Of a stretch of DNA of 64,000 nt, positions 1 to 64,000 are shown piece after piece. Where the stretch lies: the NCBI RefSeq assembly GCF_023638035.1, contig NZ_JAKRVX010000001.1, positions 62,001-126,000 on the forward strand, read 5' to 3'. This DNA is from Natronocalculus amylovorans. GTDB taxonomy: Archaea > Halobacteriota > Halobacteria > Halobacteriales > Haloferacaceae. Each line of letters begins with the position of its first letter. Position 1 is the first letter of the stretch. Position numbers and translations under genes: made by a program. The notes under the pieces were generated by a model, which was not told where the DNA came from, ran no database searches, and saw nothing but the letters and a program-made list of their open reading frames with translations.

Positions 1-1619
1 TATACACCTACTTAGACCTCTATAGAGAGGTCAATGCTGCTGCGGCGGCACTGCGTGCACAAGGCGTCTCTGAAGATGATGTGGTTACGCTGTATCTTCC
101 GATGATACCCCAACTGCCGATTATGATGCTCGCATGTGCACGTATCGGTGCACCACATAACGTAGTCTTTGCAGGCCTTTCAGCTGAAGCGCTTGCAACA
201 CGGATGTCCGCCGCTGATTCCAGTCTACTTGTCACTTGTGATGGATACTATCGACGTGAGACCGCGTTTAATCAAAAAAGCAAGGCAGACAACGCCCAGC
301 TGAGGCTCCCGTATGAGCTTGAGAGTGTAATTGTCGTCGATCGGCTCGGTACAGAGCTGACAGTACACCTTGGTGAACGCGAACATGACTATGATAAACT
401 CATTTCTGCACACCGCGGTGAAACGGTCACACCAGTTGCTCGACAGAGTACCGATCGACTTTTTGTGATGTATACATCCGGAACAACCGGCGAACCGAAA
501 GGTGTCGAACACAGCACTGGCGGCTACCTCTCGCATGTTACATGGACAACTGAGTCTGTCCTCGATGTGAAGCCAGAAGATACCTATTGGTGTGCAGCCG
601 ATATCGGTTGGATCACCGGTCACTCATACGGCGTCTATGGACCGTTGGCGCTTGGAACAACATCTGTACTCTACGAGGGAACACCTGATTATCCCGATCG
701 GAGCCGAGTGTGGGAACTCATTGAACAGTATGCGGTAAATGTGTTTTATACTGCACCAACTGCAATCCGATCGTTCATGAAATGGGGAGAAGCGTACCCA
801 GCACAGCATGATCTGTCATCGCTTCGGCTGCTTGGAACTGTTGGTGAGGCAATTACGCCGCGGGCGTGGGAGTGGTACTACGAACACGTTGGCGGTGGCG
901 AATGCCCGGTTGTCGATACATGGTGGCAGACAGAAACGGGTGCAATCCTCCTTGCAACGCTTCCAGGTGTCTCAGCGATGAAACCCGGAGCGTCGGGGCC
1001 ACCCCTTCCAGGGATTGAACTATCTGTAATCGATGAGTTTGGCGAGCCAGTTGCTCCATATGAGCCAGGCTATCTAACGATTACAAAACCGTGGCCCGGA
1101 ATGTTACAAGGGCTTCGTGAAGGGAACGATCGATACCACCGTGAGTACTGGCAGGAGACAGATACTGGCTGGGCGTACAAAACCGGTGATGGTGCACTGG
1201 TCGACGAAGATGGCTATGTGACAATACTTGGGCGGGTTGATGACGTAATAAACGTCCAAGCACAACGGTTGACGACAACCGAACTGGAGTCAACGATTGT
1301 TGAAGTAGACGGTGTGACGGAAGCGGCGGTTGTTGGCGACGACAGCGGATTAATTATTGCGTTTGTGACAATGAAATCCACCGCCATCGACGAGTTAACC
1401 GCCCGCAATAGGATCCGTGAGCAGTTGGTGTCAACGATTGGCTCGGTTGCTGAACCAGAACGGATTATTTTCACGCCAGAGCTGCCAAAAACGCGATCTG
1501 GAAAGATTATGCGACGACTTCTTGAAGATATCGCCTGTGGAAACGAGTTTGGTGACATCAGTGCGCTTCGCAACCCCGAAGTTGTTGGTGAAATTGACTC
1601 AACGGTTAGAAACAAATAA
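1..1619 (+). CDS. Acetyl-CoA synthetase paralog, 5'-truncated by window edge
   Basis: An AMP-forming acetate-CoA ligase of the ANL superfamily; 538 residues are visible, read from base 3, and the start lies outside the window. It aligns without large gaps to the second copy at 3576-5555 over most of its length. It keeps the P-loop (YTSGTTGEPKG), the WWQTETG motif and the C-terminal PKTRSGKIMRR with the adenylation lysine. It differs at the hinge of the C-terminal domain: after GRVDDVINV the neighbour reads SGHRLGTMEIE, but this copy reads QAQRLTTTELE, losing the serine, glycine and histidine. It also lacks most of a short KGEAVYAYV-type segment just downstream. It is probably catalytically altered, or specialised for another acyl group, or a sensor. 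It lies upstream of the regulator and the canonical acs, in the same direction. Confidence 0.88.
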   Translation, partial: YTYLDLYREVNAAAAALRAQGVSEDDVVTLYLPMIPQLPIMMLACARIGAPHNVVFAGLSAEALATRMSAADSSLLVTCDGYYRRETAFNQKSKADNAQLRLPYELESVIVVDRLGTELTVHLGEREHDYDKLISAHRGETVTPVARQSTDRLFVMYTSGTTGEPKGVEHSTGGYLSHVTWTTESVLDVKPEDTYWCAADIGWITGHSYGVYGPLALGTTSVLYEGTPDYPDRSRVWELIEQYAVNVFYTAPTAIRSFMKWGEAYPAQHDLSSLRLLGTVGEAITPRAWEWYYEHVGGGECPVVDTWWQTETGAILLATLPGVSAMKPGASGPPLPGIELSVIDEFGEPVAPYEPGYLTITKPWPGMLQGLREGNDRYHREYWQETDTGWAYKTGDGALVDEDGYVTILGRVDDVINVQAQRLTTTELESTIVEVDGVTEAAVVGDDSGLIIAFVTMKSTAIDELTARNRIREQLVSTIGSVAEPERIIFTPELPKTRSGKIMRRLLEDIACGNEFGDISALRNPEVVGEIDSTVRNK

Positions 1620-1710
1620 GATATTTCGTTTTTCCAGAAAAATACGAACCTTATAATCCGTTTTTGACTCTGGTAACGGAATATATTGAAGTTAAAGCGG
1701 TACGAAAACC

Positions 1711-1720
1711 TACTTATAAT
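1711..1720 (+). promoter_or_regulatory. Likely TATA element of the HTH_10 regulator gene
   Basis: An AT-rich TACTTATAAT element is centred about 30 bases before the ATG at 1747. This is the spacing expected for a haloarchaeal promoter giving a leaderless transcript. No Shine-Dalgarno sequence precedes the ATG, which fits. Confidence 0.45.
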
Positions 1721-1746
1721 TTCGCGATAATTTCAAAAGACGAAAT

Positions 1747-3486
1747 ATGAGCGCCAAGTCAACTACATACGTGTTGAGCCAATCACAGTACGAGACACTG
1801 TGTGCTGCAGCAGAGACGTATCGATCGGCGCTCATCATCCGACTAGCTGGGGAGGCGGGGCTTCGGACCGGTGAAATTACGCAGGTTCAGATACGGGATC
1901 TGACAACAATCGATGGACAACCGCTACTGTCTGTTCGTGATACCGCCGGCGCAGTCGATCGGGAGGTTCCTCTTTCACAATCAATCGCCAGAGAGCTCGC
2001 GCGGTATGCCGAAAGCGTTGGTGCTGAGGAGGAGACACCGCTCATAGATATCTCTTCGCGTCGGGTACAGATGCTTATTGCAGATACAGCAAAGACTGCA
2101 GCTGAACGATCCGATGAGAGTGACATTGCGGATGTTACTGGCCACACGCTTCGCACATTTTTTGCACGCCAGCTGCTCACTAAACGTGCCGTTGATCCAA
2201 ACGTGGTCCGTCATGTTGGGGGATGGGCTTCAATTGGATCGCTTGAGCCATATCTCCCAACAGTAGATACAGAACAGGCGCGACGTGCACTCTCAGCAAA
2301 AGAAACGCAGAATCCGAATTCAGTGAGTCCGTCAGAAACCGGCACTGAATTACACGCAACGTTTTCGGCAATTGAAGAGATACTGCAAGCAAATAATCAA
2401 GAAACCGTTCGGAACGCGGTGCTTACGGCACTCACAGGTGCATGGCAGTGCGCATGGATTGTAGAGGCTGGCTACACAGGCGATCGGACAACAGTTCGAT
2501 CGGTTGAGGGAGCAGAAACAACTGTAAGCACACTCACTGCAAACGGTCTTCGATCGACTTCGGACGATGATCCTTGGATAATCGCAGAAACGACTGGTAA
2601 GGCTGTGTTTGAAACACCATACGATGGGGCCACTAGACCACTCACTGTTGGTGCAGTCCCGCTTGCTCACGGTAATGCACGCTATGGGGTGCTCTGTGTT
2701 TCACGTTCGGAACCAACGGATGTGCAACCGGTGGAACGGCGTGAGCTAATGATCCTTGGAGACGCTGTGGGACGAATGTGTACGTCGTTTCGGTGGCGAG
2801 ATCTTCTGCACTCGGACAGCGTTACTGAATTGGAGTTTGAATCAACGGATACGACCGATTTTGCCGTTAACGTGAGCACCGAGTTTGATGCTACCTTCAC
2901 ACTCGACTCAACAGTCGTTGTGTCGGATTCGAAACTGTTGTGTTACGCATCCGTGAGTGATGTCTCAGCCAAAGATGTTGCAACCGTTGCGGATACACGT
3001 TCGGATATCACTGACCTTCGTATTGTAGAATCATACGAAAATGGGATTACGATCGCATACCTCGTCCATGACAATTCACTCATGCAGACGCTCACAAACC
3101 ATGGCGGTACCATCACCGAGGCATATGCGAAAGATGGGACACTGAAAATAACGGCTGAAGTCCCAACAGGAACCGATATCACGCCTATTATTGAGGGCAT
3201 TCGCGCCGTCTCTCCAACGGTCCGACTCGCCGGCAAGCGGACGGTTGACCGACCTCCAGAGACGGTTGAATCAGTACGAGAGAGCACGTTAAACACCCTT
3301 ACAGACAAGCAACGATCGACGCTCTCTGCGGCTTATTATGGCGGATATTTTGATTGGCCCCGTGGGAGCACAGCTGAAGAGATGGCAGATACGATGGGCG
3401 TCTCATCTCCAACATTCCACAACCACCTCCGAAAAGCACAACGAGCGCTGCTCGATGCGGTGTTTGACGAACCATCTGCAAGGTAA
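1747..3486 (+). CDS. Bacterio-opsin-activator-like regulator with tyrosine-recombinase-like N-terminus
   Basis: A 579-residue transcription regulator of the haloarchaeal HTH_10 group. Residues 1 to about 180 resemble the catalytic domain of tyrosine recombinases: GLRTGE with Arg40, a HxLR box near residue 136, and a GGWASI...Y segment in the place of the usual LGH...Y. A GAF-like sensor domain follows (about 200-350), then a BAT-type region. The C-terminal HTH_10 runs from LTDKQRSTL through AEEMADTMGVSS to the end. The recombinase part is probably used for DNA binding rather than strand exchange, because the GH pair is replaced and the beta-hairpin lysine is not evident. It sits between two acetyl-CoA synthetase genes, so control of acetate activation is the natural guess. 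The inducing ligand is unknown. Confidence 0.85.
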   Translation: MSAKSTTYVLSQSQYETLCAAAETYRSALIIRLAGEAGLRTGEITQVQIRDLTTIDGQPLLSVRDTAGAVDREVPLSQSIARELARYAESVGAEEETPLIDISSRRVQMLIADTAKTAAERSDESDIADVTGHTLRTFFARQLLTKRAVDPNVVRHVGGWASIGSLEPYLPTVDTEQARRALSAKETQNPNSVSPSETGTELHATFSAIEEILQANNQETVRNAVLTALTGAWQCAWIVEAGYTGDRTTVRSVEGAETTVSTLTANGLRSTSDDDPWIIAETTGKAVFETPYDGATRPLTVGAVPLAHGNARYGVLCVSRSEPTDVQPVERRELMILGDAVGRMCTSFRWRDLLHSDSVTELEFESTDTTDFAVNVSTEFDATFTLDSTVVVSDSKLLCYASVSDVSAKDVATVADTRSDITDLRIVESYENGITIAYLVHDNSLMQTLTNHGGTITEAYAKDGTLKITAEVPTGTDITPIIEGIRAVSPTVRLAGKRTVDRPPETVESVRESTLNTLTDKQRSTLSAAYYGGYFDWPRGSTAEEMADTMGVSSPTFHNHLRKAQRALLDAVFDEPSAR

Positions 3487-3575
3487 TATCCCGCTTGGTA
3501 GTGTAGTCCTGTATGATTGTTTTGTATAATTAGACCTGCTGTTTATTACCCCACATTGATTGTATATTGATAACC

Positions 3576-5555
3576 ATGACAGATGGTGACGTGGAACTTG
3601 AAGCAAGATTAGCTGAACAGGAGGCGTTTGACCCACCGGAGTCATTCACAACGCAGGCAAACGCAGCCGATCCAGCGATCTACGAAGAGTTCGAAGAAAA
3701 CTGGCCGGAGTGTTGGGAGCAAGCAGCAGACCTTATTGAGTGGTTCGAGGACTATGACGAGGTGTTAGACGAGAGTGACGCACCATTCTATGAGTGGTTC
3801 GTTAACGGGAAAACGAATGCATCCTACAACTGCCTCGATCGACATCTCAACGAGCGTGGAGACAAGGTTGCACTTGAGTGGATCGGAGAACCGGTGGATG
3901 AGGATAACCGATCGTTCACCTACGAAGAGCTTTATCAAGAGGTAAATGAGTTCGCAGCAGGACTCCGCGAGATTGGTGTCGAAGAAGACGATGTCGTCAC
4001 GATGTATATGCCAATGGTTCCGGAGCTGACAATCGCGCTCTTGGCATGTGCACGCATTGGCGCACCCCACAGCGTGGTTTTTGCAGGCTTCTCTGCAGAT
4101 GCACTTGCAACCCGAATGAATGCGGCATCGTCTGAGCATCTTATTACATGCGATGGCTACTACCGTCGCGGTGATCCTCTCGATCACCTCAAAAAAGCGA
4201 ATGAGGGCCTCGACGGAGTTGACCATTCCGTAGAGACTGTCGTTGTCGATCGACTTGGCGATGATGGCTTCGGACACGACCTCACAGACGCACAGACAGG
4301 ATATGCAGAGCTGAGAACGGCACATGAAGGGGAGACGGTTGAACCGGTTCACAGAGATGCGGAGGATATGTTGTTCTTAATGTATACCTCCGGAACAACT
4401 GGCCAGCCAAAGGGTGTCAAACATACCACCGGTGGCTATCTCTCGTGGGCTGCGTGGACCTCACAAAATGTCTTAGATCTCAAGCCGGAGGATACATATT
4501 TCTGTTCGGCAGATATCGGTTGGATTACCGGCCACTCATACATCGTTTACGGGCCACTCGCGCTTGGAACGACAACGATGATGTACGAAGGAACGCCGGA
4601 TTACCCTGATAAAGATCGGCTGTGGGATATTGTTGAATCATACGAGGCAACACAGTTGTACACCGCCCCAACCGCAATTCGGGCGTTCATGAAGTGGGGG
4701 AAAGAACATCCGGAGAAACACGATCTCTCATCGCTTCGGCTACTCGGAACCGTTGGCGAGCCAATCAACCCTCGCGCATGGAAATGGTACTACAAACACA
4801 TTGGAAACGAGGAGTGTCCGATCGTCGACACATGGTGGCAGACAGAGACCGGTGGTATGATGATAACAACCCTTCCAGGTATTAAAACAATGAAACCGGG
4901 CTCTGCAGGCCCACCGCTCCCCGGTGTTGATGTTCGTATTGTCAACGCCGCAGGGGAAGAAGTCGAGGCTGGTCAAGCAGGCTATCTCACTGTTCAAAAA
5001 CCATGGCCTGGAATGCTCCGGACGCTGTATCAAAACGATGAACGTTTCATTTCTGAGTATTGGCAAGAGTATTCAGATCCTGAAGAGGACAAGTGGGTCT
5101 ACTTCCCGGAAGATGGTGCCAAGATCGATACCGATGGCTACATCACCGTTCTTGGTCGCGTTGATGATGTGATCAATGTCTCTGGACATCGCCTTGGGAC
5201 GATGGAGATTGAATCCGCAATCGTCGGTGTCGAAGGGGTTGCGGAGGCTGCTGTTGTCGGTGGAAACCACGAAATCAAAGGTGAAGCTGTATATGCGTAC
5301 GTCATCACCGAAGACGGCTACGAAGAGAACGAGGAACTCCGAAGTCGAATCGTTGCTGGTGTCAATGAGGCGATCGGACCAATTGCAAAGCCTGAATCGG
5401 TTGTCTTCACTCCTGAGCTTCCGAAAACCCGATCTGGGAAGATCATGCGCCGTCTGCTTGAAAACATCGCAAACAAAGAAGAGATTGGGAATACAAGCAC
5501 GCTTCGAAACCCCGAAATCGTAACCGAGATCCAACAAAAGGCACAAAATAACTAG
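3576..5555 (+). CDS. acs: Acetate-CoA ligase (AMP-forming)
   Basis: A full-length 659-residue acetyl-CoA synthetase that converts acetate, ATP and CoA to acetyl-CoA, AMP and pyrophosphate in the cytoplasm. Seen in order: the N-terminal ACAS domain, the P-loop YTSGTTGQPKG, WWQTETGG, the hinge GRVDDVINVSGHRLGT, and the terminal PKTRSGKIMRR with the lysine that makes the adenylate and is a target of reversible acetylation in bacterial homologues. I chose the ATG at 3576 over the upstream in-frame TTG at 3567 because MTDGDVELE is a normal acidic haloarchaeal start. It is followed by a symporter pair and UspA, making an acetate uptake and activation cluster. A stem-loop directly after the stop may limit read-through. 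Confidence 0.96.
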   Translation: MTDGDVELEARLAEQEAFDPPESFTTQANAADPAIYEEFEENWPECWEQAADLIEWFEDYDEVLDESDAPFYEWFVNGKTNASYNCLDRHLNERGDKVALEWIGEPVDEDNRSFTYEELYQEVNEFAAGLREIGVEEDDVVTMYMPMVPELTIALLACARIGAPHSVVFAGFSADALATRMNAASSEHLITCDGYYRRGDPLDHLKKANEGLDGVDHSVETVVVDRLGDDGFGHDLTDAQTGYAELRTAHEGETVEPVHRDAEDMLFLMYTSGTTGQPKGVKHTTGGYLSWAAWTSQNVLDLKPEDTYFCSADIGWITGHSYIVYGPLALGTTTMMYEGTPDYPDKDRLWDIVESYEATQLYTAPTAIRAFMKWGKEHPEKHDLSSLRLLGTVGEPINPRAWKWYYKHIGNEECPIVDTWWQTETGGMMITTLPGIKTMKPGSAGPPLPGVDVRIVNAAGEEVEAGQAGYLTVQKPWPGMLRTLYQNDERFISEYWQEYSDPEEDKWVYFPEDGAKIDTDGYITVLGRVDDVINVSGHRLGTMEIESAIVGVEGVAEAAVVGGNHEIKGEAVYAYVITEDGYEENEELRSRIVAGVNEAIGPIAKPESVVFTPELPKTRSGKIMRRLLENIANKEEIGNTSTLRNPEIVTEIQQKAQNN

Positions 5556-5561
5556 TTTATA

Positions 5562-5580
5562 TTGGGCACACTTCGCCCAA
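5562..5580 (+). terminator. Stem-loop after acs
   Basis: TTGGGC and GCCCAA form a perfect 6-bp inverted repeat around a 7-base loop, starting 6 bases after the acs stop codon and followed by a short pyrimidine run. It could be a terminator or an mRNA 3'-end stabiliser. No long T tract follows, so the assignment is tentative. Confidence 0.4.
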
Positions 5581-5649
5581 CTTTCGCTGCTCAGTTGAGA
5601 GTCAGCTTCGATCCAGTATTGCCACTATACTAGTCAACACAACCCAAAT

Positions 5650-6069
5650 ATGTCAAAAATTAGCTCAGAAAATCAGACAGAAGAACAGGGACCGATAGAA
5701 ACAGCTGGCGGAACGAAAGAAACTGCGGACTATCTGGACACCGAGATCAATATTTTCAAACCACAGACGCCGTTCATGCGCGATCATCTCAAAATTGTGT
5801 GGACGTCGTTTATTGTGTGGGTCGTGTTCGTTTTTGGCCCGGTCACTGCAACAGTGCTTGCACCCGACGTAATGACCGGAACCACAGTCCTCGGTGGCTA
5901 CCCGCTTCATTACTTTTTGACGGCGCTTATTGCGCCGTTTGGAGCGCTTGTACTGTCAGCGGCATATGCATACCAGCGCGATCGGCTTGACACAAAGTAT
6001 GGGATTACACACGAGTCACAGAGTACAGATCCAGGAACTGGCGTCGCCGCAGATGGTGGTGAAGAATGA
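5650..6069 (+). CDS. DUF4212-type small subunit of sodium/solute symporter
   Basis: A 139-residue protein with an acidic N-terminal tail and two predicted membrane helices (about residues 52-72 and 88-108). It matches the small subunit (DUF4212 type) that accompanies sodium:solute symporters in archaea and many bacteria. Its stop overlaps the start of the large transporter gene in an ATGA arrangement, so the two are translationally coupled and probably form one uptake system. The short soluble C-terminus ends in an acidic tail with no recognisable motif. Position after acs suggests acetate or a similar short organic acid as substrate, which is an inference from context. Confidence 0.85.
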   Translation: MSKISSENQTEEQGPIETAGGTKETADYLDTEINIFKPQTPFMRDHLKIVWTSFIVWVVFVFGPVTATVLAPDVMTGTTVLGGYPLHYFLTALIAPFGALVLSAAYAYQRDRLDTKYGITHESQSTDPGTGVAADGGEE

Positions 6070-7697
6070 TGGATCCGATCGTCCTTGAGACTGCACTTGA
6101 CGTCGGAGATTTCAAACTCATCCCTGCACTGACGGTCGTTGCAATGTTGGGGCTGTTTCTTGCGATCGGATGGTTCTTCCGTGTTGCAGAGGTTGATGAT
6201 CTGTGGGTTGCAGGGCGGTCGATCGGGTCAATTGAGAACGGAATGGCGATCGGTGCAAACTGGATGAGTGCGGCTTCGTATCTCGGTGTTGCATCGTTAA
6301 TTGCACTCTCCGGCTACTTTGGGTTGGCGTATCTCGTCGGCTGGACAACCGGCTATTTCATTTTGCTCATCTTCATGGCGGCACAGTTTCGGCGGTTCGG
6401 AAAATACACCGCCCCTGATTTTGTCGGCGATCGGTTCTACTCGGAGACTGGCCGTGCAATTGCAGCAGCCACAACGCTGCTGATTGCATTTGTCTACGCG
6501 GTTGGACAAGGAAGCGGAATGGGTCTCATGGCGCAGTACATTTTCGGCGTTCCGTATGAGGCTGGTGTCATTCTGCTCATGGGTGTCACCATTGGCTATG
6601 TCGCGCTCTCTGGAATGTTGGGGACAACGAAGAATATGGCGCTGCAGTACATTATTCTGATCAGTGCCTTCCTCGTTGGCCTGTACGCGACTGGATTCTC
6701 CCAAGGATTCTCCAACGTCTTCCCATATCTGCAGTTTGGTGAGGAGGTTGCTGCGGCTGCAAGTATTGAAGCGCAGTTCACCGAGCCGTTTGCGAACGCA
6801 AGTTTCTATATGTGGGTCGCAACCTGTTTCACGTTAATTGTTGGAACATGTGGGCTGCCACACGTGCTTGTTCGATTCTATACTGTCGACAACGAGCGGA
6901 CTGCTCGCTGGTCAACTGTCTGGGGCTTGCTCTTTATTTGCCTCCTCTATTGGGGGACGGCTGCATACGCGGCATACGGAGCGCTCCTCTACGAACGCGA
7001 AGTTGGTCCGTTCACTGGAATGTCCGGACAAGAGGCAGATGCGCTTGTCGTACTGACCACCCAACTTGCAAACCTCCCTGAGTGGCTCGTTGGATTAGTT
7101 GCTGCAGGTGGTGTGGCAGCAGCACTTGCGACGACTGCAGGGCTGTTTATTACTGCATCATCCGCTGCAGCACACGACATCTACACTAACCTCTACAAAG
7201 CAGATGCAAGCCAGCGTGAACAGATGATTGTCGGCCGAGCGACTATCTTGCTCGTCGGCGCACTCGTTACACTGACTGCGCTTAATCCACCGGCACTGAT
7301 TGCAGAGCTGGTTGGAATGGCGTTTGCGATCGCAGGAACGGTAATGTTTCCAGTGTTCTTCCTCGGACTGTGGTGGGAGAACACGACGAGAGAAGGTGCA
7401 CTCACGGGGATGGTCGTTGGACTGATTATCTCATTTGGCTCGATTCTTGATGCGTGGTTCTTCCAAGTTGGAGATGGAGCGCTGCAAGCAGTGCTTCCTG
7501 CGACTTCATCAGCACTCATCGGAGTGCCGATCGTGTTCATCACAATCATCAGCGTCTCGCTCGTGAGCAACGACCCACCAGAGCGGATCAAACGGTTGGT
7601 TCGACAGTGTCACAGTCCAGAGCCAATGAGTCGAATGCAAACCGCAGAGGAGGTTGCCGCAACAGACGGTGGACAGAACCAACCAGCAGATGACTAA
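6066..7697 (+). CDS. Sodium:solute symporter, probable acetate/short-chain acid transporter
   Basis: A 543-residue polytopic membrane protein of the SSS family with about 13 helices. Family marks near the N-terminus are DLWVAGR, the GANWMSAASYLG segment that lines the sodium and substrate path, and FGKYTAPDFVGDR after the third helix. The C-terminal tail is hydrophilic. Within the family it looks closest to ActP-like acetate permeases paired with DUF4212. The start overlaps the DUF4212 gene by 4 bases and the UspA gene begins 2 bases after the stop, so the three form one operon, probably with acs upstream. The exact substrate cannot be read from sequence; acetate is inferred from the neighbours. 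Confidence 0.9.
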   Translation: MMDPIVLETALDVGDFKLIPALTVVAMLGLFLAIGWFFRVAEVDDLWVAGRSIGSIENGMAIGANWMSAASYLGVASLIALSGYFGLAYLVGWTTGYFILLIFMAAQFRRFGKYTAPDFVGDRFYSETGRAIAAATTLLIAFVYAVGQGSGMGLMAQYIFGVPYEAGVILLMGVTIGYVALSGMLGTTKNMALQYIILISAFLVGLYATGFSQGFSNVFPYLQFGEEVAAAASIEAQFTEPFANASFYMWVATCFTLIVGTCGLPHVLVRFYTVDNERTARWSTVWGLLFICLLYWGTAAYAAYGALLYEREVGPFTGMSGQEADALVVLTTQLANLPEWLVGLVAAGGVAAALATTAGLFITASSAAAHDIYTNLYKADASQREQMIVGRATILLVGALVTLTALNPPALIAELVGMAFAIAGTVMFPVFFLGLWWENTTREGALTGMVVGLIISFGSILDAWFFQVGDGALQAVLPATSSALIGVPIVFITIISVSLVSNDPPERIKRLVRQCHSPEPMSRMQTAEEVAATDGGQNQPADD

Positions 7698-7699
7698 CA

Positions 7700-8161
7700 A
7701 TGTACGATAATATTCTCATTCCGACAGATGGTAGCAACGTTGCAGAGAACGCAGTTGACCACGCGCTTGAAGTGGCCGATCGATTCGGTGCAAGTGTACA
7801 CGCACTCTATGTGGTTGATACTGATGCAATGGACCTCAGCCTCGGTACGGAACAGGTTGAACGGATTAAAAGCGGAAAATACCGAGATATGCCTGAGCTA
7901 CAAGCAGAAGCAAATAGTGCAACCCAAACAGTTGCGGAGAAGGCTGCAGACCGGGGAATTGCTTGTACGGAAGCTGTTGCCGCTGGCCGACCGCACCGAG
8001 AGATTGCATCCTACGCCAACGAGAATGACATTGATCTTATTGTGATCGGTTCGCACGGCCGATCGGGCGTCAAGCGGGTCTTACTCGGGAGTGTGACGGA
8101 GCGAGTACTCCGAACGACAGAGATCCCGGTACTAGTGGTTGATATGCGAAAAGACGAGTAG
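7700..8161 (+). CDS. Universal stress protein, UspA family
   Basis: A 153-residue soluble UspA-fold protein. The start YDNILIPTDGS and the C-terminal ATP-binding signature GSHGRSGVKRVLLGSVTERV (pattern G-x2-G-x9-G-S) are complete, so it should bind ATP. It starts 2 bases after the symporter stop and is therefore the last gene of the acetate-uptake operon. UspA proteins often sit beside transporters and may regulate them. The role here is unproved. Confidence 0.93.
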   Translation: MYDNILIPTDGSNVAENAVDHALEVADRFGASVHALYVVDTDAMDLSLGTEQVERIKSGKYRDMPELQAEANSATQTVAEKAADRGIACTEAVAAGRPHREIASYANENDIDLIVIGSHGRSGVKRVLLGSVTERVLRTTEIPVLVVDMRKDE

Positions 8162-8166
8162 TTCCT

Positions 8167-8424
8167 TTACCCGTTATGTTCAAACCATTCGTGTGTGCAG
8201 CGTTCGTCACAGAGATAGCGAGTAGTCACGCGATCGCCTGACGGCGATTGGCTCAACCGAGCAATAAGATGTCGTTCTGAAAGGCGGATTTCAGACTGGC
8301 AATTGATACAGGACTCGGTAGTGTTCCCTCGGCGATCCCACAGCTGATGTGGATTGATCCGCTGTATTCGTGTATGCGTGTCAAACCCCGGTGGTGTCTG
8401 CCCAGTGTACTCCGAAAGGGACAT
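8167..8424 (-). CDS. Small zinc-binding haloarchaeal protein
   Basis: An 85-residue soluble protein read from the ATG at 8424 (MSLSEYTGQ). Earlier in-frame ATGs exist, but the residues they would add look like untranslated leader. Its only clear feature is four cysteines in two pairs, C-INC-Q near residue 42 and CDERC near residue 76, with a histidine two residues further on, so it probably binds one zinc ion. It lies 110 bases downstream of the HD phosphohydrolase gene on the same strand and converges with uspA, with 5 bases between the stop codons. I do not recognise a characterised homologue. Confidence 0.7.
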   Translation of the reverse strand: MSLSEYTGQTPPGFDTHTRIQRINPHQLWDRRGNTTESCINCQSEIRLSERHLIARLSQSPSGDRVTTRYLCDERCTHEWFEHNG

Positions 8425-8534
8425 AACTGCTCGTTTGGCCGCGTTGCTCTTTATTCTTTTCAACATATTGATATTTGTGTGAGTATAGTGATAGGGGTCG
8501 TACTGTGTGCGTATATACTGCATACGATATGAGA

Positions 8535-9905
8535 CTAGTTATCTGCATGAAACCACTCTGTGAGTGTTTTGACAGCCGTTTTGTGATGCCCATGTGGGAC
8601 AAAGACGAACGGGATTGGGCTGTCAAACGATCGATCTCCATATAGGCCCCAATCACCGACAGATCGGGTTGTCCCACCGTATGCGATCGGGATATCTTTC
8701 AGCTCCTGTGGTTCATATGCGGGTACGTATGATCGCTCGATCCAAACCTCATGTGGTGGTACAGACAGTCTTTCCGCGAGTTGGTGTTTCAACTGCTCTC
8801 GATTTGCGATGAGCCAGCTACTAAATTCGGAGAGTGGCGCATCCACTCGGTCGGCATACGCAATCCGATGTTTCCAACAGGTTTTCGGAAACGTTCGAGA
8901 CCGGAATCGATCATACAGATCCGAAAGCACACCAGCCGATTCATTTGCAGCGGCATGGAGCTCATACAATAATGTGCTATCGTCTGCTCCATCCTCGAGG
9001 ACGCGATCGATCGTCAACACTGGCTCCTGTGCATGTGTTTGAAGTCGTTTTAACAGTTCTCCGAGCAAAACGTTTGCGTACACTGATTTGTGATGCTGTG
9101 TGACCCACATATAGATCGCAATCCGGCTTTCAAGATAGTTCCCGATTGTACTCAGTGCCTTATCTGAAAGCGCCAATCCGGTATCAGGATGCGAGGTGTA
9201 GGAATCCAACATCCGTTCGGTGTCAAAACTCAACACATCTGCGCCGGTCATCTGGTTATCTCGAGTGATGTAATCAAGCCTATCAACATCAATCGGGGAG
9301 TGCAGGATTTGCGCCGCAACACCATACTGCCACTCTCCACCCCGTTCATACTCGAGACTGTAGCCTAAGATATGTGCACAGACATCGAGAGGGTCAACAC
9401 CCATTGATCGAAGCTCATTTTGATAGCGTTCTAAGACGATGAGACAGCTAAGCAGTTCATGCGGTGCACTCTCCTCGATCGGTGATGGCGTGACACCTGC
9501 AGCATCAAAAGCGTCTGCAAGCCCATGTGACTGAAGTTGTGTTGTGAGTGCAGTGGTGTCTAACAGGTGCTCTGAAATATGGGAGAATGGTGGATGGCCA
9601 ATATCGTGTAATAATGCCGCACATTCGAGAGTTCGTTGGATCCTATCTAACTCATGTGCATCCATCTCTCGTGGAAAGTACGGTTCCGATCGAAGGTTCT
9701 GCAGAACGGTTCGAGCAAGATGATACACTCCAAGACTGTGCTCGAAACGGGTGTGGTTTGCGCCAGGATAGACGAGGTGTGTTGCCGATAGCTGTCGAAC
9801 GTACCGAAGCCGCTGGAACGGCCGTGTATCTACAATAAGATCCATCAGATCCTGATCGAGCTCAATATATCCATGCACAGGATCTTTGATCTGCGTTGTC
9901 GACAT
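8535..9905 (-). CDS. HD-domain phosphohydrolase (dGTPase/SAMHD1-like)
   Basis: A 456-residue cytosolic metal-dependent phosphohydrolase. Start chosen at MSTTQIKDPVHGYIELD, the usual opening of this family; a further ATG 12 bases upstream is less likely. The H...HD...D metal site appears as HTRFEHSLGVYHLA, then ALLHDIGHPPFSH near residue 100, with a later aspartate around the DYITRDNQ segment. The family includes dNTP triphosphohydrolases and the bacterial YdhJ/YwfO type; the true substrate is not evident. It is divergent from the acyl-CoA ligase gene across about 95 bases. Confidence 0.88.
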   Translation of the reverse strand: MSTTQIKDPVHGYIELDQDLMDLIVDTRPFQRLRYVRQLSATHLVYPGANHTRFEHSLGVYHLARTVLQNLRSEPYFPREMDAHELDRIQRTLECAALLHDIGHPPFSHISEHLLDTTALTTQLQSHGLADAFDAAGVTPSPIEESAPHELLSCLIVLERYQNELRSMGVDPLDVCAHILGYSLEYERGGEWQYGVAAQILHSPIDVDRLDYITRDNQMTGADVLSFDTERMLDSYTSHPDTGLALSDKALSTIGNYLESRIAIYMWVTQHHKSVYANVLLGELLKRLQTHAQEPVLTIDRVLEDGADDSTLLYELHAAANESAGVLSDLYDRFRSRTFPKTCWKHRIAYADRVDAPLSEFSSWLIANREQLKHQLAERLSVPPHEVWIERSYVPAYEPQELKDIPIAYGGTTRSVGDWGLYGDRSFDSPIPFVFVPHGHHKTAVKTLTEWFHADN

Positions 9906-9970
9906 TATACTGTGCAAGTACCCACAATAGTAAGTGATTATGATTCGCAGAATCCGACACTGTCAAAACG

Positions 9971-9986
9971 TTAATTAATAATATAG
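9971..9986 (+). promoter_or_regulatory. Likely TATA box of the acyl-CoA ligase gene
   Basis: A run of A and T (TTAATTAATAATATAG) lies 15-30 bases before the ATG at 10001, in the intergenic region shared with the divergent HD-phosphohydrolase gene. Position fits a leaderless haloarchaeal transcript. Confidence 0.45.
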
Positions 9987-10000
9987 TATGATTATAGAGT

Positions 10001-11611
10001 ATGGAAAAACCTCTGCTGGTCACTGACTTTTTAGACAGAGCTCGGCGTCATTATGCTGAACAAGAGGCGGTCGTGGCGACCACTGGTGAGCGTTTTACAT
10101 ACACCGAACTTGGCGATCGTGCAGACGGATTCTCCGCAGCCCTCCAAACTCGAGGTATTGCAAAAGGCGATCGCGTTGCAGTGCTTGACCCAAACACACA
10201 TTATCACCTTGAGGCAGCATATGGTTCAATGCAGCTTGGCGCGGTTCATACGCCACTGAACTACCGGCTCGTTGCTGATGATTTTGCGTACATTCTCGCT
10301 GATGCGGGAGTGAAAGCGATATACGCCGATTCTGACTATGCCGAAACCATTGAAACAGTCCGTGATGAGATTCCAACTGAGATTTTTATTACAAACGATG
10401 TAGATGCTGTCGATGGTGAATGGCTCTCGTTTGACTCACTCATTGATGAATCAAGGGTATACGATCGGCCAGCAATGGCTGAAGATGAGATTATTACGAT
10501 CAACTATACCTCAGGGACAACAGGTGACCCAAAGGGAGTCTGTCGAACACACCGTACGGAGACACTTCATGCGTACCTGATTACTATCCACCAAGAGATC
10601 CGAGACGATGATGTGTATCTGTGGACACTACCAATGTTCCACGTCAACGGTTGGGGCCATATTTATGCAATTACAGGAATGGGAGCAAAACATATCTGTA
10701 CACGGGGGATTGATGCAGCTGATATCTTCAATGCCATTCACGAAGAGGCTGTATCGTACATGTGCGCTGCACCAACAGTGTTGAATATGCTTCAAGAGCA
10801 TTACAAAAATCACGAGATTGAGCCCACAGCCGATCGACCGATTCGTGCTGCTACTGCGGGTGCTGCACCCCCAGAGGCAACAATTCGGACGGTTGAAGAG
10901 GAGTTCGGCTGGTATCTCAAACATGTGTACGGGGCAACAGAGACTGGTCCACTCGTTACCACGTCGGATGCCCGTCGGTATCTGGACGGAGATTCATCAA
11001 ACCGGTTTGTAATAAAGAAGACGCAGGGAATAGGCTACCTCGGGACCGACGTCAGAGTTGTTGATGAAGATGGACACGACGTCGAGCCAGATGGACAAAC
11101 GATCGGTGAAGTTGTCGTTCGAGGAAACCAAGTGATGGACGGTTACTGGGAGAAACCAACGGCCACAAAAGAAGCATTCTCCGAACGGATTGATGGCTAC
11201 TACCACATGGGTGATCTTGGTGTTGTTGACGAGAATGGATTCATCGCTATTCAGGATCGAAAAAAAGATATCATCATTTCGGGTGGTGAGAATATTTCAT
11301 CGATTGAGCTAGAGGACACGCTGTTTGAGCATGAGGCAGTCGGTGACGTTGCCGTCATCCCCGCACCATCGGAAAAATGGGGCGAATCACCCAAGGCGTT
11401 CGTCGTTCCACAGAATGGAGATCCAAACAATCCAGCGACAACGGCTGAAGAACTGATTGCATTCTGTCGCGATCGAATTGCAAGCTACAAGGTTCCAAAA
11501 GCGATCGAATTCGTTGAAGCGCTCCCAACCACCGCAACAGGGAAAATACAAAAATACGAACTACGGGCAAGAGAGTGGGACGACGAAGACCGAATCGTTA
11601 GCCAAAAATAA
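10001..11611 (+). CDS. Acyl-CoA synthetase (medium/long-chain fatty acid or aromatic acid CoA ligase)
   Basis: A 536-residue AMP-forming acyl-CoA ligase of the ANL superfamily that activates a carboxylic acid through an acyl-adenylate. Seen: P-loop YTSGTTGDPKG (about residue 168), PMFHVNGWG, YGATETGP, the hinge region GDLGVVDENG with DRKKDIIISGGENISS, and the C-terminal catalytic lysine in TATGKIQKYELR. Length and motifs match the AlkK/FadD3-like medium-chain ligases, which differ from the acetyl-CoA synthetases at the window start. It stands alone, preceded by its own promoter. The substrate chain length is not determinable from sequence. Confidence 0.9.
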   Translation: MEKPLLVTDFLDRARRHYAEQEAVVATTGERFTYTELGDRADGFSAALQTRGIAKGDRVAVLDPNTHYHLEAAYGSMQLGAVHTPLNYRLVADDFAYILADAGVKAIYADSDYAETIETVRDEIPTEIFITNDVDAVDGEWLSFDSLIDESRVYDRPAMAEDEIITINYTSGTTGDPKGVCRTHRTETLHAYLITIHQEIRDDDVYLWTLPMFHVNGWGHIYAITGMGAKHICTRGIDAADIFNAIHEEAVSYMCAAPTVLNMLQEHYKNHEIEPTADRPIRAATAGAAPPEATIRTVEEEFGWYLKHVYGATETGPLVTTSDARRYLDGDSSNRFVIKKTQGIGYLGTDVRVVDEDGHDVEPDGQTIGEVVVRGNQVMDGYWEKPTATKEAFSERIDGYYHMGDLGVVDENGFIAIQDRKKDIIISGGENISSIELEDTLFEHEAVGDVAVIPAPSEKWGESPKAFVVPQNGDPNNPATTAEELIAFCRDRIASYKVPKAIEFVEALPTTATGKIQKYELRAREWDDEDRIVSQK

Positions 11612-11666
11612 CCGAATGCTACGGCCAACAGATTTCCCTACCGAACACTGGGTACAAAACCTGGTG

Positions 11667-12542
11667 TCAGGAATCTGTGACGAACTGAAACCCATCGTCG
11701 GGATCATCATCTGTTTTTAATGCGGTGTCTCCCGGGTCGGCTGCTTCCGCTGCATCTGCAATCTGTTCTGCATTTGTAAGGTCGCCGATTCCGCCGGTTC
11801 CGATCGCACCAGGTGTGTTTGCGTCCGTTGACTGGTGAGAGAAAATGAGCGAATCTGCAATTGAGAAAAATTCCGTTGCAGCATCCGATTTTGGTCGGTA
11901 CGTAACAACGGGCTCTCCTCGATCTTGTGCTTCTGGGACCGCCGAATCATTAGGAACTGCACCAACTAGGTCGGTCTCGAGAAACGCGGCCAACCGTTCT
12001 GGTGGTGGTGCATGCCCAGTTCCACATCGATTAAATATGACTCCTGCAACGGTGCCATTTACTCTCTCTGCAAGGGCGATCGTTTTCTTTGTATCACGGA
12101 CGGCCGCAACACGTGGGGTCGAAACAACAAGCACTTCATCAGCAAGTCGAAGCGGGTAGATCGTTTCGGGACTCACCCCTGCGGCGGTATCTAAAATCAC
12201 AAAATCATACGACGGTTTTAGTGTCCGCACAACGGGGGCGATCGTCGCAACATTGACTGCATTAAAATCTTCAAGTGCGGTTCCAGCGGGAAGTATATCG
12301 ACTCCTGAGTCCAGACGATGAACTGCATCCGTCACAGACGCAGTGCCTGAAAGAACAGTGTGCATTGTCTGTGTTGGCTCAATATCTAAAAAGTCGACAA
12401 TGTTTGCCATTGCAAGGTCAAACTCAAGAACAGCAACTCGTTCACCAGCTTGCGCTAGCGCAACACCGAGATTTACTGCAGTCGTCGTTTTTCCGACACC
12501 GCCTTTTGCGCCCGCAATTGCAATAACAACCCCCTCAGCCAT
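11667..12542 (-). CDS. MinD/ParA-like P-loop ATPase
   Basis: A 291-residue protein of the MinD/ParA (SIMIBI) class. The deviant Walker A GAKGGVGKTTT at residues 12-22 and the switch region VILDTAAGVSPET are intact. In place of the usual VDxDxG after the first strand it reads LEFDLAMANIVDFL, a haloarchaeal variant. The last 65 or so residues are acidic, low in complexity and probably disordered. No amphipathic membrane-targeting helix like bacterial MinD is obvious at the end. No partner gene (MinE, ParB) is adjacent. Haloarchaea carry several MinD paralogs, at least one of which positions archaella and chemosensory arrays; which paralog this is cannot be told here. Confidence 0.87.
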   Translation of the reverse strand: MAEGVVIAIAGAKGGVGKTTTAVNLGVALAQAGERVAVLEFDLAMANIVDFLDIEPTQTMHTVLSGTASVTDAVHRLDSGVDILPAGTALEDFNAVNVATIAPVVRTLKPSYDFVILDTAAGVSPETIYPLRLADEVLVVSTPRVAAVRDTKKTIALAERVNGTVAGVIFNRCGTGHAPPPERLAAFLETDLVGAVPNDSAVPEAQDRGEPVVTYRPKSDAATEFFSIADSLIFSHQSTDANTPGAIGTGGIGDLTNAEQIADAAEAADPGDTALKTDDDPDDGFQFVTDS

Positions 12543-12615
12543 ACCTACCTCTCATCGCGTGCACGACATAAATATACAGGATGCAATTATCGACTCCGAG
12601 AACAACAGCGATGGG

Positions 12616-13005
12616 TTATGTTTTCACAACTGTGATTGGGCGATCCGACTCAAGGATGACGCTTTGGGTAACGCTTCCGAAGAGCGCCTTTCCTGTCGGG
12701 GAGCGCTTTCGTCCACCAATCACAAGAAGGTCTGCATCCACATCTGCTGCTAATGACAAGATTGCATCGCTTGGATTACCACTGTCTTCTCGGACAGTAT
12801 AGCCTATTCCTGCATCATTCAACTGCTCAGTCAGCCGACGGACGCTGCCAATCTGTGTCGCCGATGCACCGCTTGGATTATCCTCAAAACAATGGAGAAC
12901 GGTGATATTTACATCCGCAGTATCGATTGGAAGCGACACTATTGCTTTTCCGAGGCTTGTACCCGAGTCTTCGGACTGGTCAACACCAACAACAATTTGG
13001 TACAT
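12616..13005 (-). CDS. Universal stress protein, UspA family
   Basis: A 129-residue UspA-like protein, starting MYQIVVGVDQSED. The C-terminal nucleotide loop is present in degenerate form (GGRKRSPTGKALFGSVTQSV), so ATP binding is likely but less certain than for the copy at 7700. It is shorter than that copy because the helix before the loop is reduced. It is the last gene on the minus strand downstream of the oxidase cluster, separated by 43 bases from a small membrane protein. Confidence 0.88.
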   Translation of the reverse strand: MYQIVVGVDQSEDSGTSLGKAIVSLPIDTADVNITVLHCFEDNPSGASATQIGSVRRLTEQLNDAGIGYTVREDSGNPSDAILSLAADVDADLLVIGGRKRSPTGKALFGSVTQSVILESDRPITVVKT

Positions 13006-13048
13006 ATTTAATCAGGTTAGATACGAGGAGTATTGATTCTGACGTTAC

Positions 13049-13330
13049 TCAGCGATTCTGCCCTGGCTCAGCGTCGTCAATATGTTCTGAGACATATGTA
13101 ACAAGCCACAACAATACTCCAAGCACTACCGCAATCGTTACCGCACCATACACTGCAAGCCCCACTGACGTTGCTGGGAGCTCTATCAGAAAGAACAGGC
13201 GGGGCTCTGTAACATCAGACACAATTCGTGGCAATAAGAACCCAGTGAGGCCAGCAAACGCAACAACACCAAGATAAATGATGATAATCAACCGTGGGCC
13301 ACTTAACGAGCGTTCAGACACACTAGACAC
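13049..13330 (-). CDS. Small two-helix membrane protein of the oxidase cluster
   Basis: A 93-residue protein with two predicted membrane helices (about 13-33 and 57-80), an external loop between them and a short acidic tail. It belongs to the haloarchaeal 'cox cluster' proteins (I recall DUF7520). It follows coxA on the minus strand after a gap of about 230 bases that contains a divergent 27-residue open frame. No catalytic motif or metal ligand set is visible. A role in oxidase assembly or as an accessory subunit is inferred only from location. Confidence 0.72.
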   Translation of the reverse strand: MSSVSERSLSGPRLIIIIYLGVVAFAGLTGFLLPRIVSDVTEPRLFFLIELPATSVGLAVYGAVTIAVVLGVLLWLVTYVSEHIDDAEPGQNR

Positions 13331-13421
13331 TATTCAATATCGGCCAATAGCCGTTTCGGGTTCAATATAGCGCAGTCACTGTAACCGATGTGAATTTCAA
13401 GATGGGACGCATAGCCCGAGT

Positions 13422-13505
13422 ATGGAAGACCGTGACCTCCTTGGCCTCGTCCTTGCAGGTATCGCAATTATGATGTTTATTACTGGAATCGTCCTCGTCA
13501 TCTGA
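13422..13505 (+). CDS. Putative 27-residue single-helix membrane microprotein
   Basis: ATG to TGA encodes MEDRDLLGLVLAGIAIMM and nine further residues, ending FITGIVLVI. After an acidic, charged start the rest is one clean transmembrane helix. It lies alone on the plus strand between coxA and the DUF7520-type gene, both on the minus strand. The charge pattern and hydrophobicity look like a genuine small subunit rather than chance. Terminal oxidases often have very small single-helix subunits, which makes it a candidate oxidase subunit; that is inference. No Shine-Dalgarno sequence is visible. Confidence 0.5.
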   Translation: MEDRDLLGLVLAGIAIMMFITGIVLVI

Positions 13506-13561
13506 GGTCAGTTCCAATTGAAAATTAGGTCTATCTCACAGACAATAGACGCAGTTACGTG

Positions 13562-15358
13562 TTAGTTGTTTTCTGACTTGTCGATCGGCTCGCCGCCGTC
13601 AGTCACTGCGTTTTGCTCTTCCTCGCCACCATCTGTGATCGCTGTTTCGATCTTCCGATCGAACCACTGCCACTCAACAGTGTGAACGCCGTCGCGTTTG
13701 AGGTCCCATGGGTCTCCAGATTCAACGCGCTTGCCGGCATACCACGAGTTGACCAAGTTCCAGACAAAGATGATCTGTCCGACGAAGAGGATCATCGCAC
13801 CAACAGTGGCGATAACATTGAGGCTGGTGAACTGCGGAAGGTAGGTTGCGTACCGCCGTGGCATACCACCGTATCCGAGCAGGATCATTGCAAAGAACGT
13901 GATGTTCGTTCCAATAAACGATAGCCAGAAGTGCGCTTTACCAAGCGTTGCTTGGTACATTCGCCCGGTAACGAGTGGGAACCAGTAGTAGATTCCAGCA
14001 AAGCCAGCGAACGCAATTGCACCCATCACGATGTAGTGGAAGTGCCCAACAACGTAGTAGGTGTCGTGAAGCACAAGATCAACAGGGATCGACGCAAGGA
14101 AGACACCGGTCACACCACCAATAATGAAGTTCGAGACAAATCCGATACAGAACAGCATTGGTGTAGTGAGTCGAATTCGGCCGTTCCAAAGCGTCGTAAT
14201 CCAATTAAACGTCTTCACAGCCGATGGGATTGCGATCGCCATTGAGACTGCCATGAAGGATGCTCGAAGACGTGGGTCCATCCCAGTCGCGAACATGTGG
14301 TGTGCCCAAACACCAAACGAAAGGACACCAATCGCGAGCGTGGAGTACACAACAAATTTGAAACCGAACAGTTTGCGCCCTGCAAATCGCGGGAGGACAT
14401 AGCTGACAATACCCATCATCGGCAATACGAGAATGTACACTTCTGGATGGCCGAAGAACCAAAACAGGTGCTGCCAGAGCAAATTCCCACCGTCTGCAAG
14501 GAAGAACGATGTTCCAAAGTTTCGATCGGCGAGCAGCATCAGTAGTGCACTACCAAGGAGTGGGAATGCGAACAGAATCAGGCCCGATTGTGTGAGAATC
14601 GTCCATGAGAAGATGTCGAGGTTTGCCCATGTAACGTTCTCATCACGCTGGGTGAAGATTGTCGCGATAAAATTGATTGCACCCATGGTTGCTGCAACAC
14701 CCGAGAGGTGAAGCCCAAGAAGCATGAGATCGATACCGGCACCACCTGCTGGATCCAAGCTTCCACCAGCGGAACCAGTTGAAAGTGGCGTATATAGAGT
14801 CCATGCGGTCTGTGGCGCTTCAAACCCAAGACCGAGTGGGCCAGCGAAGAACCCTGCCCAAATCATTAGTGCAGACGGTGGAAGCAACCAGAATGCAATG
14901 GCATTGATCCGTGGGAATGCCATGTCGTCCGCTCCGATGATGAGCGGTATGAGGTAGTTAGAGAATGCAGCGATAATTGGTGTTCCGAAAAGGAACAACA
15001 TCGTGATTCCATGGCTCGTCATCAATGAGTTATACAACGCAGGTCCTACGAGCGTTGTACTTGGCGTTGCAAGTTCGACACGCATTAAAACGACCATCAA
15101 GCCACCAACTGCAAATGCGGTAAGGCCATAGATGCCGTACAAAATACCGATATCTTTGTGATCAACTGTTGTCAGCCAGCGAATGAGCCCGGCCGGCTTT
15201 TCTTGTTCGATATATTCGGATCGTTCTCCTTGACTAACCACGCCTCCAGCAGTCGAAGAGTAGGACCGCCAATCCTCGATGCGGGTCAGCCACGCAGCCA
15301 CGGCCACGAGGAGAACCCCCATGAAAACCGTTAGTGCGATCTGGGCGTTAATCTCCAT
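13562..15358 (-). CDS. coxA: Cytochrome c oxidase subunit I (aa3-type heme-copper oxidase)
   Basis: A 598-residue catalytic subunit of a heme-copper oxygen reductase. It reduces O2 to water and pumps protons across the cytoplasmic membrane. Visible: heme a histidine in SHGITMLF, the D-channel GADDMAFPRIN, the CuB/cross-linked tyrosine segment FGHPEVYILVLP, the CuB pair in WAHHMFA, and GHFHYIVMG with heme ligands. The GHPEVY glutamate places it in the A1 class. An extra N-terminal helix precedes the conserved core, and the C-terminus is an acidic cytoplasmic tail. The start at 15358 has GAGGT 6 bases upstream. No subunit II (coxB) gene lies in this window. Confidence 0.96.
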   Translation of the reverse strand: MEINAQIALTVFMGVLLVAVAAWLTRIEDWRSYSSTAGGVVSQGERSEYIEQEKPAGLIRWLTTVDHKDIGILYGIYGLTAFAVGGLMVVLMRVELATPSTTLVGPALYNSLMTSHGITMLFLFGTPIIAAFSNYLIPLIIGADDMAFPRINAIAFWLLPPSALMIWAGFFAGPLGLGFEAPQTAWTLYTPLSTGSAGGSLDPAGGAGIDLMLLGLHLSGVAATMGAINFIATIFTQRDENVTWANLDIFSWTILTQSGLILFAFPLLGSALLMLLADRNFGTSFFLADGGNLLWQHLFWFFGHPEVYILVLPMMGIVSYVLPRFAGRKLFGFKFVVYSTLAIGVLSFGVWAHHMFATGMDPRLRASFMAVSMAIAIPSAVKTFNWITTLWNGRIRLTTPMLFCIGFVSNFIIGGVTGVFLASIPVDLVLHDTYYVVGHFHYIVMGAIAFAGFAGIYYWFPLVTGRMYQATLGKAHFWLSFIGTNITFFAMILLGYGGMPRRYATYLPQFTSLNVIATVGAMILFVGQIIFVWNLVNSWYAGKRVESGDPWDLKRDGVHTVEWQWFDRKIETAITDGGEEEQNAVTDGGEPIDKSENN

Positions 15359-15522
15359 GAATACCTCTCAGGGATACTCCCTAAAGAACGCTTGCATGTC
15401 CGTCGTGGAAGTATTATAAATCACCACCGTTGATAGATAAATTCCATACAGTATTTGATTGGAATTTAAACGTCAAAATCAAGTGTTTGCTGGTGTAATT
15501 TAAGTAATCGAATCCCGCGCAA

Positions 15523-15879
15523 TCAGTGTTCTTCGTTTTCGGGATCAGTCTTCGATTCGTGTTCGTCTGTCTCTTCGCTGTTTTCACCGTGTCCGTGAGG
15601 ATCAATTGGCTCCGCACCATCGAGAAATGCTTGCCCTTGTGAGTAGACTTCGGCCTTCTTTTCATCACCGGCGATCGCCTTTCCGGAAATGTATGTGAGA
15701 ATACCGAGACTAATCACCATTGAAAACATGATGAGGTACATTGGGAGCGATGCTCGCAGGTCAAATCCCCACGGATCGGCGAATACAAAGATGCCAATAA
15801 ATACGGCCAAGATCCCAAGCGGGACAAAATTAACCGTTAGGTCAAGTATGGTATCTTTGTCGAAGATTTTCGTTGCCAT
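15523..15879 (-). CDS. Small oxidase-cluster membrane protein (DUF6684 type)
   Basis: A 118-residue protein: MATKIFDKDTILDLTVN, two membrane helices (about 18-37 and 46-66), then a long acidic, histidine-containing hydrophilic tail. The start and layout match a haloarchaeal family that accompanies coxA genes (DUF6684 in my memory). It is followed by coxA on the same strand after 164 bases that hold a promoter-like TATA element. Function unknown; accessory subunit or assembly factor is a reasonable guess. Confidence 0.75.
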   Translation of the reverse strand: MATKIFDKDTILDLTVNFVPLGILAVFIGIFVFADPWGFDLRASLPMYLIMFSMVISLGILTYISGKAIAGDEKKAEVYSQGQAFLDGAEPIDPHGHGENSEETDEHESKTDPENEEH

Positions 15880-15924
15880 ATACTTCGCTTACGAGTCGAG
15901 CACAAATAGATTATTGGTTCGTCG

Positions 15925-16302
15925 CTACACCGATGCCTGTTGCTTTGGAACAAATAATTTACCTGCAACAAGCCCTGCACTCATGATTATTGCCGATGCA
16001 AATACAGCGTACGCGCGCGTGACTAATCCAATCTCTGTATATCCATCTGCGACCAGCAACGCAGCACCGAAGGCAACCAGAATGGCGATCATCGTGAGAA
16101 CTGGTCCCCACAGTGTCTTCGCATAGTTCGATTCAAGTAGGATTCCTGCGATACAGCCACAGAAGAGCAGTAGCCCCCCAACCGCAAGTGGAAAAATGTC
16201 GAACACAAGTCCGATCTCAGAGACTGGCAGTCCGAGTGCAATAAAGATCGGCCACGGGCTTGCTTTCCGGTACTGGTCGCTCAGTCCGGGGTTCTCATCC
16301 AT
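15925..16302 (-). CDS. Four-helix membrane protein of the oxidase cluster (DUF7541 type)
   Basis: A 125-residue integral membrane protein read from the ATG at 16302 (MDENPGLSDQYRKASPWP). Nine residues could be added from an upstream start, but they resemble leader. Four hydrophobic segments fill residues 20-118. It is part of the minus-strand gene string linking the cytochrome b genes with coxA. The pattern fits the family I recall as DUF7541. No redox motif is present. Confidence 0.72.
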   Translation of the reverse strand: MDENPGLSDQYRKASPWPIFIALGLPVSEIGLVFDIFPLAVGGLLLFCGCIAGILLESNYAKTLWGPVLTMIAILVAFGAALLVADGYTEIGLVTRAYAVFASAIIMSAGLVAGKLFVPKQQASV

Positions 16303-16378
16303 ACACAATATAGGGAATGGTTGATACAAAGCCCTTCGGAAGCAAGGTCTACAAATAGCTGCTCAACAATCAGTCTGT

Positions 16379-16651
16379 TTAGTTGGCGTTTCGACGCTCT
16401 TCGACGCTCGTTGCAATTTCTCGTCCAAGCGGAATAAGTACCCAAAATGCGAGCATCCCGAGAATGGTTGTCCACAGGAATACATCAATGAGGAAGATAC
16501 CCATTGCGTCAAATAGCGTTTCAGGCTCTGGTGGGGGCGCGATCAGCTGGACATCGTAGAACGACGGCGTTTGATACCATGCAGCGAGCGTAATCCACGC
16601 GAGGCCGGCCGTTGACATAATTCCGAACCCTTTGATGAACTCATCAGCCAT
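16379..16651 (-). CDS. Small membrane protein downstream of cytochrome b (DUF7314 type)
   Basis: A 90-residue protein with two membrane helices (about 8-26 and 47-70) separated by a proline-rich segment, and a basic/acidic C-terminal tail. Start at 16651 chosen because MADEFIKGF overlaps the end of the preceding gene by 8 bases, a typical coupled arrangement; the longer frame would run far into that gene. Haloarchaea-specific, of unknown role, always seen near cytochrome b in my memory. Confidence 0.74.
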   Translation of the reverse strand: MADEFIKGFGIMSTAGLAWITLAAWYQTPSFYDVQLIAPPPEPETLFDAMGIFLIDVFLWTTILGMLAFWVLIPLGREIATSVEERRNAN

Positions 16652-17012
16652 TAGTAGACTCTTCGTCGGAGTCCTCTTGAGACTTTCCCATCCCTTCTGT
16701 GCGGAACCGGGTTCCGAGGACAAATACACCTGTCCCAAGCGCAATGATGATTATTCCAATCGTTGCGAGGATTCCACTTAACACATCTTGCGAAAGTGGG
16801 AAGCCGATCGATGCAAAGAACAGCTCTAATATTGCTCTGAAGATACTGACTTGCAGTGTTGCCGCATCAAGGAAAAAGAACCCAGCAACAATAGAAAAGG
16901 CCGCAATCATCGTCGAAAAGACGGTGATTGTTTTGTACAACCGCATTGGGACCACAATATCTCTCCGTCCACGCCCGGTTGATTTGGGTTTCTCCGTATC
17001 AGCACCACTCAT
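16644..17012 (-). CDS. Small membrane protein downstream of cytochrome b (DUF7315 type)
   Basis: A 122-residue protein with a short charged N-terminus rich in Lys and Arg (KSTGRGRRD), two or three membrane helices between residues 28 and 100, and an acidic tail. It follows the C-terminal cytochrome b gene by about 104 bases and overlaps the next gene by 8. No known motif. It belongs to the group of conserved small proteins of this haloarchaeal respiratory cluster. Confidence 0.75.
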   Translation of the reverse strand: MSGADTEKPKSTGRGRRDIVVPMRLYKTITVFSTMIAAFSIVAGFFFLDAATLQVSIFRAILELFFASIGFPLSQDVLSGILATIGIIIIALGTGVFVLGTRFRTEGMGKSQEDSDEESTNG

Positions 17013-17076
17013 ACCCCAACATTCGTGCCGTGGCTATATTTATCCAACGAGATATCTTGTGTGATCGTACGGGTTA

Positions 17077-17083
17077 AAAAAAG
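17077..17083 (-). terminator. Oligo-T tract after cytochrome b C-terminal gene
   Basis: On the minus strand a run of seven T (opposite seven A in the written strand) lies about 35 bases after the stop of the cytochrome b C-terminal gene. Such tracts terminate archaeal RNA polymerase. It may instead contribute to a TATA element for the next gene, so the role is ambiguous. Confidence 0.3.
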
Positions 17084-17116
17084 GCTGCTAATTCAACAAT
17101 ACTAACTGCCCCGGCG

Positions 17117-17890
17117 TTACTTTGGTGGGCGGAGCCGGTAGTATCGGCGGTTGAGATCGTAGGTGTATCCTTCGCGCATTGTTTTCAGCGCTGCATACGT
17201 GATGAACCCGCTCACAAGTGGAAGGACGAACACCAGATTCAACAGGAGGTCCAAGGGCATTGGGATCAAATTCTGAATTGCGAGTGCTGCGATCGTTAGC
17301 GAGAACACAACACCTGCGACACCAACTGCAGCCCAGAATGGCTGTTCAACTGGTCGGCGAGCGCTTCCCTTGTTAAGGAACGGGACAACTGCAACGATGC
17401 CGACGACGACAACGTTTGCGAGTACGCCGTACAGCTCATCCGACATGATCTTCTCGCCACCAAGCACAGCTAGCTCTGGGTTGACTGGGTCCAAGTGGAG
17501 CAGCCCGAATGACCAGTACAGATACCAGTCAGGAAGGATAATCTCCGGCGTCTGACTTGGGTTGGCTGCGTCACCAAGGTGTGGTGGGAGTGCCGCAGAG
17601 ACGAGCAATATAATTCCACTGAAGAACATGGCGATCGCAAGGTTCCGAATGACTTCGTGTGGCCATGTTGGGAATCCAAGCACGTCACGTTCGACATAGT
17701 CGGATTCTGTGCGTAGGTCTTGGTCTTCACGGCGGGCACGCTCGAAGTACTCGTACGTGACTCGTGACAAGCCCGTCTTTCGTGCTTTTCGCTCCGACCA
17801 TGTCGGTGTTTCATCGTCAGGTGCGACGATGCCCGTGCCGTCGGTTCGAATTTCGTTTGCGTTTGAATTGTCTGATTCGTTATCGCTCAT
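17117..17890 (-). CDS. Cytochrome b, C-terminal (subunit IV/PetD-like) protein
   Basis: A 257-residue membrane protein corresponding to the C-terminal half of cytochrome b. The quinol-site motif reads PDWY (in EIILPDWYLYW) where mitochondrial and cyanobacterial proteins have PEWY. Four helices follow or surround it; the N-terminal 75 residues are soluble and highly charged. Start at 17890 (MSDNESDN) is 4 bases after the stop of the N-terminal half gene; a longer frame would overlap that gene. With the upstream gene it forms a split cytochrome b like the b6/subunit IV pair. Confidence 0.88.
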   Translation of the reverse strand: MSDNESDNSNANEIRTDGTGIVAPDDETPTWSERKARKTGLSRVTYEYFERARREDQDLRTESDYVERDVLGFPTWPHEVIRNLAIAMFFSGIILLVSAALPPHLGDAANPSQTPEIILPDWYLYWSFGLLHLDPVNPELAVLGGEKIMSDELYGVLANVVVVGIVAVVPFLNKGSARRPVEQPFWAAVGVAGVVFSLTIAALAIQNLIPMPLDLLLNLVFVLPLVSGFITYAALKTMREGYTYDLNRRYYRLRPPK

Positions 17891-17894
17891 AGTA

Positions 17895-18689
17895 TCAGTG
17901 TGGCTCCGCGATTCCCTGCATCCAGACAATACCAACGTGGAGTGCAATCAGTGCAGTCACCACAAATGGTAAGATGAACACGTGCAGGATGTACATTCTC
18001 ACAATCGTTGCCTCTCCTAATGTGAACCCACCGAAGAGTAGCTGTGCACCCCATTCACCGACAATTGGAACTGCAAGCGACATCTCGACGCCGATCTGAG
18101 CGGCCCAGAATGCAAGCTGGTTCCATGGGAGCAGATAGCCAGTGTATCCGAAGACCAGTGTAAGACTGATCAAAATAATTCCAAGGATCCAGTTGAGTTC
18201 ACGCGGCTCTTTGTACGATCCAGTGAAGTACACACGGACCATGTGCAAGAAGACCGCAGCGGTCATGAACTGCGCAGACCATCGGTGGAGGCTCCGTAGA
18301 TACGCTCCGAAGTTGAGGTCCTGTGAGATCGCAATGATGGAATTATACGCCGCACTTGGGTCACCCTCTGTCGATGGGGAATAGTAGAATCCAAGTAGTG
18401 CGCCACTGACTGCCGCAATGATGTATGCGAGGATCGAAAAGAATCCAAGCGAATACAGCGGGTACCAGTACCAGAATTTGTTATCAAGATTGTACTGTTC
18501 TGTGTGGCTCTTCGGCATCTGGAGATTGATTCGATAGTACATTGTCTCCAGAATCTCGAGGTAGTCAACAATCCGTAGACGACGATCAAGATAGATAAGC
18601 GTCGTGAGGAATGTTGTCTCGATCAGCGTTAAATCGCGCTCTTTGAGCCACGCGTTATGATCGAAGTCGTCTTTTTTTTCTAAACTCAT
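17895..18689 (-). CDS. Cytochrome b, N-terminal (cytochrome b6-like) protein
   Basis: A 264-residue membrane protein carrying both heme b groups of a quinol-oxidising complex. Helix B has the pair H-x13-H in LHRWSAQFMTAAVFLHMV, and helix D has H-x14-H in LHVFILPFVVTALIALH. Fourteen intervening residues in helix D is the cytochrome b6 pattern, while bc1-type cytochrome b has thirteen. The Qo-loop region GYLLPWNQLAFWA is intact. An N-terminal soluble stretch of about 75 residues precedes the first helix. Gaps of 4-6 bases on either side put it in one operon with DUF7318-type and PetD-like genes. Confidence 0.93.
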   Translation of the reverse strand: MSLEKKDDFDHNAWLKERDLTLIETTFLTTLIYLDRRLRIVDYLEILETMYYRINLQMPKSHTEQYNLDNKFWYWYPLYSLGFFSILAYIIAAVSGALLGFYYSPSTEGDPSAAYNSIIAISQDLNFGAYLRSLHRWSAQFMTAAVFLHMVRVYFTGSYKEPRELNWILGIILISLTLVFGYTGYLLPWNQLAFWAAQIGVEMSLAVPIVGEWGAQLLFGGFTLGEATIVRMYILHVFILPFVVTALIALHVGIVWMQGIAEPH

Positions 18690-18695
18690 CGTAGG

Positions 18696-19085
18696 TCACC
18701 GTTTGTAGTATGGATAGATCGCTCGCTTGACCGTATCCCATGCCTGATCCGCACCAACTTGGGCACCATCAACTTGGTCTTCCTCAATGTAGATGTCTTC
18801 CCACTTGCGTCGGCGCTTCTTCACAATCATCACATCTGGAAGGAACTCCTTGCGGTAGAGTGCAAGAATGAACCCAAGATCAATGAATATGATCGCAAGA
18901 ACTCCACCAAGGAATTGATTACCGAACTCTGTGAGCCCCCATCCTTCCATAAAGCCATAAATGAAAATAAAGACAAAAATGACCTCAATGATTGTCAAGA
19001 GGACGATCGCAATTGCTGCTGCAGTATCTTCACGTGCAGGCTCATATCGATGGATGTCACCGTATGTACTTCCTGAAGAAGACAT
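18696..19085 (-). CDS. Small membrane protein between blue-copper and cytochrome b genes (DUF7318 type)
   Basis: A 129-residue protein: a soluble start (MSSSGSTYGDIHRYEP), two membrane helices (about 22-45 and 55-76), then a basic/acidic cytoplasmic tail with KKRRRKWEDIYIEE. Its start overlaps the preceding gene by one base (TAATG). It contains no Rieske cysteines or heme motif. Its place in the operon makes it a likely structural subunit of the cytochrome b complex; this is inference. Confidence 0.76.
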   Translation of the reverse strand: MSSSGSTYGDIHRYEPAREDTAAAIAIVLLTIIEVIFVFIFIYGFMEGWGLTEFGNQFLGGVLAIIFIDLGFILALYRKEFLPDVMIVKKRRRKWEDIYIEEDQVDGAQVGADQAWDTVKRAIYPYYKR

Positions 19086-19711
19086 TACTGTCCCCTCCCA
19101 GTGTTCGGCGATTCACCATATTTGAGCACGTAGAAGGTGAACACGAGGCTCATTCCAATTGCAAGGAAGGTAATAATCCCAAGGAAGTGCTTCTGGAGCG
19201 GAACACCAATATCAGCCATATTCTCTGGCCATGCACCACCGCCTGCTGTTACTTCTACAGTATCGACATCGCCAACAGCGACGGCACCAACCATTCCAAG
19301 GTTTTCGTGTGGCGTGCAAACATATTCTGTGATACCTTCTTCTTCGAATGTGTGCTCGTATGTTTCACCCTCTGCTTCAAGCAACTCGCTGTCGAGGTCA
19401 GCAGGGCCACTTCGTGCAACAACGTTGTGCTCGCCTCCTTGTCCTGTCCACTCAAAGACCACTGTGGTACCAGGATCGATCCAAAGACCAGCTGGGCTAT
19501 ATGCAAGGTTGCCATCGTTCCCAGATGCGCCAACTTCCACAGTCACTTCATCCTGTCCACGGGCGTCCTCATAGCCACCGTCAATGCCGTCAAGGAAGCC
19601 GCCCCAGTCGGGCTCTTCTTCCTGAGCGGCAGCCGTGCCACTTCCTGCGGCAACGGCCGTTGCGGCGGCGGCAGACCCACCGGCTGTACGCATAAACTCC
19701 CGCCGTTTCAT
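19085..19711 (-). CDS. Membrane-anchored halocyanin-like blue copper protein
   Basis: A 208-residue exported type-1 copper protein. It has a Tat signal (MKRREFMRTAGGSAAAATAV), a plastocyanin-like domain with copper ligands His in GGEHNVV and Cys, His, Met in CTPHENLGM, and then one C-terminal transmembrane helix (ITFLAIGMSLVFTFYVLKY). It should sit on the outer face of the cytoplasmic membrane and carry single electrons. It is the first gene before the cytochrome b pair, where a Rieske iron-sulfur protein gene often stands in bc operons. No Rieske motif (CxH...CxxH) appears in it or elsewhere in the cluster. Confidence 0.9.
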   Translation of the reverse strand: MKRREFMRTAGGSAAAATAVAAGSGTAAAQEEEPDWGGFLDGIDGGYEDARGQDEVTVEVGASGNDGNLAYSPAGLWIDPGTTVVFEWTGQGGEHNVVARSGPADLDSELLEAEGETYEHTFEEEGITEYVCTPHENLGMVGAVAVGDVDTVEVTAGGGAWPENMADIGVPLQKHFLGIITFLAIGMSLVFTFYVLKYGESPNTGRGQ

Positions 19712-19810
19712 ACAGCTAATGGTCAGAATGGGACGTTCTTAAACCCACCGACTATCACCGACCGAATACGCGCGAGTAAGGCCATTCAGTCACGCGATAT
19801 CGACGCATTG

Positions 19811-20617
19811 CTACTCGTTGGTTTTCTCCTGCTCAGTTGGGGTTTCAATCGGAAGATTTTCGGGACGCTCACCACCTTCGATCTGGACTGCGCGAAGTCG
19901 ATTCCGATACTGTTCGGAACGGAACCGATCGGAGAGGCGTGCATTTGCGACAACAGTGAATAAAAACAAAGCGATAACAACGAATATCGCACCAACAATT
20001 GGTGCAACAATATTATCTCGTGCAATAAATCCAGGGAGGAGCCAAACCGCCAATAACCCAACTCCCGCAAAGAGCTGTCCAAAAGCGATGATCTGCAACA
20101 TAAGATTTCCAAGCTCACCACTTTGTTCAGCTACATCATCCGGTGATGGAAGCTCGTAATCTTCAGGTGGAACCTGTGGCGTGTAATCATCCATCGAACA
20201 GAGCGCCACTGTTGGTTTAACATCCCGCAGTATCGTTCCACGCCCCTCCACACTTCCATCAGGATACACTGTTGCGTAGCCTTCATCCGAATAGGCGACG
20301 ATCGTCTCTTCGCCATCTTGAACAACACGTTCAAGCACAGCGAATACATCTCGGGTTGCGATACGGGATTTGAGGTCCATCTCTACTCGATCAAGCAGTT
20401 CAGCGCCTGTAACCCAGGAGTCCGCATCGAAGACTGCATCCCACTCTTCTGGGGTCATTTCGGCCATGTCTGCGGGCCGAAAGTCATCGAAGTCGTACTT
20501 CTCTTCGACCGCTTGTCGAAGCGCCTCAAGCTCTTCATCGCTCGATTGCGAATCATCAGCATCTACTGGTGGGTCGAGCGTCTCTTCCGTTGACTGCTCG
20601 TCAGAGGCGTTACTCAT
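19811..20617 (-). CDS. Conserved haloarchaeal membrane protein at head of cytochrome b operon (DUF7319 type)
   Basis: A 268-residue protein. Start at 20617 (MSNASDEQS) is preferred over an upstream frame extension. The first 180 residues are soluble and acidic, with a central domain that reads like a small beta-rich sensor or binding fold (VVQDGEETIVAYSDEGYATV). Two membrane helices follow (about 190-207 and 215-237), and the end is an acidic tail. It is the first gene of the minus-strand respiratory run and shares a divergent promoter region with the gene at 20707. No characterised homologue is known to me. Confidence 0.72.
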   Translation of the reverse strand: MSNASDEQSTEETLDPPVDADDSQSSDEELEALRQAVEEKYDFDDFRPADMAEMTPEEWDAVFDADSWVTGAELLDRVEMDLKSRIATRDVFAVLERVVQDGEETIVAYSDEGYATVYPDGSVEGRGTILRDVKPTVALCSMDDYTPQVPPEDYELPSPDDVAEQSGELGNLMLQIIAFGQLFAGVGLLAVWLLPGFIARDNIVAPIVGAIFVVIALFLFTVVANARLSDRFRSEQYRNRLRAVQIEGGERPENLPIETPTEQEKTNE

Positions 20618-20706
20618 TGGTGAGTATACGTACTCAAGCGTCCTTAGCATGACGGTATCGCAGTGATTCGGACCCTTTACCCAAGCGTCGTCCTAAGTAG
20701 CATCTA

Positions 20707-21186
20707 ATGCTTGACGATGCGACGACTGCAACCATCGTAGCAATCATGGTTACACTGAGCCTCCCATTCTATCTCAAGGGTGCGTGGATCATGATTGATG
20801 CAGAAACGGTTACGTGGGCGATCCTTATCCACCATCTGAAATACATTGTTGTCGGACTGACGCTGACGACAGTTCCGATGGTCACATGGATGATCCCGCG
20901 GCTTGTGGACCAGTTGAGCGGGATTACTGGTCTCCACGCAGTGCTTGGTCTTCAGGCGTATGCGTTGTTGTTGTTTGCACTCACTGGAATTGTTCGAATC
21001 TTCCAAGCAAAGCGAGAAGCAGACCTCTACCATAATCCGGACCCACATGTCGATATCGACGAACTACATGAAAACATGGGTCACTGGCGAATGCGGCTCC
21101 GTGTTGGTGTCTTCGGCTACGTGTTCTTCTGGTTTGCTGCGTGGCTTACCGGCCTTTATCGGTACGTAATCGGGTACGTGCTCTAG
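20707..21186 (+). CDS. Four-helix membrane protein next to cytochrome b operon (DUF7321 type)
   Basis: A 159-residue membrane protein with four hydrophobic segments, around residues 7-26, 37-60, 72-95 and 130-155. Several histidines lie in or near helices (HHLKY, GLHAVLG, HNPDPH, GHWRMR), so heme or quinone binding is possible but unproved. It is divergent from the DUF7319-type gene with about 90 bases between starts. Its stop is directly next to the stop of the convergent nth gene (0 bases apart). Confidence 0.75.
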   Translation: MLDDATTATIVAIMVTLSLPFYLKGAWIMIDAETVTWAILIHHLKYIVVGLTLTTVPMVTWMIPRLVDQLSGITGLHAVLGLQAYALLLFALTGIVRIFQAKREADLYHNPDPHVDIDELHENMGHWRMRLRVGVFGYVFFWFAAWLTGLYRYVIGYVL

Positions 21187-21870
21187 TTACCACGTGTCAC
21201 CGCTTGCAAGGTCAACATCATGATCACTCTTTGAAGATGGACAGATGTCTTCGAGCCTACAGCTCTTGCAATCCGGATTAAGCGCGGTGCATGTTGCTCG
21301 CCCGTGACTAATCATCAGATGTGTAAACCACTGCCAGTCCTCTTCAGGGACGATCGGCATCAGATCCTGTTCAATCTGTTCTGGGTACTGTTCCTCGGTG
21401 ATCCCTAATCGTCGCGAGATTCGTTGGACATGTGTATCGACAACGATCCCTTCAACGATTTGATGGCCGTGTTGAAGCACGACATTTGCGGTCTTGCGGC
21501 CGACGCCTGCAAGATCGGTGAGTTCGTTCATTGTGTCTGGAACATTTCCGTCGTGCTTCTCAATGATGTCAGTACAGGCAGATCGGATATATTTGGCTTT
21601 GTTATTGTAGTAGGTGATCGAAGAGATGGCATCCGCAAGCTCGTCTTGCTCGGCGTTTGCGAACTCATCCGCACTCTGATACTGTTTGAACAGTTCTTTT
21701 GTGACCTTGTTCACTCGCTCGTCAGTACACTGTGCAGAGAGCATGACAGCGATAAGCAGTTCCAGACGATTTGAAAACCGAAGCGAGATTGTGGTGTCAG
21801 GATATGCATCATACAGTCGATCGATCACTTCAAGCGTCTGATCGTGTCTATCAGAAATCGGTGTGCCCAT
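21187..21870 (-). CDS. nth: Endonuclease III (DNA glycosylase/AP lyase)
   Basis: A 227-residue base-excision repair enzyme that removes oxidised pyrimidines and cuts the AP site. It shows the helix-hairpin-helix LAGVGRKTANVVL with the catalytic lysine, the catalytic aspartate in VVDTHVQRI, and a C-terminal [4Fe-4S] loop with C-x6-C-x2-C-x5-C spacing. Start at 21870 (MGTPISDRHDQ) gives the normal length; the extension to 21939 is not family-like. Confidence 0.95.
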   Translation of the reverse strand: MGTPISDRHDQTLEVIDRLYDAYPDTTISLRFSNRLELLIAVMLSAQCTDERVNKVTKELFKQYQSADEFANAEQDELADAISSITYYNNKAKYIRSACTDIIEKHDGNVPDTMNELTDLAGVGRKTANVVLQHGHQIVEGIVVDTHVQRISRRLGITEEQYPEQIEQDLMPIVPEEDWQWFTHLMISHGRATCTALNPDCKSCRLEDICPSSKSDHDVDLASGDTW

Positions 21871-21974
21871 GCTGTGGTGTTTGTGTCTGATAGATTGAAT
21901 CGTTCGATAGACGTTTCGATCGGAGCCAATCGAGAGCAAAAGCTATGTACGAACCACAATGCTGTATTAGACAG

Positions 21975-22106
21975 ATGCGTCCATTAACATATGAACACGG
22001 GTCGTGGTATACGATCGGAGCCGTTAGCATCGGATATCTACTATTGCTTACAATAATCTTTGTGGCGCTTTTTATACTGCCGTATCTACTGTTTACAGCG
22101 TTATAA
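21975..22106 (+). CDS. Putative 43-residue membrane protein
   Basis: An ATG-to-TAA frame between nth and pan, too short for many gene finders. The first 13 residues are polar (MRPLTYEHGSWYT) and the remaining 30 are a long hydrophobic stretch (GYLLLLTIIFVALFILPYLL) making one or two helices. Codon use resembles neighbouring genes. It is divergent from nth and convergent with pan. Unknown function; could be real or fortuitous. Confidence 0.45.
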   Translation: MRPLTYEHGSWYTIGAVSIGYLLLLTIIFVALFILPYLLFTAL

Positions 22107-22140
22107 CATAAACCGGAAGCCACCGGTCAAAAAGGGCGTT

Positions 22141-23355
22141 TCAGGCGAACGCGAGCGAGTCGCCGGTGTCGTCGTCTTCGATGTTAATTTTCTCCCACGC
22201 GTCAATGAAGTCACCCATGTAGATCTCTGTGCGATCGTCACGGATAGCGAACATTCCTGCTTCAGTACAGATCGCTTTAATATCCGCACCGGAGGCGTCA
22301 GTTGCGAGCTCTGCAAGCTCTTCGAAATTCACGTCGTCTGCAACGTTCATGTTGCGGGTGTGAATCTGGAAGATCAGTTCGCGGCCCGTTGCGTTCGGTT
22401 TTGGAACCTCAATGAGTCGATCGAAACGTCCCGGACGGAGAATTGCGGGATCGAGCATATCGAAGCGGTTCGTTGCAGCGATAATTCGGATTTCGCCGCG
22501 CTCATCGAACCCGTCCATCTCCGAAAGCAACTGCATCATCGTCCGCTGAACCTCTGCATCGCCAGAGGTTTTTGAGTCAGTTCGTTTGGATGCGATCGCA
22601 TCGATCTCATCAATGAATATTACAGCCGGCTCGTTATCTCGTGCAACCTCGAACAGGTCACGAACGAGTTTTGCACCCTCACCAATGAATTTGTGAACCA
22701 GCTCTGAGCCAGCCATTTTTATAAAGGATGCATCTGTCTGATTTGCAACTGCTTTTGCAAGCATTGTTTTCCCGGTTCCCGGCGGCCCGTACAGAAGAAC
22801 ACCAGATGGTGGCTGAATACCCACCTCTTCAAACATCTCAGGGTGTTTCAGTGGCATCTCAACAGTTTCGCGAACTTCCGTCATCTGCTCATCAAGTCCA
22901 CCAATGTCCTCGTATGTGACATCCGGTGAATGCTCAACTTGCATCACGCGAGCGCGCACGTCAGTCTCATTATCAAGCCGCTTTACAATAGAGAGTGAGT
23001 TGTTAACCGCGACACGCGCATCCGGTTCTAATTCGTCACGCATCTCTGCGGTCACTTCCGTGAGCGCTTCCTGATTGTTCCCATGCTGTTTGATAATCAC
23101 ACCGTCGCTGTTGAGCTCTTGGACGGTTGCGACGAACAGTGGGGACTGCTTGAGCTTTTTATTCTCGTGTGTGAGGCGTTCGAGTTTCTGTTGGTATTTA
23201 TTGTTCTCGGCGTTCGCATCAAGGAGTTTGTCGCGCATCTCCTCGTTTTGCGACTCAAGAACCTCGAGACGATCTTCGAGTGTCTCGATCTTCTCCTGAT
23301 GGGACGTCGACTCCTCGTCGTATGGGAGATCAACATCGTCCACAGTGTCGGTCAT
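22141..23355 (-). CDS. pan: Proteasome-activating nucleotidase (PAN)
   Basis: A 404-residue AAA ATPase that unfolds substrates and feeds them into the 20S proteasome. Order: N-terminal coiled coil (about 15-80), an OB domain, then the AAA module with Walker [16 protein letters not shown], Walker [12 protein letters not shown] and the arginine-finger region LRPGRFDR. Start at 23355 ([11 protein letters not shown]) is more family-like than the frame extension to 23397. The C-terminus reads SLAFA; proteasome gating motifs are usually hydrophobic-Tyr-X, so here Phe takes the Tyr place. Convergent with the small ORF before it, divergent from a winged-helix gene. Confidence 0.95.
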
Positions 23356-23493
23356 CGACGGGTATAGGACGGAGACGAATAAGAGGCTTCGGGTCACGGA
23401 CCTTATTATGAGTTACCAAGCGGCATTATGCCCTATAGTAATTAATAGAGATAAGAAGTATTATTACTGAGTATCCCACATGTGCAAATGAGA

Positions 23494-23754
23494 ATGAGCG
23501 TATCAGAAGCAGTTGCGACGGAAGACACAGGCGATCGCTGGGAAGCAGTGCGTGACCTCCCACCGAGTGCAAAACTGGTTGCAAAAGTGCTAGATTATAA
23601 CGAAACCCTTACACAGAGCCAACTGGCTGAAGAAACGCTACTTCCGCCGCGCACTGTCAGATACGCACTAAGCAGACTCGAGGAAGAAGATGTCGTTGAA
23701 TCGCGGTTTTCATTTTCGGACGCTCGAAAACGGCTCTACACACTCAGCATCTAA
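23494..23754 (+). CDS. Winged-helix (MarR/TrmB-like) regulator
   Basis: An 86-residue single-domain DNA-binding protein: SAKLVAKVLDYNETLTQSQLAEETLLPPRTVRYALSRLEEE... is a clear winged helix with recognition helix PPRTVRYALSRL. ATGs at 23488 and 23494 and a GTG at 23482 are all in frame; I chose 23494 (MSVSEA). A TATA-like TATTATTACT about 35 bases upstream fits a leaderless message. It shares the divergent promoter region with pan. Conserved in haloarchaea; its targets are unknown. Confidence 0.82.
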   Translation: MSVSEAVATEDTGDRWEAVRDLPPSAKLVAKVLDYNETLTQSQLAEETLLPPRTVRYALSRLEEEDVVESRFSFSDARKRLYTLSI

Positions 23755-23824
23755 CCACTCAGTACAACGTTACCCGTTCTCTCCACCCGGCGCTTTTTTT
23801 ATTATTGCATTCACAGAACCCATA

Positions 23825-24079
23825 ATGTATCAACTGGTTGTTGACGTCATCAAACGGGCGCAAAAAGCAACAACGATTGAATGTCCTCCGTATGAGGCTA
23901 TTATCACTGAAGCAGTCCGTCTTGCAGAGCAGACAGACACACCCATCGACGAGACATTCCTTTCTCGACTGGAGCGTGCAGTAGACTCCGCGACGGCAGA
24001 CGAGCGAACACAGCTTGCGGCAGATGGACGGCAGGCCCATGAGCAATTAGCAGGGCGAATACCAGCTGACGAATCCTAA
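23825..24079 (+). CDS. Uncharacterised small protein upstream of mre11
   Basis: An 84-residue soluble, mostly helical, acidic protein (MYQLVVDVIKRAQKATTIECPP...). The long open frame back to 23690 overlaps the winged-helix gene, so the ATG at 23825 is the sensible start; an AT-rich TTTTTTTATTATTGC element sits about 25-30 bases before it. It precedes mre11-rad50 by 59 bases on the same strand and may be co-expressed with them. No motif recognised. Confidence 0.62.
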   Translation: MYQLVVDVIKRAQKATTIECPPYEAIITEAVRLAEQTDTPIDETFLSRLERAVDSATADERTQLAADGRQAHEQLAGRIPADES

Positions 24080-24138
24080 CTCCACTTTCGCTCCAGTCAC
24101 GGAACGTCTTTACTCATGGATAGATAACACCCGAATAG

Positions 24139-25410
24139 ATGACACGGGTGATCCACACCGGCGACACCCACATTGGGTATCGACAGTACCACTCGCCGGA
24201 ACGACGAGCGGACTTTCTCTCTGCATTTGAGGCCGTAATTTCTGCTGCGATCGAAGACGACGTTGATGCAGTTATCCATGCAGGAGACTTATTCCATGAT
24301 CGACGACCAGATCTTCAAGACCTGCTTGGCACACTCAGCGTCCTTCGAAGGCTCAATGATGCAGCGATCCCATTTCTTGCTGTCGTTGGTAACCACGAAT
24401 CAACGCGAAGCGGACAATGGCTCGACCTTTTTGAGCGACTGGGGCTTGCGACACGGCTTGGGTCAACACCGGTTCAAGTGAATGACGTTGCATTCTACGG
24501 GCTAGATCACGTTCCACCATCTCGCCGAGATGACCTAACGTACCAGTTTGATCGCTGCGAAGCGACACACAATATTCTTGTGAGCCACGGGCTGTTTACT
24601 CCGTTTGCATATGCTGACTGGGAGACAGAGCATGTCCTCGAAGCAGCCACTGTTGAGTTCGATGCAGTGTTACTTGGTGATAATCACGCACCAGGGGTTG
24701 AGCAAGTAGACGATACCTGGGTAACATACTGTGGTTCGACAGAGCGTGCGAGCGCAAGCGAAGAAGCCCCTCGTGGATACAACATTATTTCGGTAACTGA
24801 TGGCGTCGATATCCGAAGACGGACGCTTGACACACGCACATTTGTGTTCGTTGACGTTCAATTGGGTGAAAACGAGGGCATCGATCGTGTTCGAGAGCAG
24901 GTTAGTCAGCATGAGCTTACAGATGCGGTTGTGATTGTCCGTATAGATGGGTCGGGTGAGCCTATCGCACCAGCAGATGTAGAGTCGCATGCGGTGGAGC
25001 ATGGCGCACTTATCGCTCGTGTCACTGATAACAGAGACCGAGCAGCGGACGCGGGACGAGAAATCGGTGTTGAATTTGCAGATCCTGATGCCGCTGTTGA
25101 TACACGCATCGGTGAACTTGGGCTTTCGGAGGCGGCCCAAGATATTGACGAAGCGGTTCGCGCGTCAAAAGTTGCCGATTCGAACGTTCGATCGCTCGTT
25201 AAAGAGCAGATTACCGATCGGCTTGACGATGGGCTTTCAGCCTTCATGGGCGTCAGTGAGTCGGATCCAAACCGCTCAGACACGGTAGACGCGTCAGGAG
25301 AACAACCTGAGCAAGAAAACAAAGGGAGCGTGAAATTGAATGGGAACGTGGAAAAAACAGAACAAAAGCAAGACGTTGATGGGCAGGCCTCGATGGAGGA
25401 GTACCGATGA
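24139..25410 (+). CDS. mre11: DNA double-strand-break repair nuclease Mre11
   Basis: A 423-residue calcineurin-like phosphoesterase that processes broken DNA ends together with Rad50. The metal-binding motifs appear in order: GDTHIGYRQ, AGDLFHD, VGNHES, VSHG, and LGDNHAP in the place of the usual GHxH. The catalytic domain ends near residue 240 and a capping domain follows. The last 60 residues are hydrophilic, rich in Glu, Gln and Lys, and presumably flexible or Rad50-binding. The stop overlaps the rad50 start by 4 bases (ATGA). Confidence 0.94.
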   Translation: MTRVIHTGDTHIGYRQYHSPERRADFLSAFEAVISAAIEDDVDAVIHAGDLFHDRRPDLQDLLGTLSVLRRLNDAAIPFLAVVGNHESTRSGQWLDLFERLGLATRLGSTPVQVNDVAFYGLDHVPPSRRDDLTYQFDRCEATHNILVSHGLFTPFAYADWETEHVLEAATVEFDAVLLGDNHAPGVEQVDDTWVTYCGSTERASASEEAPRGYNIISVTDGVDIRRRTLDTRTFVFVDVQLGENEGIDRVREQVSQHELTDAVVIVRIDGSGEPIAPADVESHAVEHGALIARVTDNRDRAADAGREIGVEFADPDAAVDTRIGELGLSEAAQDIDEAVRASKVADSNVRSLVKEQITDRLDDGLSAFMGVSESDPNRSDTVDASGEQPEQENKGSVKLNGNVEKTEQKQDVDGQASMEEYR

Positions 25411-28094
25411 GGGTAACTAAACTCTCACTGACGAATTTTAAGCCATATGCGACAGCAGAGATCGATCTTCGTGATGGAGTAACTGTTATTCACGGAGTGA
25501 ACGGAAGCGGTAAGTCGTCGCTACTTGAAGCGGTATTTTTTGCACTGTATGGATCAAAAGCGCTCGAAGGAACGCTTGACGATGTTGTGACGAATGGCAC
25601 AGAGGCATGTGAGATCGACCTCATATTCACACATCAAGGTGAGACGTATGAACTCATTCGTGAGCTAAAACGATCGGGCGAACGTGTTTCAACGCGTAAA
25701 TGCGTACTTACTGGACCGGATGTGACGATCGAGGGTGCACGTGATGTTCGGACATTTGTTACCGAACTCTTGCGGATGGACGCAGAAGCATTCATTAATT
25801 GTGCGTATGTGCAGCAAGGTGATGTTAACAAGCTAATCAACGCAACGCCGAAACAGCGTCAGGATATGATCGATGACCTGCTCCAATTAGGGGTTCTTGA
25901 GGAGTATCGAACGCGTGCAGGACAGGCACGGCTTGGCGTTGAGGACGTCCTTGGAAACACAGAGGGCGCACTCCAAAATATTAGGAACCAGATCAAAACA
26001 AAAGAGGACACAGAACCGTACGCGCGGCTCAATAACGTTGAAAACGAGTTATCAGACGTTACGACACGTATCGAAAACTATGAAGGAGAAAAACAGAAGG
26101 CCGAAAAAGCCCGCGATGCTGCCGAATCTACTCTTTCGGAATACGAAGAAAAGCAACAACGAGTTGCCTCGTTGACTGAATCAATCGACGGCATCCAGAA
26201 CCAGATTGAATCAACTGCAGCCGAACGGTCGACACTCAAAGAACAAAGTACGGAGCACAGAGCACAGATCCAACAGCTGTCAGCACAAGCAGACCGCCTC
26301 CGTGAATCACTCTCAAAAGAAGTTCCAACAGCGAATATCATTGAAGAGTACGAACAGCAACTCACCGAAAACTTGGATGAAATTCGTGAAAAGCGCGAAG
26401 AGTTGCGTATCAAACAGTCTGCGTACAAAAACCAAGCAAATGCGCTCTCGGAAAAAGCGACACACCTCTCAGAGCGTGCAGAGACAACAGAAACAGAGGT
26501 AGAAACGCTCCAAGAAGAGATTCAGTCGGTGACCGACCAGATCAAGGAACAAAAAGAGCGGCTAGAGACGCTCAAAACAGAGCGCCAATCACTCAGCAGT
26601 CGTTTTGATGCTGCACCGATCGACTCTGGTTCTGCGTCGTCGTATGTGAAAGAGATACAGACCCAGAAAGAAGAACAAACGACTCGGAAAGCGGAGCTCT
26701 CGGCAACGATTGAGTCGCTCACCGACGCAATTGAAGAGACAGAACATCTGCTTGCGGAGGGAAAATGTCCTGAATGTGGTCAGCCAGTCGATGGCTCACC
26801 ACATGTGCATGACTTGTCTGATGATCGTGAAAGGCTATCAGAATATCAGAGGAAAAAAGCAGCGATCGAAGAGAAGGTTTCGTCGCTAACAACGGAGCTG
26901 GCTGAAGCGCAGAAGCTCGTCGAAACCGAATCCCGTATTGACGAGATTGAGACCACCATAACACTGCTTACAGAACGGATTGATGAGTTAGCCGAGCGCA
27001 GATCACAGAAGGAACACCAACTCAACACAAAACAAGACGCGATCGCAGAGTATCGTTCACAAGCGGAATCAGTCTCTGCAGATGCACAAACAAAACAGGA
27101 TCAACATGCGGAGGTTACGGCGGAAATTTCTGCGTTCACTGACGAGCTATCTGAGATCGAATCTGAACGTGACCAACTAACAGAACTCAGTGAAATTACG
27201 GAGCGTCAAACTGAACTCGAAGAGAGAATTGAACGACTGACTGAGAAGCGTTCTGAGCTACAATCACGAAACGATGAGCGGCGAGAATGGCTCAAGCAGC
27301 AACGCGATGAGCGGGAGTCGCTCAAAGAGGCCGTTGATGAACGTGCAATTGAATCCGCAAAAGAACAAAAGTCGAATGCAGAGCAGTATCTCGAACAAGT
27401 TACCGAGATGCTCACGCAACTCACAACAAAGCGCGACCGACTCACGAGCGAGCGTGGAGAGATTACCGCAGAGATCGAGCAACTTGAATCGCTAAACAAA
27501 CAACAAACACAGTTACAACAGCGGGTTGATGCACTTAGTGCGCTCCGATCGGAGACTTCGGACCTTGAATCGATGTACGGGGAGATTCGGGCAACACTCC
27601 GTCAACAGAACGTCGAAACGCTCGAACGGATGGTGAACGAGATGTTCGATCTGATCTACGCGAATGATGCATACTCACATATTGAATTAGACGGGGAGTA
27701 CGAACTGTCCGTGTTCCAAAAAGATGGGGAGCGATTAGACCCCGAACAGCTCTCCGGTGGCGAACGTGCGCTGTTCAACCTGAGTCTCCGGTGTGCAATC
27801 TACCGATTGCTTGCAGAAGGGATTGATGGGGCGGCACCGACACCGCCGCTTATACTTGATGAGCCAACTGTTTTCCTTGACACTGGGCACGTCGATCGCC
27901 TCGTCCAACTTGTGTCCGAAATGCGTGGATTTGGTGTCGACCAGATTTTGATCGTAAGTCACGATGACAAACTAATCGATGCAGCGGACGATCTCGTAAC
28001 CGTTGAAAAGAATCCGACCACAAACCGGTCGACAGTCAACCGTGCAGACAAACCAGCACTATCAGCATTGCAAGTACAAGTTGGAGACGACTAA
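25407..28094 (+). CDS. rad50: DNA double-strand-break repair ATPase Rad50
   Basis: An 895-residue SMC-like ATPase, partner of Mre11. Walker A GVNGSGKSS near residue 32, Q-loop in CAYVQQGD, then two long coiled-coil arms rich in Glu, Gln, Arg and Lys. They flank the zinc hook CPEC near residue 453, by which two molecules pair. The C-terminal lobe has the signature LSGGERALF, Walker B PLILDEPTVFLD and the switch histidine in VSHD. Translationally coupled to mre11. Its stop overlaps the stop of the convergent gene by 3 bases. Confidence 0.96.
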   Translation: MRVTKLSLTNFKPYATAEIDLRDGVTVIHGVNGSGKSSLLEAVFFALYGSKALEGTLDDVVTNGTEACEIDLIFTHQGETYELIRELKRSGERVSTRKCVLTGPDVTIEGARDVRTFVTELLRMDAEAFINCAYVQQGDVNKLINATPKQRQDMIDDLLQLGVLEEYRTRAGQARLGVEDVLGNTEGALQNIRNQIKTKEDTEPYARLNNVENELSDVTTRIENYEGEKQKAEKARDAAESTLSEYEEKQQRVASLTESIDGIQNQIESTAAERSTLKEQSTEHRAQIQQLSAQADRLRESLSKEVPTANIIEEYEQQLTENLDEIREKREELRIKQSAYKNQANALSEKATHLSERAETTETEVETLQEEIQSVTDQIKEQKERLETLKTERQSLSSRFDAAPIDSGSASSYVKEIQTQKEEQTTRKAELSATIESLTDAIEETEHLLAEGKCPECGQPVDGSPHVHDLSDDRERLSEYQRKKAAIEEKVSSLTTELAEAQKLVETESRIDEIETTITLLTERIDELAERRSQKEHQLNTKQDAIAEYRSQAESVSADAQTKQDQHAEVTAEISAFTDELSEIESERDQLTELSEITERQTELEERIERLTEKRSELQSRNDERREWLKQQRDERESLKEAVDERAIESAKEQKSNAEQYLEQVTEMLTQLTTKRDRLTSERGEITAEIEQLESLNKQQTQLQQRVDALSALRSETSDLESMYGEIRATLRQQNVETLERMVNEMFDLIYANDAYSHIELDGEYELSVFQKDGERLDPEQLSGGERALFNLSLRCAIYRLLAEGIDGAAPTPPLILDEPTVFLDTGHVDRLVQLVSEMRGFGVDQILIVSHDDKLIDAADDLVTVEKNPTTNRSTVNRADKPALSALQVQVGDD

Positions 28095-28543
28095 TCGGAG
28101 TGATATTCGTCACCACGCGCTGTCGATCGAAGCATTGAGATACCGTCACTAGCGATATCTGTGGCGGCATACCCACGTGTATCGAGTACCGCTTCTTCTG
28201 TCACTAATCCTGCCGCACGAAACTCGGAAAGTAAACCGTGAAGATCGCTCTCACAAAAGTCATACGAATTCAATAAATCAATTACTGAAATCGGTCCACG
28301 ATCGACAAGTTCGATGAGGAGTCCAAGCGATTGGTCATTATGTGTTGCAGAGAGAATCCGACGAACAGGTGGGGAGACCGTTGAGGCAGCAACAGTGAGC
28401 GGAGACGTGTCTGAGACGATTGTGAGCTCGTCAGCTGGCATATACGACTCCGTTTTTGCGTTCGGATCATACACGAGCCACGCGTCGCTTGAAGACTTTC
28501 GAAGAATATATTCAGTACCATCAGCATCCCGAACAGTACGCAT
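28091..28543 (-). CDS. Conserved haloarchaeal protein, possible winged helix (DUF7346 type)
   Basis: A 150-residue soluble protein starting MRTVRDADGTEYILRKSSSD. The N-terminal 45 residues form a small beta-rich stretch, while the region around LIELVDRGPISVIDLLNSYDFCESDLHGLLSEFRAAGLV looks like a helix-turn-helix or winged-helix unit. Convergent with rad50, the end overlapping it by 4 bases. In my memory it is broadly conserved in haloarchaea (DUF7346), without a known role. Confidence 0.7.
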   Translation of the reverse strand: MRTVRDADGTEYILRKSSSDAWLVYDPNAKTESYMPADELTIVSDTSPLTVAASTVSPPVRRILSATHNDQSLGLLIELVDRGPISVIDLLNSYDFCESDLHGLLSEFRAAGLVTEEAVLDTRGYAATDIASDGISMLRSTARGDEYHSD

Positions 28544-28568
28544 AGAACGGATTCAGGGGCGCGAGCGG

Positions 28569-29009
28569 TTAGCCGTTGTGCTCAGCCGGGGTGTTCGACT
28601 GCTCCTCTGCGTCCGTTTCGGGCTCTGACTCGTTCTTTTTTTCGACGTATCTTCGATGTGATTTCACCTGTTGATATGTCCGTCCAAGTGCGAGGAGTCC
28701 AACAAGAAGTAACACTCCGCCGACATCGAAACTGCTTCGAAAAACGATGAGCATCAGACTAAGGCTCACTGCAAGGAGGCCAACGTTTGCGAGTATAACA
28801 GCGGTAATGAATCGACGGCTTGTATTTGGATCCGCGTTACTGAGATTCTTTTCCAGCTTTTCGGTATCAACTTGAATCTCTTTTTCCAGCGAGGACCCTC
28901 CGGGGAATCCAACACCAGGCATGTCGGAAAACCCATCATCCGATGCATGTTCATCCACGTACCGTGCGACCCGATCGGACGCAGTTTCATCGGAAGACCG
29001 ATCGCTCAT
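28569..29009 (-). CDS. Two-helix membrane protein (DUF7322 type)
   Basis: A 146-residue protein from the ATG at 29009 (MSDRSSDETASDRVARY). A soluble N-terminus of about 70 residues with a helical charged stretch (LEKEIQVDTEKLEKNLS) precedes two membrane helices (about 73-92 and 97-113). The tail is basic and then acidic. It runs in the same direction as the DUF7346-type gene 25 bases downstream. Function unknown. Confidence 0.7.
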   Translation of the reverse strand: MSDRSSDETASDRVARYVDEHASDDGFSDMPGVGFPGGSSLEKEIQVDTEKLEKNLSNADPNTSRRFITAVILANVGLLAVSLSLMLIVFRSSFDVGGVLLLVGLLALGRTYQQVKSHRRYVEKKNESEPETDAEEQSNTPAEHNG

Positions 29010-29074
29010 GGTTGTACAGTTGGCCGGAGCCTGCAAAAGAGTTCGTTTCGGCGTTTGAGTCGTTGCCCGGATGG

Positions 29075-29254
29075 TTAGGTGCAATCTTGTAGAGAAAACG
29101 CGTGTGAGGACTCAAGCCACGCAAGCGGGTTCTCTGCGTCATAGAACACCACGCCGTTCTCTACGTCATACGTCTCGACGGTTGCATTCCCTTCAGGCAG
29201 GGCTGGCAGTCCGTCGGCACGATCCAACTCCGTATCATTGGCGCGGGTAGTCAT
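29075..29254 (-). CDS. Small acidic conserved protein (DUF7331 type)
   Basis: A 59-residue soluble protein, MTTRANDTELDRADGLPALP..., with a conserved core VETYDVENGVVFYDAENPLAWLESS. The ATG at 29254 is preferred over one two codons upstream. It is divergent from polB, sharing an intergenic region of 117 bases. I recognise the family from haloarchaeal genomes (DUF7331) but know no function. Confidence 0.75.
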   Translation of the reverse strand: MTTRANDTELDRADGLPALPEGNATVETYDVENGVVFYDAENPLAWLESSHAFSLQDCT

Positions 29255-29371
29255 AACCAAGATATGCTATAACATACCAGGATATAGCTCTTTTGTTCGG
29301 GGCATGGTTTTGCAACGGTGGGTGAAAGCCGAATACCCGTCCTTTTTACCCCACGAGACGGAGCCACGAGT

Positions 29372-32300
29372 ATGACACAGTCGGCTCTCGGACAGTTTGG
29401 CTCATCCGCCGACTCCGACGGCGATTCGGATCCTGATTCTGTAGCTGCAGAGGCTGCTGCGATCGCCGGGAACGGTGGCGGACACGTAAGCGAGGTGATC
29501 AGTATTGATGACGCCCGCTTCCCAGAAGCGGACGGCTATATCGAACTTACAATCACACAGGTCGATTATACGATCGAAGGCAGTGGGCGCGAGGAATACC
29601 CCGTAGTGCACGTGTTTGGCCGGACTGAGGCAGGTGACGTCGAGCACGTTCGTGTCCTCGGGTTTGAACCATATTTTTACACACCAACGGACACACTAAA
29701 CCGTGACCCTGTGGAGGAGTATGATGTCGTTCTCTCCGCACAAGAAACGGATACAAATGGTGAACCATATGAGAGTATCCGTGGTGAAAAACTGACAAAG
29801 ATTATTGCACGGACACCACGAGATGTCGGGCAGATCCGTGATGATTTCGAACATTACGAAGCGGATATTCTATTCCCAAATCGGTTTTTGATTGATAACG
29901 GGCTTGGTGATGGAGTCCGAGTTCCTGCACGACGTCTTGACGATGAACACAACGCTGCGGGTCGACAACCGATTCAGGTTCCCCATACGGAGGTCGAACC
30001 GGCAACCGTCGCTGCGGATATTCGCGTTAACACGTTCGATATCGAGGTTGACGATCGAAACGGCTTCCCTGAAGATGGTGAAGAGGAGATCATCTGTATT
30101 ACGAGTCATGATTCCGTTGACGATGTCTACATCTGCTGGCTGTATGAAGCGCCAGCGGCAACTAACAACTCCACACCTGATTCGCTCCCTGGGTATGAGC
30201 CATTAAAAAATGAAACGGCGATCGACATTCGAGCGTTTGCGACAGAGGAAGCGATGCTTGACGCGTTTATCAGCTACATCGAGGAGACGGATCCGGACCT
30301 CCTCACCGGATGGAATTTTGAAGATTTCGACGCGCCGTACTTCCTCGATCGGCTTGAGCTGTTGAACCCCCAAACCGAACACGATCTCTCGATCGAACGG
30401 CTCTCGCGAGTTGGAGAGGTATGGCGATCGGGCTGGGGTGGTCCCGACATCAAAGGACGAGTTGTCTTCGATCTGTTGTATGCGTACAAGCGGACACAGT
30501 TCACCGAACTTGAATCCTACAGGCTTGATGCAGTTGGTGAGTTGGAGTTGGATATTGGAAAAGAGCGATACTCCGGCGATATTGGGGATCTTTGGGAGCA
30601 GGACCCAACCCGATTGCTTGAGTACAACGTTCGGGATGTTGAGCTATGTGTCGAGATCGATCGGAAGCAAGCAATCATTCCATTCTGGAATGAGGTGCGA
30701 AAATTTGTCGGCTGTAAGATTGAGGATGCACCAACACCGGGTGATGCAGTGGATGTGTACGTCCTTCATAAAGCGCATGGCAAGTTTGCGCTCCCGACAA
30801 AGGGACAACAGGAGTCCGAGGACTTCGAAGGAGGTGCAGTGTTCGATCCGATTACCGGCGTTCGTGAGAATGTGACGGTACTGGATTTGAAGTCGCTCTA
30901 TCCAATGTGCATGGTCACAATTAACGCGGGGCCGGAAACAAAGGTGGGAGATGAATTTGATGGTGAAACCTACCGTGCACCAAATGGGACGCGATTTAGA
31001 AAGGAGCCGGACGGGATTATGCGGGAGATGGTCGATGAGTTGTTGACCGAACGTGAAGAGAAGAAATCGTTGCGAAACGAGCACGATCCTGGATCGGAGC
31101 CATACATCCAGTACGATCGTCAACAAGGGGCAGTGAAAGTGATCATGAACTGCTTTACACCGGATACAGAAGTTTTGACACCGAAGGGTGTTCGATCGAT
31201 TACCGAACTGGAAACTGGTGATCTGGTGTACTCACTCGATCCGGAGACGATGGCTATGGAGGTCAAACCCGTAACAGAGACCCATGCATATCCAGATTAT
31301 CGTGGTGAGCTCATTGATATACAGACAAACAAGATCGATTTCCGCGTGACGCCAAATCACCGAATGCTTGTCCGGAAAAACGATACAAATGGGATTACTG
31401 AGAACGGATGGAATTTTGTCGAAGCGGGCGAATTATATGATTATTGTCACTACGAACTGCCACATGGGTGGTCATATGACAACGGTACGTTCCTCGAAGA
31501 GATTGATTTGACAACCTTCGCTGATGAGTATGAGATTTGGGTACGGCCATCAATACATGGACACACATTTACCGCAGAGTTAGGGTGGAAACCTCGACGA
31601 GTCCCAAAAGCGGATCTTGGACAAACAGGCTATGTTTTTACTGCAGAAGAATTTGAAGCCCACAGAGAATACATTGAATCAGTCTGTGAGAGAAGTTACA
31701 TACACCTCAAATCCGGACAGAAATGGATTCCACGAACCTACGACGGAGATGACTTCCTCGTATTGCTCGCATGGTATATTACGGAAGGAAATGTATACAC
31801 GTCAACGCCAAAACAGTTTGGTGAAAATTATCGTGGGTCAAGCACTACTGTCAAGATTGCACAAGACGCCGTTACAGATGGCGGAATCGATCATCATGCA
31901 GGGATCGGAGAATTGCTCGATCGGATGGGATTCGATTACTACGTCGATAATAAATCCTATCAGTTCACGTCGGAACTTCTCGGACGCGTATTAGAGTCTC
32001 TGTGCGGCAGTGGAAGCTTCAACAAACAGATTCCATCGCTTGTTTTTGAAGCAGCCACATCACAAAAAGAACAGTTCCTCGAACGACTGATTGATGGTGA
32101 TGGCGATCGCCAATCTGGCTCTTGGAGATACACAACAGCGAGCGAACGGTTGCGAGACGATGTGCTCCGGCTTTGTGCCGAACTTGGAACGACTGCAAGC
32201 TACAATCATGATAGCGGTTCGTGGAGAGTGTATGGTCTCGAAGACAACAAAAACTCCCTTCGTATGCATCGAAGTTCGAGCCGTAGTACAGCAGATAATG

Positions 32301-33358
32301 GTGTCTACTGTGTAACGGTTGCAGATAATCACTCCCTGCTTGCCGGCAGAAACGGCAAATTCCAATTTGTTGGACAGAGTCTATACGGCGTGACGGGGTG
32401 GGATCGGTTCCGTCTCTATGATAAGGAGGGTGCCGCAGCGGTAACCGCCACTGGAAGAGAGGTGATCAACTTTACAGAGACTGCTGCAACGGAATTAGAC
32501 TATCAGGTTGCATACGGAGATACGGATTCTGTCATGTTAGAACTTGGACATGACACAACAAAATCAGATGCGATCGAGCAGTCCTTCGACATTGAGGAGT
32601 ATATCAACGATCGATATGATGACTTTGCTCGAGAAGAGCTCAATGCGGAGGCCCATCGATTCCAGATCGAGTTCGAAAAGCTGTATCGGCGCTTCTTCCA
32701 AGCCGGTCGAAAAAAACGATACGCGGGCCACATTATCTGGAAGGAGGGCAAGGATGTCGATGACATTGACATTACTGGGTTTGAGTACAAACGATCGGAT
32801 ATTGCACAGATCACGAAGGAAGTCCAAAAGAACGTGATCGACACGATCGTGACTGGAGAGAACATCGACGACGATCTAGAGGAGGTTAAAACCTATCTCA
32901 ATGAGGTAATAACTGGGTTCTTAGAAGGAGAACTCTCGCTCGAAGAGATCGGTATTCCTGGCGGAATCGGAAAACGACTCTCAAACTATGAGACGGACAC
33001 TGCACAGGTACGGGGTGCAAAATATGCGAATCTCATGTTGGGAACGAACTTTGATCGCGGCTCAAAGCCAAAGCGACTCTATTTAAAAAAGGTTCATCCG
33101 GACTTCTGGCAACGGATGGAGAATGAACACGAGCTTAATCCACAAACAAATCTGCTATATGGAGAGTTCAAGCGGGACCCGGACGTAATCTGTTTTGAAT
33201 ACGCCGACGAAATTCCAGATGAGTTTGAAATCGATTGGGACAAAATGCTCGAAAAGACGTTGAAAGGGCCGATCGAACGGGTTATTGAGGCACTTGGAAT
33301 GTCTTGGGATGAAGTCAAAAGCGGCCAAGAGCAGACTGGCCTTGGAAGCTTTATGTAG
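29372..33358 (+). CDS. polB: DNA polymerase B (family B replicative/repair polymerase) with one intein
   Basis: A 1328-residue precursor: a 919-residue polymerase interrupted by a 409-residue intein. Exonuclease motifs: FDIEVDD near 222, GWNFEDFDAPYF near 313 and YNVRDVEL near 418. Polymerase motif A is DLKSLYPMC near 505, motif B is IMN/SLYGVTGW split by the intein, and motif C is YGDTDS near 1048. The start at 29372 (MTQSALGQF) is preceded 25 bases upstream by a CTTTTTACC TATA-like element, giving a leaderless mRNA; the frame extension to 29318 is not needed. A stem-loop follows the stop. Haloarchaea use it beside PolD. Confidence 0.95.
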   Translation: MTQSALGQFGSSADSDGDSDPDSVAAEAAAIAGNGGGHVSEVISIDDARFPEADGYIELTITQVDYTIEGSGREEYPVVHVFGRTEAGDVEHVRVLGFEPYFYTPTDTLNRDPVEEYDVVLSAQETDTNGEPYESIRGEKLTKIIARTPRDVGQIRDDFEHYEADILFPNRFLIDNGLGDGVRVPARRLDDEHNAAGRQPIQVPHTEVEPATVAADIRVNTFDIEVDDRNGFPEDGEEEIICITSHDSVDDVYICWLYEAPAATNNSTPDSLPGYEPLKNETAIDIRAFATEEAMLDAFISYIEETDPDLLTGWNFEDFDAPYFLDRLELLNPQTEHDLSIERLSRVGEVWRSGWGGPDIKGRVVFDLLYAYKRTQFTELESYRLDAVGELELDIGKERYSGDIGDLWEQDPTRLLEYNVRDVELCVEIDRKQAIIPFWNEVRKFVGCKIEDAPTPGDAVDVYVLHKAHGKFALPTKGQQESEDFEGGAVFDPITGVRENVTVLDLKSLYPMCMVTINAGPETKVGDEFDGETYRAPNGTRFRKEPDGIMREMVDELLTEREEKKSLRNEHDPGSEPYIQYDRQQGAVKVIMNCFTPDTEVLTPKGVRSITELETGDLVYSLDPETMAMEVKPVTETHAYPDYRGELIDIQTNKIDFRVTPNHRMLVRKNDTNGITENGWNFVEAGELYDYCHYELPHGWSYDNGTFLEEIDLTTFADEYEIWVRPSIHGHTFTAELGWKPRRVPKADLGQTGYVFTAEEFEAHREYIESVCERSYIHLKSGQKWIPRTYDGDDFLVLLAWYITEGNVYTSTPKQFGENYRGSSTTVKIAQDAVTDGGIDHHAGIGELLDRMGFDYYVDNKSYQFTSELLGRVLESLCGSGSFNKQIPSLVFEAATSQKEQFLERLIDGDGDRQSGSWRYTTASERLRDDVLRLCAELGTTASYNHDSGSWRVYGLEDNKNSLRMHRSSSRSTADNGVYCVTVADNHSLLAGRNGKFQFVGQSLYGVTGWDRFRLYDKEGAAAVTATGREVINFTETAATELDYQVAYGDTDSVMLELGHDTTKSDAIEQSFDIEEYINDRYDDFAREELNAEAHRFQIEFEKLYRRFFQAGRKKRYAGHIIWKEGKDVDDIDITGFEYKRSDIAQITKEVQKNVIDTIVTGENIDDDLEEVKTYLNEVITGFLEGELSLEEIGIPGGIGKRLSNYETDTAQVRGAKYANLMLGTNFDRGSKPKRLYLKKVHPDFWQRMENEHELNPQTNLLYGEFKRDPDVICFEYADEIPDEFEIDWDKMLEKTLKGPIERVIEALGMSWDEVKSGQEQTGLGSFM
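31151..32377 (+). mobile_element. PolB intein with LAGLIDADG homing endonuclease
   Basis: A 409-residue in-frame insertion within polymerase motif B, between Asn of IMN and Ser of SLYGVTGW. Its first residue is Cys (CFTPDTEVLTPKGV, block A). Block B is TPNHRML with the Thr-x-x-His. Two LAGLIDADG helices are seen, LLAWYITEGN at about intein residue 205 and RLIDGDGD at about 312. Block F/G is VTVADNHSLLAG...FQFVGQ. The last two residues are Gly-Gln rather than His-Asn, with Ser as the first residue after the intein, so the C-terminal cleavage uses Gln. Both endonuclease motifs keep acidic residues, so the element may still be mobile. Confidence 0.93.
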
Positions 33359-33380
33359 AAACAGGGGTTAAGCCCCGTTT
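33359..33380 (+). terminator. Stem-loop directly after polB
   Basis: AAACAGGGG and CCCCGTTT form an imperfect inverted repeat around TTAAG, beginning at the base after the polB stop codon. An internal A/G mismatch separates a 4-bp GC part from a 3-bp AT part. Likely a 3'-end structure or terminator. Confidence 0.4.
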
Positions 33381-33438
33381 AGATGCTGTTTTGTGAAAGA
33401 TAGTAACAATACGGGTGCTTGCACTGGGTTTCCATTTT

Positions 33439-33455
33439 GGAAAATATATTTTTCC
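33439..33455 (+). promoter_or_regulatory. Palindromic TATA/operator region upstream of sufC
   Basis: GGAAAA-TATA-TTTTTCC is a near-perfect palindrome centred on a TATA sequence, about 85-100 bases before the sufC ATG. It may be the core promoter of the suf operon, with flanking arms that could bind a dimeric regulator such as the SirR encoded downstream. No second copy was found near the ferritin-like gene. Confidence 0.4.
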
Positions 33456-33537
33456 TCAATAGAAATACAGAGGGGCAAATGCGTAACCATTATGGGCATA
33501 AACCCCCATCCTTCGAGTACGAGGGAACAATTTAACA

Positions 33538-34449
33538 ATGGCAACACTCGAAATCAAAAACCTTCACGCTGAGGTAGCCGATGAGGATGGCGAAACGATT
33601 CTTCGCGGCGTTGACCTTGAGGTCAACTCCGGAGAAATTCACGCACTGATGGGTCCAAACGGATCCGGTAAATCTACGACCGCCAAAATCATCGCTGGCC
33701 ACCCAGCGTACAGAGTCACTGACGGAGACATTATTCTCCACCTTGACGAGGACGATCTCGCAGATATCGACGAGGACCTCGATGAGGAAGATTACCGCTG
33801 GAGCCTTCTTGAGCTGGAACCAAACGAGCGCGCAGCACTCGGCATCTTCCTTGGCTTCCAGTACCCAGCGGAGATCGAAGGCGTCACCATGACGAACTTC
33901 CTCCGTCAGGCACTCAATGCCAAACTTGGAGAGCGACAGGAACTCTTCGAGGACGAGGATGAAGACGCAGAAGAGGAAGAGGCAGGCTACGAGACCTCCC
34001 CGATGGAAGGACCAGTTGACGATGGTGAGGTTGGCGTTGCTGAGTTCCAACAGCTCCTCAAAGAAAAGATGGAACTGCTCGACATGGACGAGAAGTTCGC
34101 ACGCCGATACCTCAACGCTGGCTTCTCTGGCGGAGAGAAGAAACAGAACGAGGTTCTACAGGCGGCAATTCTTGAGCCATCGATCGCAGTTCTTGACGAG
34201 ATTGACTCAGGACTTGATATCGATCGCCTCCAGGATGTTTCTGAGGGAATCAACGCGCTACGCGACGAGCAGGGAACGGGAATCCTCCAGATTACACACT
34301 ACCAGCGAATCCTTGACTACGTCGAGCCCGACCACGTCCACATCATGCTTGACGGCCGTATCGTAAAAAGCGGCGACGCAAGCTTGGCAAGCCAGCTTGA
34401 GGACAAAGGATACGACTGGGTCCGCGAAGAAGTCTACGAGACTGCGTAA
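33538..34449 (+). CDS. sufC: Fe-S cluster assembly ATPase SufC
   Basis: A 303-residue ABC-type ATPase of the SUF iron-sulfur assembly system; it drives the SufB-SufD scaffold. Walker A GPNGSGKST at about residues 39-47, signature FSGGEKKQ, Walker B IAVLDEIDSGLD and the H-loop ITHY are intact. Compared with bacterial SufC (about 250 residues) it carries an acidic insert around residues 138-160 (runs of Glu and Asp), a common halophilic elaboration. It is the first gene of sufCBD. Codon use is more GC-rich than in the surrounding genes, typical of a highly expressed gene. Confidence 0.96.
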   Translation: MATLEIKNLHAEVADEDGETILRGVDLEVNSGEIHALMGPNGSGKSTTAKIIAGHPAYRVTDGDIILHLDEDDLADIDEDLDEEDYRWSLLELEPNERAALGIFLGFQYPAEIEGVTMTNFLRQALNAKLGERQELFEDEDEDAEEEEAGYETSPMEGPVDDGEVGVAEFQQLLKEKMELLDMDEKFARRYLNAGFSGGEKKQNEVLQAAILEPSIAVLDEIDSGLDIDRLQDVSEGINALRDEQGTGILQITHYQRILDYVEPDHVHIMLDGRIVKSGDASLASQLEDKGYDWVREEVYETA

Positions 34450-34499
34450 CCACAATAGGTTGCGAATACTCCAAAAGCAAGCAAACGTAAATACATACT

Positions 34500-35927
34500 A
34501 TGAGTTCCGAAGAACACCTAAAACAGACAGACACCGAAGCCCGCTTCGAATTTAAAAAGGAGCAGAAATCGGCGTTCCAGGCCGAAAAAGGCCTCAATGA
34601 GGAAACGATTCGCGTCATCTCCGAAGACAAAGATGAGCCCGAATGGATGCTACAGCGCCGTCTCCGCGCCCTTAAGCACTTCCAGAACATGCCGATGCCG
34701 ACTGGCTGGCCGGAAGCCCCAGATCTCAGCGAAGTCGACGTTGATGCCATCGTCCCATACATCCGTCCGGACGTCGATGTCCGCGGTGGGGTTGACGACT
34801 GGCGCGATCTCCCAGACGAGATCAAAGACACGTTCGACAAACTGGGGATTCCAGAGGCAGAAAAGAACGCACTCTCGGGTGTCGGCGCACAGTACGAATC
34901 CGAGATTGTGTATCAGAACATGCAAGAGCAGTGGCAAGAGAAAGGCGTTGTCTTCTGTGACATGGACAAAGCGGTCCAAGAGCACGAAGAGATCGTCAAA
35001 GAGTACTTCATGACCAAGTGCGTGCCACCGAGCGACAACAAGTTCGCTGCACTTCACGGGGCAATCTGGTCCGGTGGATCGTTCGTCTACGTCCCAGAAG
35101 ATGTCACGGTTAATATGCCAATTCAGGCATACTTCCGCATGAACTCCGAAGGAATGGGACAGTTTGAGCACACGCTCATCATCGCAGAGAAAGGCTCGGA
35201 GGTCCACTATATTGAGGGCTGTTCCGCACCGAAGTACTCCGCATTCAACCTCCACTCCGGTGGCGTCGAAGTCTTCGTCAAAGAAGACGCGCACGTGCAG
35301 TACTCCACCGTCCAGAACTGGTCGAAAAACACCTACAACCTCAACACCAAACGTGCAATCGTTGAGAAGAACGGCCGGATGGAGTGGATCTCCGGCTCGA
35401 TGGGGTCGAAAGCAACGATGCTCTACCCAGCATCGATCCTCAAAGGCCGTGGTGCATCCGACAACCACATTACGATCGCGTTCGCGGGAAAAGGCCAGAA
35501 CATCGACACTGGTGCAAAAGTCTACCACAACGCACCCGAGACAAAATCGACGATCGAGTCAAAATCGATCTCGAAAGACGGTGGCCGAACGAACTACCGT
35601 GGATTGGTCCACATTGCAGACGGAGCGTACAACTCCTCAACAGCAGTCGAGTGTGACGCACTGATGTTCGATAACGAATCGACATCGGATACGATGCCAT
35701 ACATGGAGATCAACGAATCACGTGTTGACGTTGCACACGAGGCAACCGTCGGCAAGATCGGCGACGAAGATATCTTCTACCTGCAAAGCCGTGGCCTCGA
35801 TGATGACGATGCAAAACAGATGATTGTGTCAGGATTCATCGAACCAATCACGGAAGAGCTACCGATCGAATACGCAGTCGAACTTAACCGCTTGGTTGAA
35901 CTCGAAATGGAGGGTAGTCTCGGATGA
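34500..35927 (+). CDS. sufB: Fe-S cluster assembly scaffold SufB
   Basis: A 475-residue scaffold protein on which Fe-S clusters are built, in complex with SufC and SufD. It has the family segments KCVPPSDNKFAALHGAIWSGGSFVYVP, the beta-helix core with EGCSAPKYS, and the C-terminal helical end with SRGLDDDDAKQMIVSGFIEP. Start at 34500 (MSSEEHLKQTD), 50 bases after sufC. It overlaps sufD by 4 bases (ATGA), so the pair is translationally coupled. Confidence 0.96.
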   Translation: MSSEEHLKQTDTEARFEFKKEQKSAFQAEKGLNEETIRVISEDKDEPEWMLQRRLRALKHFQNMPMPTGWPEAPDLSEVDVDAIVPYIRPDVDVRGGVDDWRDLPDEIKDTFDKLGIPEAEKNALSGVGAQYESEIVYQNMQEQWQEKGVVFCDMDKAVQEHEEIVKEYFMTKCVPPSDNKFAALHGAIWSGGSFVYVPEDVTVNMPIQAYFRMNSEGMGQFEHTLIIAEKGSEVHYIEGCSAPKYSAFNLHSGGVEVFVKEDAHVQYSTVQNWSKNTYNLNTKRAIVEKNGRMEWISGSMGSKATMLYPASILKGRGASDNHITIAFAGKGQNIDTGAKVYHNAPETKSTIESKSISKDGGRTNYRGLVHIADGAYNSSTAVECDALMFDNESTSDTMPYMEINESRVDVAHEATVGKIGDEDIFYLQSRGLDDDDAKQMIVSGFIEPITEELPIEYAVELNRLVELEMEGSLG

Positions 35928-37132
35928 GCGTGCAGATTCCACCAACGCTCTCTGCGGAGACTGTTCGAGAGATCTCCGAGGATCGAAACGAGCCAGAATG
36001 GCTGCTTGAGGCCCGTCTTGATGCATTTGAAGCGCTTGACGACGTTGCGCTTCCTGATGTTATCCAGACACCGGGGCGGCGCTGGACAAACCTCGAAGCG
36101 CTTGATTTCGAGAACCTTGTTGACCCGCTCAACCAGTCCGATGAGACCGAGCGCGTCAGTGCAGAGGGCGCAACTGTCCTCTCATTTGTTGACGCGCTTG
36201 ACGAGCACGAAGACCTCATTAAAGAGTACTTCGGCTCAGTGGTTCCTGCAGATACAAACTATCTGACTGCGCTCTCTGCGGCGCTCTTTACAACGGGAAC
36301 ATTCATCTACGTTCCAGAAGGCGTCGACGCCGAAGATGTGAAGATTCGTGCAGAGATGAACTCACAGACGCTCTTTAGCCACACGCTTGTTGTGACTGAG
36401 GAGTCTTCCTCCGCAACAATTCTCGAATCGATCGAGAGCGGAGATGATGTCGACGGCGATCGCTACTTCAGCAATATCGTTGAAGTGGTCGCTGGTGAGA
36501 ATAGCTATGTTCAGTTCGGATCGCTACAAAATCTGAACGAAGACACGTATCATTACACGCTCAAACGTGGTGATACCGATACCTACAGCACGATCAACTG
36601 GATCGAAGGGAACATCGGCTCACGTCTCACCCGATCGGATGTTGAGACCACACTCAACGGCGATGGCTCCGAGACAAAGATTGTCGGTGCCTTCTTCGGC
36701 CACGATGACCAGCATCTTGACGTCAACGCACGTGTCTGGCATCAAGCCGAGCACACCACCGCGGATCTTGTCACCCGCGGCGTCCTCGACGATGAGGCAC
36801 GATCGGTGTACGAGGGTGTCCAAGATGTTGGTGTTGATGCATGGAACACGAGTTCCTACCAGCGTGAGAATACGCTTATGCTCTCGGATGAGTCCGAAGC
36901 AGATGCCTCACCAAAGCTGATCATCCACAACCACGACACTGAAGCAAGCCACTCCGCAACCGTCGGGCAGGTAGACGCAGAGGAGATGTTCTACATGACA
37001 TCCCGAGCGATTGACCCACAAACAGCACGGAACATGCTTGTTGAAGGGTTCTTTGTACCGGTGCTCGAAGAGATTGAGGTTGATGAGTTCCGAAACGACC
37101 TCGAAGAGCTTGTACAGGCTCGATTGAACTAA
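35924..37132 (+). CDS. sufD: Fe-S cluster assembly protein SufD
   Basis: A 402-residue paralog of SufB and its partner in the SufBC2D complex. It shares with SufB the segments ISEDRNEPEWLLEARLDA at the start, FIYVPEGV in the middle, SHSATVGQVDAEEMFYMTSRAID and the C-terminal helix ending EGFFVPVLEEI. It lacks the cysteine-containing segment seen in SufB (EGCSAP). Overlaps sufB by 4 bases. No sufS desulfurase or sufU is adjacent, so sulfur must come from elsewhere in the genome. Confidence 0.94.
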   Translation: MSVQIPPTLSAETVREISEDRNEPEWLLEARLDAFEALDDVALPDVIQTPGRRWTNLEALDFENLVDPLNQSDETERVSAEGATVLSFVDALDEHEDLIKEYFGSVVPADTNYLTALSAALFTTGTFIYVPEGVDAEDVKIRAEMNSQTLFSHTLVVTEESSSATILESIESGDDVDGDRYFSNIVEVVAGENSYVQFGSLQNLNEDTYHYTLKRGDTDTYSTINWIEGNIGSRLTRSDVETTLNGDGSETKIVGAFFGHDDQHLDVNARVWHQAEHTTADLVTRGVLDDEARSVYEGVQDVGVDAWNTSSYQRENTLMLSDESEADASPKLIIHNHDTEASHSATVGQVDAEEMFYMTSRAIDPQTARNMLVEGFFVPVLEEIEVDEFRNDLEELVQARLN

Positions 37133-37263
37133 CTGTCGCAAGTACAATACGGCCCATCTTTTTATTTCATTATCAAGAGGGAACGGCTTAAGTTGGACAC
37201 ACTCGGAGAACTGTGTATGCGTTGTATCGTGACGAGAGATGATTACAGACACACAGGGTGGCC

Positions 37264-37761
37264 ATGAGTGTTGGCCACAGCGTCTCATCGGATCATCAGC
37301 TAGCTCGACTCCTGCAGATTGGGATTGTCCTTGAAGAGGTCGTTGAGGCACGAGCATATCACCACTATCAGTCACTATCTGAGGAAGAGCGAGAGCTAGA
37401 TACTGAGTTAGAAGAGTTACTTGAGCATGCTGCAGAAGAATCTGCAGAGCACAGAGAGATGCTTGAGGGACTTATTGATGGGCTAGATGTCGAAAGCATT
37501 CCATTTGAGGACGTTGAAACGCTTGTTGAGGCCCGATATGGACAAACAAAGCCAGAGGATTTCGACGGGGTACTCTATGATCAACTCTGCAATGAGGAGA
37601 CTGCATACAAGTTCTACGATGACTTGATTGATGCAATCGAAGCTAGTGATGCAGATTTTTCTGTTGATCGATCGCATGTGCTGTCCGTCCTTCGAGAACT
37701 ACGAGCAGCAGAGCGCGATGGCGTTGAAACAGTGACGAAAATCATGGAGGAACGAGCATGA
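37264..37761 (+). CDS. Ferritin-like (rubrerythrin/ferritin superfamily) protein
   Basis: A 165-residue all-helical protein read from ATG 37264 (MSVGHSVSSDHQ); the GTG two codons upstream is less likely. Four helices with di-iron-type Glu/His patterns are visible: EEVVEARAYHHY, EESAEHREML, CNEETAYKFYDDL and ELRAAERDGVET. The E...ExxH repeats fit iron binding, though the exact ligands are inferred. It lies between sufBCD and sirR on the same strand, 43 bases before sirR, suggesting iron storage or protection from peroxide. Specific family not certain. Confidence 0.78.
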   Translation: MSVGHSVSSDHQLARLLQIGIVLEEVVEARAYHHYQSLSEEERELDTELEELLEHAAEESAEHREMLEGLIDGLDVESIPFEDVETLVEARYGQTKPEDFDGVLYDQLCNEETAYKFYDDLIDAIEASDADFSVDRSHVLSVLRELRAAERDGVETVTKIMEERA

Positions 37762-37790
37762 GCATGACCGTGAATATGCGTGTACAGTTT

Positions 37791-37796
37791 GGAGGT
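37791..37796 (+). promoter_or_regulatory. Shine-Dalgarno sequence of sirR
   Basis: GGAGGT lies 8 bases before the ATG at 37805. Most haloarchaeal first genes are leaderless, so this strong site marks sirR as an internal gene of a message begun at or before the ferritin-like gene. It also fixes the start. Confidence 0.7.
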
Positions 37797-37804
37797 ATCT
37801 GAGC

Positions 37805-38245
37805 ATGAATACCGCAGATCAGTATCTCAAGGCGATCTACCTCATTCAACAGATGGAGGATGGCCCCGCTGCAACAGGAAAACTTGCAGACATGTTGGAT
37901 GTGAGTCCGGCGAGTGCAAACGAAATGATCGGGAAACTCGAATCAAGAGGGTTTGCCGAGCATGAAAAGTACAAAGGTGTGCAGCTAACTGATGAGGGAA
38001 TCGTTCGCGCACGGGATGCAATCCAGACCTACTGTATTATTGAGCGGTTTCTTGCAAATGTGCTTGCAGTCAAAGAGTTTCGAAAAGAGGCCAGAGAACT
38101 TGAAGCAGTGATTGATGGGACCGTCGCCGAGCGTCTGGATACCATTATTGAACGTCGCCCGGAGTGTCCTGACTGTTTTGATCCAGAAGATGATGCGTGT
38201 GCGTGTCTTGAGTTACCATTTGGCGAAGAGCCAGCAGCAGACTGA
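37805..38245 (+). CDS. sirR: DtxR/SirR-family metal-dependent regulator
   Basis: A 146-residue regulator. The N-terminal winged helix (YLKAIYLIQQMEDGPAATGKLADMLDVSPASANEMIGKLE) and the helical dimerisation domain are standard. It lacks the C-terminal SH3/FeoA domain. In the dimerisation domain the segment usually reading C-x2-E-H is ARELEAVID, so the Cys and His ligands are missing. The tail carries four cysteines in RPECPDCFDPEDDACAC, which may bind a metal instead. Its position after the ferritin-like and suf genes points to iron- or manganese-dependent control of that block. Confidence 0.88.
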   Translation: MNTADQYLKAIYLIQQMEDGPAATGKLADMLDVSPASANEMIGKLESRGFAEHEKYKGVQLTDEGIVRARDAIQTYCIIERFLANVLAVKEFRKEARELEAVIDGTVAERLDTIIERRPECPDCFDPEDDACACLELPFGEEPAAD

Positions 38246-38336
38246 CTACCGATCGACCAACGGAAATCGCAAACCGTTTTACGTGGTAGCAACTACGATT
38301 GAGTGTAGTCGTGATCGGCGCGATGACGATCGATGC

Positions 38337-38408
38337 AGTCCCGTGGTGTAGTGGCCAATCATAGCGGCCTTTGGAGCCGTTGACGGCGGTTCGAATCCGC
38401 CCGGGACT
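38337..38408 (+). tRNA. tRNA-Gln (anticodon TTG)
   Basis: A 72-base cloverleaf. Acceptor strands AGTCCCG and CGGGACT pair fully. The anticodon stem GCGGC/GCCGT encloses the 7-base loop CTTTGGA with anticodon TTG, reading CAA. The T arm GGCGG-TTCGAAT-CCGCC is perfect. No 3' CCA is encoded and no intron is seen. It directly precedes a degraded gene of mixed composition, a common setting for past integration at a tRNA. Confidence 0.95.
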
Positions 38409-38509
38409 ATCAACCTACTGACAATATTCCCTCTCGATGATTTCACTCTCAAAAGATATTCTTTTTCGATTGATCTACACTCTAGAACCCTTCAAATCCG
38501 CAGATAAAC

Positions 38510-39480
38510 TCACGATGTTTTCCATTCTCGAATCTCTCCGTCAGTAACAACTTCTGCCCCAACGTTATCCAACGTAACGCCACCGTAAGCGATACAACTG
38601 TCTGTTCCCGAATAAATAGCTGCGCGTCCACAATCTTCGGCATGAACAGTCGTGAGCGTTGCGTCAACGTTTTCCCGGAACCGGAAGGCTTGGTCTATCG
38701 CTCTCTTCGCTGTGATATTGGTCATTTTCAGATCATCCATATCGTCAAAAACAAATGTGTTTGTAAACGAGCCCTCAATGCTGACGTTTGAAATCGCAGT
38801 ACCATTGCATCCGCTTGCATACAGACCTGACCCAGACGCTAGGTCACTATCGTCAGTCCTGACAGTAACGTTGCTGATCGCCAACTCCCGACGTCCGCTC
38901 TTTTTGTGACCCAGCGAAATCCCCCACGCATTTTCGATACATGAGATGCGATCGATCGTTAGATCCTCGAGCAGCGCGCCGGTATCAGCCCGAATCGCCG
39001 CGTATTCACAGCCGATAATATAGCTGTCTTCAATCGTGATCGTCTTGTTCCCGTCGCGGTGGAGGTGGACACCGTTCGAGGGGCCGTTTGCTGGATCGAT
39101 TGTGAAGTCCTGAGCGCGCAGTTGCTAGTCGGTGTTCCGTCGTTGGCTGCAAGTGTATAGCTGTCTCCGTCCCACACGCCGTTGGCAGTTGTGCCCTCGG
39201 TCTGATTGTCGAACTGAATCGGCGCGTCGGAGTTGCCTTCCCCGCCGCGAGTTGCCCAGTAGCCGTCCACGACGACGTTTTTCGACGAGACGATATCGAT
39301 GTGGTGGTAGTAGATTCTGTCACCATAGATATTCTCTAACCGGACGCTCTTCGCATGTGCAGGCATGATGCCGTTTGCCTCAGGTGCGTCGATCCGGATG
39401 TTGCAGACTCCCCAGTTCGACGAGCCGCCGTACTTCGGTTCGTCGTACCCACGGTTGGGAATGAGGGTGAAATTAACCAC
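38510..39480 (-). pseudogene. Remnant of a right-handed beta-helix (pectate-lyase-like) protein gene
   Basis: Two minus-strand open frames read as one protein. 39480 to about 39121 gives WGVCNIRIDAPEANGIMP... and ...LAANDGTPTSN. From there the homologous reading continues in another frame as LRAQDFTIDPANGPSNGVH..., ending at 38510. Restoring a single C between AAC and TGC near 39121 joins them (N-L-R-A-Q-D). The joined product, about 320 residues, has the short Gly/Asn/Thr-rich repeats of a parallel beta-helix, as in surface glycan-binding or glycan-cutting proteins and viral tail fibres. The 5' end is also lost: a stop codon lies four codons before the first usable GTG, and no signal peptide is found. 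The upstream half is more GC-rich than the flanks. Confidence 0.75.
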
Positions 39481-39635
39481 AGTAATATTTTATGAGGAAT
39501 AAAATGGCAATAAATGTATAATTCTCAGAGTTACAATACATATTCGAGTGGCTGACACGATATCCCATCACATATCTGAAATAAATAAAAGTCAAATAAA
39601 AATCATATAATGGGTTGTGAAACGGACCAGGCGGT

Positions 39636-39650
39636 GAATATTTATACCGG
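39636..39650 (+). promoter_or_regulatory. TATA element of the ABC-transporter operon
   Basis: GAATATTTATACCGG is centred about 26 bases before the ATG of the substrate-binding protein at 39669, fitting a leaderless haloarchaeal promoter. The 188 bases between the pseudogene and this gene are very AT-rich and hold no other recognisable element. Confidence 0.5.
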
Positions 39651-39668
39651 GGTCACTACCGCATAGCT

Positions 39669-41291
39669 ATGCCAGAAAATACCAATCATAACGTAAGTCG
39701 ACGTCGGTACCTCTCATATGCAGGTGCTGCAGCGGCTGCGGTGACGCTCGCTGGTTGTACAGGCGAAGACGTTGAAGACCCTGGTGCCGGAAATGGAAAC
39801 GGAAACGGCAATGGGACTGACGATACTGGAACTGGTGATGATGACGATACCCTTCGTATCTCCCAAACGCAGAACCCAACAACGCTTGATCCTCATGACC
39901 ACCGTGAAACGACAACCGACAATGTGTTGCTCCAAGCATATGATCACCACATTTCCCGTGACCGTGATGGTGAGATGGGTGATGGAATTGCAACTGACTG
40001 GGAAGTTCTTGAAGAAGATCGCCACAAACTCACAATTCGTGAAGGCGTAATGTTCCACAACGGTGATGAACTTACCCCCGCAGACTGTGCATTCACCATC
40101 AACCGTGTCGCAGATGATGATGTTGGGAATTTGCAGAGTCCACAGCAAGACCAGATTGCAGGTGTAACTGGTGCAGAGGTCGACGACGATGATCATGCAA
40201 TTATTGTCCACACAGAGGGAGCAAACCCGATGGTCTTCTCAAACCTTGCTTCATACGTACCAGTCGTCCAAGAGTCGTGGATTATGGACCGCCAACCTGA
40301 AGAAGTCGCAGAAGATATCAACGGAACAGGTCCATACCAATTAGAAGAGTTTGTTGACGGTGAATTCACTCGATTCAGCAGTTTCGCCGACCATTGGAAT
40401 GGCGAGCCGCCGATTGGTGAGCTAATTATTGACGCAGCGAGCGAATCAAGTTCTCGTGTTAACAGCCTCCGTGCCGGTGAAATTGATGTGGCAACAGCAA
40501 TTCCACCAAGCGATGCATCAGCGATCGAAGCAGACGAGGACACGTACGTTGGAGACGCACCTAGTACGCGTGTTCTGATGCTCCCGATGCTGTACAATGA
40601 AGAGCCATTTGACAGCGTTGAATTCCGTCAAGCGATGAACTACGCAATTGATTTCGATGAAATTATTAATACTGTTCTCGCTGGCTTCGGTGATGCAACG
40701 GCGCAACCGACACTTGAAGGATACTTTGGACACAACCCGGATCTTGAACCGTATCCATACGATCCAGAGCGAGCCGAAGAACTTGTTGAAGAAAGCGGAT
40801 ACGCAGGTGCAGAGATCGAGTTGCACATCCCAGCAGGCCGATATCTCCGTAGTGACGAGATTGCTCAAGCCTGTGTCGGGTTTATTGACGATCTGAGTAA
40901 CGTCTCTTGTGAAGCTGAAATTCGTGATTTCGGTGAACTCGCAGGCCAATTACTCGATGGAGATATCAGTTCAACGCCGCCGTTCTTCCTCATTGGGTGG
41001 GGTAACACAACATTCGACGCGCAACAAAACCTCCTTCCGTGGTTGACTGAGGGAACGTCACAGTACACATTTGTTGACGAGGAACTTGAAGACCTTATCA
41101 GCGCTGCACAGACCGAAGTTGACGAAGACGCCCGTGAACAACTACTTCAGGAAGCGAATGCTCGTGCGCATGAATTAGCAGTGTTTGTTTTCTTGAATCG
41201 AGAATATCTTATTTACGGCCTCAGCCAACGTGTCGAGTGGGAGCCACGGCAGGACGAATACTCGCTTGCATACGAGATGTCGTTCAGATAG
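39669..41291 (+). CDS. Dipeptide/oligopeptide ABC transporter substrate-binding lipoprotein
   Basis: A 540-residue family-5 solute-binding protein. The N-terminus has a twin-arginine signal (SRRRYLSYAG) and a lipobox LAGC with Cys at about 35, so it is exported by Tat and lipid-anchored. A Gly-Asn and Asp-rich linker (GNGNGNGNGTDD) follows. The mature domain carries DHRETTTDNVLLQAYDH, the region where family members have the conserved peptide-binding start, and a SQRVEWEPRQDEY end. First gene of a five-gene operon with two permeases and two ATPases. The substrate may be peptides, nickel or sugars; unresolved. Confidence 0.93.
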   Translation: MPENTNHNVSRRRYLSYAGAAAAAVTLAGCTGEDVEDPGAGNGNGNGNGTDDTGTGDDDDTLRISQTQNPTTLDPHDHRETTTDNVLLQAYDHHISRDRDGEMGDGIATDWEVLEEDRHKLTIREGVMFHNGDELTPADCAFTINRVADDDVGNLQSPQQDQIAGVTGAEVDDDDHAIIVHTEGANPMVFSNLASYVPVVQESWIMDRQPEEVAEDINGTGPYQLEEFVDGEFTRFSSFADHWNGEPPIGELIIDAASESSSRVNSLRAGEIDVATAIPPSDASAIEADEDTYVGDAPSTRVLMLPMLYNEEPFDSVEFRQAMNYAIDFDEIINTVLAGFGDATAQPTLEGYFGHNPDLEPYPYDPERAEELVEESGYAGAEIELHIPAGRYLRSDEIAQACVGFIDDLSNVSCEAEIRDFGELAGQLLDGDISSTPPFFLIGWGNTTFDAQQNLLPWLTEGTSQYTFVDEELEDLISAAQTEVDEDAREQLLQEANARAHELAVFVFLNREYLIYGLSQRVEWEPRQDEYSLAYEMSFR

Positions 41292-41325
41292 GCGAATCGA
41301 CTGTTAATTTTGAGTTATTTGCATA

Positions 41326-42315
41326 ATGTCACAAGCTAGATTTCTTATCAGACGGAGTCTGCAAGGGCTACTAGTCGTTTGGGGAGTGATTACACTGGTA
41401 TTTTTACTCCGGTTTATTACTCCTGGGAGTCCGGTTGATTTTGTTGCGCCACTGGATGCATCACCTGAGCTACGCGCCCAGATCGCGATCAATCTTGGAC
41501 TTCACCAACCGATTTACGTACAGTATTTTGACTATTTATTCGGGCTTGTTCGCGGTGACATGGGATTTTCCTACATTCGAGGGCGGCCAGCAAGCGGGAT
41601 TATCCTCTCACGGCTCCCTGCAACCATTGAGCTTGCAGTCGCTGCGACTATTGTCGCGATCATCTTCTCAATTCCACTAGGCGTGTTGAGCGCAACACGG
41701 AGACACGAGCCAACAGACTATGCTGCAACCACGTTCTCGCTGGTTGGAATCAGCACGCCAAACTTTTGGCTTGGCATTATGCTGATCCTCATTGTCTCTG
41801 TTGGGTTGGGAATACTGCCGACAAGTCGGCGGCCGATCGGGCTGATACCTGCATTAGAGATGCTGATATTCCAGCTACAGATTAGCGGGATACGCACATG
41901 GATCGCACACATGATCCTTCCAGCAGTGACACTTGGCACGTACTTTACTGCAATGATCGTTCGCCTCACCCGGAGTGGGATGCTTGATGAGCTTGGACAG
42001 CCATATGTCAAGGCTGCTCGCGCAAAAGGGCTTCCGGAGACACTTGTCACATACAAACACGCACTACGGAATACGATGATTCCAATCATTACCGTGCTCG
42101 GGCTTCAGCTGGGTTCGCTTATTGGCGGTGCTGTAATTACTGAATTTGTATTTAATTGGCCTGGGCTGGGGACGCTGGTGATTGATGCAATTGTGGTTCG
42201 AGATTGGCCGATTATTCAGGGCGCACTGATCGTCATCGGGATTGGGTTCGTTGTCATCAACATTGCGGTTGATGCACTCTACACAAAACTGAATCCACGG
42301 GTGAGCTACGAATGA
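41326..42315 (+). CDS. ABC transporter permease, DppB family
   Basis: A 329-residue inner-membrane permease with six helices. It shows the N-terminal FLIRRSLQGLLVVWGVITLVF and HQPIYVQY features of DppB/OppB proteins. The ATPase-contacting EAA loop reads ELGQPYVKAARAKGLPETLV near residue 230. Begins 34 bases after the binding protein and ends 16 bases before the partner permease. Imports the substrate presented by the lipoprotein. Confidence 0.94.
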   Translation: MSQARFLIRRSLQGLLVVWGVITLVFLLRFITPGSPVDFVAPLDASPELRAQIAINLGLHQPIYVQYFDYLFGLVRGDMGFSYIRGRPASGIILSRLPATIELAVAATIVAIIFSIPLGVLSATRRHEPTDYAATTFSLVGISTPNFWLGIMLILIVSVGLGILPTSRRPIGLIPALEMLIFQLQISGIRTWIAHMILPAVTLGTYFTAMIVRLTRSGMLDELGQPYVKAARAKGLPETLVTYKHALRNTMIPIITVLGLQLGSLIGGAVITEFVFNWPGLGTLVIDAIVVRDWPIIQGALIVIGIGFVVINIAVDALYTKLNPRVSYE

Positions 42316-42331
42316 ACCGAGGAGGGTATCT

Positions 42332-43333
42332 ATGATTTCAGATCGAGTGAAAAAGAGCCTCAAGCGTGAGCTAAATCATAGCTTGATGGCCAAGATTGGT
42401 ATTGTACTTGTTCTTGCTATTATGTTGATGGCGATGTTTGCGCCGTTCTTTGCGATGCATAATCCAACACAACAGCAGCTCGATCGGGCGCACCAGCCGC
42501 CGCTTGGTGTGACACAGACGAGCGAAGAGTTCCGATTTGTTGATGGTGAACGGCAGATACAAGAAGTAACCATTCAAGGAACTGCTGAACACCCATTCGG
42601 TACTGATTCACTGGGCCGTGATCTGTTCTCGCGGGTGTTATTCGGTGCGAGAACATCGCTCATGGTTGGGCTGTTTGGGACGTTGTTTGCAGTTGGAACC
42701 GGTGTGAGCATTGGTCTCGTTGCCGGGTATTACGGCGGGCGCGTTGATGATTCGCTGATGCGGTTTGCAGACATTATGTTAGCGTTCCCTGCACTTGTGT
42801 TGGCAATTGCGCTTGTCGGATTACTCGGACCGTTAACAGTCAGGATACCGGATCCATTCGTGGCAGCAGGATTGGTTGAGGGAATGCCAGCAACGTTCGT
42901 CTTCCCGATTACGTTAACCATCGTTGTTGGTGTGGTAAATTGGGTCTGGTTTGCGCGGATTGCTCGTGGGGAAGCGTTATCTATACGACAAGAGGAGTAC
43001 GTGAAAGCTGCTCGAAGCGTTGGTGCGAGTGATTGGACGATCTTACGGCAGCATATTCTGCCGAACAGTCTAACACCGATCATCGTACTTGCGACGATCC
43101 AAGTTGCGGCGATTATTCTCTTAGAGAGTTCGCTGTCTTTCCTCGGCTTCTCTGGGACAACGCTCTCTTGGGGATTCGATATTGCACAGGGCAGAGACTA
43201 TCTTGGAACGTCATGGTGGATTTCGAGCATTCCAGGACTAGCCATCATGTTCGCAGTGATTGGTATCAACCTACTTGGTGATTGGCTCCGTGATGCGCTT
43301 GATCCAGGTTTAAGCGGTGAGGGAGGCGTCTAA
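42332..43333 (+). CDS. ABC transporter permease, DppC family
   Basis: A 333-residue permease that pairs with the DppB-like protein. Features: N-terminal cytoplasmic stretch KKSLKRELNHSLMAKIG, the conserved HPFGTDSLGRDLFSRV just after the first external loop, and the EAA loop SIRQEEYVKAARSVGASDWTIL. GGAGGG precedes the ATG by about 7 bases, a clear Shine-Dalgarno for an internal cistron. The stop is 1 base before the next gene. Confidence 0.94.
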   Translation: MISDRVKKSLKRELNHSLMAKIGIVLVLAIMLMAMFAPFFAMHNPTQQQLDRAHQPPLGVTQTSEEFRFVDGERQIQEVTIQGTAEHPFGTDSLGRDLFSRVLFGARTSLMVGLFGTLFAVGTGVSIGLVAGYYGGRVDDSLMRFADIMLAFPALVLAIALVGLLGPLTVRIPDPFVAAGLVEGMPATFVFPITLTIVVGVVNWVWFARIARGEALSIRQEEYVKAARSVGASDWTILRQHILPNSLTPIIVLATIQVAAIILLESSLSFLGFSGTTLSWGFDIAQGRDYLGTSWWISSIPGLAIMFAVIGINLLGDWLRDALDPGLSGEGGV

Positions 43334-43334
43334 C

Positions 43335-44564
43335 ATGAGTGTACATACAGGTGAGAAACCACTCCTTCGTGTTGAAGGGCTCAAGACACGGTTCTTTACA
43401 GAAGAAGGGCAAGTAAACGCAGTCGATGGCATTGATCTCTCGATCAATGACAGCGAAGTGTTTGGTATTGTTGGTGAATCCGGGTCCGGAAAAAGTGTGA
43501 CCGCACTCTCGGTATTGGGGCTAATTGAGTCCCCCGGTCGAATCACGGATGGACATGTCTGGTACCGCAGCCCAGAGCTTGTTGAATCCATTGGTGCAGA
43601 TGAACCATCGGCAGTTGATGGTGAGTATGTTGATCTACAAGCGCTCTCTCCTCGAGTCCGTCGCACACTGAGAGGGACACACTTCAGTATGATCTTCCAA
43701 GATCCAATGAGCAGTTTCAACCCAAGCCTCACCGTTGGAGAGCAGATTGCAGAGGCAGTTGAATCACAACAGCGCGCACGGGCAAACCCCCGATCGGTCG
43801 CTTCGCGCACCCAAGGATACGGACTGAGCTCATTCATTATGAGCACCGTAATGCCATCAAAGCGATACGTGAAAGAGGAGAGTCTGGATCGGGCGATCGA
43901 ACTGTTGGAGATGGTTGGCATACCTGATCCGGTGCTTCGAGCCGAAGAGTATCCACACGAGTTTTCAGGCGGGATGCTCCAGCGTGCAATGATCGCACAA
44001 GCGCTTGCAGGGGAACCAAATGTGCTTATTGCAGACGAGCCGACAACGGCACTTGATGTGACAATTCAAGCGCAAGTGTTGGATCTTCTGTTGGAGTTGC
44101 AAGAGGAAACGGGAATGACAATCCTCCTCATCACGCACAATCTTGGTGTTGTTGCGCGAATGTGTGACCGACTTGGGGTGATGTATGCTGGAGAAATTGT
44201 TGAACGTGGGACACTACATGACGTGTTCAATGACCCCGTTCATCCGTACACGCAAGGATTGCTTGGCAGTATCCCTGATTTAGACGGCACGCGAGATCGG
44301 TTACAGCCAATTGCGGGCAATGTGCCAAGCCTCTTGGATCATGAAATGCCAGACCGGTGTTTCTTCGCCGATCGATGCCCGAAAGCAATGCAAGAGTGTC
44401 TTGAGAAACCACCTGAGTTTGGAATTGCGGAGTCATCGTCACACGCAACAAAATGCTACTTAGCACGGACGAGCTACGACGAAACAGACGCGCTGACCGA
44501 GGATTATTTCAGTAGTGAAACTGCTGAGACACAACAGATTGAATCAGATGGAGGAACACAGTAA
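43335..44564 (+). CDS. Oligopeptide ABC transporter ATP-binding protein, DppD family
   Basis: A 409-residue ATPase. Walker A GESGSGKSV, a Q-loop, signature FSGGMLQRA, Walker B VLIADEPTTALD and H-loop ITHN are complete. Compared with the usual 330 residues it has an insert of about 40-50 residues between the Q-loop and the signature helix (around 145-195). The C-terminal oligopeptide-transport domain has the CFFADRCPKAMQEC cysteine segment, which in related proteins binds a 4Fe-4S cluster. ATG 43335 was taken because the frame extension overlaps DppC. Confidence 0.94.
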   Translation: MSVHTGEKPLLRVEGLKTRFFTEEGQVNAVDGIDLSINDSEVFGIVGESGSGKSVTALSVLGLIESPGRITDGHVWYRSPELVESIGADEPSAVDGEYVDLQALSPRVRRTLRGTHFSMIFQDPMSSFNPSLTVGEQIAEAVESQQRARANPRSVASRTQGYGLSSFIMSTVMPSKRYVKEESLDRAIELLEMVGIPDPVLRAEEYPHEFSGGMLQRAMIAQALAGEPNVLIADEPTTALDVTIQAQVLDLLLELQEETGMTILLITHNLGVVARMCDRLGVMYAGEIVERGTLHDVFNDPVHPYTQGLLGSIPDLDGTRDRLQPIAGNVPSLLDHEMPDRCFFADRCPKAMQECLEKPPEFGIAESSSHATKCYLARTSYDETDALTEDYFSSETAETQQIESDGGTQ

Positions 44565-45877
44565 TGGCGAGCGCTGATGAGCCGCTCGTTCGAGTGGACG
44601 GGCTACAAAAATACTTCTATGAGAATGACGGGCTCCTTGATCGCTTGCTTGGGCAAGAGCCAACGGCAGTCAAAGCAGTTGATGGAATAAGCTTTGATAT
44701 TAAACGAGGCGAGACCCTTGGCCTCGTTGGTGAATCCGGGTGTGGGAAGTCCACCACTGGAGAAACGATGGTACGGCTCCAAGAACCGACAAACGGTATT
44801 GTTGAGTTCGAAGGGAAGAATATCTACGATCTTGATGGCGAGGGGCTTCAGCAGTTCCGAAGAGAGTGTCAAGTGGTCTTCCAAGACCCATTCTCAAGTC
44901 TCGATCCTCGGCTGACGATCGGCCAAAGCATCATGCAGCCGATGAATGTCCACAATATTGGGACAAAAAAAGAGCGACTGGAGCGAACAAAAGAGCTATT
45001 GGAGTATGTTGGGCTGTCTGCGGGGCAGGTCGATCGCTACCCACATGAGTTTTCAGGTGGTCAGCGCCAGCGAATCGGGATTGCAAGAGCGCTTGCCTTA
45101 GAGCCCGATTTCATTATGCTTGATGAGCCAACAAGTGCGCTGGATGTCTCTGTGCAGGCACAGGTGCTGAATCTGCTTGAAGACCTCCAAGACGAGTTTG
45201 ATCTCACGTATCTACTTATTAGCCACGACCTCTCTGTAATCAAACACGTTTGCGATCGTGTTGCAGTGATGTATCTTGGTGAGATCGTCGAAATCGGCCC
45301 AGTTGATGAGATCTTCAAGGACCCACAGCATCCATACACTCGTGCACTGCTTGAAAGTGTCCCACGTGCGTCAACAGAGGAACAGGGCCGTGATCGAGAC
45401 GTTATTACCGGAGATGTCCCATCCCCGCGAAACCCACCATCTGGGTGTTCATTCCGAACTCGCTGTCCGTCGATTATTCAGCCACCGGGATTACAGATGG
45501 AGCAGGACGCATATAGGGAGGTTACGGAGTACCGAACCCGGCTTGAAACAGGGCGAATAAGCATCAAGAGCCGTTGGGACCTTGTTGGCGATCCAGACAA
45601 AGAGGATACAGGAGCATTCATTGAATCACTGCGTGATGAACTGTTCACTCATACCTTCGCTGGGGAGAATGAGGAGATCATCGAAGAATCGCTTCGCTGT
45701 CTCGCTGAAGACGATACAGAGACTGCAACCGCACTTCTTACCGATCGATTCGCGTCGATCTGCGAGCAGGTGAATCCAGTGCTACAGGATACAGCACACC
45801 CATCTGCGTGTCACCTTGTTGAACAACCTGCTCACATCACCGATCAAGTACGGGAGTGGGAAGCGACCCGAGAGTAG
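44564..45877 (+). CDS. Oligopeptide ABC transporter ATP-binding protein, DppF family
   Basis: A 437-residue second ATPase. It starts within the stop of DppD (TAATG). Walker A GESGCGKST, signature FSGGQRQRIGIA, Walker B FIMLDEPTSALD and H-loop ISHD are intact. The C-terminal domain has CSFRTRCPSIIQP. After it comes an unusual extra tail of about 90 residues, acidic and probably helical (around residues 350-437), without known motif. Last gene of the operon. Confidence 0.93.
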   Translation: MASADEPLVRVDGLQKYFYENDGLLDRLLGQEPTAVKAVDGISFDIKRGETLGLVGESGCGKSTTGETMVRLQEPTNGIVEFEGKNIYDLDGEGLQQFRRECQVVFQDPFSSLDPRLTIGQSIMQPMNVHNIGTKKERLERTKELLEYVGLSAGQVDRYPHEFSGGQRQRIGIARALALEPDFIMLDEPTSALDVSVQAQVLNLLEDLQDEFDLTYLLISHDLSVIKHVCDRVAVMYLGEIVEIGPVDEIFKDPQHPYTRALLESVPRASTEEQGRDRDVITGDVPSPRNPPSGCSFRTRCPSIIQPPGLQMEQDAYREVTEYRTRLETGRISIKSRWDLVGDPDKEDTGAFIESLRDELFTHTFAGENEEIIEESLRCLAEDDTETATALLTDRFASICEQVNPVLQDTAHPSACHLVEQPAHITDQVREWEATRE

Positions 45878-45937
45878 GTGACACTGGATCAGATTACACC
45901 TCACAGCTAAGAGGATAGACGGATAGTTCAAATCGCG

Positions 45938-46222
45938 ATGAGTGATACCGATCCACTTGCGACAATCGATCTAACCCGCCCCGGCCGGGTTCGAATAGGG
46001 GCCACACGAGGCGAATTTAATACTGAAATTGGACGTCCACGAGAGTATCCTGACAGCGTCGATCTAAGCGTGCAAACAGGAACCGATTCGCAGATTCTAT
46101 TGACTATCGATGCAACAGCGGGCGATCATGCAACCGGCCACGCCGATATTGAACTCACGGAATCAGATGCAGAGGCGCTTATCAATGCGATTTCGATGGC
46201 ACTGGATACACTTGAAAAGTAA
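45938..46222 (+). CDS. Uncharacterised haloarchaeal protein
   Basis: A 94-residue acidic soluble protein, likely beta-rich in the first two thirds (GRVRIGATRGEFNTEIGRPR, SVDLSVQTG) with a C-terminal amphipathic helix (SDAEALINAISMALDTLEK). No signal peptide or membrane helix. It follows the ABC operon by 60 bases on the same strand. I know no characterised relative. Confidence 0.65.
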   Translation: MSDTDPLATIDLTRPGRVRIGATRGEFNTEIGRPREYPDSVDLSVQTGTDSQILLTIDATAGDHATGHADIELTESDAEALINAISMALDTLEK

Positions 46223-46224
46223 TG

Positions 46225-46311
46225 CTACTTTTTGAACAGCCGTTTAGCGATCCGTGTGAGTAGTTTCCATGTCAGTGCTTGCGCTGCCCGGCGGAGAAGC
46301 CAACCAAACAT
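46225..46311 (-). CDS. Putative 28-residue basic amphipathic microprotein
   Basis: ATG to TAG encodes MFGWLLRRAAQALTWKLL and ten more residues (TRIAKRLFKK). Seven arginines and lysines and many hydrophobic residues give an amphipathic basic helix, very unlike the acidic haloarchaeal norm. It lies in an otherwise empty stretch between two genes, convergent with 45938-46222. Could be a membrane-associated microprotein or chance. Confidence 0.35.
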   Translation of the reverse strand: MFGWLLRRAAQALTWKLLTRIAKRLFKK

Positions 46312-46367
46312 ACCAGATACTCATATGGGTAATATCCTAAATCTATCGGCCAAAAAATAGGACGTAC

Positions 46368-47096
46368 CTAGTCTACGGTGTCAATACTGAGTTCCCACTC
46401 ACCACCGCTTTCGACCAATATGTACCCGACACCACCGATATCCGCAGTGAGCGTTTCATCCTCAATATCATCCTCGATTTCAAATACGCGCGCACTAAGC
46501 TCACCCTCACGATTGAACAGATCAACAGTGTGGCCGGCACCACCGGTTGCAGTGAATGTGAAGGTAATGTCGGAATCATCAGAGAATTCGACCGGGCCAA
46601 CAACATCTACAAGAATACTCTCAACAGTGACTGGCAACGACTCACCGGTGTTGTACACTGGGAGTTCTGTAACCGAAACCTCCCAGTCACCGTCAGCGTC
46701 AACAGACAGACCAAGCGTTTGTTCATCAAATGAGTGGATTGTCCGGCCCTCAAACGGACCGACTGCACTGTAGCCAAGCGAAATACGGTCTTGATTCTCG
46801 TCGACAAACCAAACCGAAAACGCGTCATCCCCATCGTGATCATATTCGACAATTGTTGGCCCGGTAGTGTTGTGAGAGAACGTATCTGTGTACGCTGGTT
46901 CTCCGTCGCTGTCGTCACCACCAGCCGTTCCGGTGCCCGAAAACGTGTGTGTGACGGCGTCGCCACCGTCGCTTTCGTATGAGTTACTTGAGTCCGCGTA
47001 TGGCGTTCGTTCACCGTTTCCATCACCATCGCCCGTACAGCCCGCAACCGCTGTGAGTGCCCCACCCGAGAGGAGAAGATATGAGCGCCTATTCAT
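46368..47096 (-). CDS. Tat-exported lipoprotein of unknown function
   Basis: A 242-residue protein with MNRRSYLLLSGGALTAVAGC, a twin-arginine signal plus lipobox. An Asp/Gly-rich linker follows, then two beta-rich repeats of about 85 residues, each with a 'GxGGAGHTVDLFNREGE'-like pattern typical of extracellular beta-sandwich (PKD/C2-like) domains. Start at 47096 chosen; five more residues upstream are possible. Faces outside the cell. No enzymatic motif seen. Confidence 0.75.
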   Translation of the reverse strand: MNRRSYLLLSGGALTAVAGCTGDGDGNGERTPYADSSNSYESDGGDAVTHTFSGTGTAGGDDSDGEPAYTDTFSHNTTGPTIVEYDHDGDDAFSVWFVDENQDRISLGYSAVGPFEGRTIHSFDEQTLGLSVDADGDWEVSVTELPVYNTGESLPVTVESILVDVVGPVEFSDDSDITFTFTATGGAGHTVDLFNREGELSARVFEIEDDIEDETLTADIGGVGYILVESGGEWELSIDTVD

Positions 47097-47164
47097 ACCA
47101 ATGATGTACACGCAAAAAAGGTAAATCTGCCGTCGTTTGATAAATCAGTTCACTGTAATGACAA

Positions 47165-48235
47165 CTATAGGTTATCTGCGAGTCTTTCTGCGATTCGGTG
47201 GGCACCCTCTGCTGCTGCAAGGTCAGGGCGCTCTGCGGAGACAACCGAAATATCGCGTGAAAGCTCTTCTGAGAGACGTTCTTCGAACACATCTGTAATG
47301 CCTGGGATACATGCCATTCCACCAGTGAGCGCGATCGGTTTTCCGAGCGCAAGCTGATATGGCTTCATGTGTGTGTTTGCAAGCTCTGAGAGGAAGTTAT
47401 TTGCAATCTCATCAACAGCCTCATCCACATACTCATCGACAGGGTCCATGAGTCCACGGTTGACAGTAAACTCATGTGAGCCACCGCCCGGCTGCTGGAT
47501 AATGTCGGTAAATGGTTCGAAATCAACGAAGGAGGCGTGTTCTTCTTTGTACTCTCGTGCGGTTGTACGGTCGATGTTGACTCGCCCCTGTGTCTCCTCT
47601 TCGACAGCATTTGCAATGCGTCGATCGACCTCGGTACCAGTTACCGCACCGGTTGAGAACGGCGCAAGCTGCTCACCGTGGCGGTATGCACATGCTTCGA
47701 GATTTGTTGATCCCATATTGATCGATACGAAGACCTCATCAATTGCTTCAAGCTCATCGCCCATTGCTGGAATCGACCCACAGAGGGACTCCGGGAAGCT
47801 TCTGATCGTTGCTTCACCAATTGGACTCCCTTCAATTACGTCGCTGAGGTTTTTCAATCCAGCTTCGTTGTCGATCGTTGGTATTGCATACACGACCACA
47901 CTATCTTCCGGAATATTTTGAGCGGTGATCAGTTCATTGAAGAACTTTTTTGCAAGCTCTGCGCGGGCATCGTCCTCTGGAAGTCCCGATCGGAGCATAA
48001 ATTCGACACTATCGGGATATTCTTGTGCAGCTTGCTCGCCGTACAGTACCCGCTCACTGCCGGTAATTGGATCTTCATACGTTGCGAGACACGTTAGTGT
48101 TCGTATTGTTTCGATCTCGCCGTTTCGCTCGATCTGGATAACTGTTCGAGTACTTCCAAGCTTCACACCGACTGGTGTTGGATCGTCACTACTGGTTGAG
48201 CTCCCGTCGAATGCATCGGATTCTGTTTCTGTCAT
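47165..48235 (-). CDS. Actin/MreB-like filament ATPase, probable salactin family
   Basis: A 356-residue protein of the actin-Hsp70-ParM fold. The first phosphate loop reads VGVKLGSTRTVI, with Lys where most actins have Asp. The second is VSINMGSTNLEACAY, and the adenosine motif is IALTGGMACIPGITDVFEERL. The N-terminal 20 residues are a Ser/Asp-rich disordered tag. Haloarchaea have an actin homologue, salactin, forming dynamically unstable filaments from the poles; this gene fits that group better than MreB or crenactin by its motifs, an assignment from memory. Preceded by an ArlD/E-like gene 31 bases upstream, probably the same operon. Confidence 0.78.
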   Translation of the reverse strand: MTETESDAFDGSSTSSDDPTPVGVKLGSTRTVIQIERNGEIETIRTLTCLATYEDPITGSERVLYGEQAAQEYPDSVEFMLRSGLPEDDARAELAKKFFNELITAQNIPEDSVVVYAIPTIDNEAGLKNLSDVIEGSPIGEATIRSFPESLCGSIPAMGDELEAIDEVFVSINMGSTNLEACAYRHGEQLAPFSTGAVTGTEVDRRIANAVEEETQGRVNIDRTTAREYKEEHASFVDFEPFTDIIQQPGGGSHEFTVNRGLMDPVDEYVDEAVDEIANNFLSELANTHMKPYQLALGKPIALTGGMACIPGITDVFEERLSEELSRDISVVSAERPDLAAAEGAHRIAERLADNL

Positions 48236-48266
48236 AAGTATTCGTTGTTAGATTGTAGTATACGGC

Positions 48267-48728
48267 TCACGAAAGCGATGCCAACGTAGCAATATACAGG
48301 AGACTAAGACGGTGGTCGCCAATTTCAAACGATCGGGCGTGGACCGGCTCTGGTAATGAACCAACCTCGCCCGAGATTGTATGTTGAATTGCTGGTGTGA
48401 TCCACCCGAGTTGCTTGTAATATCGAAGTGCAGTACGCGCTTCAGCGTGCCCTCCGACGAGTGTGAGAAATTCGACCCAATCATAAAGAAGCCGACGTCC
48501 AAGGTCAGTGTCGGGTATCGTCCGGAGGTATGGTCGTTCCAGACCGTCTGCAGCCTTCTTTGTACGGAGGGCCAGCAGCTCTTTGAACTGCTGTGCCCGG
48601 ACAGATTCCTCTGCAGTAAGGCTCTTTTTTACCGTTGCTGTCGAGCGAACCTCTGGCTCTGCGATTCCTGCCAGCGATCGCAGTTCAGTTGGATCATACT
48701 CTCGTGGGTTTACTCCCATACTACTCAT
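48267..48728 (-). CDS. ArlD/ArlE (FlaD/FlaE) domain protein
   Basis: A 153-residue protein. The C-terminal 90 residues match the conserved domain of archaellum accessory proteins D/E: ERPYLRTIPDT, a W-x2-FL core helix, ALRYYKQLGWI and the ending HRLSLLYIATL. The N-terminal 60 residues are helical and charged. ATGs at 48728 and 48719 are both usable; I took the first. There is no archaellum operon around it, so it is a stand-alone paralog. Transcribed with the actin-like gene 31 bases downstream and after alaX. Confidence 0.72.
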   Translation of the reverse strand: MSSMGVNPREYDPTELRSLAGIAEPEVRSTATVKKSLTAEESVRAQQFKELLALRTKKAADGLERPYLRTIPDTDLGRRLLYDWVEFLTLVGGHAEARTALRYYKQLGWITPAIQHTISGEVGSLPEPVHARSFEIGDHRLSLLYIATLASLS

Positions 48729-48832
48729 CACACCATGTCTCACAGTTGCTGGACCGCTTTCGTCCCGCTACCGTGATATAACTCATGCACAGACTATCAG
48801 TATTGTGGTGATTTCCATCCGCTACAAACAAT

Positions 48833-49567
48833 CTACGGTGACAGTTCGAAATGAATCCGCTCATGTTCACTGCCCTGTGTTTGTCGCTTTGTTACGGTAA
48901 TAGTCCCAATCTCTGCTGTATTTTCGACATGTGTGCCAGCGCATGCAGTCCGATCGAACGGTATCTCGGACTTGGAGCCCCCTGAAATCTCGACAATTCG
49001 AAGTTCGGTGATAGACGCCGGGAGAAGATTAATTCGGGTTCGGTCTGGATCCAACGCTTGTTCTGCAGCCTCTCGATCCATTTCATACCAGGTCACGTCA
49101 CGTTCGTCCACAACAAGCGCGTTTAATCCAGCCTCAATATCCGCAAGATCCGTCTCAGTGAATCGGTCGTGCGCACAATCCAGATGTGCATGGTCATCAT
49201 AGAGTTGATTGCCTGTTGTTTCTGCGTCATATGTCTCTAACAAATAGGCAGAGAGGAGATGCTGGGCAGTGTGATAGCGCATGTGCGCAAAACGGCGGTC
49301 CCAATTGAGCTCACCTGAAACGTTCGTTCCAGGTTCGGGGAGCGGGTCAGGGCCTGCTAACGTATGATATATCTCATCGTTCTTTTCCACTGCAGTCACG
49401 TCCCATGTAGCTTCGGCACTTGTTATGACACCAGTATCGTGTGGTTGTCCCCCACCGGTTGGGTAGAACTGCGTTCGATCGAGGACCACACGATCGTCGA
49501 GCGTTCGCTCAACGGTTCCGGTAAATGTTCCAACAGAGCTGTCAATAAAATAGAGCGGTTCAGTCAT
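48833..49567 (-). CDS. alaX: Alanyl-tRNA editing protein AlaX
   Basis: A 244-residue trans-editing hydrolase that removes Ser or Gly wrongly attached to tRNA-Ala. Zinc-binding HTAQH near residue 100 and CAGTH near 205 are both present, as in the AlaRS editing domain. The N-terminal FYPTGGGQPHDTG marks the medium form (AlaX-M). ATG at 49567 (MTEPLYF) preferred. Divergent from the HD-domain gene at 49725. Confidence 0.93.
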   Translation of the reverse strand: MTEPLYFIDSSVGTFTGTVERTLDDRVVLDRTQFYPTGGGQPHDTGVITSAEATWDVTAVEKNDEIYHTLAGPDPLPEPGTNVSGELNWDRRFAHMRYHTAQHLLSAYLLETYDAETTGNQLYDDHAHLDCAHDRFTETDLADIEAGLNALVVDERDVTWYEMDREAAEQALDPDRTRINLLPASITELRIVEISGGSKSEIPFDRTACAGTHVENTAEIGTITVTKRQTQGSEHERIHFELSP

Positions 49568-49712
49568 GGATATCATGTGTTTAGTAACGCAGGATGGTCT
49601 CTCTTGTGGTTATATCTGTGAACGGCTGATCACCGATTGTTTGGGGTGTCGTAACGCATAAGGCATGAAGAACCGTTAATTCATGTAATGAGATACATAA
49701 AAAGCCCCACTG

Positions 49713-49719
49713 GGAGGTG
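49713..49719 (+). promoter_or_regulatory. Shine-Dalgarno that fixes a GTG start
   Basis: GGAGGTG precedes the GTG at 49725 by 5 bases. The nearby ATG at 49721 is out of frame and hits a stop after four codons, so the GTG is the best start for the HD-domain protein. Confidence 0.5.
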
Positions 49720-49724
49720 CATGC

Positions 49725-50414
49725 GTGGGCGTTGAAATAAAAGAATCCGCCATCAGTGATGAAGAGTTTGCTGACATGGAGCAGTTTGTTTACGATTATC
49801 TCTCCGCAAGCGTGGAGAATGAAGATGGTGGCGGACGAATGCGGTGGTACCCGTGGCATAGTGCGGAGTACAGATTTAATCACATTAAAAACGTGACTGC
49901 ACTTGCTACAAAAATCGCTGAAAGAGAAGGAGCAGATGCTGACGTGGTTCGTGCAGCGGCAATCTTTCACGACATTTCAAAACTCGAAGCAGATCAGGAA
50001 GCGCATGCTGACGAAGGCGCACGAGTCGCACGAGAGTACCTCAAGACACATGCCAACGTCCCACAGTCATTTATTGAACAGGTTTGTCAATCGATTATCG
50101 ATCACTCTTATCAAGGCCCGCTTGATGATGTGTCATTGGAAAGCCAGTGTCTAATTGAAGCGGACGTACTGGACAAAATCGGTGCAAACGGAACTGCACT
50201 CATGTTACTGCGAATGGGATATGAAGCCCGGACACACATGGATGCCGCGGCAATGGTCGATCGCGTTCTTGAACGCGGACAAGATCACGCCGATCGCGTT
50301 GAATCCGACACTGCAGAGAGCATCGCGTTTCAACGTCTCAAACGAGTCAAATGGTTCCGCGAGTGGCTTGAAGAGGAAGTTGTTGGGATGGATGTCGATC
50401 GGATCGTTGACTAA
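49725..50414 (+). CDS. HD-domain metal-dependent phosphohydrolase
   Basis: A 229-residue HD-superfamily protein starting at GTG 49725 with a good Shine-Dalgarno. The metal motif is seen in order: YRFNHIKNV (first His), FHDISKLE (HD), a conserved histidine in DHSYQGP and the last Asp in EADVLDKIG. It resembles the small uncharacterised HDIG phosphohydrolases of the YedJ type that cleave nucleotides or phosphoesters. The N-terminal 40 residues form a separate helix. The C-terminal 50 residues are helical. Confidence 0.85.
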   Translation: MGVEIKESAISDEEFADMEQFVYDYLSASVENEDGGGRMRWYPWHSAEYRFNHIKNVTALATKIAEREGADADVVRAAAIFHDISKLEADQEAHADEGARVAREYLKTHANVPQSFIEQVCQSIIDHSYQGPLDDVSLESQCLIEADVLDKIGANGTALMLLRMGYEARTHMDAAAMVDRVLERGQDHADRVESDTAESIAFQRLKRVKWFREWLEEEVVGMDVDRIVD

Positions 50415-50442
50415 TCAGTGACTTGCAGAGCGCTCCCGAATT

Positions 50443-51435
50443 TTATAGTGTATCAAGGATTGCAAGCACACGCTCTTCAGCCTCGCGACCAGGATCATAC
50501 TCGCTTCCGTTTCGATCGCTCTCTCTGTGCTCAGCTACCGTATCAGCCATTGCTTCCGAGAGCGATGTTGACTCCCAGCCAAGAGCAGCGAGTTTACTTG
50601 TTGAGAGGATATGTGGGTACTCCCGATACAGAATGAAATCTGTTGGTGCAAGTCCACCCGCTGCAAGCTCTCGCTCACCCGCGGCAACGACTTCGATCTC
50701 GGTTTTAAGTGCATCTGCGATGAGGTCGACCATCTCTTCGATCGTCACCAGCTCTTGATCGCCAACGTTGTAGGCCTCTCCTGGCTCACCCTCTTCTGCA
50801 ACGATTCGAAGAGCGCTTGCAACGTCGCCTGCATAGCCGCGATGCCAGATGTTCTGCCCGTCACCGGGGACGATGATCCGATCGTAGTTCGCAACCCGAT
50901 CGATCCAGTAATCTAACCGCTCAGTGTAGTCGTATGGGCCGTAGACGATGCATGGTCGAACAGCCATTGCATTCACACCGCTTTTTGCTGCCTCGAAGAT
51001 GATCCGGTCGCCCTCGGCTTTTCGGTTTCCATAGGTCTCCCCTGAGTCATCAATTGCTTGCTCATCCGAACATGGACGTAGTGGGGTCCGGTTCTCTCGT
51101 TTCGGGATGATTTCTGCACCGTATGCCGCACCGGAGGAGATGTACACGTACCCATCAACCGCATCAAACACGTCTACTGCAGCCGCAACATCTTCTGGCT
51201 GGTAGGCAACACAGTCAATGACAACGTCGGGGGTGACTGATTCTGCTGCAGACGCAAGCGCCGATCGGTCCGTGCGGTCACCTGCGATATGTGTCACCCG
51301 ATCGTCGTCCGCAAATGGATTGTCGTGGTTTCCACGATTGAAAATAGTCACGTCATACTCGTGGTCGAGCAGATCAGAAACAGTGTGGCGGCCGATAAAT
51401 CGAGTCCCACCGATAACGAGTGCGGTCTTTCCCAT
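50443..51435 (-). CDS. NAD-dependent epimerase/dehydratase family protein
   Basis: A 330-residue extended SDR. The Rossmann GGTRFIGRH sits at the N-terminus, with an SSGAAYG segment and the catalytic Tyr-Lys in ETYGNRKAEGDR (YxxxK). The ATG at 51435 (MGKTALVIGG) is the family start; the extension to 51519 is not. It resembles the CSP41-like/uncharacterised sugar-nucleotide epimerases. Substrate not evident. Divergent from the M48 peptidase gene. Confidence 0.88.
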   Translation of the reverse strand: MGKTALVIGGTRFIGRHTVSDLLDHEYDVTIFNRGNHDNPFADDDRVTHIAGDRTDRSALASAAESVTPDVVIDCVAYQPEDVAAAVDVFDAVDGYVYISSGAAYGAEIIPKRENRTPLRPCSDEQAIDDSGETYGNRKAEGDRIIFEAAKSGVNAMAVRPCIVYGPYDYTERLDYWIDRVANYDRIIVPGDGQNIWHRGYAGDVASALRIVAEEGEPGEAYNVGDQELVTIEEMVDLIADALKTEIEVVAAGERELAAGGLAPTDFILYREYPHILSTSKLAALGWESTSLSEAMADTVAEHRESDRNGSEYDPGREAEERVLAILDTL

Positions 51436-51550
51436 GTGCGTATGATGTAGAGCACAGTCAAAAACGTGCAAGAACCGGACGACGCTTCCGGAAGCCAACA
51501 GACGAACGTCAACCGACACTTTCCTTGCCGTCGATACCCTACAGAGCGGT

Positions 51551-52852
51551 ATGATTGAGTTTCACGTCGCTTTTATTGCCCTTCTTCTTGGAACACAGGC
51601 GTTTTTTACTGCCTTAGCGATCAAAAACGTCAGCTATGCCGATCGTACCGTCACCGAAAAGACTGCATGGTTGAAAGAAACGCTTGATATCGAAGATCAC
51701 AATGAGCTGCTCAACTACCATCGAATCACAACCGCAGCCTCGCAGTTGCAGACGTGGATTGGGCTTGGTGTTCTCTTCGTTGTCCTCTATAGCGGTTTGT
51801 TCACAGAAATTGTAACACTGCTTGCTGCAACTGGAATCGACCCTGTCCTGCAAGGTATTCTTTTCTTTGTTGGTCTTATCATTGCGGCACAGCTGTTTTC
51901 GCTTCCATTCGCAGTACTGCGAACGTTTGGGATCGAAGAGATATTTGGATTCAACAATCAGACTCCAACGCTATTTATACGAGACAAACTAGTTGGCACG
52001 GCTGTTTCGATCGTCTTTGTCGGACTCATCGCAGGGGCAATCCTGTGGTTTATTCAGGCGTTCCCAACATGGTGGTGGGTTGCTGGCTGGGCGCTCGTCA
52101 TCGGATTTAGCCTCACAATGCAGATCATCTATCCGCGTGTGATCGCTCCGCTATTCAATGAGTTTACGCCAGTTGAGGATGGCGAACTCAAAGCTGGCGT
52201 TGAAGATGTATTTGATCGGGCAGGCTTCTCCTGTGAACAGATCTACACGATGGATGCAAGTCGCCGATCGTCGCACCTCAATGCATACTTTACTGGATTT
52301 GGTGAGACCAAACGCGTTGTCCTGTTTGACACATTGGTCGATCGGATGACACTCCCGGCGGTCCAGAGTGTCCTTGCACATGAACTGGCCCATTGGAAGA
52401 AATCCCACATCTGGAAACAGATCGCAAGCAGTGCGATACAGATGGCGATCGTCTTTGCGCTCCTTGGAGTGCTTGTCAGCTACGAACCGCTCTATGCACT
52501 CTTTGGGGTTCCAGAAACCGCAACGTATGCAGGGTTGCTTCTCGCAGTACTCATTGTAGGACCGATTATGGAACTTACATCCCCGATCACAAACAAACTC
52601 TCGCTGAAACACGAGCGAGAGGCGGATGCGTTTGCGGTTTCGGTGATGGATGACGGCCAACCAATGATTGACGCGCTCTCTGCACTCGCACGCGAGAATC
52701 TTGCCAATCCGTTTCCACACCCAACCTACGCAGCGTTTCATTACAGCCACCCTCCGATTCCGGAGCGTATTCGGCTCATTGAAGAACGGATGGAGCGTGA
52801 GCACCGAGCCGACGAACACGACACAACCGGTGTGGCTCCGGGTGATGACTAG
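51551..52852 (+). CDS. M48-family membrane metallopeptidase (Ste24/HtpX-like)
   Basis: A 433-residue integral membrane zinc protease. About six or seven helices surround a cytoplasmic catalytic domain with HELAHWKK (HExxH zinc site, about residue 277) and EREADAFAVS (the third ligand, Glu). The length and N-terminal helices match the CAAX-protease Ste24 group rather than short HtpX. It probably degrades or matures membrane proteins or peptides. Followed after 5 bases by the DUF123 gene, same operon. Confidence 0.9.
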   Translation: MIEFHVAFIALLLGTQAFFTALAIKNVSYADRTVTEKTAWLKETLDIEDHNELLNYHRITTAASQLQTWIGLGVLFVVLYSGLFTEIVTLLAATGIDPVLQGILFFVGLIIAAQLFSLPFAVLRTFGIEEIFGFNNQTPTLFIRDKLVGTAVSIVFVGLIAGAILWFIQAFPTWWWVAGWALVIGFSLTMQIIYPRVIAPLFNEFTPVEDGELKAGVEDVFDRAGFSCEQIYTMDASRRSSHLNAYFTGFGETKRVVLFDTLVDRMTLPAVQSVLAHELAHWKKSHIWKQIASSAIQMAIVFALLGVLVSYEPLYALFGVPETATYAGLLLAVLIVGPIMELTSPITNKLSLKHEREADAFAVSVMDDGQPMIDALSALARENLANPFPHPTYAAFHYSHPPIPERIRLIEERMEREHRADEHDTTGVAPGDD

Positions 52853-52857
52853 TCGCG

Positions 52858-53265
52858 ATGGCAGCGCCCGGTAGCTACGTACTTATTCTCACCATTGCTG
52901 AGCCAACCGCAATTGAGGTCGGTGCACTCGGGACGATCGAGTTCGATGCTGGCGGCTACGCATATGCTGGGAGTGCATTCGGCTCTGGTGGATTACGTCG
53001 GGTTGAGCGGCATCGATCGCTTGCAGTCGGCGATCGGACGGTTCAACACTGGCACATTGATTATCTGCTCACACACGAACAGACAACGCTCTATGAGACT
53101 GTCCAGTACCCACATCGGGATCTCGAATGCGCCCTCTCAGAGAGACTTCCCGGACATCGGGTTGCACAGTTTGGTGCCTCTGACTGTCACTGTGACAGTC
53201 ATTTAGTCTGGAATGAAGATGTTCAATCGTTATCTAGTGGCGCGATCGAACTAATTGAGAAGTAA
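52858..53265 (+). CDS. DUF123 (GIY-YIG-like) protein
   Basis: A 135-residue protein with SYVLILTIAEP, GGYAYAGSAFGSGGLRRVERH and HWHIDYLLTH, a distant GIY-YIG arrangement (YVL...YAYAGSAF) seen in archaeal DUF123 proteins, followed by GASDCHCDSHLVW. The Cys-His-Cys-His cluster may bind zinc. In some archaea this domain is joined to endonuclease III. It begins 5 bases after the M48 gene and ends 13 bases before the convergent gltB stop. Confidence 0.87.
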   Translation: MAAPGSYVLILTIAEPTAIEVGALGTIEFDAGGYAYAGSAFGSGGLRRVERHRSLAVGDRTVQHWHIDYLLTHEQTTLYETVQYPHRDLECALSERLPGHRVAQFGASDCHCDSHLVWNEDVQSLSSGAIELIEK

Positions 53266-53278
53266 TGTTGGGCTGCGT

Positions 53279-56200
53279 TTAATCGTCGCCTGAGACGGCT
53301 TCCGCACCAATCGTGCTATCAGCTGCAGCGTCTGCTGATTCTGGAAGCTCTTTACGAACATCCGCACCACGACCGTCTTCAATTACTTCTGCATATGCAT
53401 CTGGGAAGACACGAACGAATTTTTCACGCGCGGTTGCCCACTCTTCAAGCAGCGCTGTTGCCTTTTCGCTACCAGTGTAGGTGGCGTGATTCTCAAGCAG
53501 TCGTGTCAGCATCTGTTCGTCGCTTTCTGTGAGTTCGTTCGAAAGCGAGACCATCTCCATATTGACCTTTGTCTCGAATGTTCCGTCTGGATCGTAGACG
53601 TATGCAACACCACCGGACATTCCAGCACCAAAGTTCCGTCCAGTCTCCCCAAGCACAGCAACGGCACCGCCGGTCATGTACTCACAGCCATGGTCACCAA
53701 CACCTTCGACAACGGCTTTTACACCGGAGTTTCTGACTGCGAACCGCTCACCTGCAACGCCGTTAATATACGCTTCTCCCTCTGTGGCACCGTACAGTGC
53801 AACGTTTCCAATAAGGATATTCTCATCTGCGTTGTAGGCTGCAGTCTCCGGTGTCCGAATAACGAGTTTGCCGCCGGAGAGGCCTTTTCCGACGTAGTCG
53901 TTGGCTGCTCCTGTGAGGTTCATCGTCACCCCATTTGCGAGGAATGCACCGAAGCTCTGCCCCGCAATCCCATCGAAATCGATCGAGATCGTATCATCTG
54001 CGAGACCCTCACCACCGTATGCTTTTGAGATCCTGTTTGAGAGCGTGGCACCGACAGCCCGGTCAACATTTGAGATCTCGCGGGCAAGTGATACAGGCGT
54101 ACCGTCTTCGATCGCAGGAGCTGCTTCGGTTAAGAGATCCCAATCAAGTTGTGTCTCCATGTCTGCATGGTGTTGCTCGCGCGTTTTGATCCGTTGTTCA
54201 CCTGCAGTTGGCGCAATCACGGTTGAGAGGTCAAGGTGCTTTGCTTTCTCGTGATCGGTGATCCGTTGTTCAAGTATCTCTGGACGGCCGATCATCTCAT
54301 CAAGCGTTTTGAAGCCAAGCTCCGCCATAATCTCACGGAGTTCCTCAGCCATGAACGCCATGTAGTTGATGACGTGGTCAGGCTGCCCTGGGAAGCGGTT
54401 TCTCAGATTTTCGTCCTGTGTTGCGACACCGACCGGGCAGGTATTTGCGTGGCACTGCCGGGCCATCACACAGCCAGATGTCACGAGTGCAGAGGTCCCG
54501 AAGCCGTACTCTTCGGCACCAAGCAATGCAGCAACTGCGATATCGCGGCCGGTTTTCATGCCACCATCTGCGGAGACACGAATCCGATCACGAAGCCCGG
54601 TTGCACAGAGCATCTGATTTGCCTCTGCGAGGCCAAGTTCCCACGGAAGCCCTGCATTTTTAATTGATGTTTTTGGGGATGCTCCAGTGCCACCGTCATG
54701 GCCGGAAATGTGAACCACATCTGCGTTTGCTTTTGCGACACCTGCTGCGATCGTCCCGATTCCTGCTTCCGAGACGAGTTTGACGTTGATATCTGCGTCC
54801 GGGTTTGCGGCTTTGAGATCGTGAATAAGCTGTTTGAGATCCTCAATCGAGTAGATGTCGTGCAGTGGCGGTGGTGAAATAAGCCCAACACCAGGTGTTG
54901 CATAGCGGACGTGTGCGATCATCTCATTTACTTTTCGACCTGGAAGATGACCTCCTTCGCCTGGTTTCGATCCCTGTGCCATCTTGATCTGCAGTTCGTC
55001 AGCAGAGGTAAGATAGTGGGAGGTGACACCAAACCGGCCGGATGCAACCTGTTTTACGTTGCACTCTTTCTCAGTGCCAAATCGCTCCGGTGGCTCTCCA
55101 CCCTCTCCAGTGTTGGATTTGCCACCGATACGGTTCATTGCGATCGAGTTGTTCTCATGCGCCTCCGGTGAGAGGCTCCCCAGACTCATCGCCGCGGTTG
55201 TGAAGCGTGTGACGATCTCTTCGACCGGCTCAACTTCTTCGATCGGCACTGGCTGACGGTCAGACGTAAATTCGAGAAGACCGCGGAGCGTCTGCAAGTT
55301 CTCGTTTTGATCGTTGATCATCTCCGCGAACTCGTTGTATCGCTCGTAGTCACCCGACCGAACCGCTTGTTGAAGCGTCCCGACAGTCTTTGGATTCCAC
55401 TGGTGGTAGATCCCAGTTGACCGGTGTTCGTACTCGCCTTGCGTCTCCAACTCTGGGTCAGCACCAAATCCAACTGCATGGCGGGTTCGAAGGTCTCCCT
55501 CGATCTGTTCAAGGCCGATACCTTCAGTTCTAATCTCGGTGCCTTCGAAGTACTCTGCAACGAGTCCTGAATCCAGGCCGACTGCCTCGAAGATTTGTGC
55601 GCCTTGATAGGATTCAACCGTTGAGATACCCATCTTGGCCATGATCTTCAACAACCCGTGTTCGAGCGCGTGAATATACTGCTTGATTGCGTGGCTCTCA
55701 TCCGCACCGTCTGGGCCGGCAACAAGGTCTGAAATTGTTTGATACGCAAGGTACGGATTCACCGCGCCGGCACCGTATCCAATCAGTGTTGCAAGGTGGT
55801 GTACCTCCCGTGGGTCGCCGGATTCGACGACAAGTCCAACCTCGGTTCGGAGTCCATGACGGACAAGGTCATGGTGGACACCACCGGTTGCAAGCAGGCT
55901 TGGAATTGGAATTGAATCGGTGTCAGTCGTCCGATCGGAGAGCACAATAATATCTGCACCATCTGCAATTGCCTCTCTGGCATCGGTTCGAAGGGTTTCG
56001 ATCGCAGTTTCGAGATCCGTTTCTGGATCGTACGTCATCTCCAATACTGCGGTCGTAAATCCATCTGCCTCCGGTGTGAGCCCTTTGATTGTTGCAGTCT
56101 GTTCATCAGTCAGCACCGGTGAGTCTAACACGAGTTGGTGTGCATGATCCGCCGTTTCATCCAACAGATTTTGTTGTGCACCAAGCCTTGACTGAAGGCT

Positions 56201-57826
56201 TGTCACCAACTCTTCGCGGATGTAATCAATCGGCGGATTCGAAACCTGTGCGAACAGCTGCTTGAAGTAGGTGAATAGCGGGCGGTTGAACTCCGAAAGA
56301 ACAGACAGCGGTGTATCATCACCCATTGAGCCAACGGGGTCTTTTCCTTGGTTCGCCATCGGCTCAAGAAGATGATTGAGTTGGTCAGTTGTGTAACCAA
56401 ACGCTGCCTGATGGGCTCGAAGCGAACTCACATCTGCCTGTGGAATATAGCTCTCCCCTGCGATCGACCCCAAATCAACCTGCTGGTCATCAACCCACTC
56501 ACCGTATTTATCATCTAATAGCCCGTCGAACACTTCCGCATCCGGGATGACTCGGCCTGCATCAGGGTCCGCCATGAAGATCTGTCCTGGCTGTAGCCGG
56601 CCGCGTTCTTTGATTTTGCTTGGGTCAGTCTCGAGTGCGCCTGCTTCGCTGGCAACAATGAGCCGCCCATTTGTCGTGACATCGTATCGACATGGGCGAA
56701 GTCCGTTCCGATCGAGCACCGCTGCAACCTTGTCACCATCAGTGGCTGCAACGAGCGCTGGACCATCCCATGGTTCGACAAGGCTTGCGTGGTAATCATA
56801 CCAGTCGCGTCGATCGTCATCCATGAGGTGGTCATTCTCGTACGCCTCTGGAATGAGCATCCGAAGGACGTGTGGAAGCTCACGACCGGTGTTCAACAGG
56901 AGTTCAACGACGTTATCGACGCTTGCAGTGTCAGATTGGTCCGCGACAGTAATCGGCTTAAGCGTCTCAATCTCCTCACCAAATGCATCATGCTGGAGGG
57001 CAGACTCACGAGCACGCATCCAGTTTACGTTGCCACGAATAGTGTTAATCTCGCCGTTGTGGATGACGTTTCGGTATGGATGTGCGAGGTGCCACGCGCC
57101 GAGCGTGTTCGTCGAAAATCGTGCGTGAACAAGCACGAGCTGGCTTTCCATCCGCTCATCTTGTAGGTCAAGATAATACTCACGGAGCTGCTCGCCTTTG
57201 AGGAGTCCCTTGTAAACGAGGGTTTTGCGGCTGAGAGAGCAGATGTAGAATCGGCCTGCCCCGTCAATTGTCTCTGCCTCCGTTTCGACTGCCCGCCGCG
57301 CAATATAAAGCGCTCTGTCAAATGCGTCTGGTTCAAGGCTGTCATCTTGTGGCGTGACAAACGGCTGAACAGTGACCGGCTCAGAATCAAGTGCTGTTTT
57401 TCCGAGGTCGCTGTTATTTGTTGGGACGTCACGCCAGTAGAATACATCCAATCCATATTCGTTGAGCGTGGACTCAAATACGTCTCGGAGCTCAGACTGA
57501 ACTGCCTCATCGTGTGGCATAAAAACGGACCCAACAGCATACTGCGCTGGAAGGTCACCAACGTCACTCGCAAAGAAGGAATCCGGACGCTGGATCATAA
57601 TTCCGGCACCGTCGCCAGTATTCTCTTCAGCACCGGTTGTCCCTCGATGTTCGAGGTTCTCTAAGAGATCAATTGCATCAGAAACAACAGCATGAGATGC
57701 GCTGTTTTCAAGATCAATTACCGCTCCGACACCGCAGTTGGACCGATCGTCGGTCGGGTCAGCAAGACCGAGGGGCCCATCGTGTACGCTCTCACGTACG
57801 TGGGTGTCACTGTGTGGCTTGGTCAT
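53279..57826 (-). CDS. gltB: Glutamate synthase, large subunit (ferredoxin- or NADPH-type)
   Basis: A 1515-residue enzyme making glutamate from 2-oxoglutarate and glutamine amide nitrogen. The class-II amidotransferase domain has its nucleophile Cys31 in SNCGVGAV, so a 30-residue propeptide must be removed. The central and FMN domains follow, with the glutamate-synthase beta/alpha barrel. The 3Fe-4S cysteines are in CVMARQCHANTCPVG, and the C-terminal part is a right-handed GXGXG beta-helix (GKGLSGGKLVIR, GGAVAVLGETG). No small subunit is adjacent, so the ferredoxin type is likely but unproven. Confidence 0.96.
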   Translation of the reverse strand: MTKPHSDTHVRESVHDGPLGLADPTDDRSNCGVGAVIDLENSASHAVVSDAIDLLENLEHRGTTGAEENTGDGAGIMIQRPDSFFASDVGDLPAQYAVGSVFMPHDEAVQSELRDVFESTLNEYGLDVFYWRDVPTNNSDLGKTALDSEPVTVQPFVTPQDDSLEPDAFDRALYIARRAVETEAETIDGAGRFYICSLSRKTLVYKGLLKGEQLREYYLDLQDERMESQLVLVHARFSTNTLGAWHLAHPYRNVIHNGEINTIRGNVNWMRARESALQHDAFGEEIETLKPITVADQSDTASVDNVVELLLNTGRELPHVLRMLIPEAYENDHLMDDDRRDWYDYHASLVEPWDGPALVAATDGDKVAAVLDRNGLRPCRYDVTTNGRLIVASEAGALETDPSKIKERGRLQPGQIFMADPDAGRVIPDAEVFDGLLDDKYGEWVDDQQVDLGSIAGESYIPQADVSSLRAHQAAFGYTTDQLNHLLEPMANQGKDPVGSMGDDTPLSVLSEFNRPLFTYFKQLFAQVSNPPIDYIREELVTSLQSRLGAQQNLLDETADHAHQLVLDSPVLTDEQTATIKGLTPEADGFTTAVLEMTYDPETDLETAIETLRTDAREAIADGADIIVLSDRTTDTDSIPIPSLLATGGVHHDLVRHGLRTEVGLVVESGDPREVHHLATLIGYGAGAVNPYLAYQTISDLVAGPDGADESHAIKQYIHALEHGLLKIMAKMGISTVESYQGAQIFEAVGLDSGLVAEYFEGTEIRTEGIGLEQIEGDLRTRHAVGFGADPELETQGEYEHRSTGIYHQWNPKTVGTLQQAVRSGDYERYNEFAEMINDQNENLQTLRGLLEFTSDRQPVPIEEVEPVEEIVTRFTTAAMSLGSLSPEAHENNSIAMNRIGGKSNTGEGGEPPERFGTEKECNVKQVASGRFGVTSHYLTSADELQIKMAQGSKPGEGGHLPGRKVNEMIAHVRYATPGVGLISPPPLHDIYSIEDLKQLIHDLKAANPDADINVKLVSEAGIGTIAAGVAKANADVVHISGHDGGTGASPKTSIKNAGLPWELGLAEANQMLCATGLRDRIRVSADGGMKTGRDIAVAALLGAEEYGFGTSALVTSGCVMARQCHANTCPVGVATQDENLRNRFPGQPDHVINYMAFMAEELREIMAELGFKTLDEMIGRPEILEQRITDHEKAKHLDLSTVIAPTAGEQRIKTREQHHADMETQLDWDLLTEAAPAIEDGTPVSLAREISNVDRAVGATLSNRISKAYGGEGLADDTISIDFDGIAGQSFGAFLANGVTMNLTGAANDYVGKGLSGGKLVIRTPETAAYNADENILIGNVALYGATEGEAYINGVAGERFAVRNSGVKAVVEGVGDHGCEYMTGGAVAVLGETGRNFGAGMSGGVAYVYDPDGTFETKVNMEMVSLSNELTESDEQMLTRLLENHATYTGSEKATALLEEWATAREKFVRVFPDAYAEVIEDGRGADVRKELPESADAAADSTIGAEAVSGDD

Positions 57827-57995
57827 GTGTTTCTACTTCTCGTAGCCAAATAAATCACTGACCCTGAAGGGATAAGGGTTCATTAGCCACATATAAGGAC
57901 ATAGTAGGTAATTGATATTCATAGGTTTGTAACGAATTGTCGTGGTTTCTCACTAATGATTACTGTAGAAGCCGATCGGAAATAGAACGTGATAC

Positions 57996-59459
57996 TCAGT
58001 AGTTCTTTGCGAAGTACGCTGTCTGTGTTGCCTGTTCGCCGCAGATTGAACAGACTGCATCGTCATCGAGCGCTTCGTCATCGTCGAACGGACACATCAC
58101 AATCTCAGCGGAGAGTGGCTCTTTGATCACATCTTCACAGGATTCGTCGCCACACCATGGTGTTTTAACATAGCCGCCGTGTTGGCCGATCGTTCCGAGT
58201 ATCTCCTCGCGAGAATCTGCCTCACGAACGTTCTCTGCAAGATTCTCTTCGGCGGTTGCATAGAGTTTTGCGTACACTTCATCGAAGTGGTCAATAACAG
58301 CCTCTGCAATGCCGTCTCGATCCTCTTTTGTGGATTCACCATCCGGACGATGGACAACCGTAATCTCTTCATCAGCAACCTCATACGGCCCAATCTCGAA
58401 TCGAACCGGGACACCTTTCAGTTCCCACTCGTTGAATTTGAAGCCAGGGTTGTGCTGTTCGCGTGCGTCAAGCTCGACGCGAATCCCTGCATCTTCAAGT
58501 TCTTTTTTAACGCCTTCGGCGTAGGAGAGCACTTCTTCTTGGGTATCCTCTTGCCAGATTGGAACAATGACAACCTGCTCAGGGGCGATCGTTGGCGGTA
58601 GGACGAGTCCCTGATCATCCGAGTGGGTCATAATGAGTGCACCGAGCGATCGCCACGAGAGCCCCCATGAGGTCGTGTGCGCTGCCTGGATCTCATCATC
58701 TTCATCGGAGTAGGTGATGTCGAACGCTTCTGCAAAGGAGGTTCCAAGGTGATGGCTTGTTCCAGCTTGCACTGACTTTCCATCCGGCATCAACGCTTCA
58801 ACAGTTGTGGTTGTGTGTGCGCCTGGGAACTTGTCGTGATCCGGTTTCTGTCCACGGAGAACCGGTATCGCAAGCAGATCCTCGTACATCGACTGATACT
58901 GATCAAGTCGCGTGATCGTCTCCTCCCATGCATCGTCATGCGTTTCGTGGGCTGTATGGCCCTCCTGCCAGAGGAACTCTTTTGTCCGGAAGAACGGTTT
59001 TGTGTCCGTTGCTTCCCATCTGACGACAGAGGCCCATTGGTTGACACGGAGCGGGAGATCTCGATGGCTGCGAACCCACTGTGCCATATACGGCGCAATG
59101 ATGGATTCGCTTGTTGGACGGACTGCAAGCCGTTCTTCAAGTTCGTCATGGCCGCCGTGAGTTACCCATGCAACCTCCGGATCGAAGCCCTCAACAATAT
59201 CTTTCTCTCGTTCAAGATAGCTCTCCGGAATAAATAACGGGAAGTACGCGTTCTGGACACCGGTTTTTTTGAATTTGGCATCGAGGTTCTGTTGGATCGA
59301 TTCCCACAGGGCATAGCCGCGCGGACGGGTGATAATGAACCCGCTCATCCCCTCTGGGGCGTAGTTCGCTAAGCCAGCCTTTTGCACGACTTCAGCGTAC
59401 CACTCACCAGTGTTGTGTTCTTTGGACTCGGTGATTCCGAGCTCCTGGTTTTTACTCAT
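57996..59459 (-). CDS. proS: Prolyl-tRNA synthetase (archaeal type)
   Basis: A 487-residue class-II aminoacyl-tRNA synthetase. It has the short archaeal/eukaryotic layout without an editing insert. Motif 2 is seen as VVRWEATDTKPFFRTKEFLWQEGHTAH, and motif 3 lies in the 260s as AHTTSWGLSWRSLGALIM. The anticodon-binding domain follows, then a C-terminal zinc region with paired cysteines (WCGDESCED ... CSICGEQ) and the ending YFAKNY typical of this type. ATG at 59459 (MSKNQELGITESKEHN). Confidence 0.96.
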   Translation of the reverse strand: MSKNQELGITESKEHNTGEWYAEVVQKAGLANYAPEGMSGFIITRPRGYALWESIQQNLDAKFKKTGVQNAYFPLFIPESYLEREKDIVEGFDPEVAWVTHGGHDELEERLAVRPTSESIIAPYMAQWVRSHRDLPLRVNQWASVVRWEATDTKPFFRTKEFLWQEGHTAHETHDDAWEETITRLDQYQSMYEDLLAIPVLRGQKPDHDKFPGAHTTTTVEALMPDGKSVQAGTSHHLGTSFAEAFDITYSDEDDEIQAAHTTSWGLSWRSLGALIMTHSDDQGLVLPPTIAPEQVVIVPIWQEDTQEEVLSYAEGVKKELEDAGIRVELDAREQHNPGFKFNEWELKGVPVRFEIGPYEVADEEITVVHRPDGESTKEDRDGIAEAVIDHFDEVYAKLYATAEENLAENVREADSREEILGTIGQHGGYVKTPWCGDESCEDVIKEPLSAEIVMCPFDDDEALDDDAVCSICGEQATQTAYFAKNY

Positions 59460-59530
59460 TACTCGTTGATTTCGGAGCGTAGGCTTAAAACGTGCGAAGC
59501 AGTGGTACTCCGTGTCAATCGTTCGCTCAA

Positions 59531-60019
59531 TCAGATGGCTCCTGAAAAGTCTACGTCTACATCGAGGGTGTATTCTTTCAGCTCATCACCGTCCGTATCA
59601 AAAACGAACCACCCACGAAACGGCGTGTCGTTGAGAAGGTAGGGGAACCAGTACCGATCGTCCGCCCACATGCGATCGTACGGAAGCGAATCCGTGTCGA
59701 ACCAGTGTGGGATTGCCTCATCTGTCTGTGCAGGCGTCCCGGAAAGGCCAGTTGCACGAAAGACGTGAATAAAAAATGCAGCCTCATCCCCGTGGATAAA
59801 CGTAAACTCACCCGCTTTTTCGACGCCGGTTGGTGTCGCGGCGATCTCTTCTTGTGTTTCTCTGATTACGCATTCCGTTGGTGATTCCCCCGGCTCAACC
59901 TTCCCGCCTGGCCCGATTATTTTGCCTTCACCAATGCCCCGCTGCTTCTCGATAAGGAGTGCTCGATCGTCAACGATCGGATGACAGACAGTTGCTTCCG
60001 GAAGCGCTTCAGTTTCCAT
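59531..60019 (-). CDS. NUDIX hydrolase
   Basis: A 162-residue pyrophosphohydrolase. The Nudix box GGKVEPGESPTECVIRETQEE is complete with the REtqEE core. N-terminal VCHPIVDDRALLIEKQRGIGEGKIIGPG and C-terminal YWFPYLLNDTPFRGWFVFD resemble 8-oxo-dGTP diphosphatase (MutT/MTH1-like) proteins. Substrate is inferred. Same strand as the unknown gene 39 bases upstream. Confidence 0.9.
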   Translation of the reverse strand: METEALPEATVCHPIVDDRALLIEKQRGIGEGKIIGPGGKVEPGESPTECVIRETQEEIAATPTGVEKAGEFTFIHGDEAAFFIHVFRATGLSGTPAQTDEAIPHWFDTDSLPYDRMWADDRYWFPYLLNDTPFRGWFVFDTDGDELKEYTLDVDVDFSGAI

Positions 60020-60058
60020 TCGTGTTGGAGTGGTTCGTAACCGTGAGCAAAAAAGGCG

Positions 60059-60541
60059 CTATTCGATCGAGAACGGACTCTTCTGTTCTCGCCAACTCCA
60101 GCCCGGAAGCCGCGTTTGAAAACCCGCTGCAAGCGCAGCATCGAGGTCGTCTACACCTGCATTCTCCGTCTCATCACCGTGCACATGGATATCCGCAAAG
60201 TGAAATGTGGCTTGAGCGAGCAACGCAAGCGGTTGCTCGCCTGCAACTGTCGCCGCAAGCTCTCTACCAAGAATCTCATCAACGATGAATCCGGGATAAT
60301 CTCCCGCAACGTCAAGCTCTCGGAGTATCCGACAGTATGCAGCCACATTGACTGCGATGTCTCCGCGCGCGAAGAGATCAATCACCGCAGCGTGATACTG
60401 CTCGATCGTAATATGGTCAACATTCGTCTCAAAAAGGACGCCAAGCCGATCGCGCGTCTCATTGATGATGGCCACAATCTGCTCATCACGGCGGAGTATC
60501 CAGTCACGCTCCGCCCGAACAACCGATGGAGTGATGTTCAT
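60059..60541 (-). CDS. Uncharacterised conserved protein
   Basis: A 160-residue soluble protein, mainly helical, starting MNITPSVVRAERDWILRRDE. Segments such as VLFETNVDHITIEQYH and VAAYCRILREL are well structured but match no domain I recognise. It is divergent from the aCPSF1 gene (about 240 bases between starts) and in line with the NUDIX gene. Codon use is normal. Confidence 0.65.
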   Translation of the reverse strand: MNITPSVVRAERDWILRRDEQIVAIINETRDRLGVLFETNVDHITIEQYHAAVIDLFARGDIAVNVAAYCRILRELDVAGDYPGFIVDEILGRELAATVAGEQPLALLAQATFHFADIHVHGDETENAGVDDLDAALAAGFQTRLPGWSWREQKSPFSIE

Positions 60542-60580
60542 ATGACCGAAACGTCGTCAAAACCCTTCGGTTTTGCGAAG

Positions 60581-60590
60581 GCTTTTATAA
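60581..60590 (+). promoter_or_regulatory. Likely TATA element upstream of aCPSF1
   Basis: GCTTTTATAA is a good TATA match in the 60542-60783 intergenic stretch. If used, transcription would start near 60610 and leave a leader of about 170 bases, long for a haloarchaeon. Confidence 0.35.
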
Positions 60591-60712
60591 CAAAGAGGCG
60601 ATACTGCCGACTAAGCGGGTTTTCGCTGACTGTTCCCGCATTCGTACACCTATCAGACAGTATTTACAGTATGTACCCGGTCGGTATGAGACGTTTCAGT
60701 AGAGAATTGAAA

Positions 60713-60729
60713 CGGAGGCTCCGCCTCCG
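60713..60729 (+). promoter_or_regulatory. Perfect hairpin in the aCPSF1 leader
   Basis: CGGAGGC and GCCTCCG form a 7-bp GC-rich stem with a TCC loop, ending 54 bases before the ATG. As it lies in the predicted leader of a gene for an RNA 3'-end-cutting nuclease, it could be a target for self-control, which is speculation. Confidence 0.35.
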
Positions 60730-60783
60730 CTCCCAATCTCAGGTTGCTGAGTCGTATCCTGCCGTCACGGACTTCTCCGAGAT

Positions 60784-62709
60784 ATGAGTTCCGTAGATAA
60801 ACAACTCGACGAACTGAAAACAGACGTTGAACAGCAGATTCCAAACGATATCACCGTTACAGATGTCAAATATGAAGGACCGGAGCTGGTTCTGTATACC
60901 CCAGATCCGAAGCGCTTTGCTGGTGATGGCGAACTTGTCCGGAAACTTGCGAGCAAGTTCAGAAAACGAATTACCATCAGACCAGACCCAACTGCCCTCA
61001 CAGACACGACCACGGCTGAAGAGAAGATTCTTAGTGTCATTCCCGAGGAAGCGCGGGTTACTGATTTAGATTTTCATCACGACACCGGTGAAGTGGTCAT
61101 TGAGGCTGGAAAACCAGGGATGGTGATCGGTCGTCATGGGGCGACACTCCGTGAAATCACCAAAGAAGTTGGATGGACACCCGAAGTTGTTCGGACACCA
61201 CCGATCGAATCCTCGACAGTCTCAAACGTCCGAAACTTCCTCAAACAGGAGCGAGACGATCGCCGGGATATTCTCGAACGAGTTGGACGACAGATCCATC
61301 GTGAACAGCTTGGCCGAGAGGAGTGGGTCCGAATCTCCACGCTTGGGTGTTGCCGTGAAGTCGGACGCGCAAGTTTTGTTCTCTCAACCGCAGACACTCG
61401 AATCCTGATTGACTGTGGTGACAAGCCAGGCGCAGAGGGCGAGGTTCCGTATCTCCAAGTGCCGGAAGCACTTGGCTCAGGTGCAAACTCGATCGACGCA
61501 GTTGTGTTGACACACGCCCACCTTGATCACTCCGCACTTATTCCACTCTTATTCAAGTACGGATACGATGGGCCAATCTACTGTACGGAACCAACCCGTG
61601 ATCTCATGGGGCTTCTCACACTGGATTATCTTGATGTTGCAGCCAAAGAAGGTCGAGCACCACCATATGAGTCCGAGATGGTACGGGAGGCGATCAAACA
61701 CACAATTCCGATCGAATACGGCGACGTAACTGATATTGCACCAGATATTAAGCTCACCTTCCATAACGCGGGCCACATTCTCGGCTCGGCAGTATCACAC
61801 TTCCATATTGGAGATGGGATGTACAACGTCGCATTCTCCGGTGACATTCACTACAAAGATACGCGGCTTTTCAACGGTGCAGTCAACGACTTCCCACGTG
61901 TTGAGACATTAGTTATGGAATCTACCTACGGTGGACGGAATGATTATCAGACTGATCAAGCGGATTCAGAAGCGAACCTCGTTGAGATTATCAACGAAAC
62001 GTATGAGAAGGGTGGGAAAATTGTCATCCCTGCGTTTGCAGTCGGTCGGTCTCAAGAGATCATGCTTGTGCTCGAGGAGGCGATGCGATCGGGCAAGATT
62101 CCATCCATGCCAGTTCACCTTGATGGGATGATCTGGGAGGCGACAGCAATTCATACGACCTACCCAGAGTATCTCCGCGATGATCTCCGAGATCGGATCT
62201 TCCACGAGGACAAAAATCCATTCCTCGCCGACGAATTCAACCACATTGATGCCGGTGAAGAGGAGCGACAGGATGTTGCTGATGGTGATCAGTGTATTAT
62301 CCTTTCGACGTCCGGGATGGTGACTGGCGGCCCAATTATGTCGTGGCTGAGACATATTGGCCCGGACCCAGATTCACGGCTTGTGTTTGTAGGGTATCAG
62401 GCACAAGGAACGCTCGGTCGACGCATTCAAACTGGGTGGGATGAGATTCCGGTTCCAAATCCAAACGACGCCGGTCGAACAAGTACGCTCTCGCTCAATA
62501 TGGATGTTTCAACCGTTGATGGGTTCTCTGGACACGCTGACAGAGAAGGGTTAATGAACTTTGTTGGGACCATGAACCCACGGCCGGAAAAAGTGTTGTG
62601 TGTTCACGGTGACGAACGATCGGTGCAAGACCTTTCGTCTGCATTGTACCATGAATACAATATGCGAACGTTCGCACCAAAGAATCTCGAAACGTTTAGA
62701 TTTAAATAA
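60784..62709 (+). CDS. Archaeal CPSF73-like ribonuclease aCPSF1 (beta-CASP family)
   Basis: A 641-residue nuclease that trims and ends archaeal transcripts. N-terminal KH domains (about residues 1-150, with GKPGMVIGRHGATLREI) bind RNA. The metallo-beta-lactamase core has HAHLDHSALIP (HxHxDH), NAGHILGSA and SGDIHYKDTRLF. The beta-CASP domain shows ESTYGGRN, and the last motif is FSGHADREGLMNF with a final VHGDERSVQDL. In archaea aCPSF1 is a general transcription termination factor. Start MSSVDKQLDELK is the family start. Confidence 0.95.
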   Translation: MSSVDKQLDELKTDVEQQIPNDITVTDVKYEGPELVLYTPDPKRFAGDGELVRKLASKFRKRITIRPDPTALTDTTTAEEKILSVIPEEARVTDLDFHHDTGEVVIEAGKPGMVIGRHGATLREITKEVGWTPEVVRTPPIESSTVSNVRNFLKQERDDRRDILERVGRQIHREQLGREEWVRISTLGCCREVGRASFVLSTADTRILIDCGDKPGAEGEVPYLQVPEALGSGANSIDAVVLTHAHLDHSALIPLLFKYGYDGPIYCTEPTRDLMGLLTLDYLDVAAKEGRAPPYESEMVREAIKHTIPIEYGDVTDIAPDIKLTFHNAGHILGSAVSHFHIGDGMYNVAFSGDIHYKDTRLFNGAVNDFPRVETLVMESTYGGRNDYQTDQADSEANLVEIINETYEKGGKIVIPAFAVGRSQEIMLVLEEAMRSGKIPSMPVHLDGMIWEATAIHTTYPEYLRDDLRDRIFHEDKNPFLADEFNHIDAGEEERQDVADGDQCIILSTSGMVTGGPIMSWLRHIGPDPDSRLVFVGYQAQGTLGRRIQTGWDEIPVPNPNDAGRTSTLSLNMDVSTVDGFSGHADREGLMNFVGTMNPRPEKVLCVHGDERSVQDLSSALYHEYNMRTFAPKNLETFRFK

Positions 62710-62712
62710 GAA

Positions 62713-62883
62713 TTAACGGAGCTCTTTCCACTCTGCACCGCAGTCTGGGCAGGTTCTAACCGAAAACACTTCTGCAGGGTCGTTCTTCTTTTTGAGCGTC
62801 TGGTCACACGATTTGCATTTTATGCGCTCATAGTTATCTTTGAACAATTCCCCATCTCTGAGACCCTTCCGCGTTGATTTCAT
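62713..62883 (-). CDS. HVO_0758-type zinc-finger microprotein
   Basis: A 56-residue protein MKSTRKGLRDGELFKDNYE... with two CxxC pairs (KCKSCD and RTCPDCGAEW) and a terminal KELR, matching the HVO_0758 family of small haloarchaeal zinc-finger proteins. The ATG at 62883 is chosen; nine residues upstream are unlikely. It is convergent with aCPSF1, three bases apart, and divergent from the MFS gene. Role unknown; these proteins bind one zinc. Confidence 0.85.
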   Translation of the reverse strand: MKSTRKGLRDGELFKDNYERIKCKSCDQTLKKKNDPAEVFSVRTCPDCGAEWKELR

Positions 62884-62984
62884 AATTGTCGCTTTGTAGT
62901 GAAAGGTCAAAAAGGCCCCGTACTATTGGCTGACGCCTGTCTGACACCAACGGAAAGAATAGGTCCTACGCTTCCGGTTTCGGA

Positions 62985-64000
62985 ATGTTTGAACAGGCTC
63001 ACCAAGTGGATATCAGTGTGGCACGTGCTCGACTCTTTGCGTCTCTCTGTGGGTTGGTCTTTCTGGTTAACCTTGCTCGGATTGTGTTTGCCCCGCTTTT
63101 GAGCGTCTTTATTGACGAATTTGCAATCGGTGAAGCGACCGCAGGCCTCATTGTAACGCTTGCGTGGGTTGGAAGCGCATCGCTTCGGCTCCCAACAGGA
63201 TGGCTCCTAACAAAGGTCCCGCGCCATCACGTTGTCCTCGCATCGGGTCTCATTCTCGCAGTATCGTCTGCATTTGCGGCAACTGCAACAACAGTCCCAC
63301 ACCTGATGGCCGGTGCATTCTTAATGGGAATTGCTTCCGGCGTCTACTTTGTGTCCGCAAATCCGCTCCTCAGTGAGCTCTATCCAAAACGGGTTGGAAG
63401 AGCGATGGGCATACACGGTACGGCGAGTCAGATTGCAGCAGTCATCGCGGCACCATTTGTTGCGCTGACATTGTACGTTGATTGGCGGCTTTCTCTGTGG
63501 GCGATCGCCGTTGCTGCAGCAGGAGTCACACTCTATACCTGGGTTGCTGCGAAGCAGACAACGCTTCCAACCGCGGGGAAGAACGATCGTAATCTGCTCG
63601 CTGCTGCACGATCGCAATGGCGGATTATCGTCACAGCGCTCGCAATTATCGGTGCAGTATCGTTCGTCTGGCAGGGTGTCTTTAATTTCTATGAGCTGTA
63701 TATGCAGTCAAAAGGGCTCTCTCGAGGGATGTCCGCAACGATGTTGACAATCATCTTCGCAGCGGGTGTACCTGCATTCTACTTTGGTGGTGACCTCGCC
63801 GATCGGCTTCCACACGTTCCGTACATGCTCGGGATTGTCGTGTCGTTTGTCGTGAGCCTCCTCATATTAACGATCGTCGAACACCTCGCAGTGCTCATCA
63901 TCATGACTGCAGTTGTGGGGTTCATTATTCATATGTTGTTTCCAGCAGTGGACACGTATCTACTTGATACACTCCCTGATGATGCTCGTGGAAGCGCATA
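62985..64000 (+). CDS. MFS transporter, 3' end beyond window
   Basis: An open frame from ATG 62985 to the edge, at least 338 residues, with about ten hydrophobic segments so far. It reads as a major-facilitator protein, with the loop motif TGWLLTKVPRHHVV after helix 2, and GDLADRLPH as a second copy after helix 8. Probably an uptake or efflux carrier of the MFS, possibly of the nitrate/cyanate-like type by its LYPKRVGRAMGIHGTASQIA segment. Substrate unknown. The stop lies outside. Confidence 0.85.
   Translation, partial: MFEQAHQVDISVARARLFASLCGLVFLVNLARIVFAPLLSVFIDEFAIGEATAGLIVTLAWVGSASLRLPTGWLLTKVPRHHVVLASGLILAVSSAFAATATTVPHLMAGAFLMGIASGVYFVSANPLLSELYPKRVGRAMGIHGTASQIAAVIAAPFVALTLYVDWRLSLWAIAVAAAGVTLYTWVAAKQTTLPTAGKNDRNLLAAARSQWRIIVTALAIIGAVSFVWQGVFNFYELYMQSKGLSRGMSATMLTIIFAAGVPAFYFGGDLADRLPHVPYMLGIVVSFVVSLLILTIVEHLAVLIIMTAVVGFIIHMLFPAVDTYLLDTLPDDARGSA

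Follow-up and report, generated by a model that had tools for sequence, protein, structure and literature searches.

The gene for the actin-like filament protein salactin and the gene immediately upstream of it in Natronocalculus amylovorans, most likely arlD of the archaellum, form a pair that recurs across haloarchaea. We propose, with a probability of about one half, that the two genes encode a conserved two-protein haloarchaeal module in which ArlD would act as the polar adaptor or the cargo of salactin, in a manner resembling MamK. The conserved pair points to a previously unreported tie between the archaeal cytoskeleton and the swimming organ, and it unites two questions, namely what anchors salactin at the pole and which function it serves, and how archaella are placed and inherited. 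Within the open-access literature searched, a single paper mentions both salactin and the archaellum or archaella, and no link between the two was found there.

The gene pair in N. amylovorans

Within the window analysed here (64,000 nucleotides of N. amylovorans DNA), a reading of the sequence alone had described an actin-fold gene 31 nt behind an ArlD/E-domain gene on the same strand and had placed both in one operon. The spacing was exact (Table 1), and the genes do form a transcription-unit-like pair, which is conserved well beyond this genome. The product of the downstream gene matched the Pfam model PF25229 (Salactin) across residues 19–352 (cut-off of 27.1 bits) and the NCBIfam equivalog model NF053533, “actin-like salactin” (cut-off of 400 bits). 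Membership of the volactin family PF25216 (24.7 bits against a cut-off of 35) and of the MamK family (41.3 bits against a cut-off of 400) was rejected, and MreB models gave no match above their cut-offs. As both curated salactin models matched far above threshold and the volactin and MreB models failed, the assignment of this protein as a bona fide salactin is secure. It belongs to the same equivalog family and has the same phosphate loops as the Halobacterium salinarum salactin (VNG0153C), an ATP-dependent and dynamically unstable polymer with polar growth, known as such only from that species (PMC10746226). Volactin (HVO_2015) is likewise a haloarchaeal actin-like filament, but a cell-shape protein. 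The lysine that the sequence-only reading had singled out in the first phosphate loop, in place of the usual aspartate, is indeed present, although it is no peculiarity of this salactin: it was found in 32 of 33 aligned salactins from more than 20 genera, Halobacterium included, with asparagine in the remaining one.

The product of the upstream gene scored 57.1 bits against PF04659 (Arch_fla_DE, cut-off of 21), which it carries as a stand-alone domain without an ArlC part. A TATA-like TTATAT upstream of this gene is a candidate promoter for the pair as a whole, while the GTATAC in the spacer would make a separate but weak candidate for an internal promoter of salactin. A bacterial-type promoter scan was discarded as unsuited to archaea.

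Table 1 Features of the arlD–salactin pair (positions within the window)
Feature	Position	Strand	Remarks
Salactin gene (actin-like filament ATPase)	47165..48235	-	ORF, 356 aa; PF25229 608.6 bits, NF053533 593 bits
Phosphate loop 2, NMGSTN	47702..47719	-	Usual Asp absent; family-wide, salactin alignment
Phosphate loop 1, GVKLGST	48149..48169	-	Lys25 at the position of actin Asp; family-wide, salactin alignment
arlD–salactin spacer	48236..48266		31 nt; sequence
GTATAC, weak TATA-like	48258–48263		About 25 nt ahead of salactin ATG; sequence
arlD, type 1	48267..48743	-	158 aa when counted from GTG; ATG 48728 or 48719 is the likely start
Arch_fla_DE (ArlD/E) domain	48279..48539	-	Profile match
N-terminal motif NPREYDPTELR	48678..48710	-	Alignment of 51 sequences
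TTATAT, TATA-like, candidate promoter	48776..48781	-	Upstream of arlD; sequence only

Conservation of the pair among haloarchaea

A survey of 294 haloarchaeal genomes detected salactin above the cut-off in 141. By script count, the partner lay immediately upstream and on the same strand in 62 of the 81 salactin genomes that were scored, spanning 22 of 28 genera and three families, these being unevenly sampled genomes with mechanically called ORFs. The neighbourhood survey that had been suggested from the sequence alone thus does return a recurring ArlD partner, and a pairing private to N. amylovorans, which would have spoken against the idea, is not what was found. One Haloferax genome (G268) was scored as having the genes merely near each other, because masked bases break the frame of its salactin; the genes are truly linked at a distance of 102 nt, which brings the count to 63 of 81. 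In a second collection of 80 named loci, whose species overlap with those of the first, the pair was present in 70, at distances ranging from a 4-nt overlap to about 350 nt; the overlap, ATGA, is that of Halorubrum. When the genes within 5.5 kb of 31 representative loci were compared, the partner was found in 28 and the next most common neighbour in 8. As the pair recurs across haloarchaea in this way, the pairing goes beyond chance. Haloferax mucosum carries two salactins (L042/L181 and L043/L139), each adjoining an ArlD-like gene, which in one of the pairs lies downstream.

The linkage does not hold in Halobacterium (g24), in the genera g42, g48, g51 and g64 (with 5 kb between the genes in g64), in part of Natronomonas and in part of g54; we infer that g24 is Halobacterium because one of its loci has a MutL-like neighbour. 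In Halobacterium, arlD and salactin lie apart; salactin there is reported to neighbour genes of DNA replication and repair, and synteny was called poor (PMC10746226), whereas in N. amylovorans the two are encoded together. The genus that served to characterise salactin thus appears to be one of the exceptions, with the link split. Outside haloarchaea, no linkage of salactin to PF04659 was found (L248–L267; G301, G310, G319, G328 and family f15), and some homologues occur there without any PF04659 gene, which marks the association as haloarchaeal and salactin as older than it.

Identity of the partner as ArlD

PF04659 occurs only twice in the N. amylovorans genome, once in the ArlCE encoded by the archaellum operon and once in the salactin neighbour. 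The operon encodes archaellins, CheY, CheC, CheD, ArlCE, ArlF, ArlG, ArlH, ArlI and ArlJ in this order, as assigned by inspection and backed by PF01917 for the archaellins and ArlF/ArlG. This operon contains no arlD, which leaves the salactin neighbour as the sole stand-alone ArlD candidate. The operon lies 540 kb from the pair, and arlD is therefore not encoded in it; since the location of arlD differs among genera, this distance lowers the case for an arl-operon gene and not that for its being ArlD. In a tree of the domain, whose deep supports are weak, the partner fell together with two ArlD proteins, the one encoded in the Halobacterium arl operon and the cheYCD-linked one of Haloferax; ArlCE and a second, short ArlD type found in other families were both separate from it. 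The identity of the Haloferax ArlD is itself based on gene order and on the published unit name “ArlD/HVO_1202”. With these Haloferax and Halobacterium ArlD/FlaD proteins the N. amylovorans protein shares the domain and the N-terminal motif, but its gene differs in lying outside the arl operon and beside salactin. These comparisons make it most likely that the partner is the archaellum protein ArlD and not just some looser relative with an ArlD/E domain. Neither a Foldseek search of the PDB with the ArlD model nor a profile search of PDB sequences returned a match. In Haloferax volcanii, ArlD is required for archaella and localises to the pole; ArlD-GFP is polar, and small foci of it sometimes travel from pole to pole (PMC6509185).

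Type 1 ArlD proteins consist of an N-terminal [N/D]PxxYDxxELR motif, a variable and probably disordered linker, and the C-terminal Arch_fla_DE domain. Across 51 aligned sequences the Pro and Leu of the motif were invariant and the Tyr, Asp, Glu and Arg were kept in at least 90%, a degree of conservation equal to that of the domain. The motif was present in every salactin-linked partner among the named genomes. A strict tie between motif and salactin was rejected, as the motif survives in some salactin-free genomes: it is kept in the salactin-free Halobacterium genomes G003 and G012, and in an altered form in family f6. With the motif retained in such genomes, it may serve the motor too. The Leu of ELR is replaced by Arg in two salactin-free Halobellus genomes, which is suggestive only. 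In a genome that lacks an archaellum, an ArlD-like protein with a doubled N-terminal motif was observed (L080, 7980–9152).

Relation of the pair to archaellum and chemotaxis loci

CheC and CheD genes precede the pair in Haloferax, Halobellus, Halogeometricum and g16. The Haloferax order, cheY-cheC-cheD-arlD-salactin, agrees with “ArlD/HVO_1202”, named as one transcription unit of H. volcanii, which is raised together with all archaellum and chemotaxis genes by deletion of csmR (PMC13286277). From this gene order and a salactin-family match in the H. volcanii genome, we infer that HVO_1202 is the salactin homologue, which would make arlD-HVO_1202 a genetically tractable test case. In g54 (G117 and G269) the arl operon itself holds two salactins, in the order ArlCE, ArlF, ArlG, salactin, ArlE-like, ArlH, salactin, ArlE-like. 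A second ArlH gene, with a 99.6% identical protein, follows the last ArlE-like gene of the operon in G117 (L142, 1936–14524); L073 is the counterpart locus in G269.

An archaellum was present in 139 of 141 salactin-containing genomes and in 96 of 153 salactin-free ones, and absent from 2 and 57, respectively (Fisher P of 9e-17, calculated on species that are not independent). Among haloarchaeal genomes, salactin is thus almost confined to archaellated ones; as some archaellated genomes have no salactin, it is not a core part of the motor.

The pair can nevertheless persist without the archaellum. Archaellin, ArlF/G, ArlCE and ArlH are all missing from two genomes (G183 and G278), which still retain salactin with its partner, as does a third (G291) in which only a broken remnant is left, consisting of one archaellin-like match with stops and no real ArlH. 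Conversely, five salactin-free genomes of family f1 (G060, G065, G098, G108 and G233) possess an archaellum (ArlH 73–82% identical) and have PF04659 solely as an ArlCE copy, the type 1 partner being absent. The partner therefore tracks salactin as much as it tracks the motor. In G110 and G253, another arl operon type with its own short ArlD is present and the type 1 gene still stands beside salactin, on the opposite strand in G110. The short-ArlD operon occurs in these two genomes (L154 and L155) although related genera carry the other type, which looks like an operon replacement.

Proposed role of ArlD and alternative explanations

In the proposed module, ArlD, a cytoplasmic protein of the archaellum motor at the cell pole, would contact salactin, a dynamically unstable actin filament growing from the pole, probably via its conserved N-terminal [N/D]PxxYDxxELR peptide. 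Salactin filaments would thereby be anchored at the motor or at a precursor of it, and could move the motor or precursor or share it out between the poles, as MamK does for magnetosomes. MamK is an actin that distributes magnetosomes with the partner proteins MamJ and McaA/McaB. It was the nearest solved relative of salactin by sequence profile, while in fold comparison MreB and MamK were about equal; MamK belongs to another family, however, and the cargo proposed here is the archaellum motor and not the magnetosome. Given a conserved motif and a filament encoded side by side, an adaptor role for ArlD is a natural guess, and it could be reconciled with the travel of small ArlD foci between the poles (PMC6509185).

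Several observations weigh against this role. As a stand-in for the complex, arlD and salactin of Halohasta salina were modelled with AlphaFold as an in-frame tandem with the stop codon read as Gly. Judged without inter-domain error, the model was uninformative about contact and gave no sign of docking: the salactin fold was good and the confidence of the N-terminal motif was about 52 with salactin against 56–59 alone. FlaD-GFP by itself restores motility to an H. volcanii flaD deletion (PMC6509185). Deletion of salactin in H. salinarum leaves motility normal and disturbs DNA distribution at low phosphate (PMC10746226), which counts against a strong role in motility, but the pair is split in that genus. 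The retention of the motif in salactin-free genomes and the unlinked salactins outside haloarchaea weaken the proposal further.

The main rival is that salactin is simply one gene of the haloarchaeal motility regulon and stands next to arlD so that both are regulated jointly, with no contact between the proteins. This would fit the rise of the ArlD/HVO_1202 unit with the archaellum and chemotaxis genes in the csmR deletion (PMC13286277), the near-restriction of salactin to archaellated genomes and the absent docking signal; we consider it possible but rather less probable than an adaptor or cargo, as it leaves unexplained why arlD, and not any motility gene, remains by salactin through relocation, and why the pair persists after loss of the archaellum. 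Persistence of the latter kind, once with a doubled motif, would instead be expected if the partner had been recruited from ArlD mainly as a polar anchor for salactin in chromosome segregation at low ploidy, with its archaellum role secondary or lost. The low-phosphate DNA distribution defect of the salactin deletion (PMC10746226) and the occurrence of salactin outside haloarchaea without PF04659 also favour this explanation. It appears unlikely, since it predicts neither the near-restriction of salactin to archaellated haloarchaea nor salactins within an arl operon, and H. volcanii archaella need ArlD (PMC6509185). A gene order set once in the haloarchaeal ancestor and persisting by chance is very improbable: descent of the pair is probably mostly vertical, so that genome counts overstate independence, but the remaining neighbours were reshuffled between the same genera in the flank comparison, and tandem and doubled arrangements recur.

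Two further ORFs flank the pair in N. amylovorans. Downstream of salactin lies a lipoprotein-like ORF with no Pfam match (46368–47111), and the gene directly preceding arlD in the same orientation encodes an AlaX-like editing-domain protein (48833–49576), a neighbour shared by only a few related genera.
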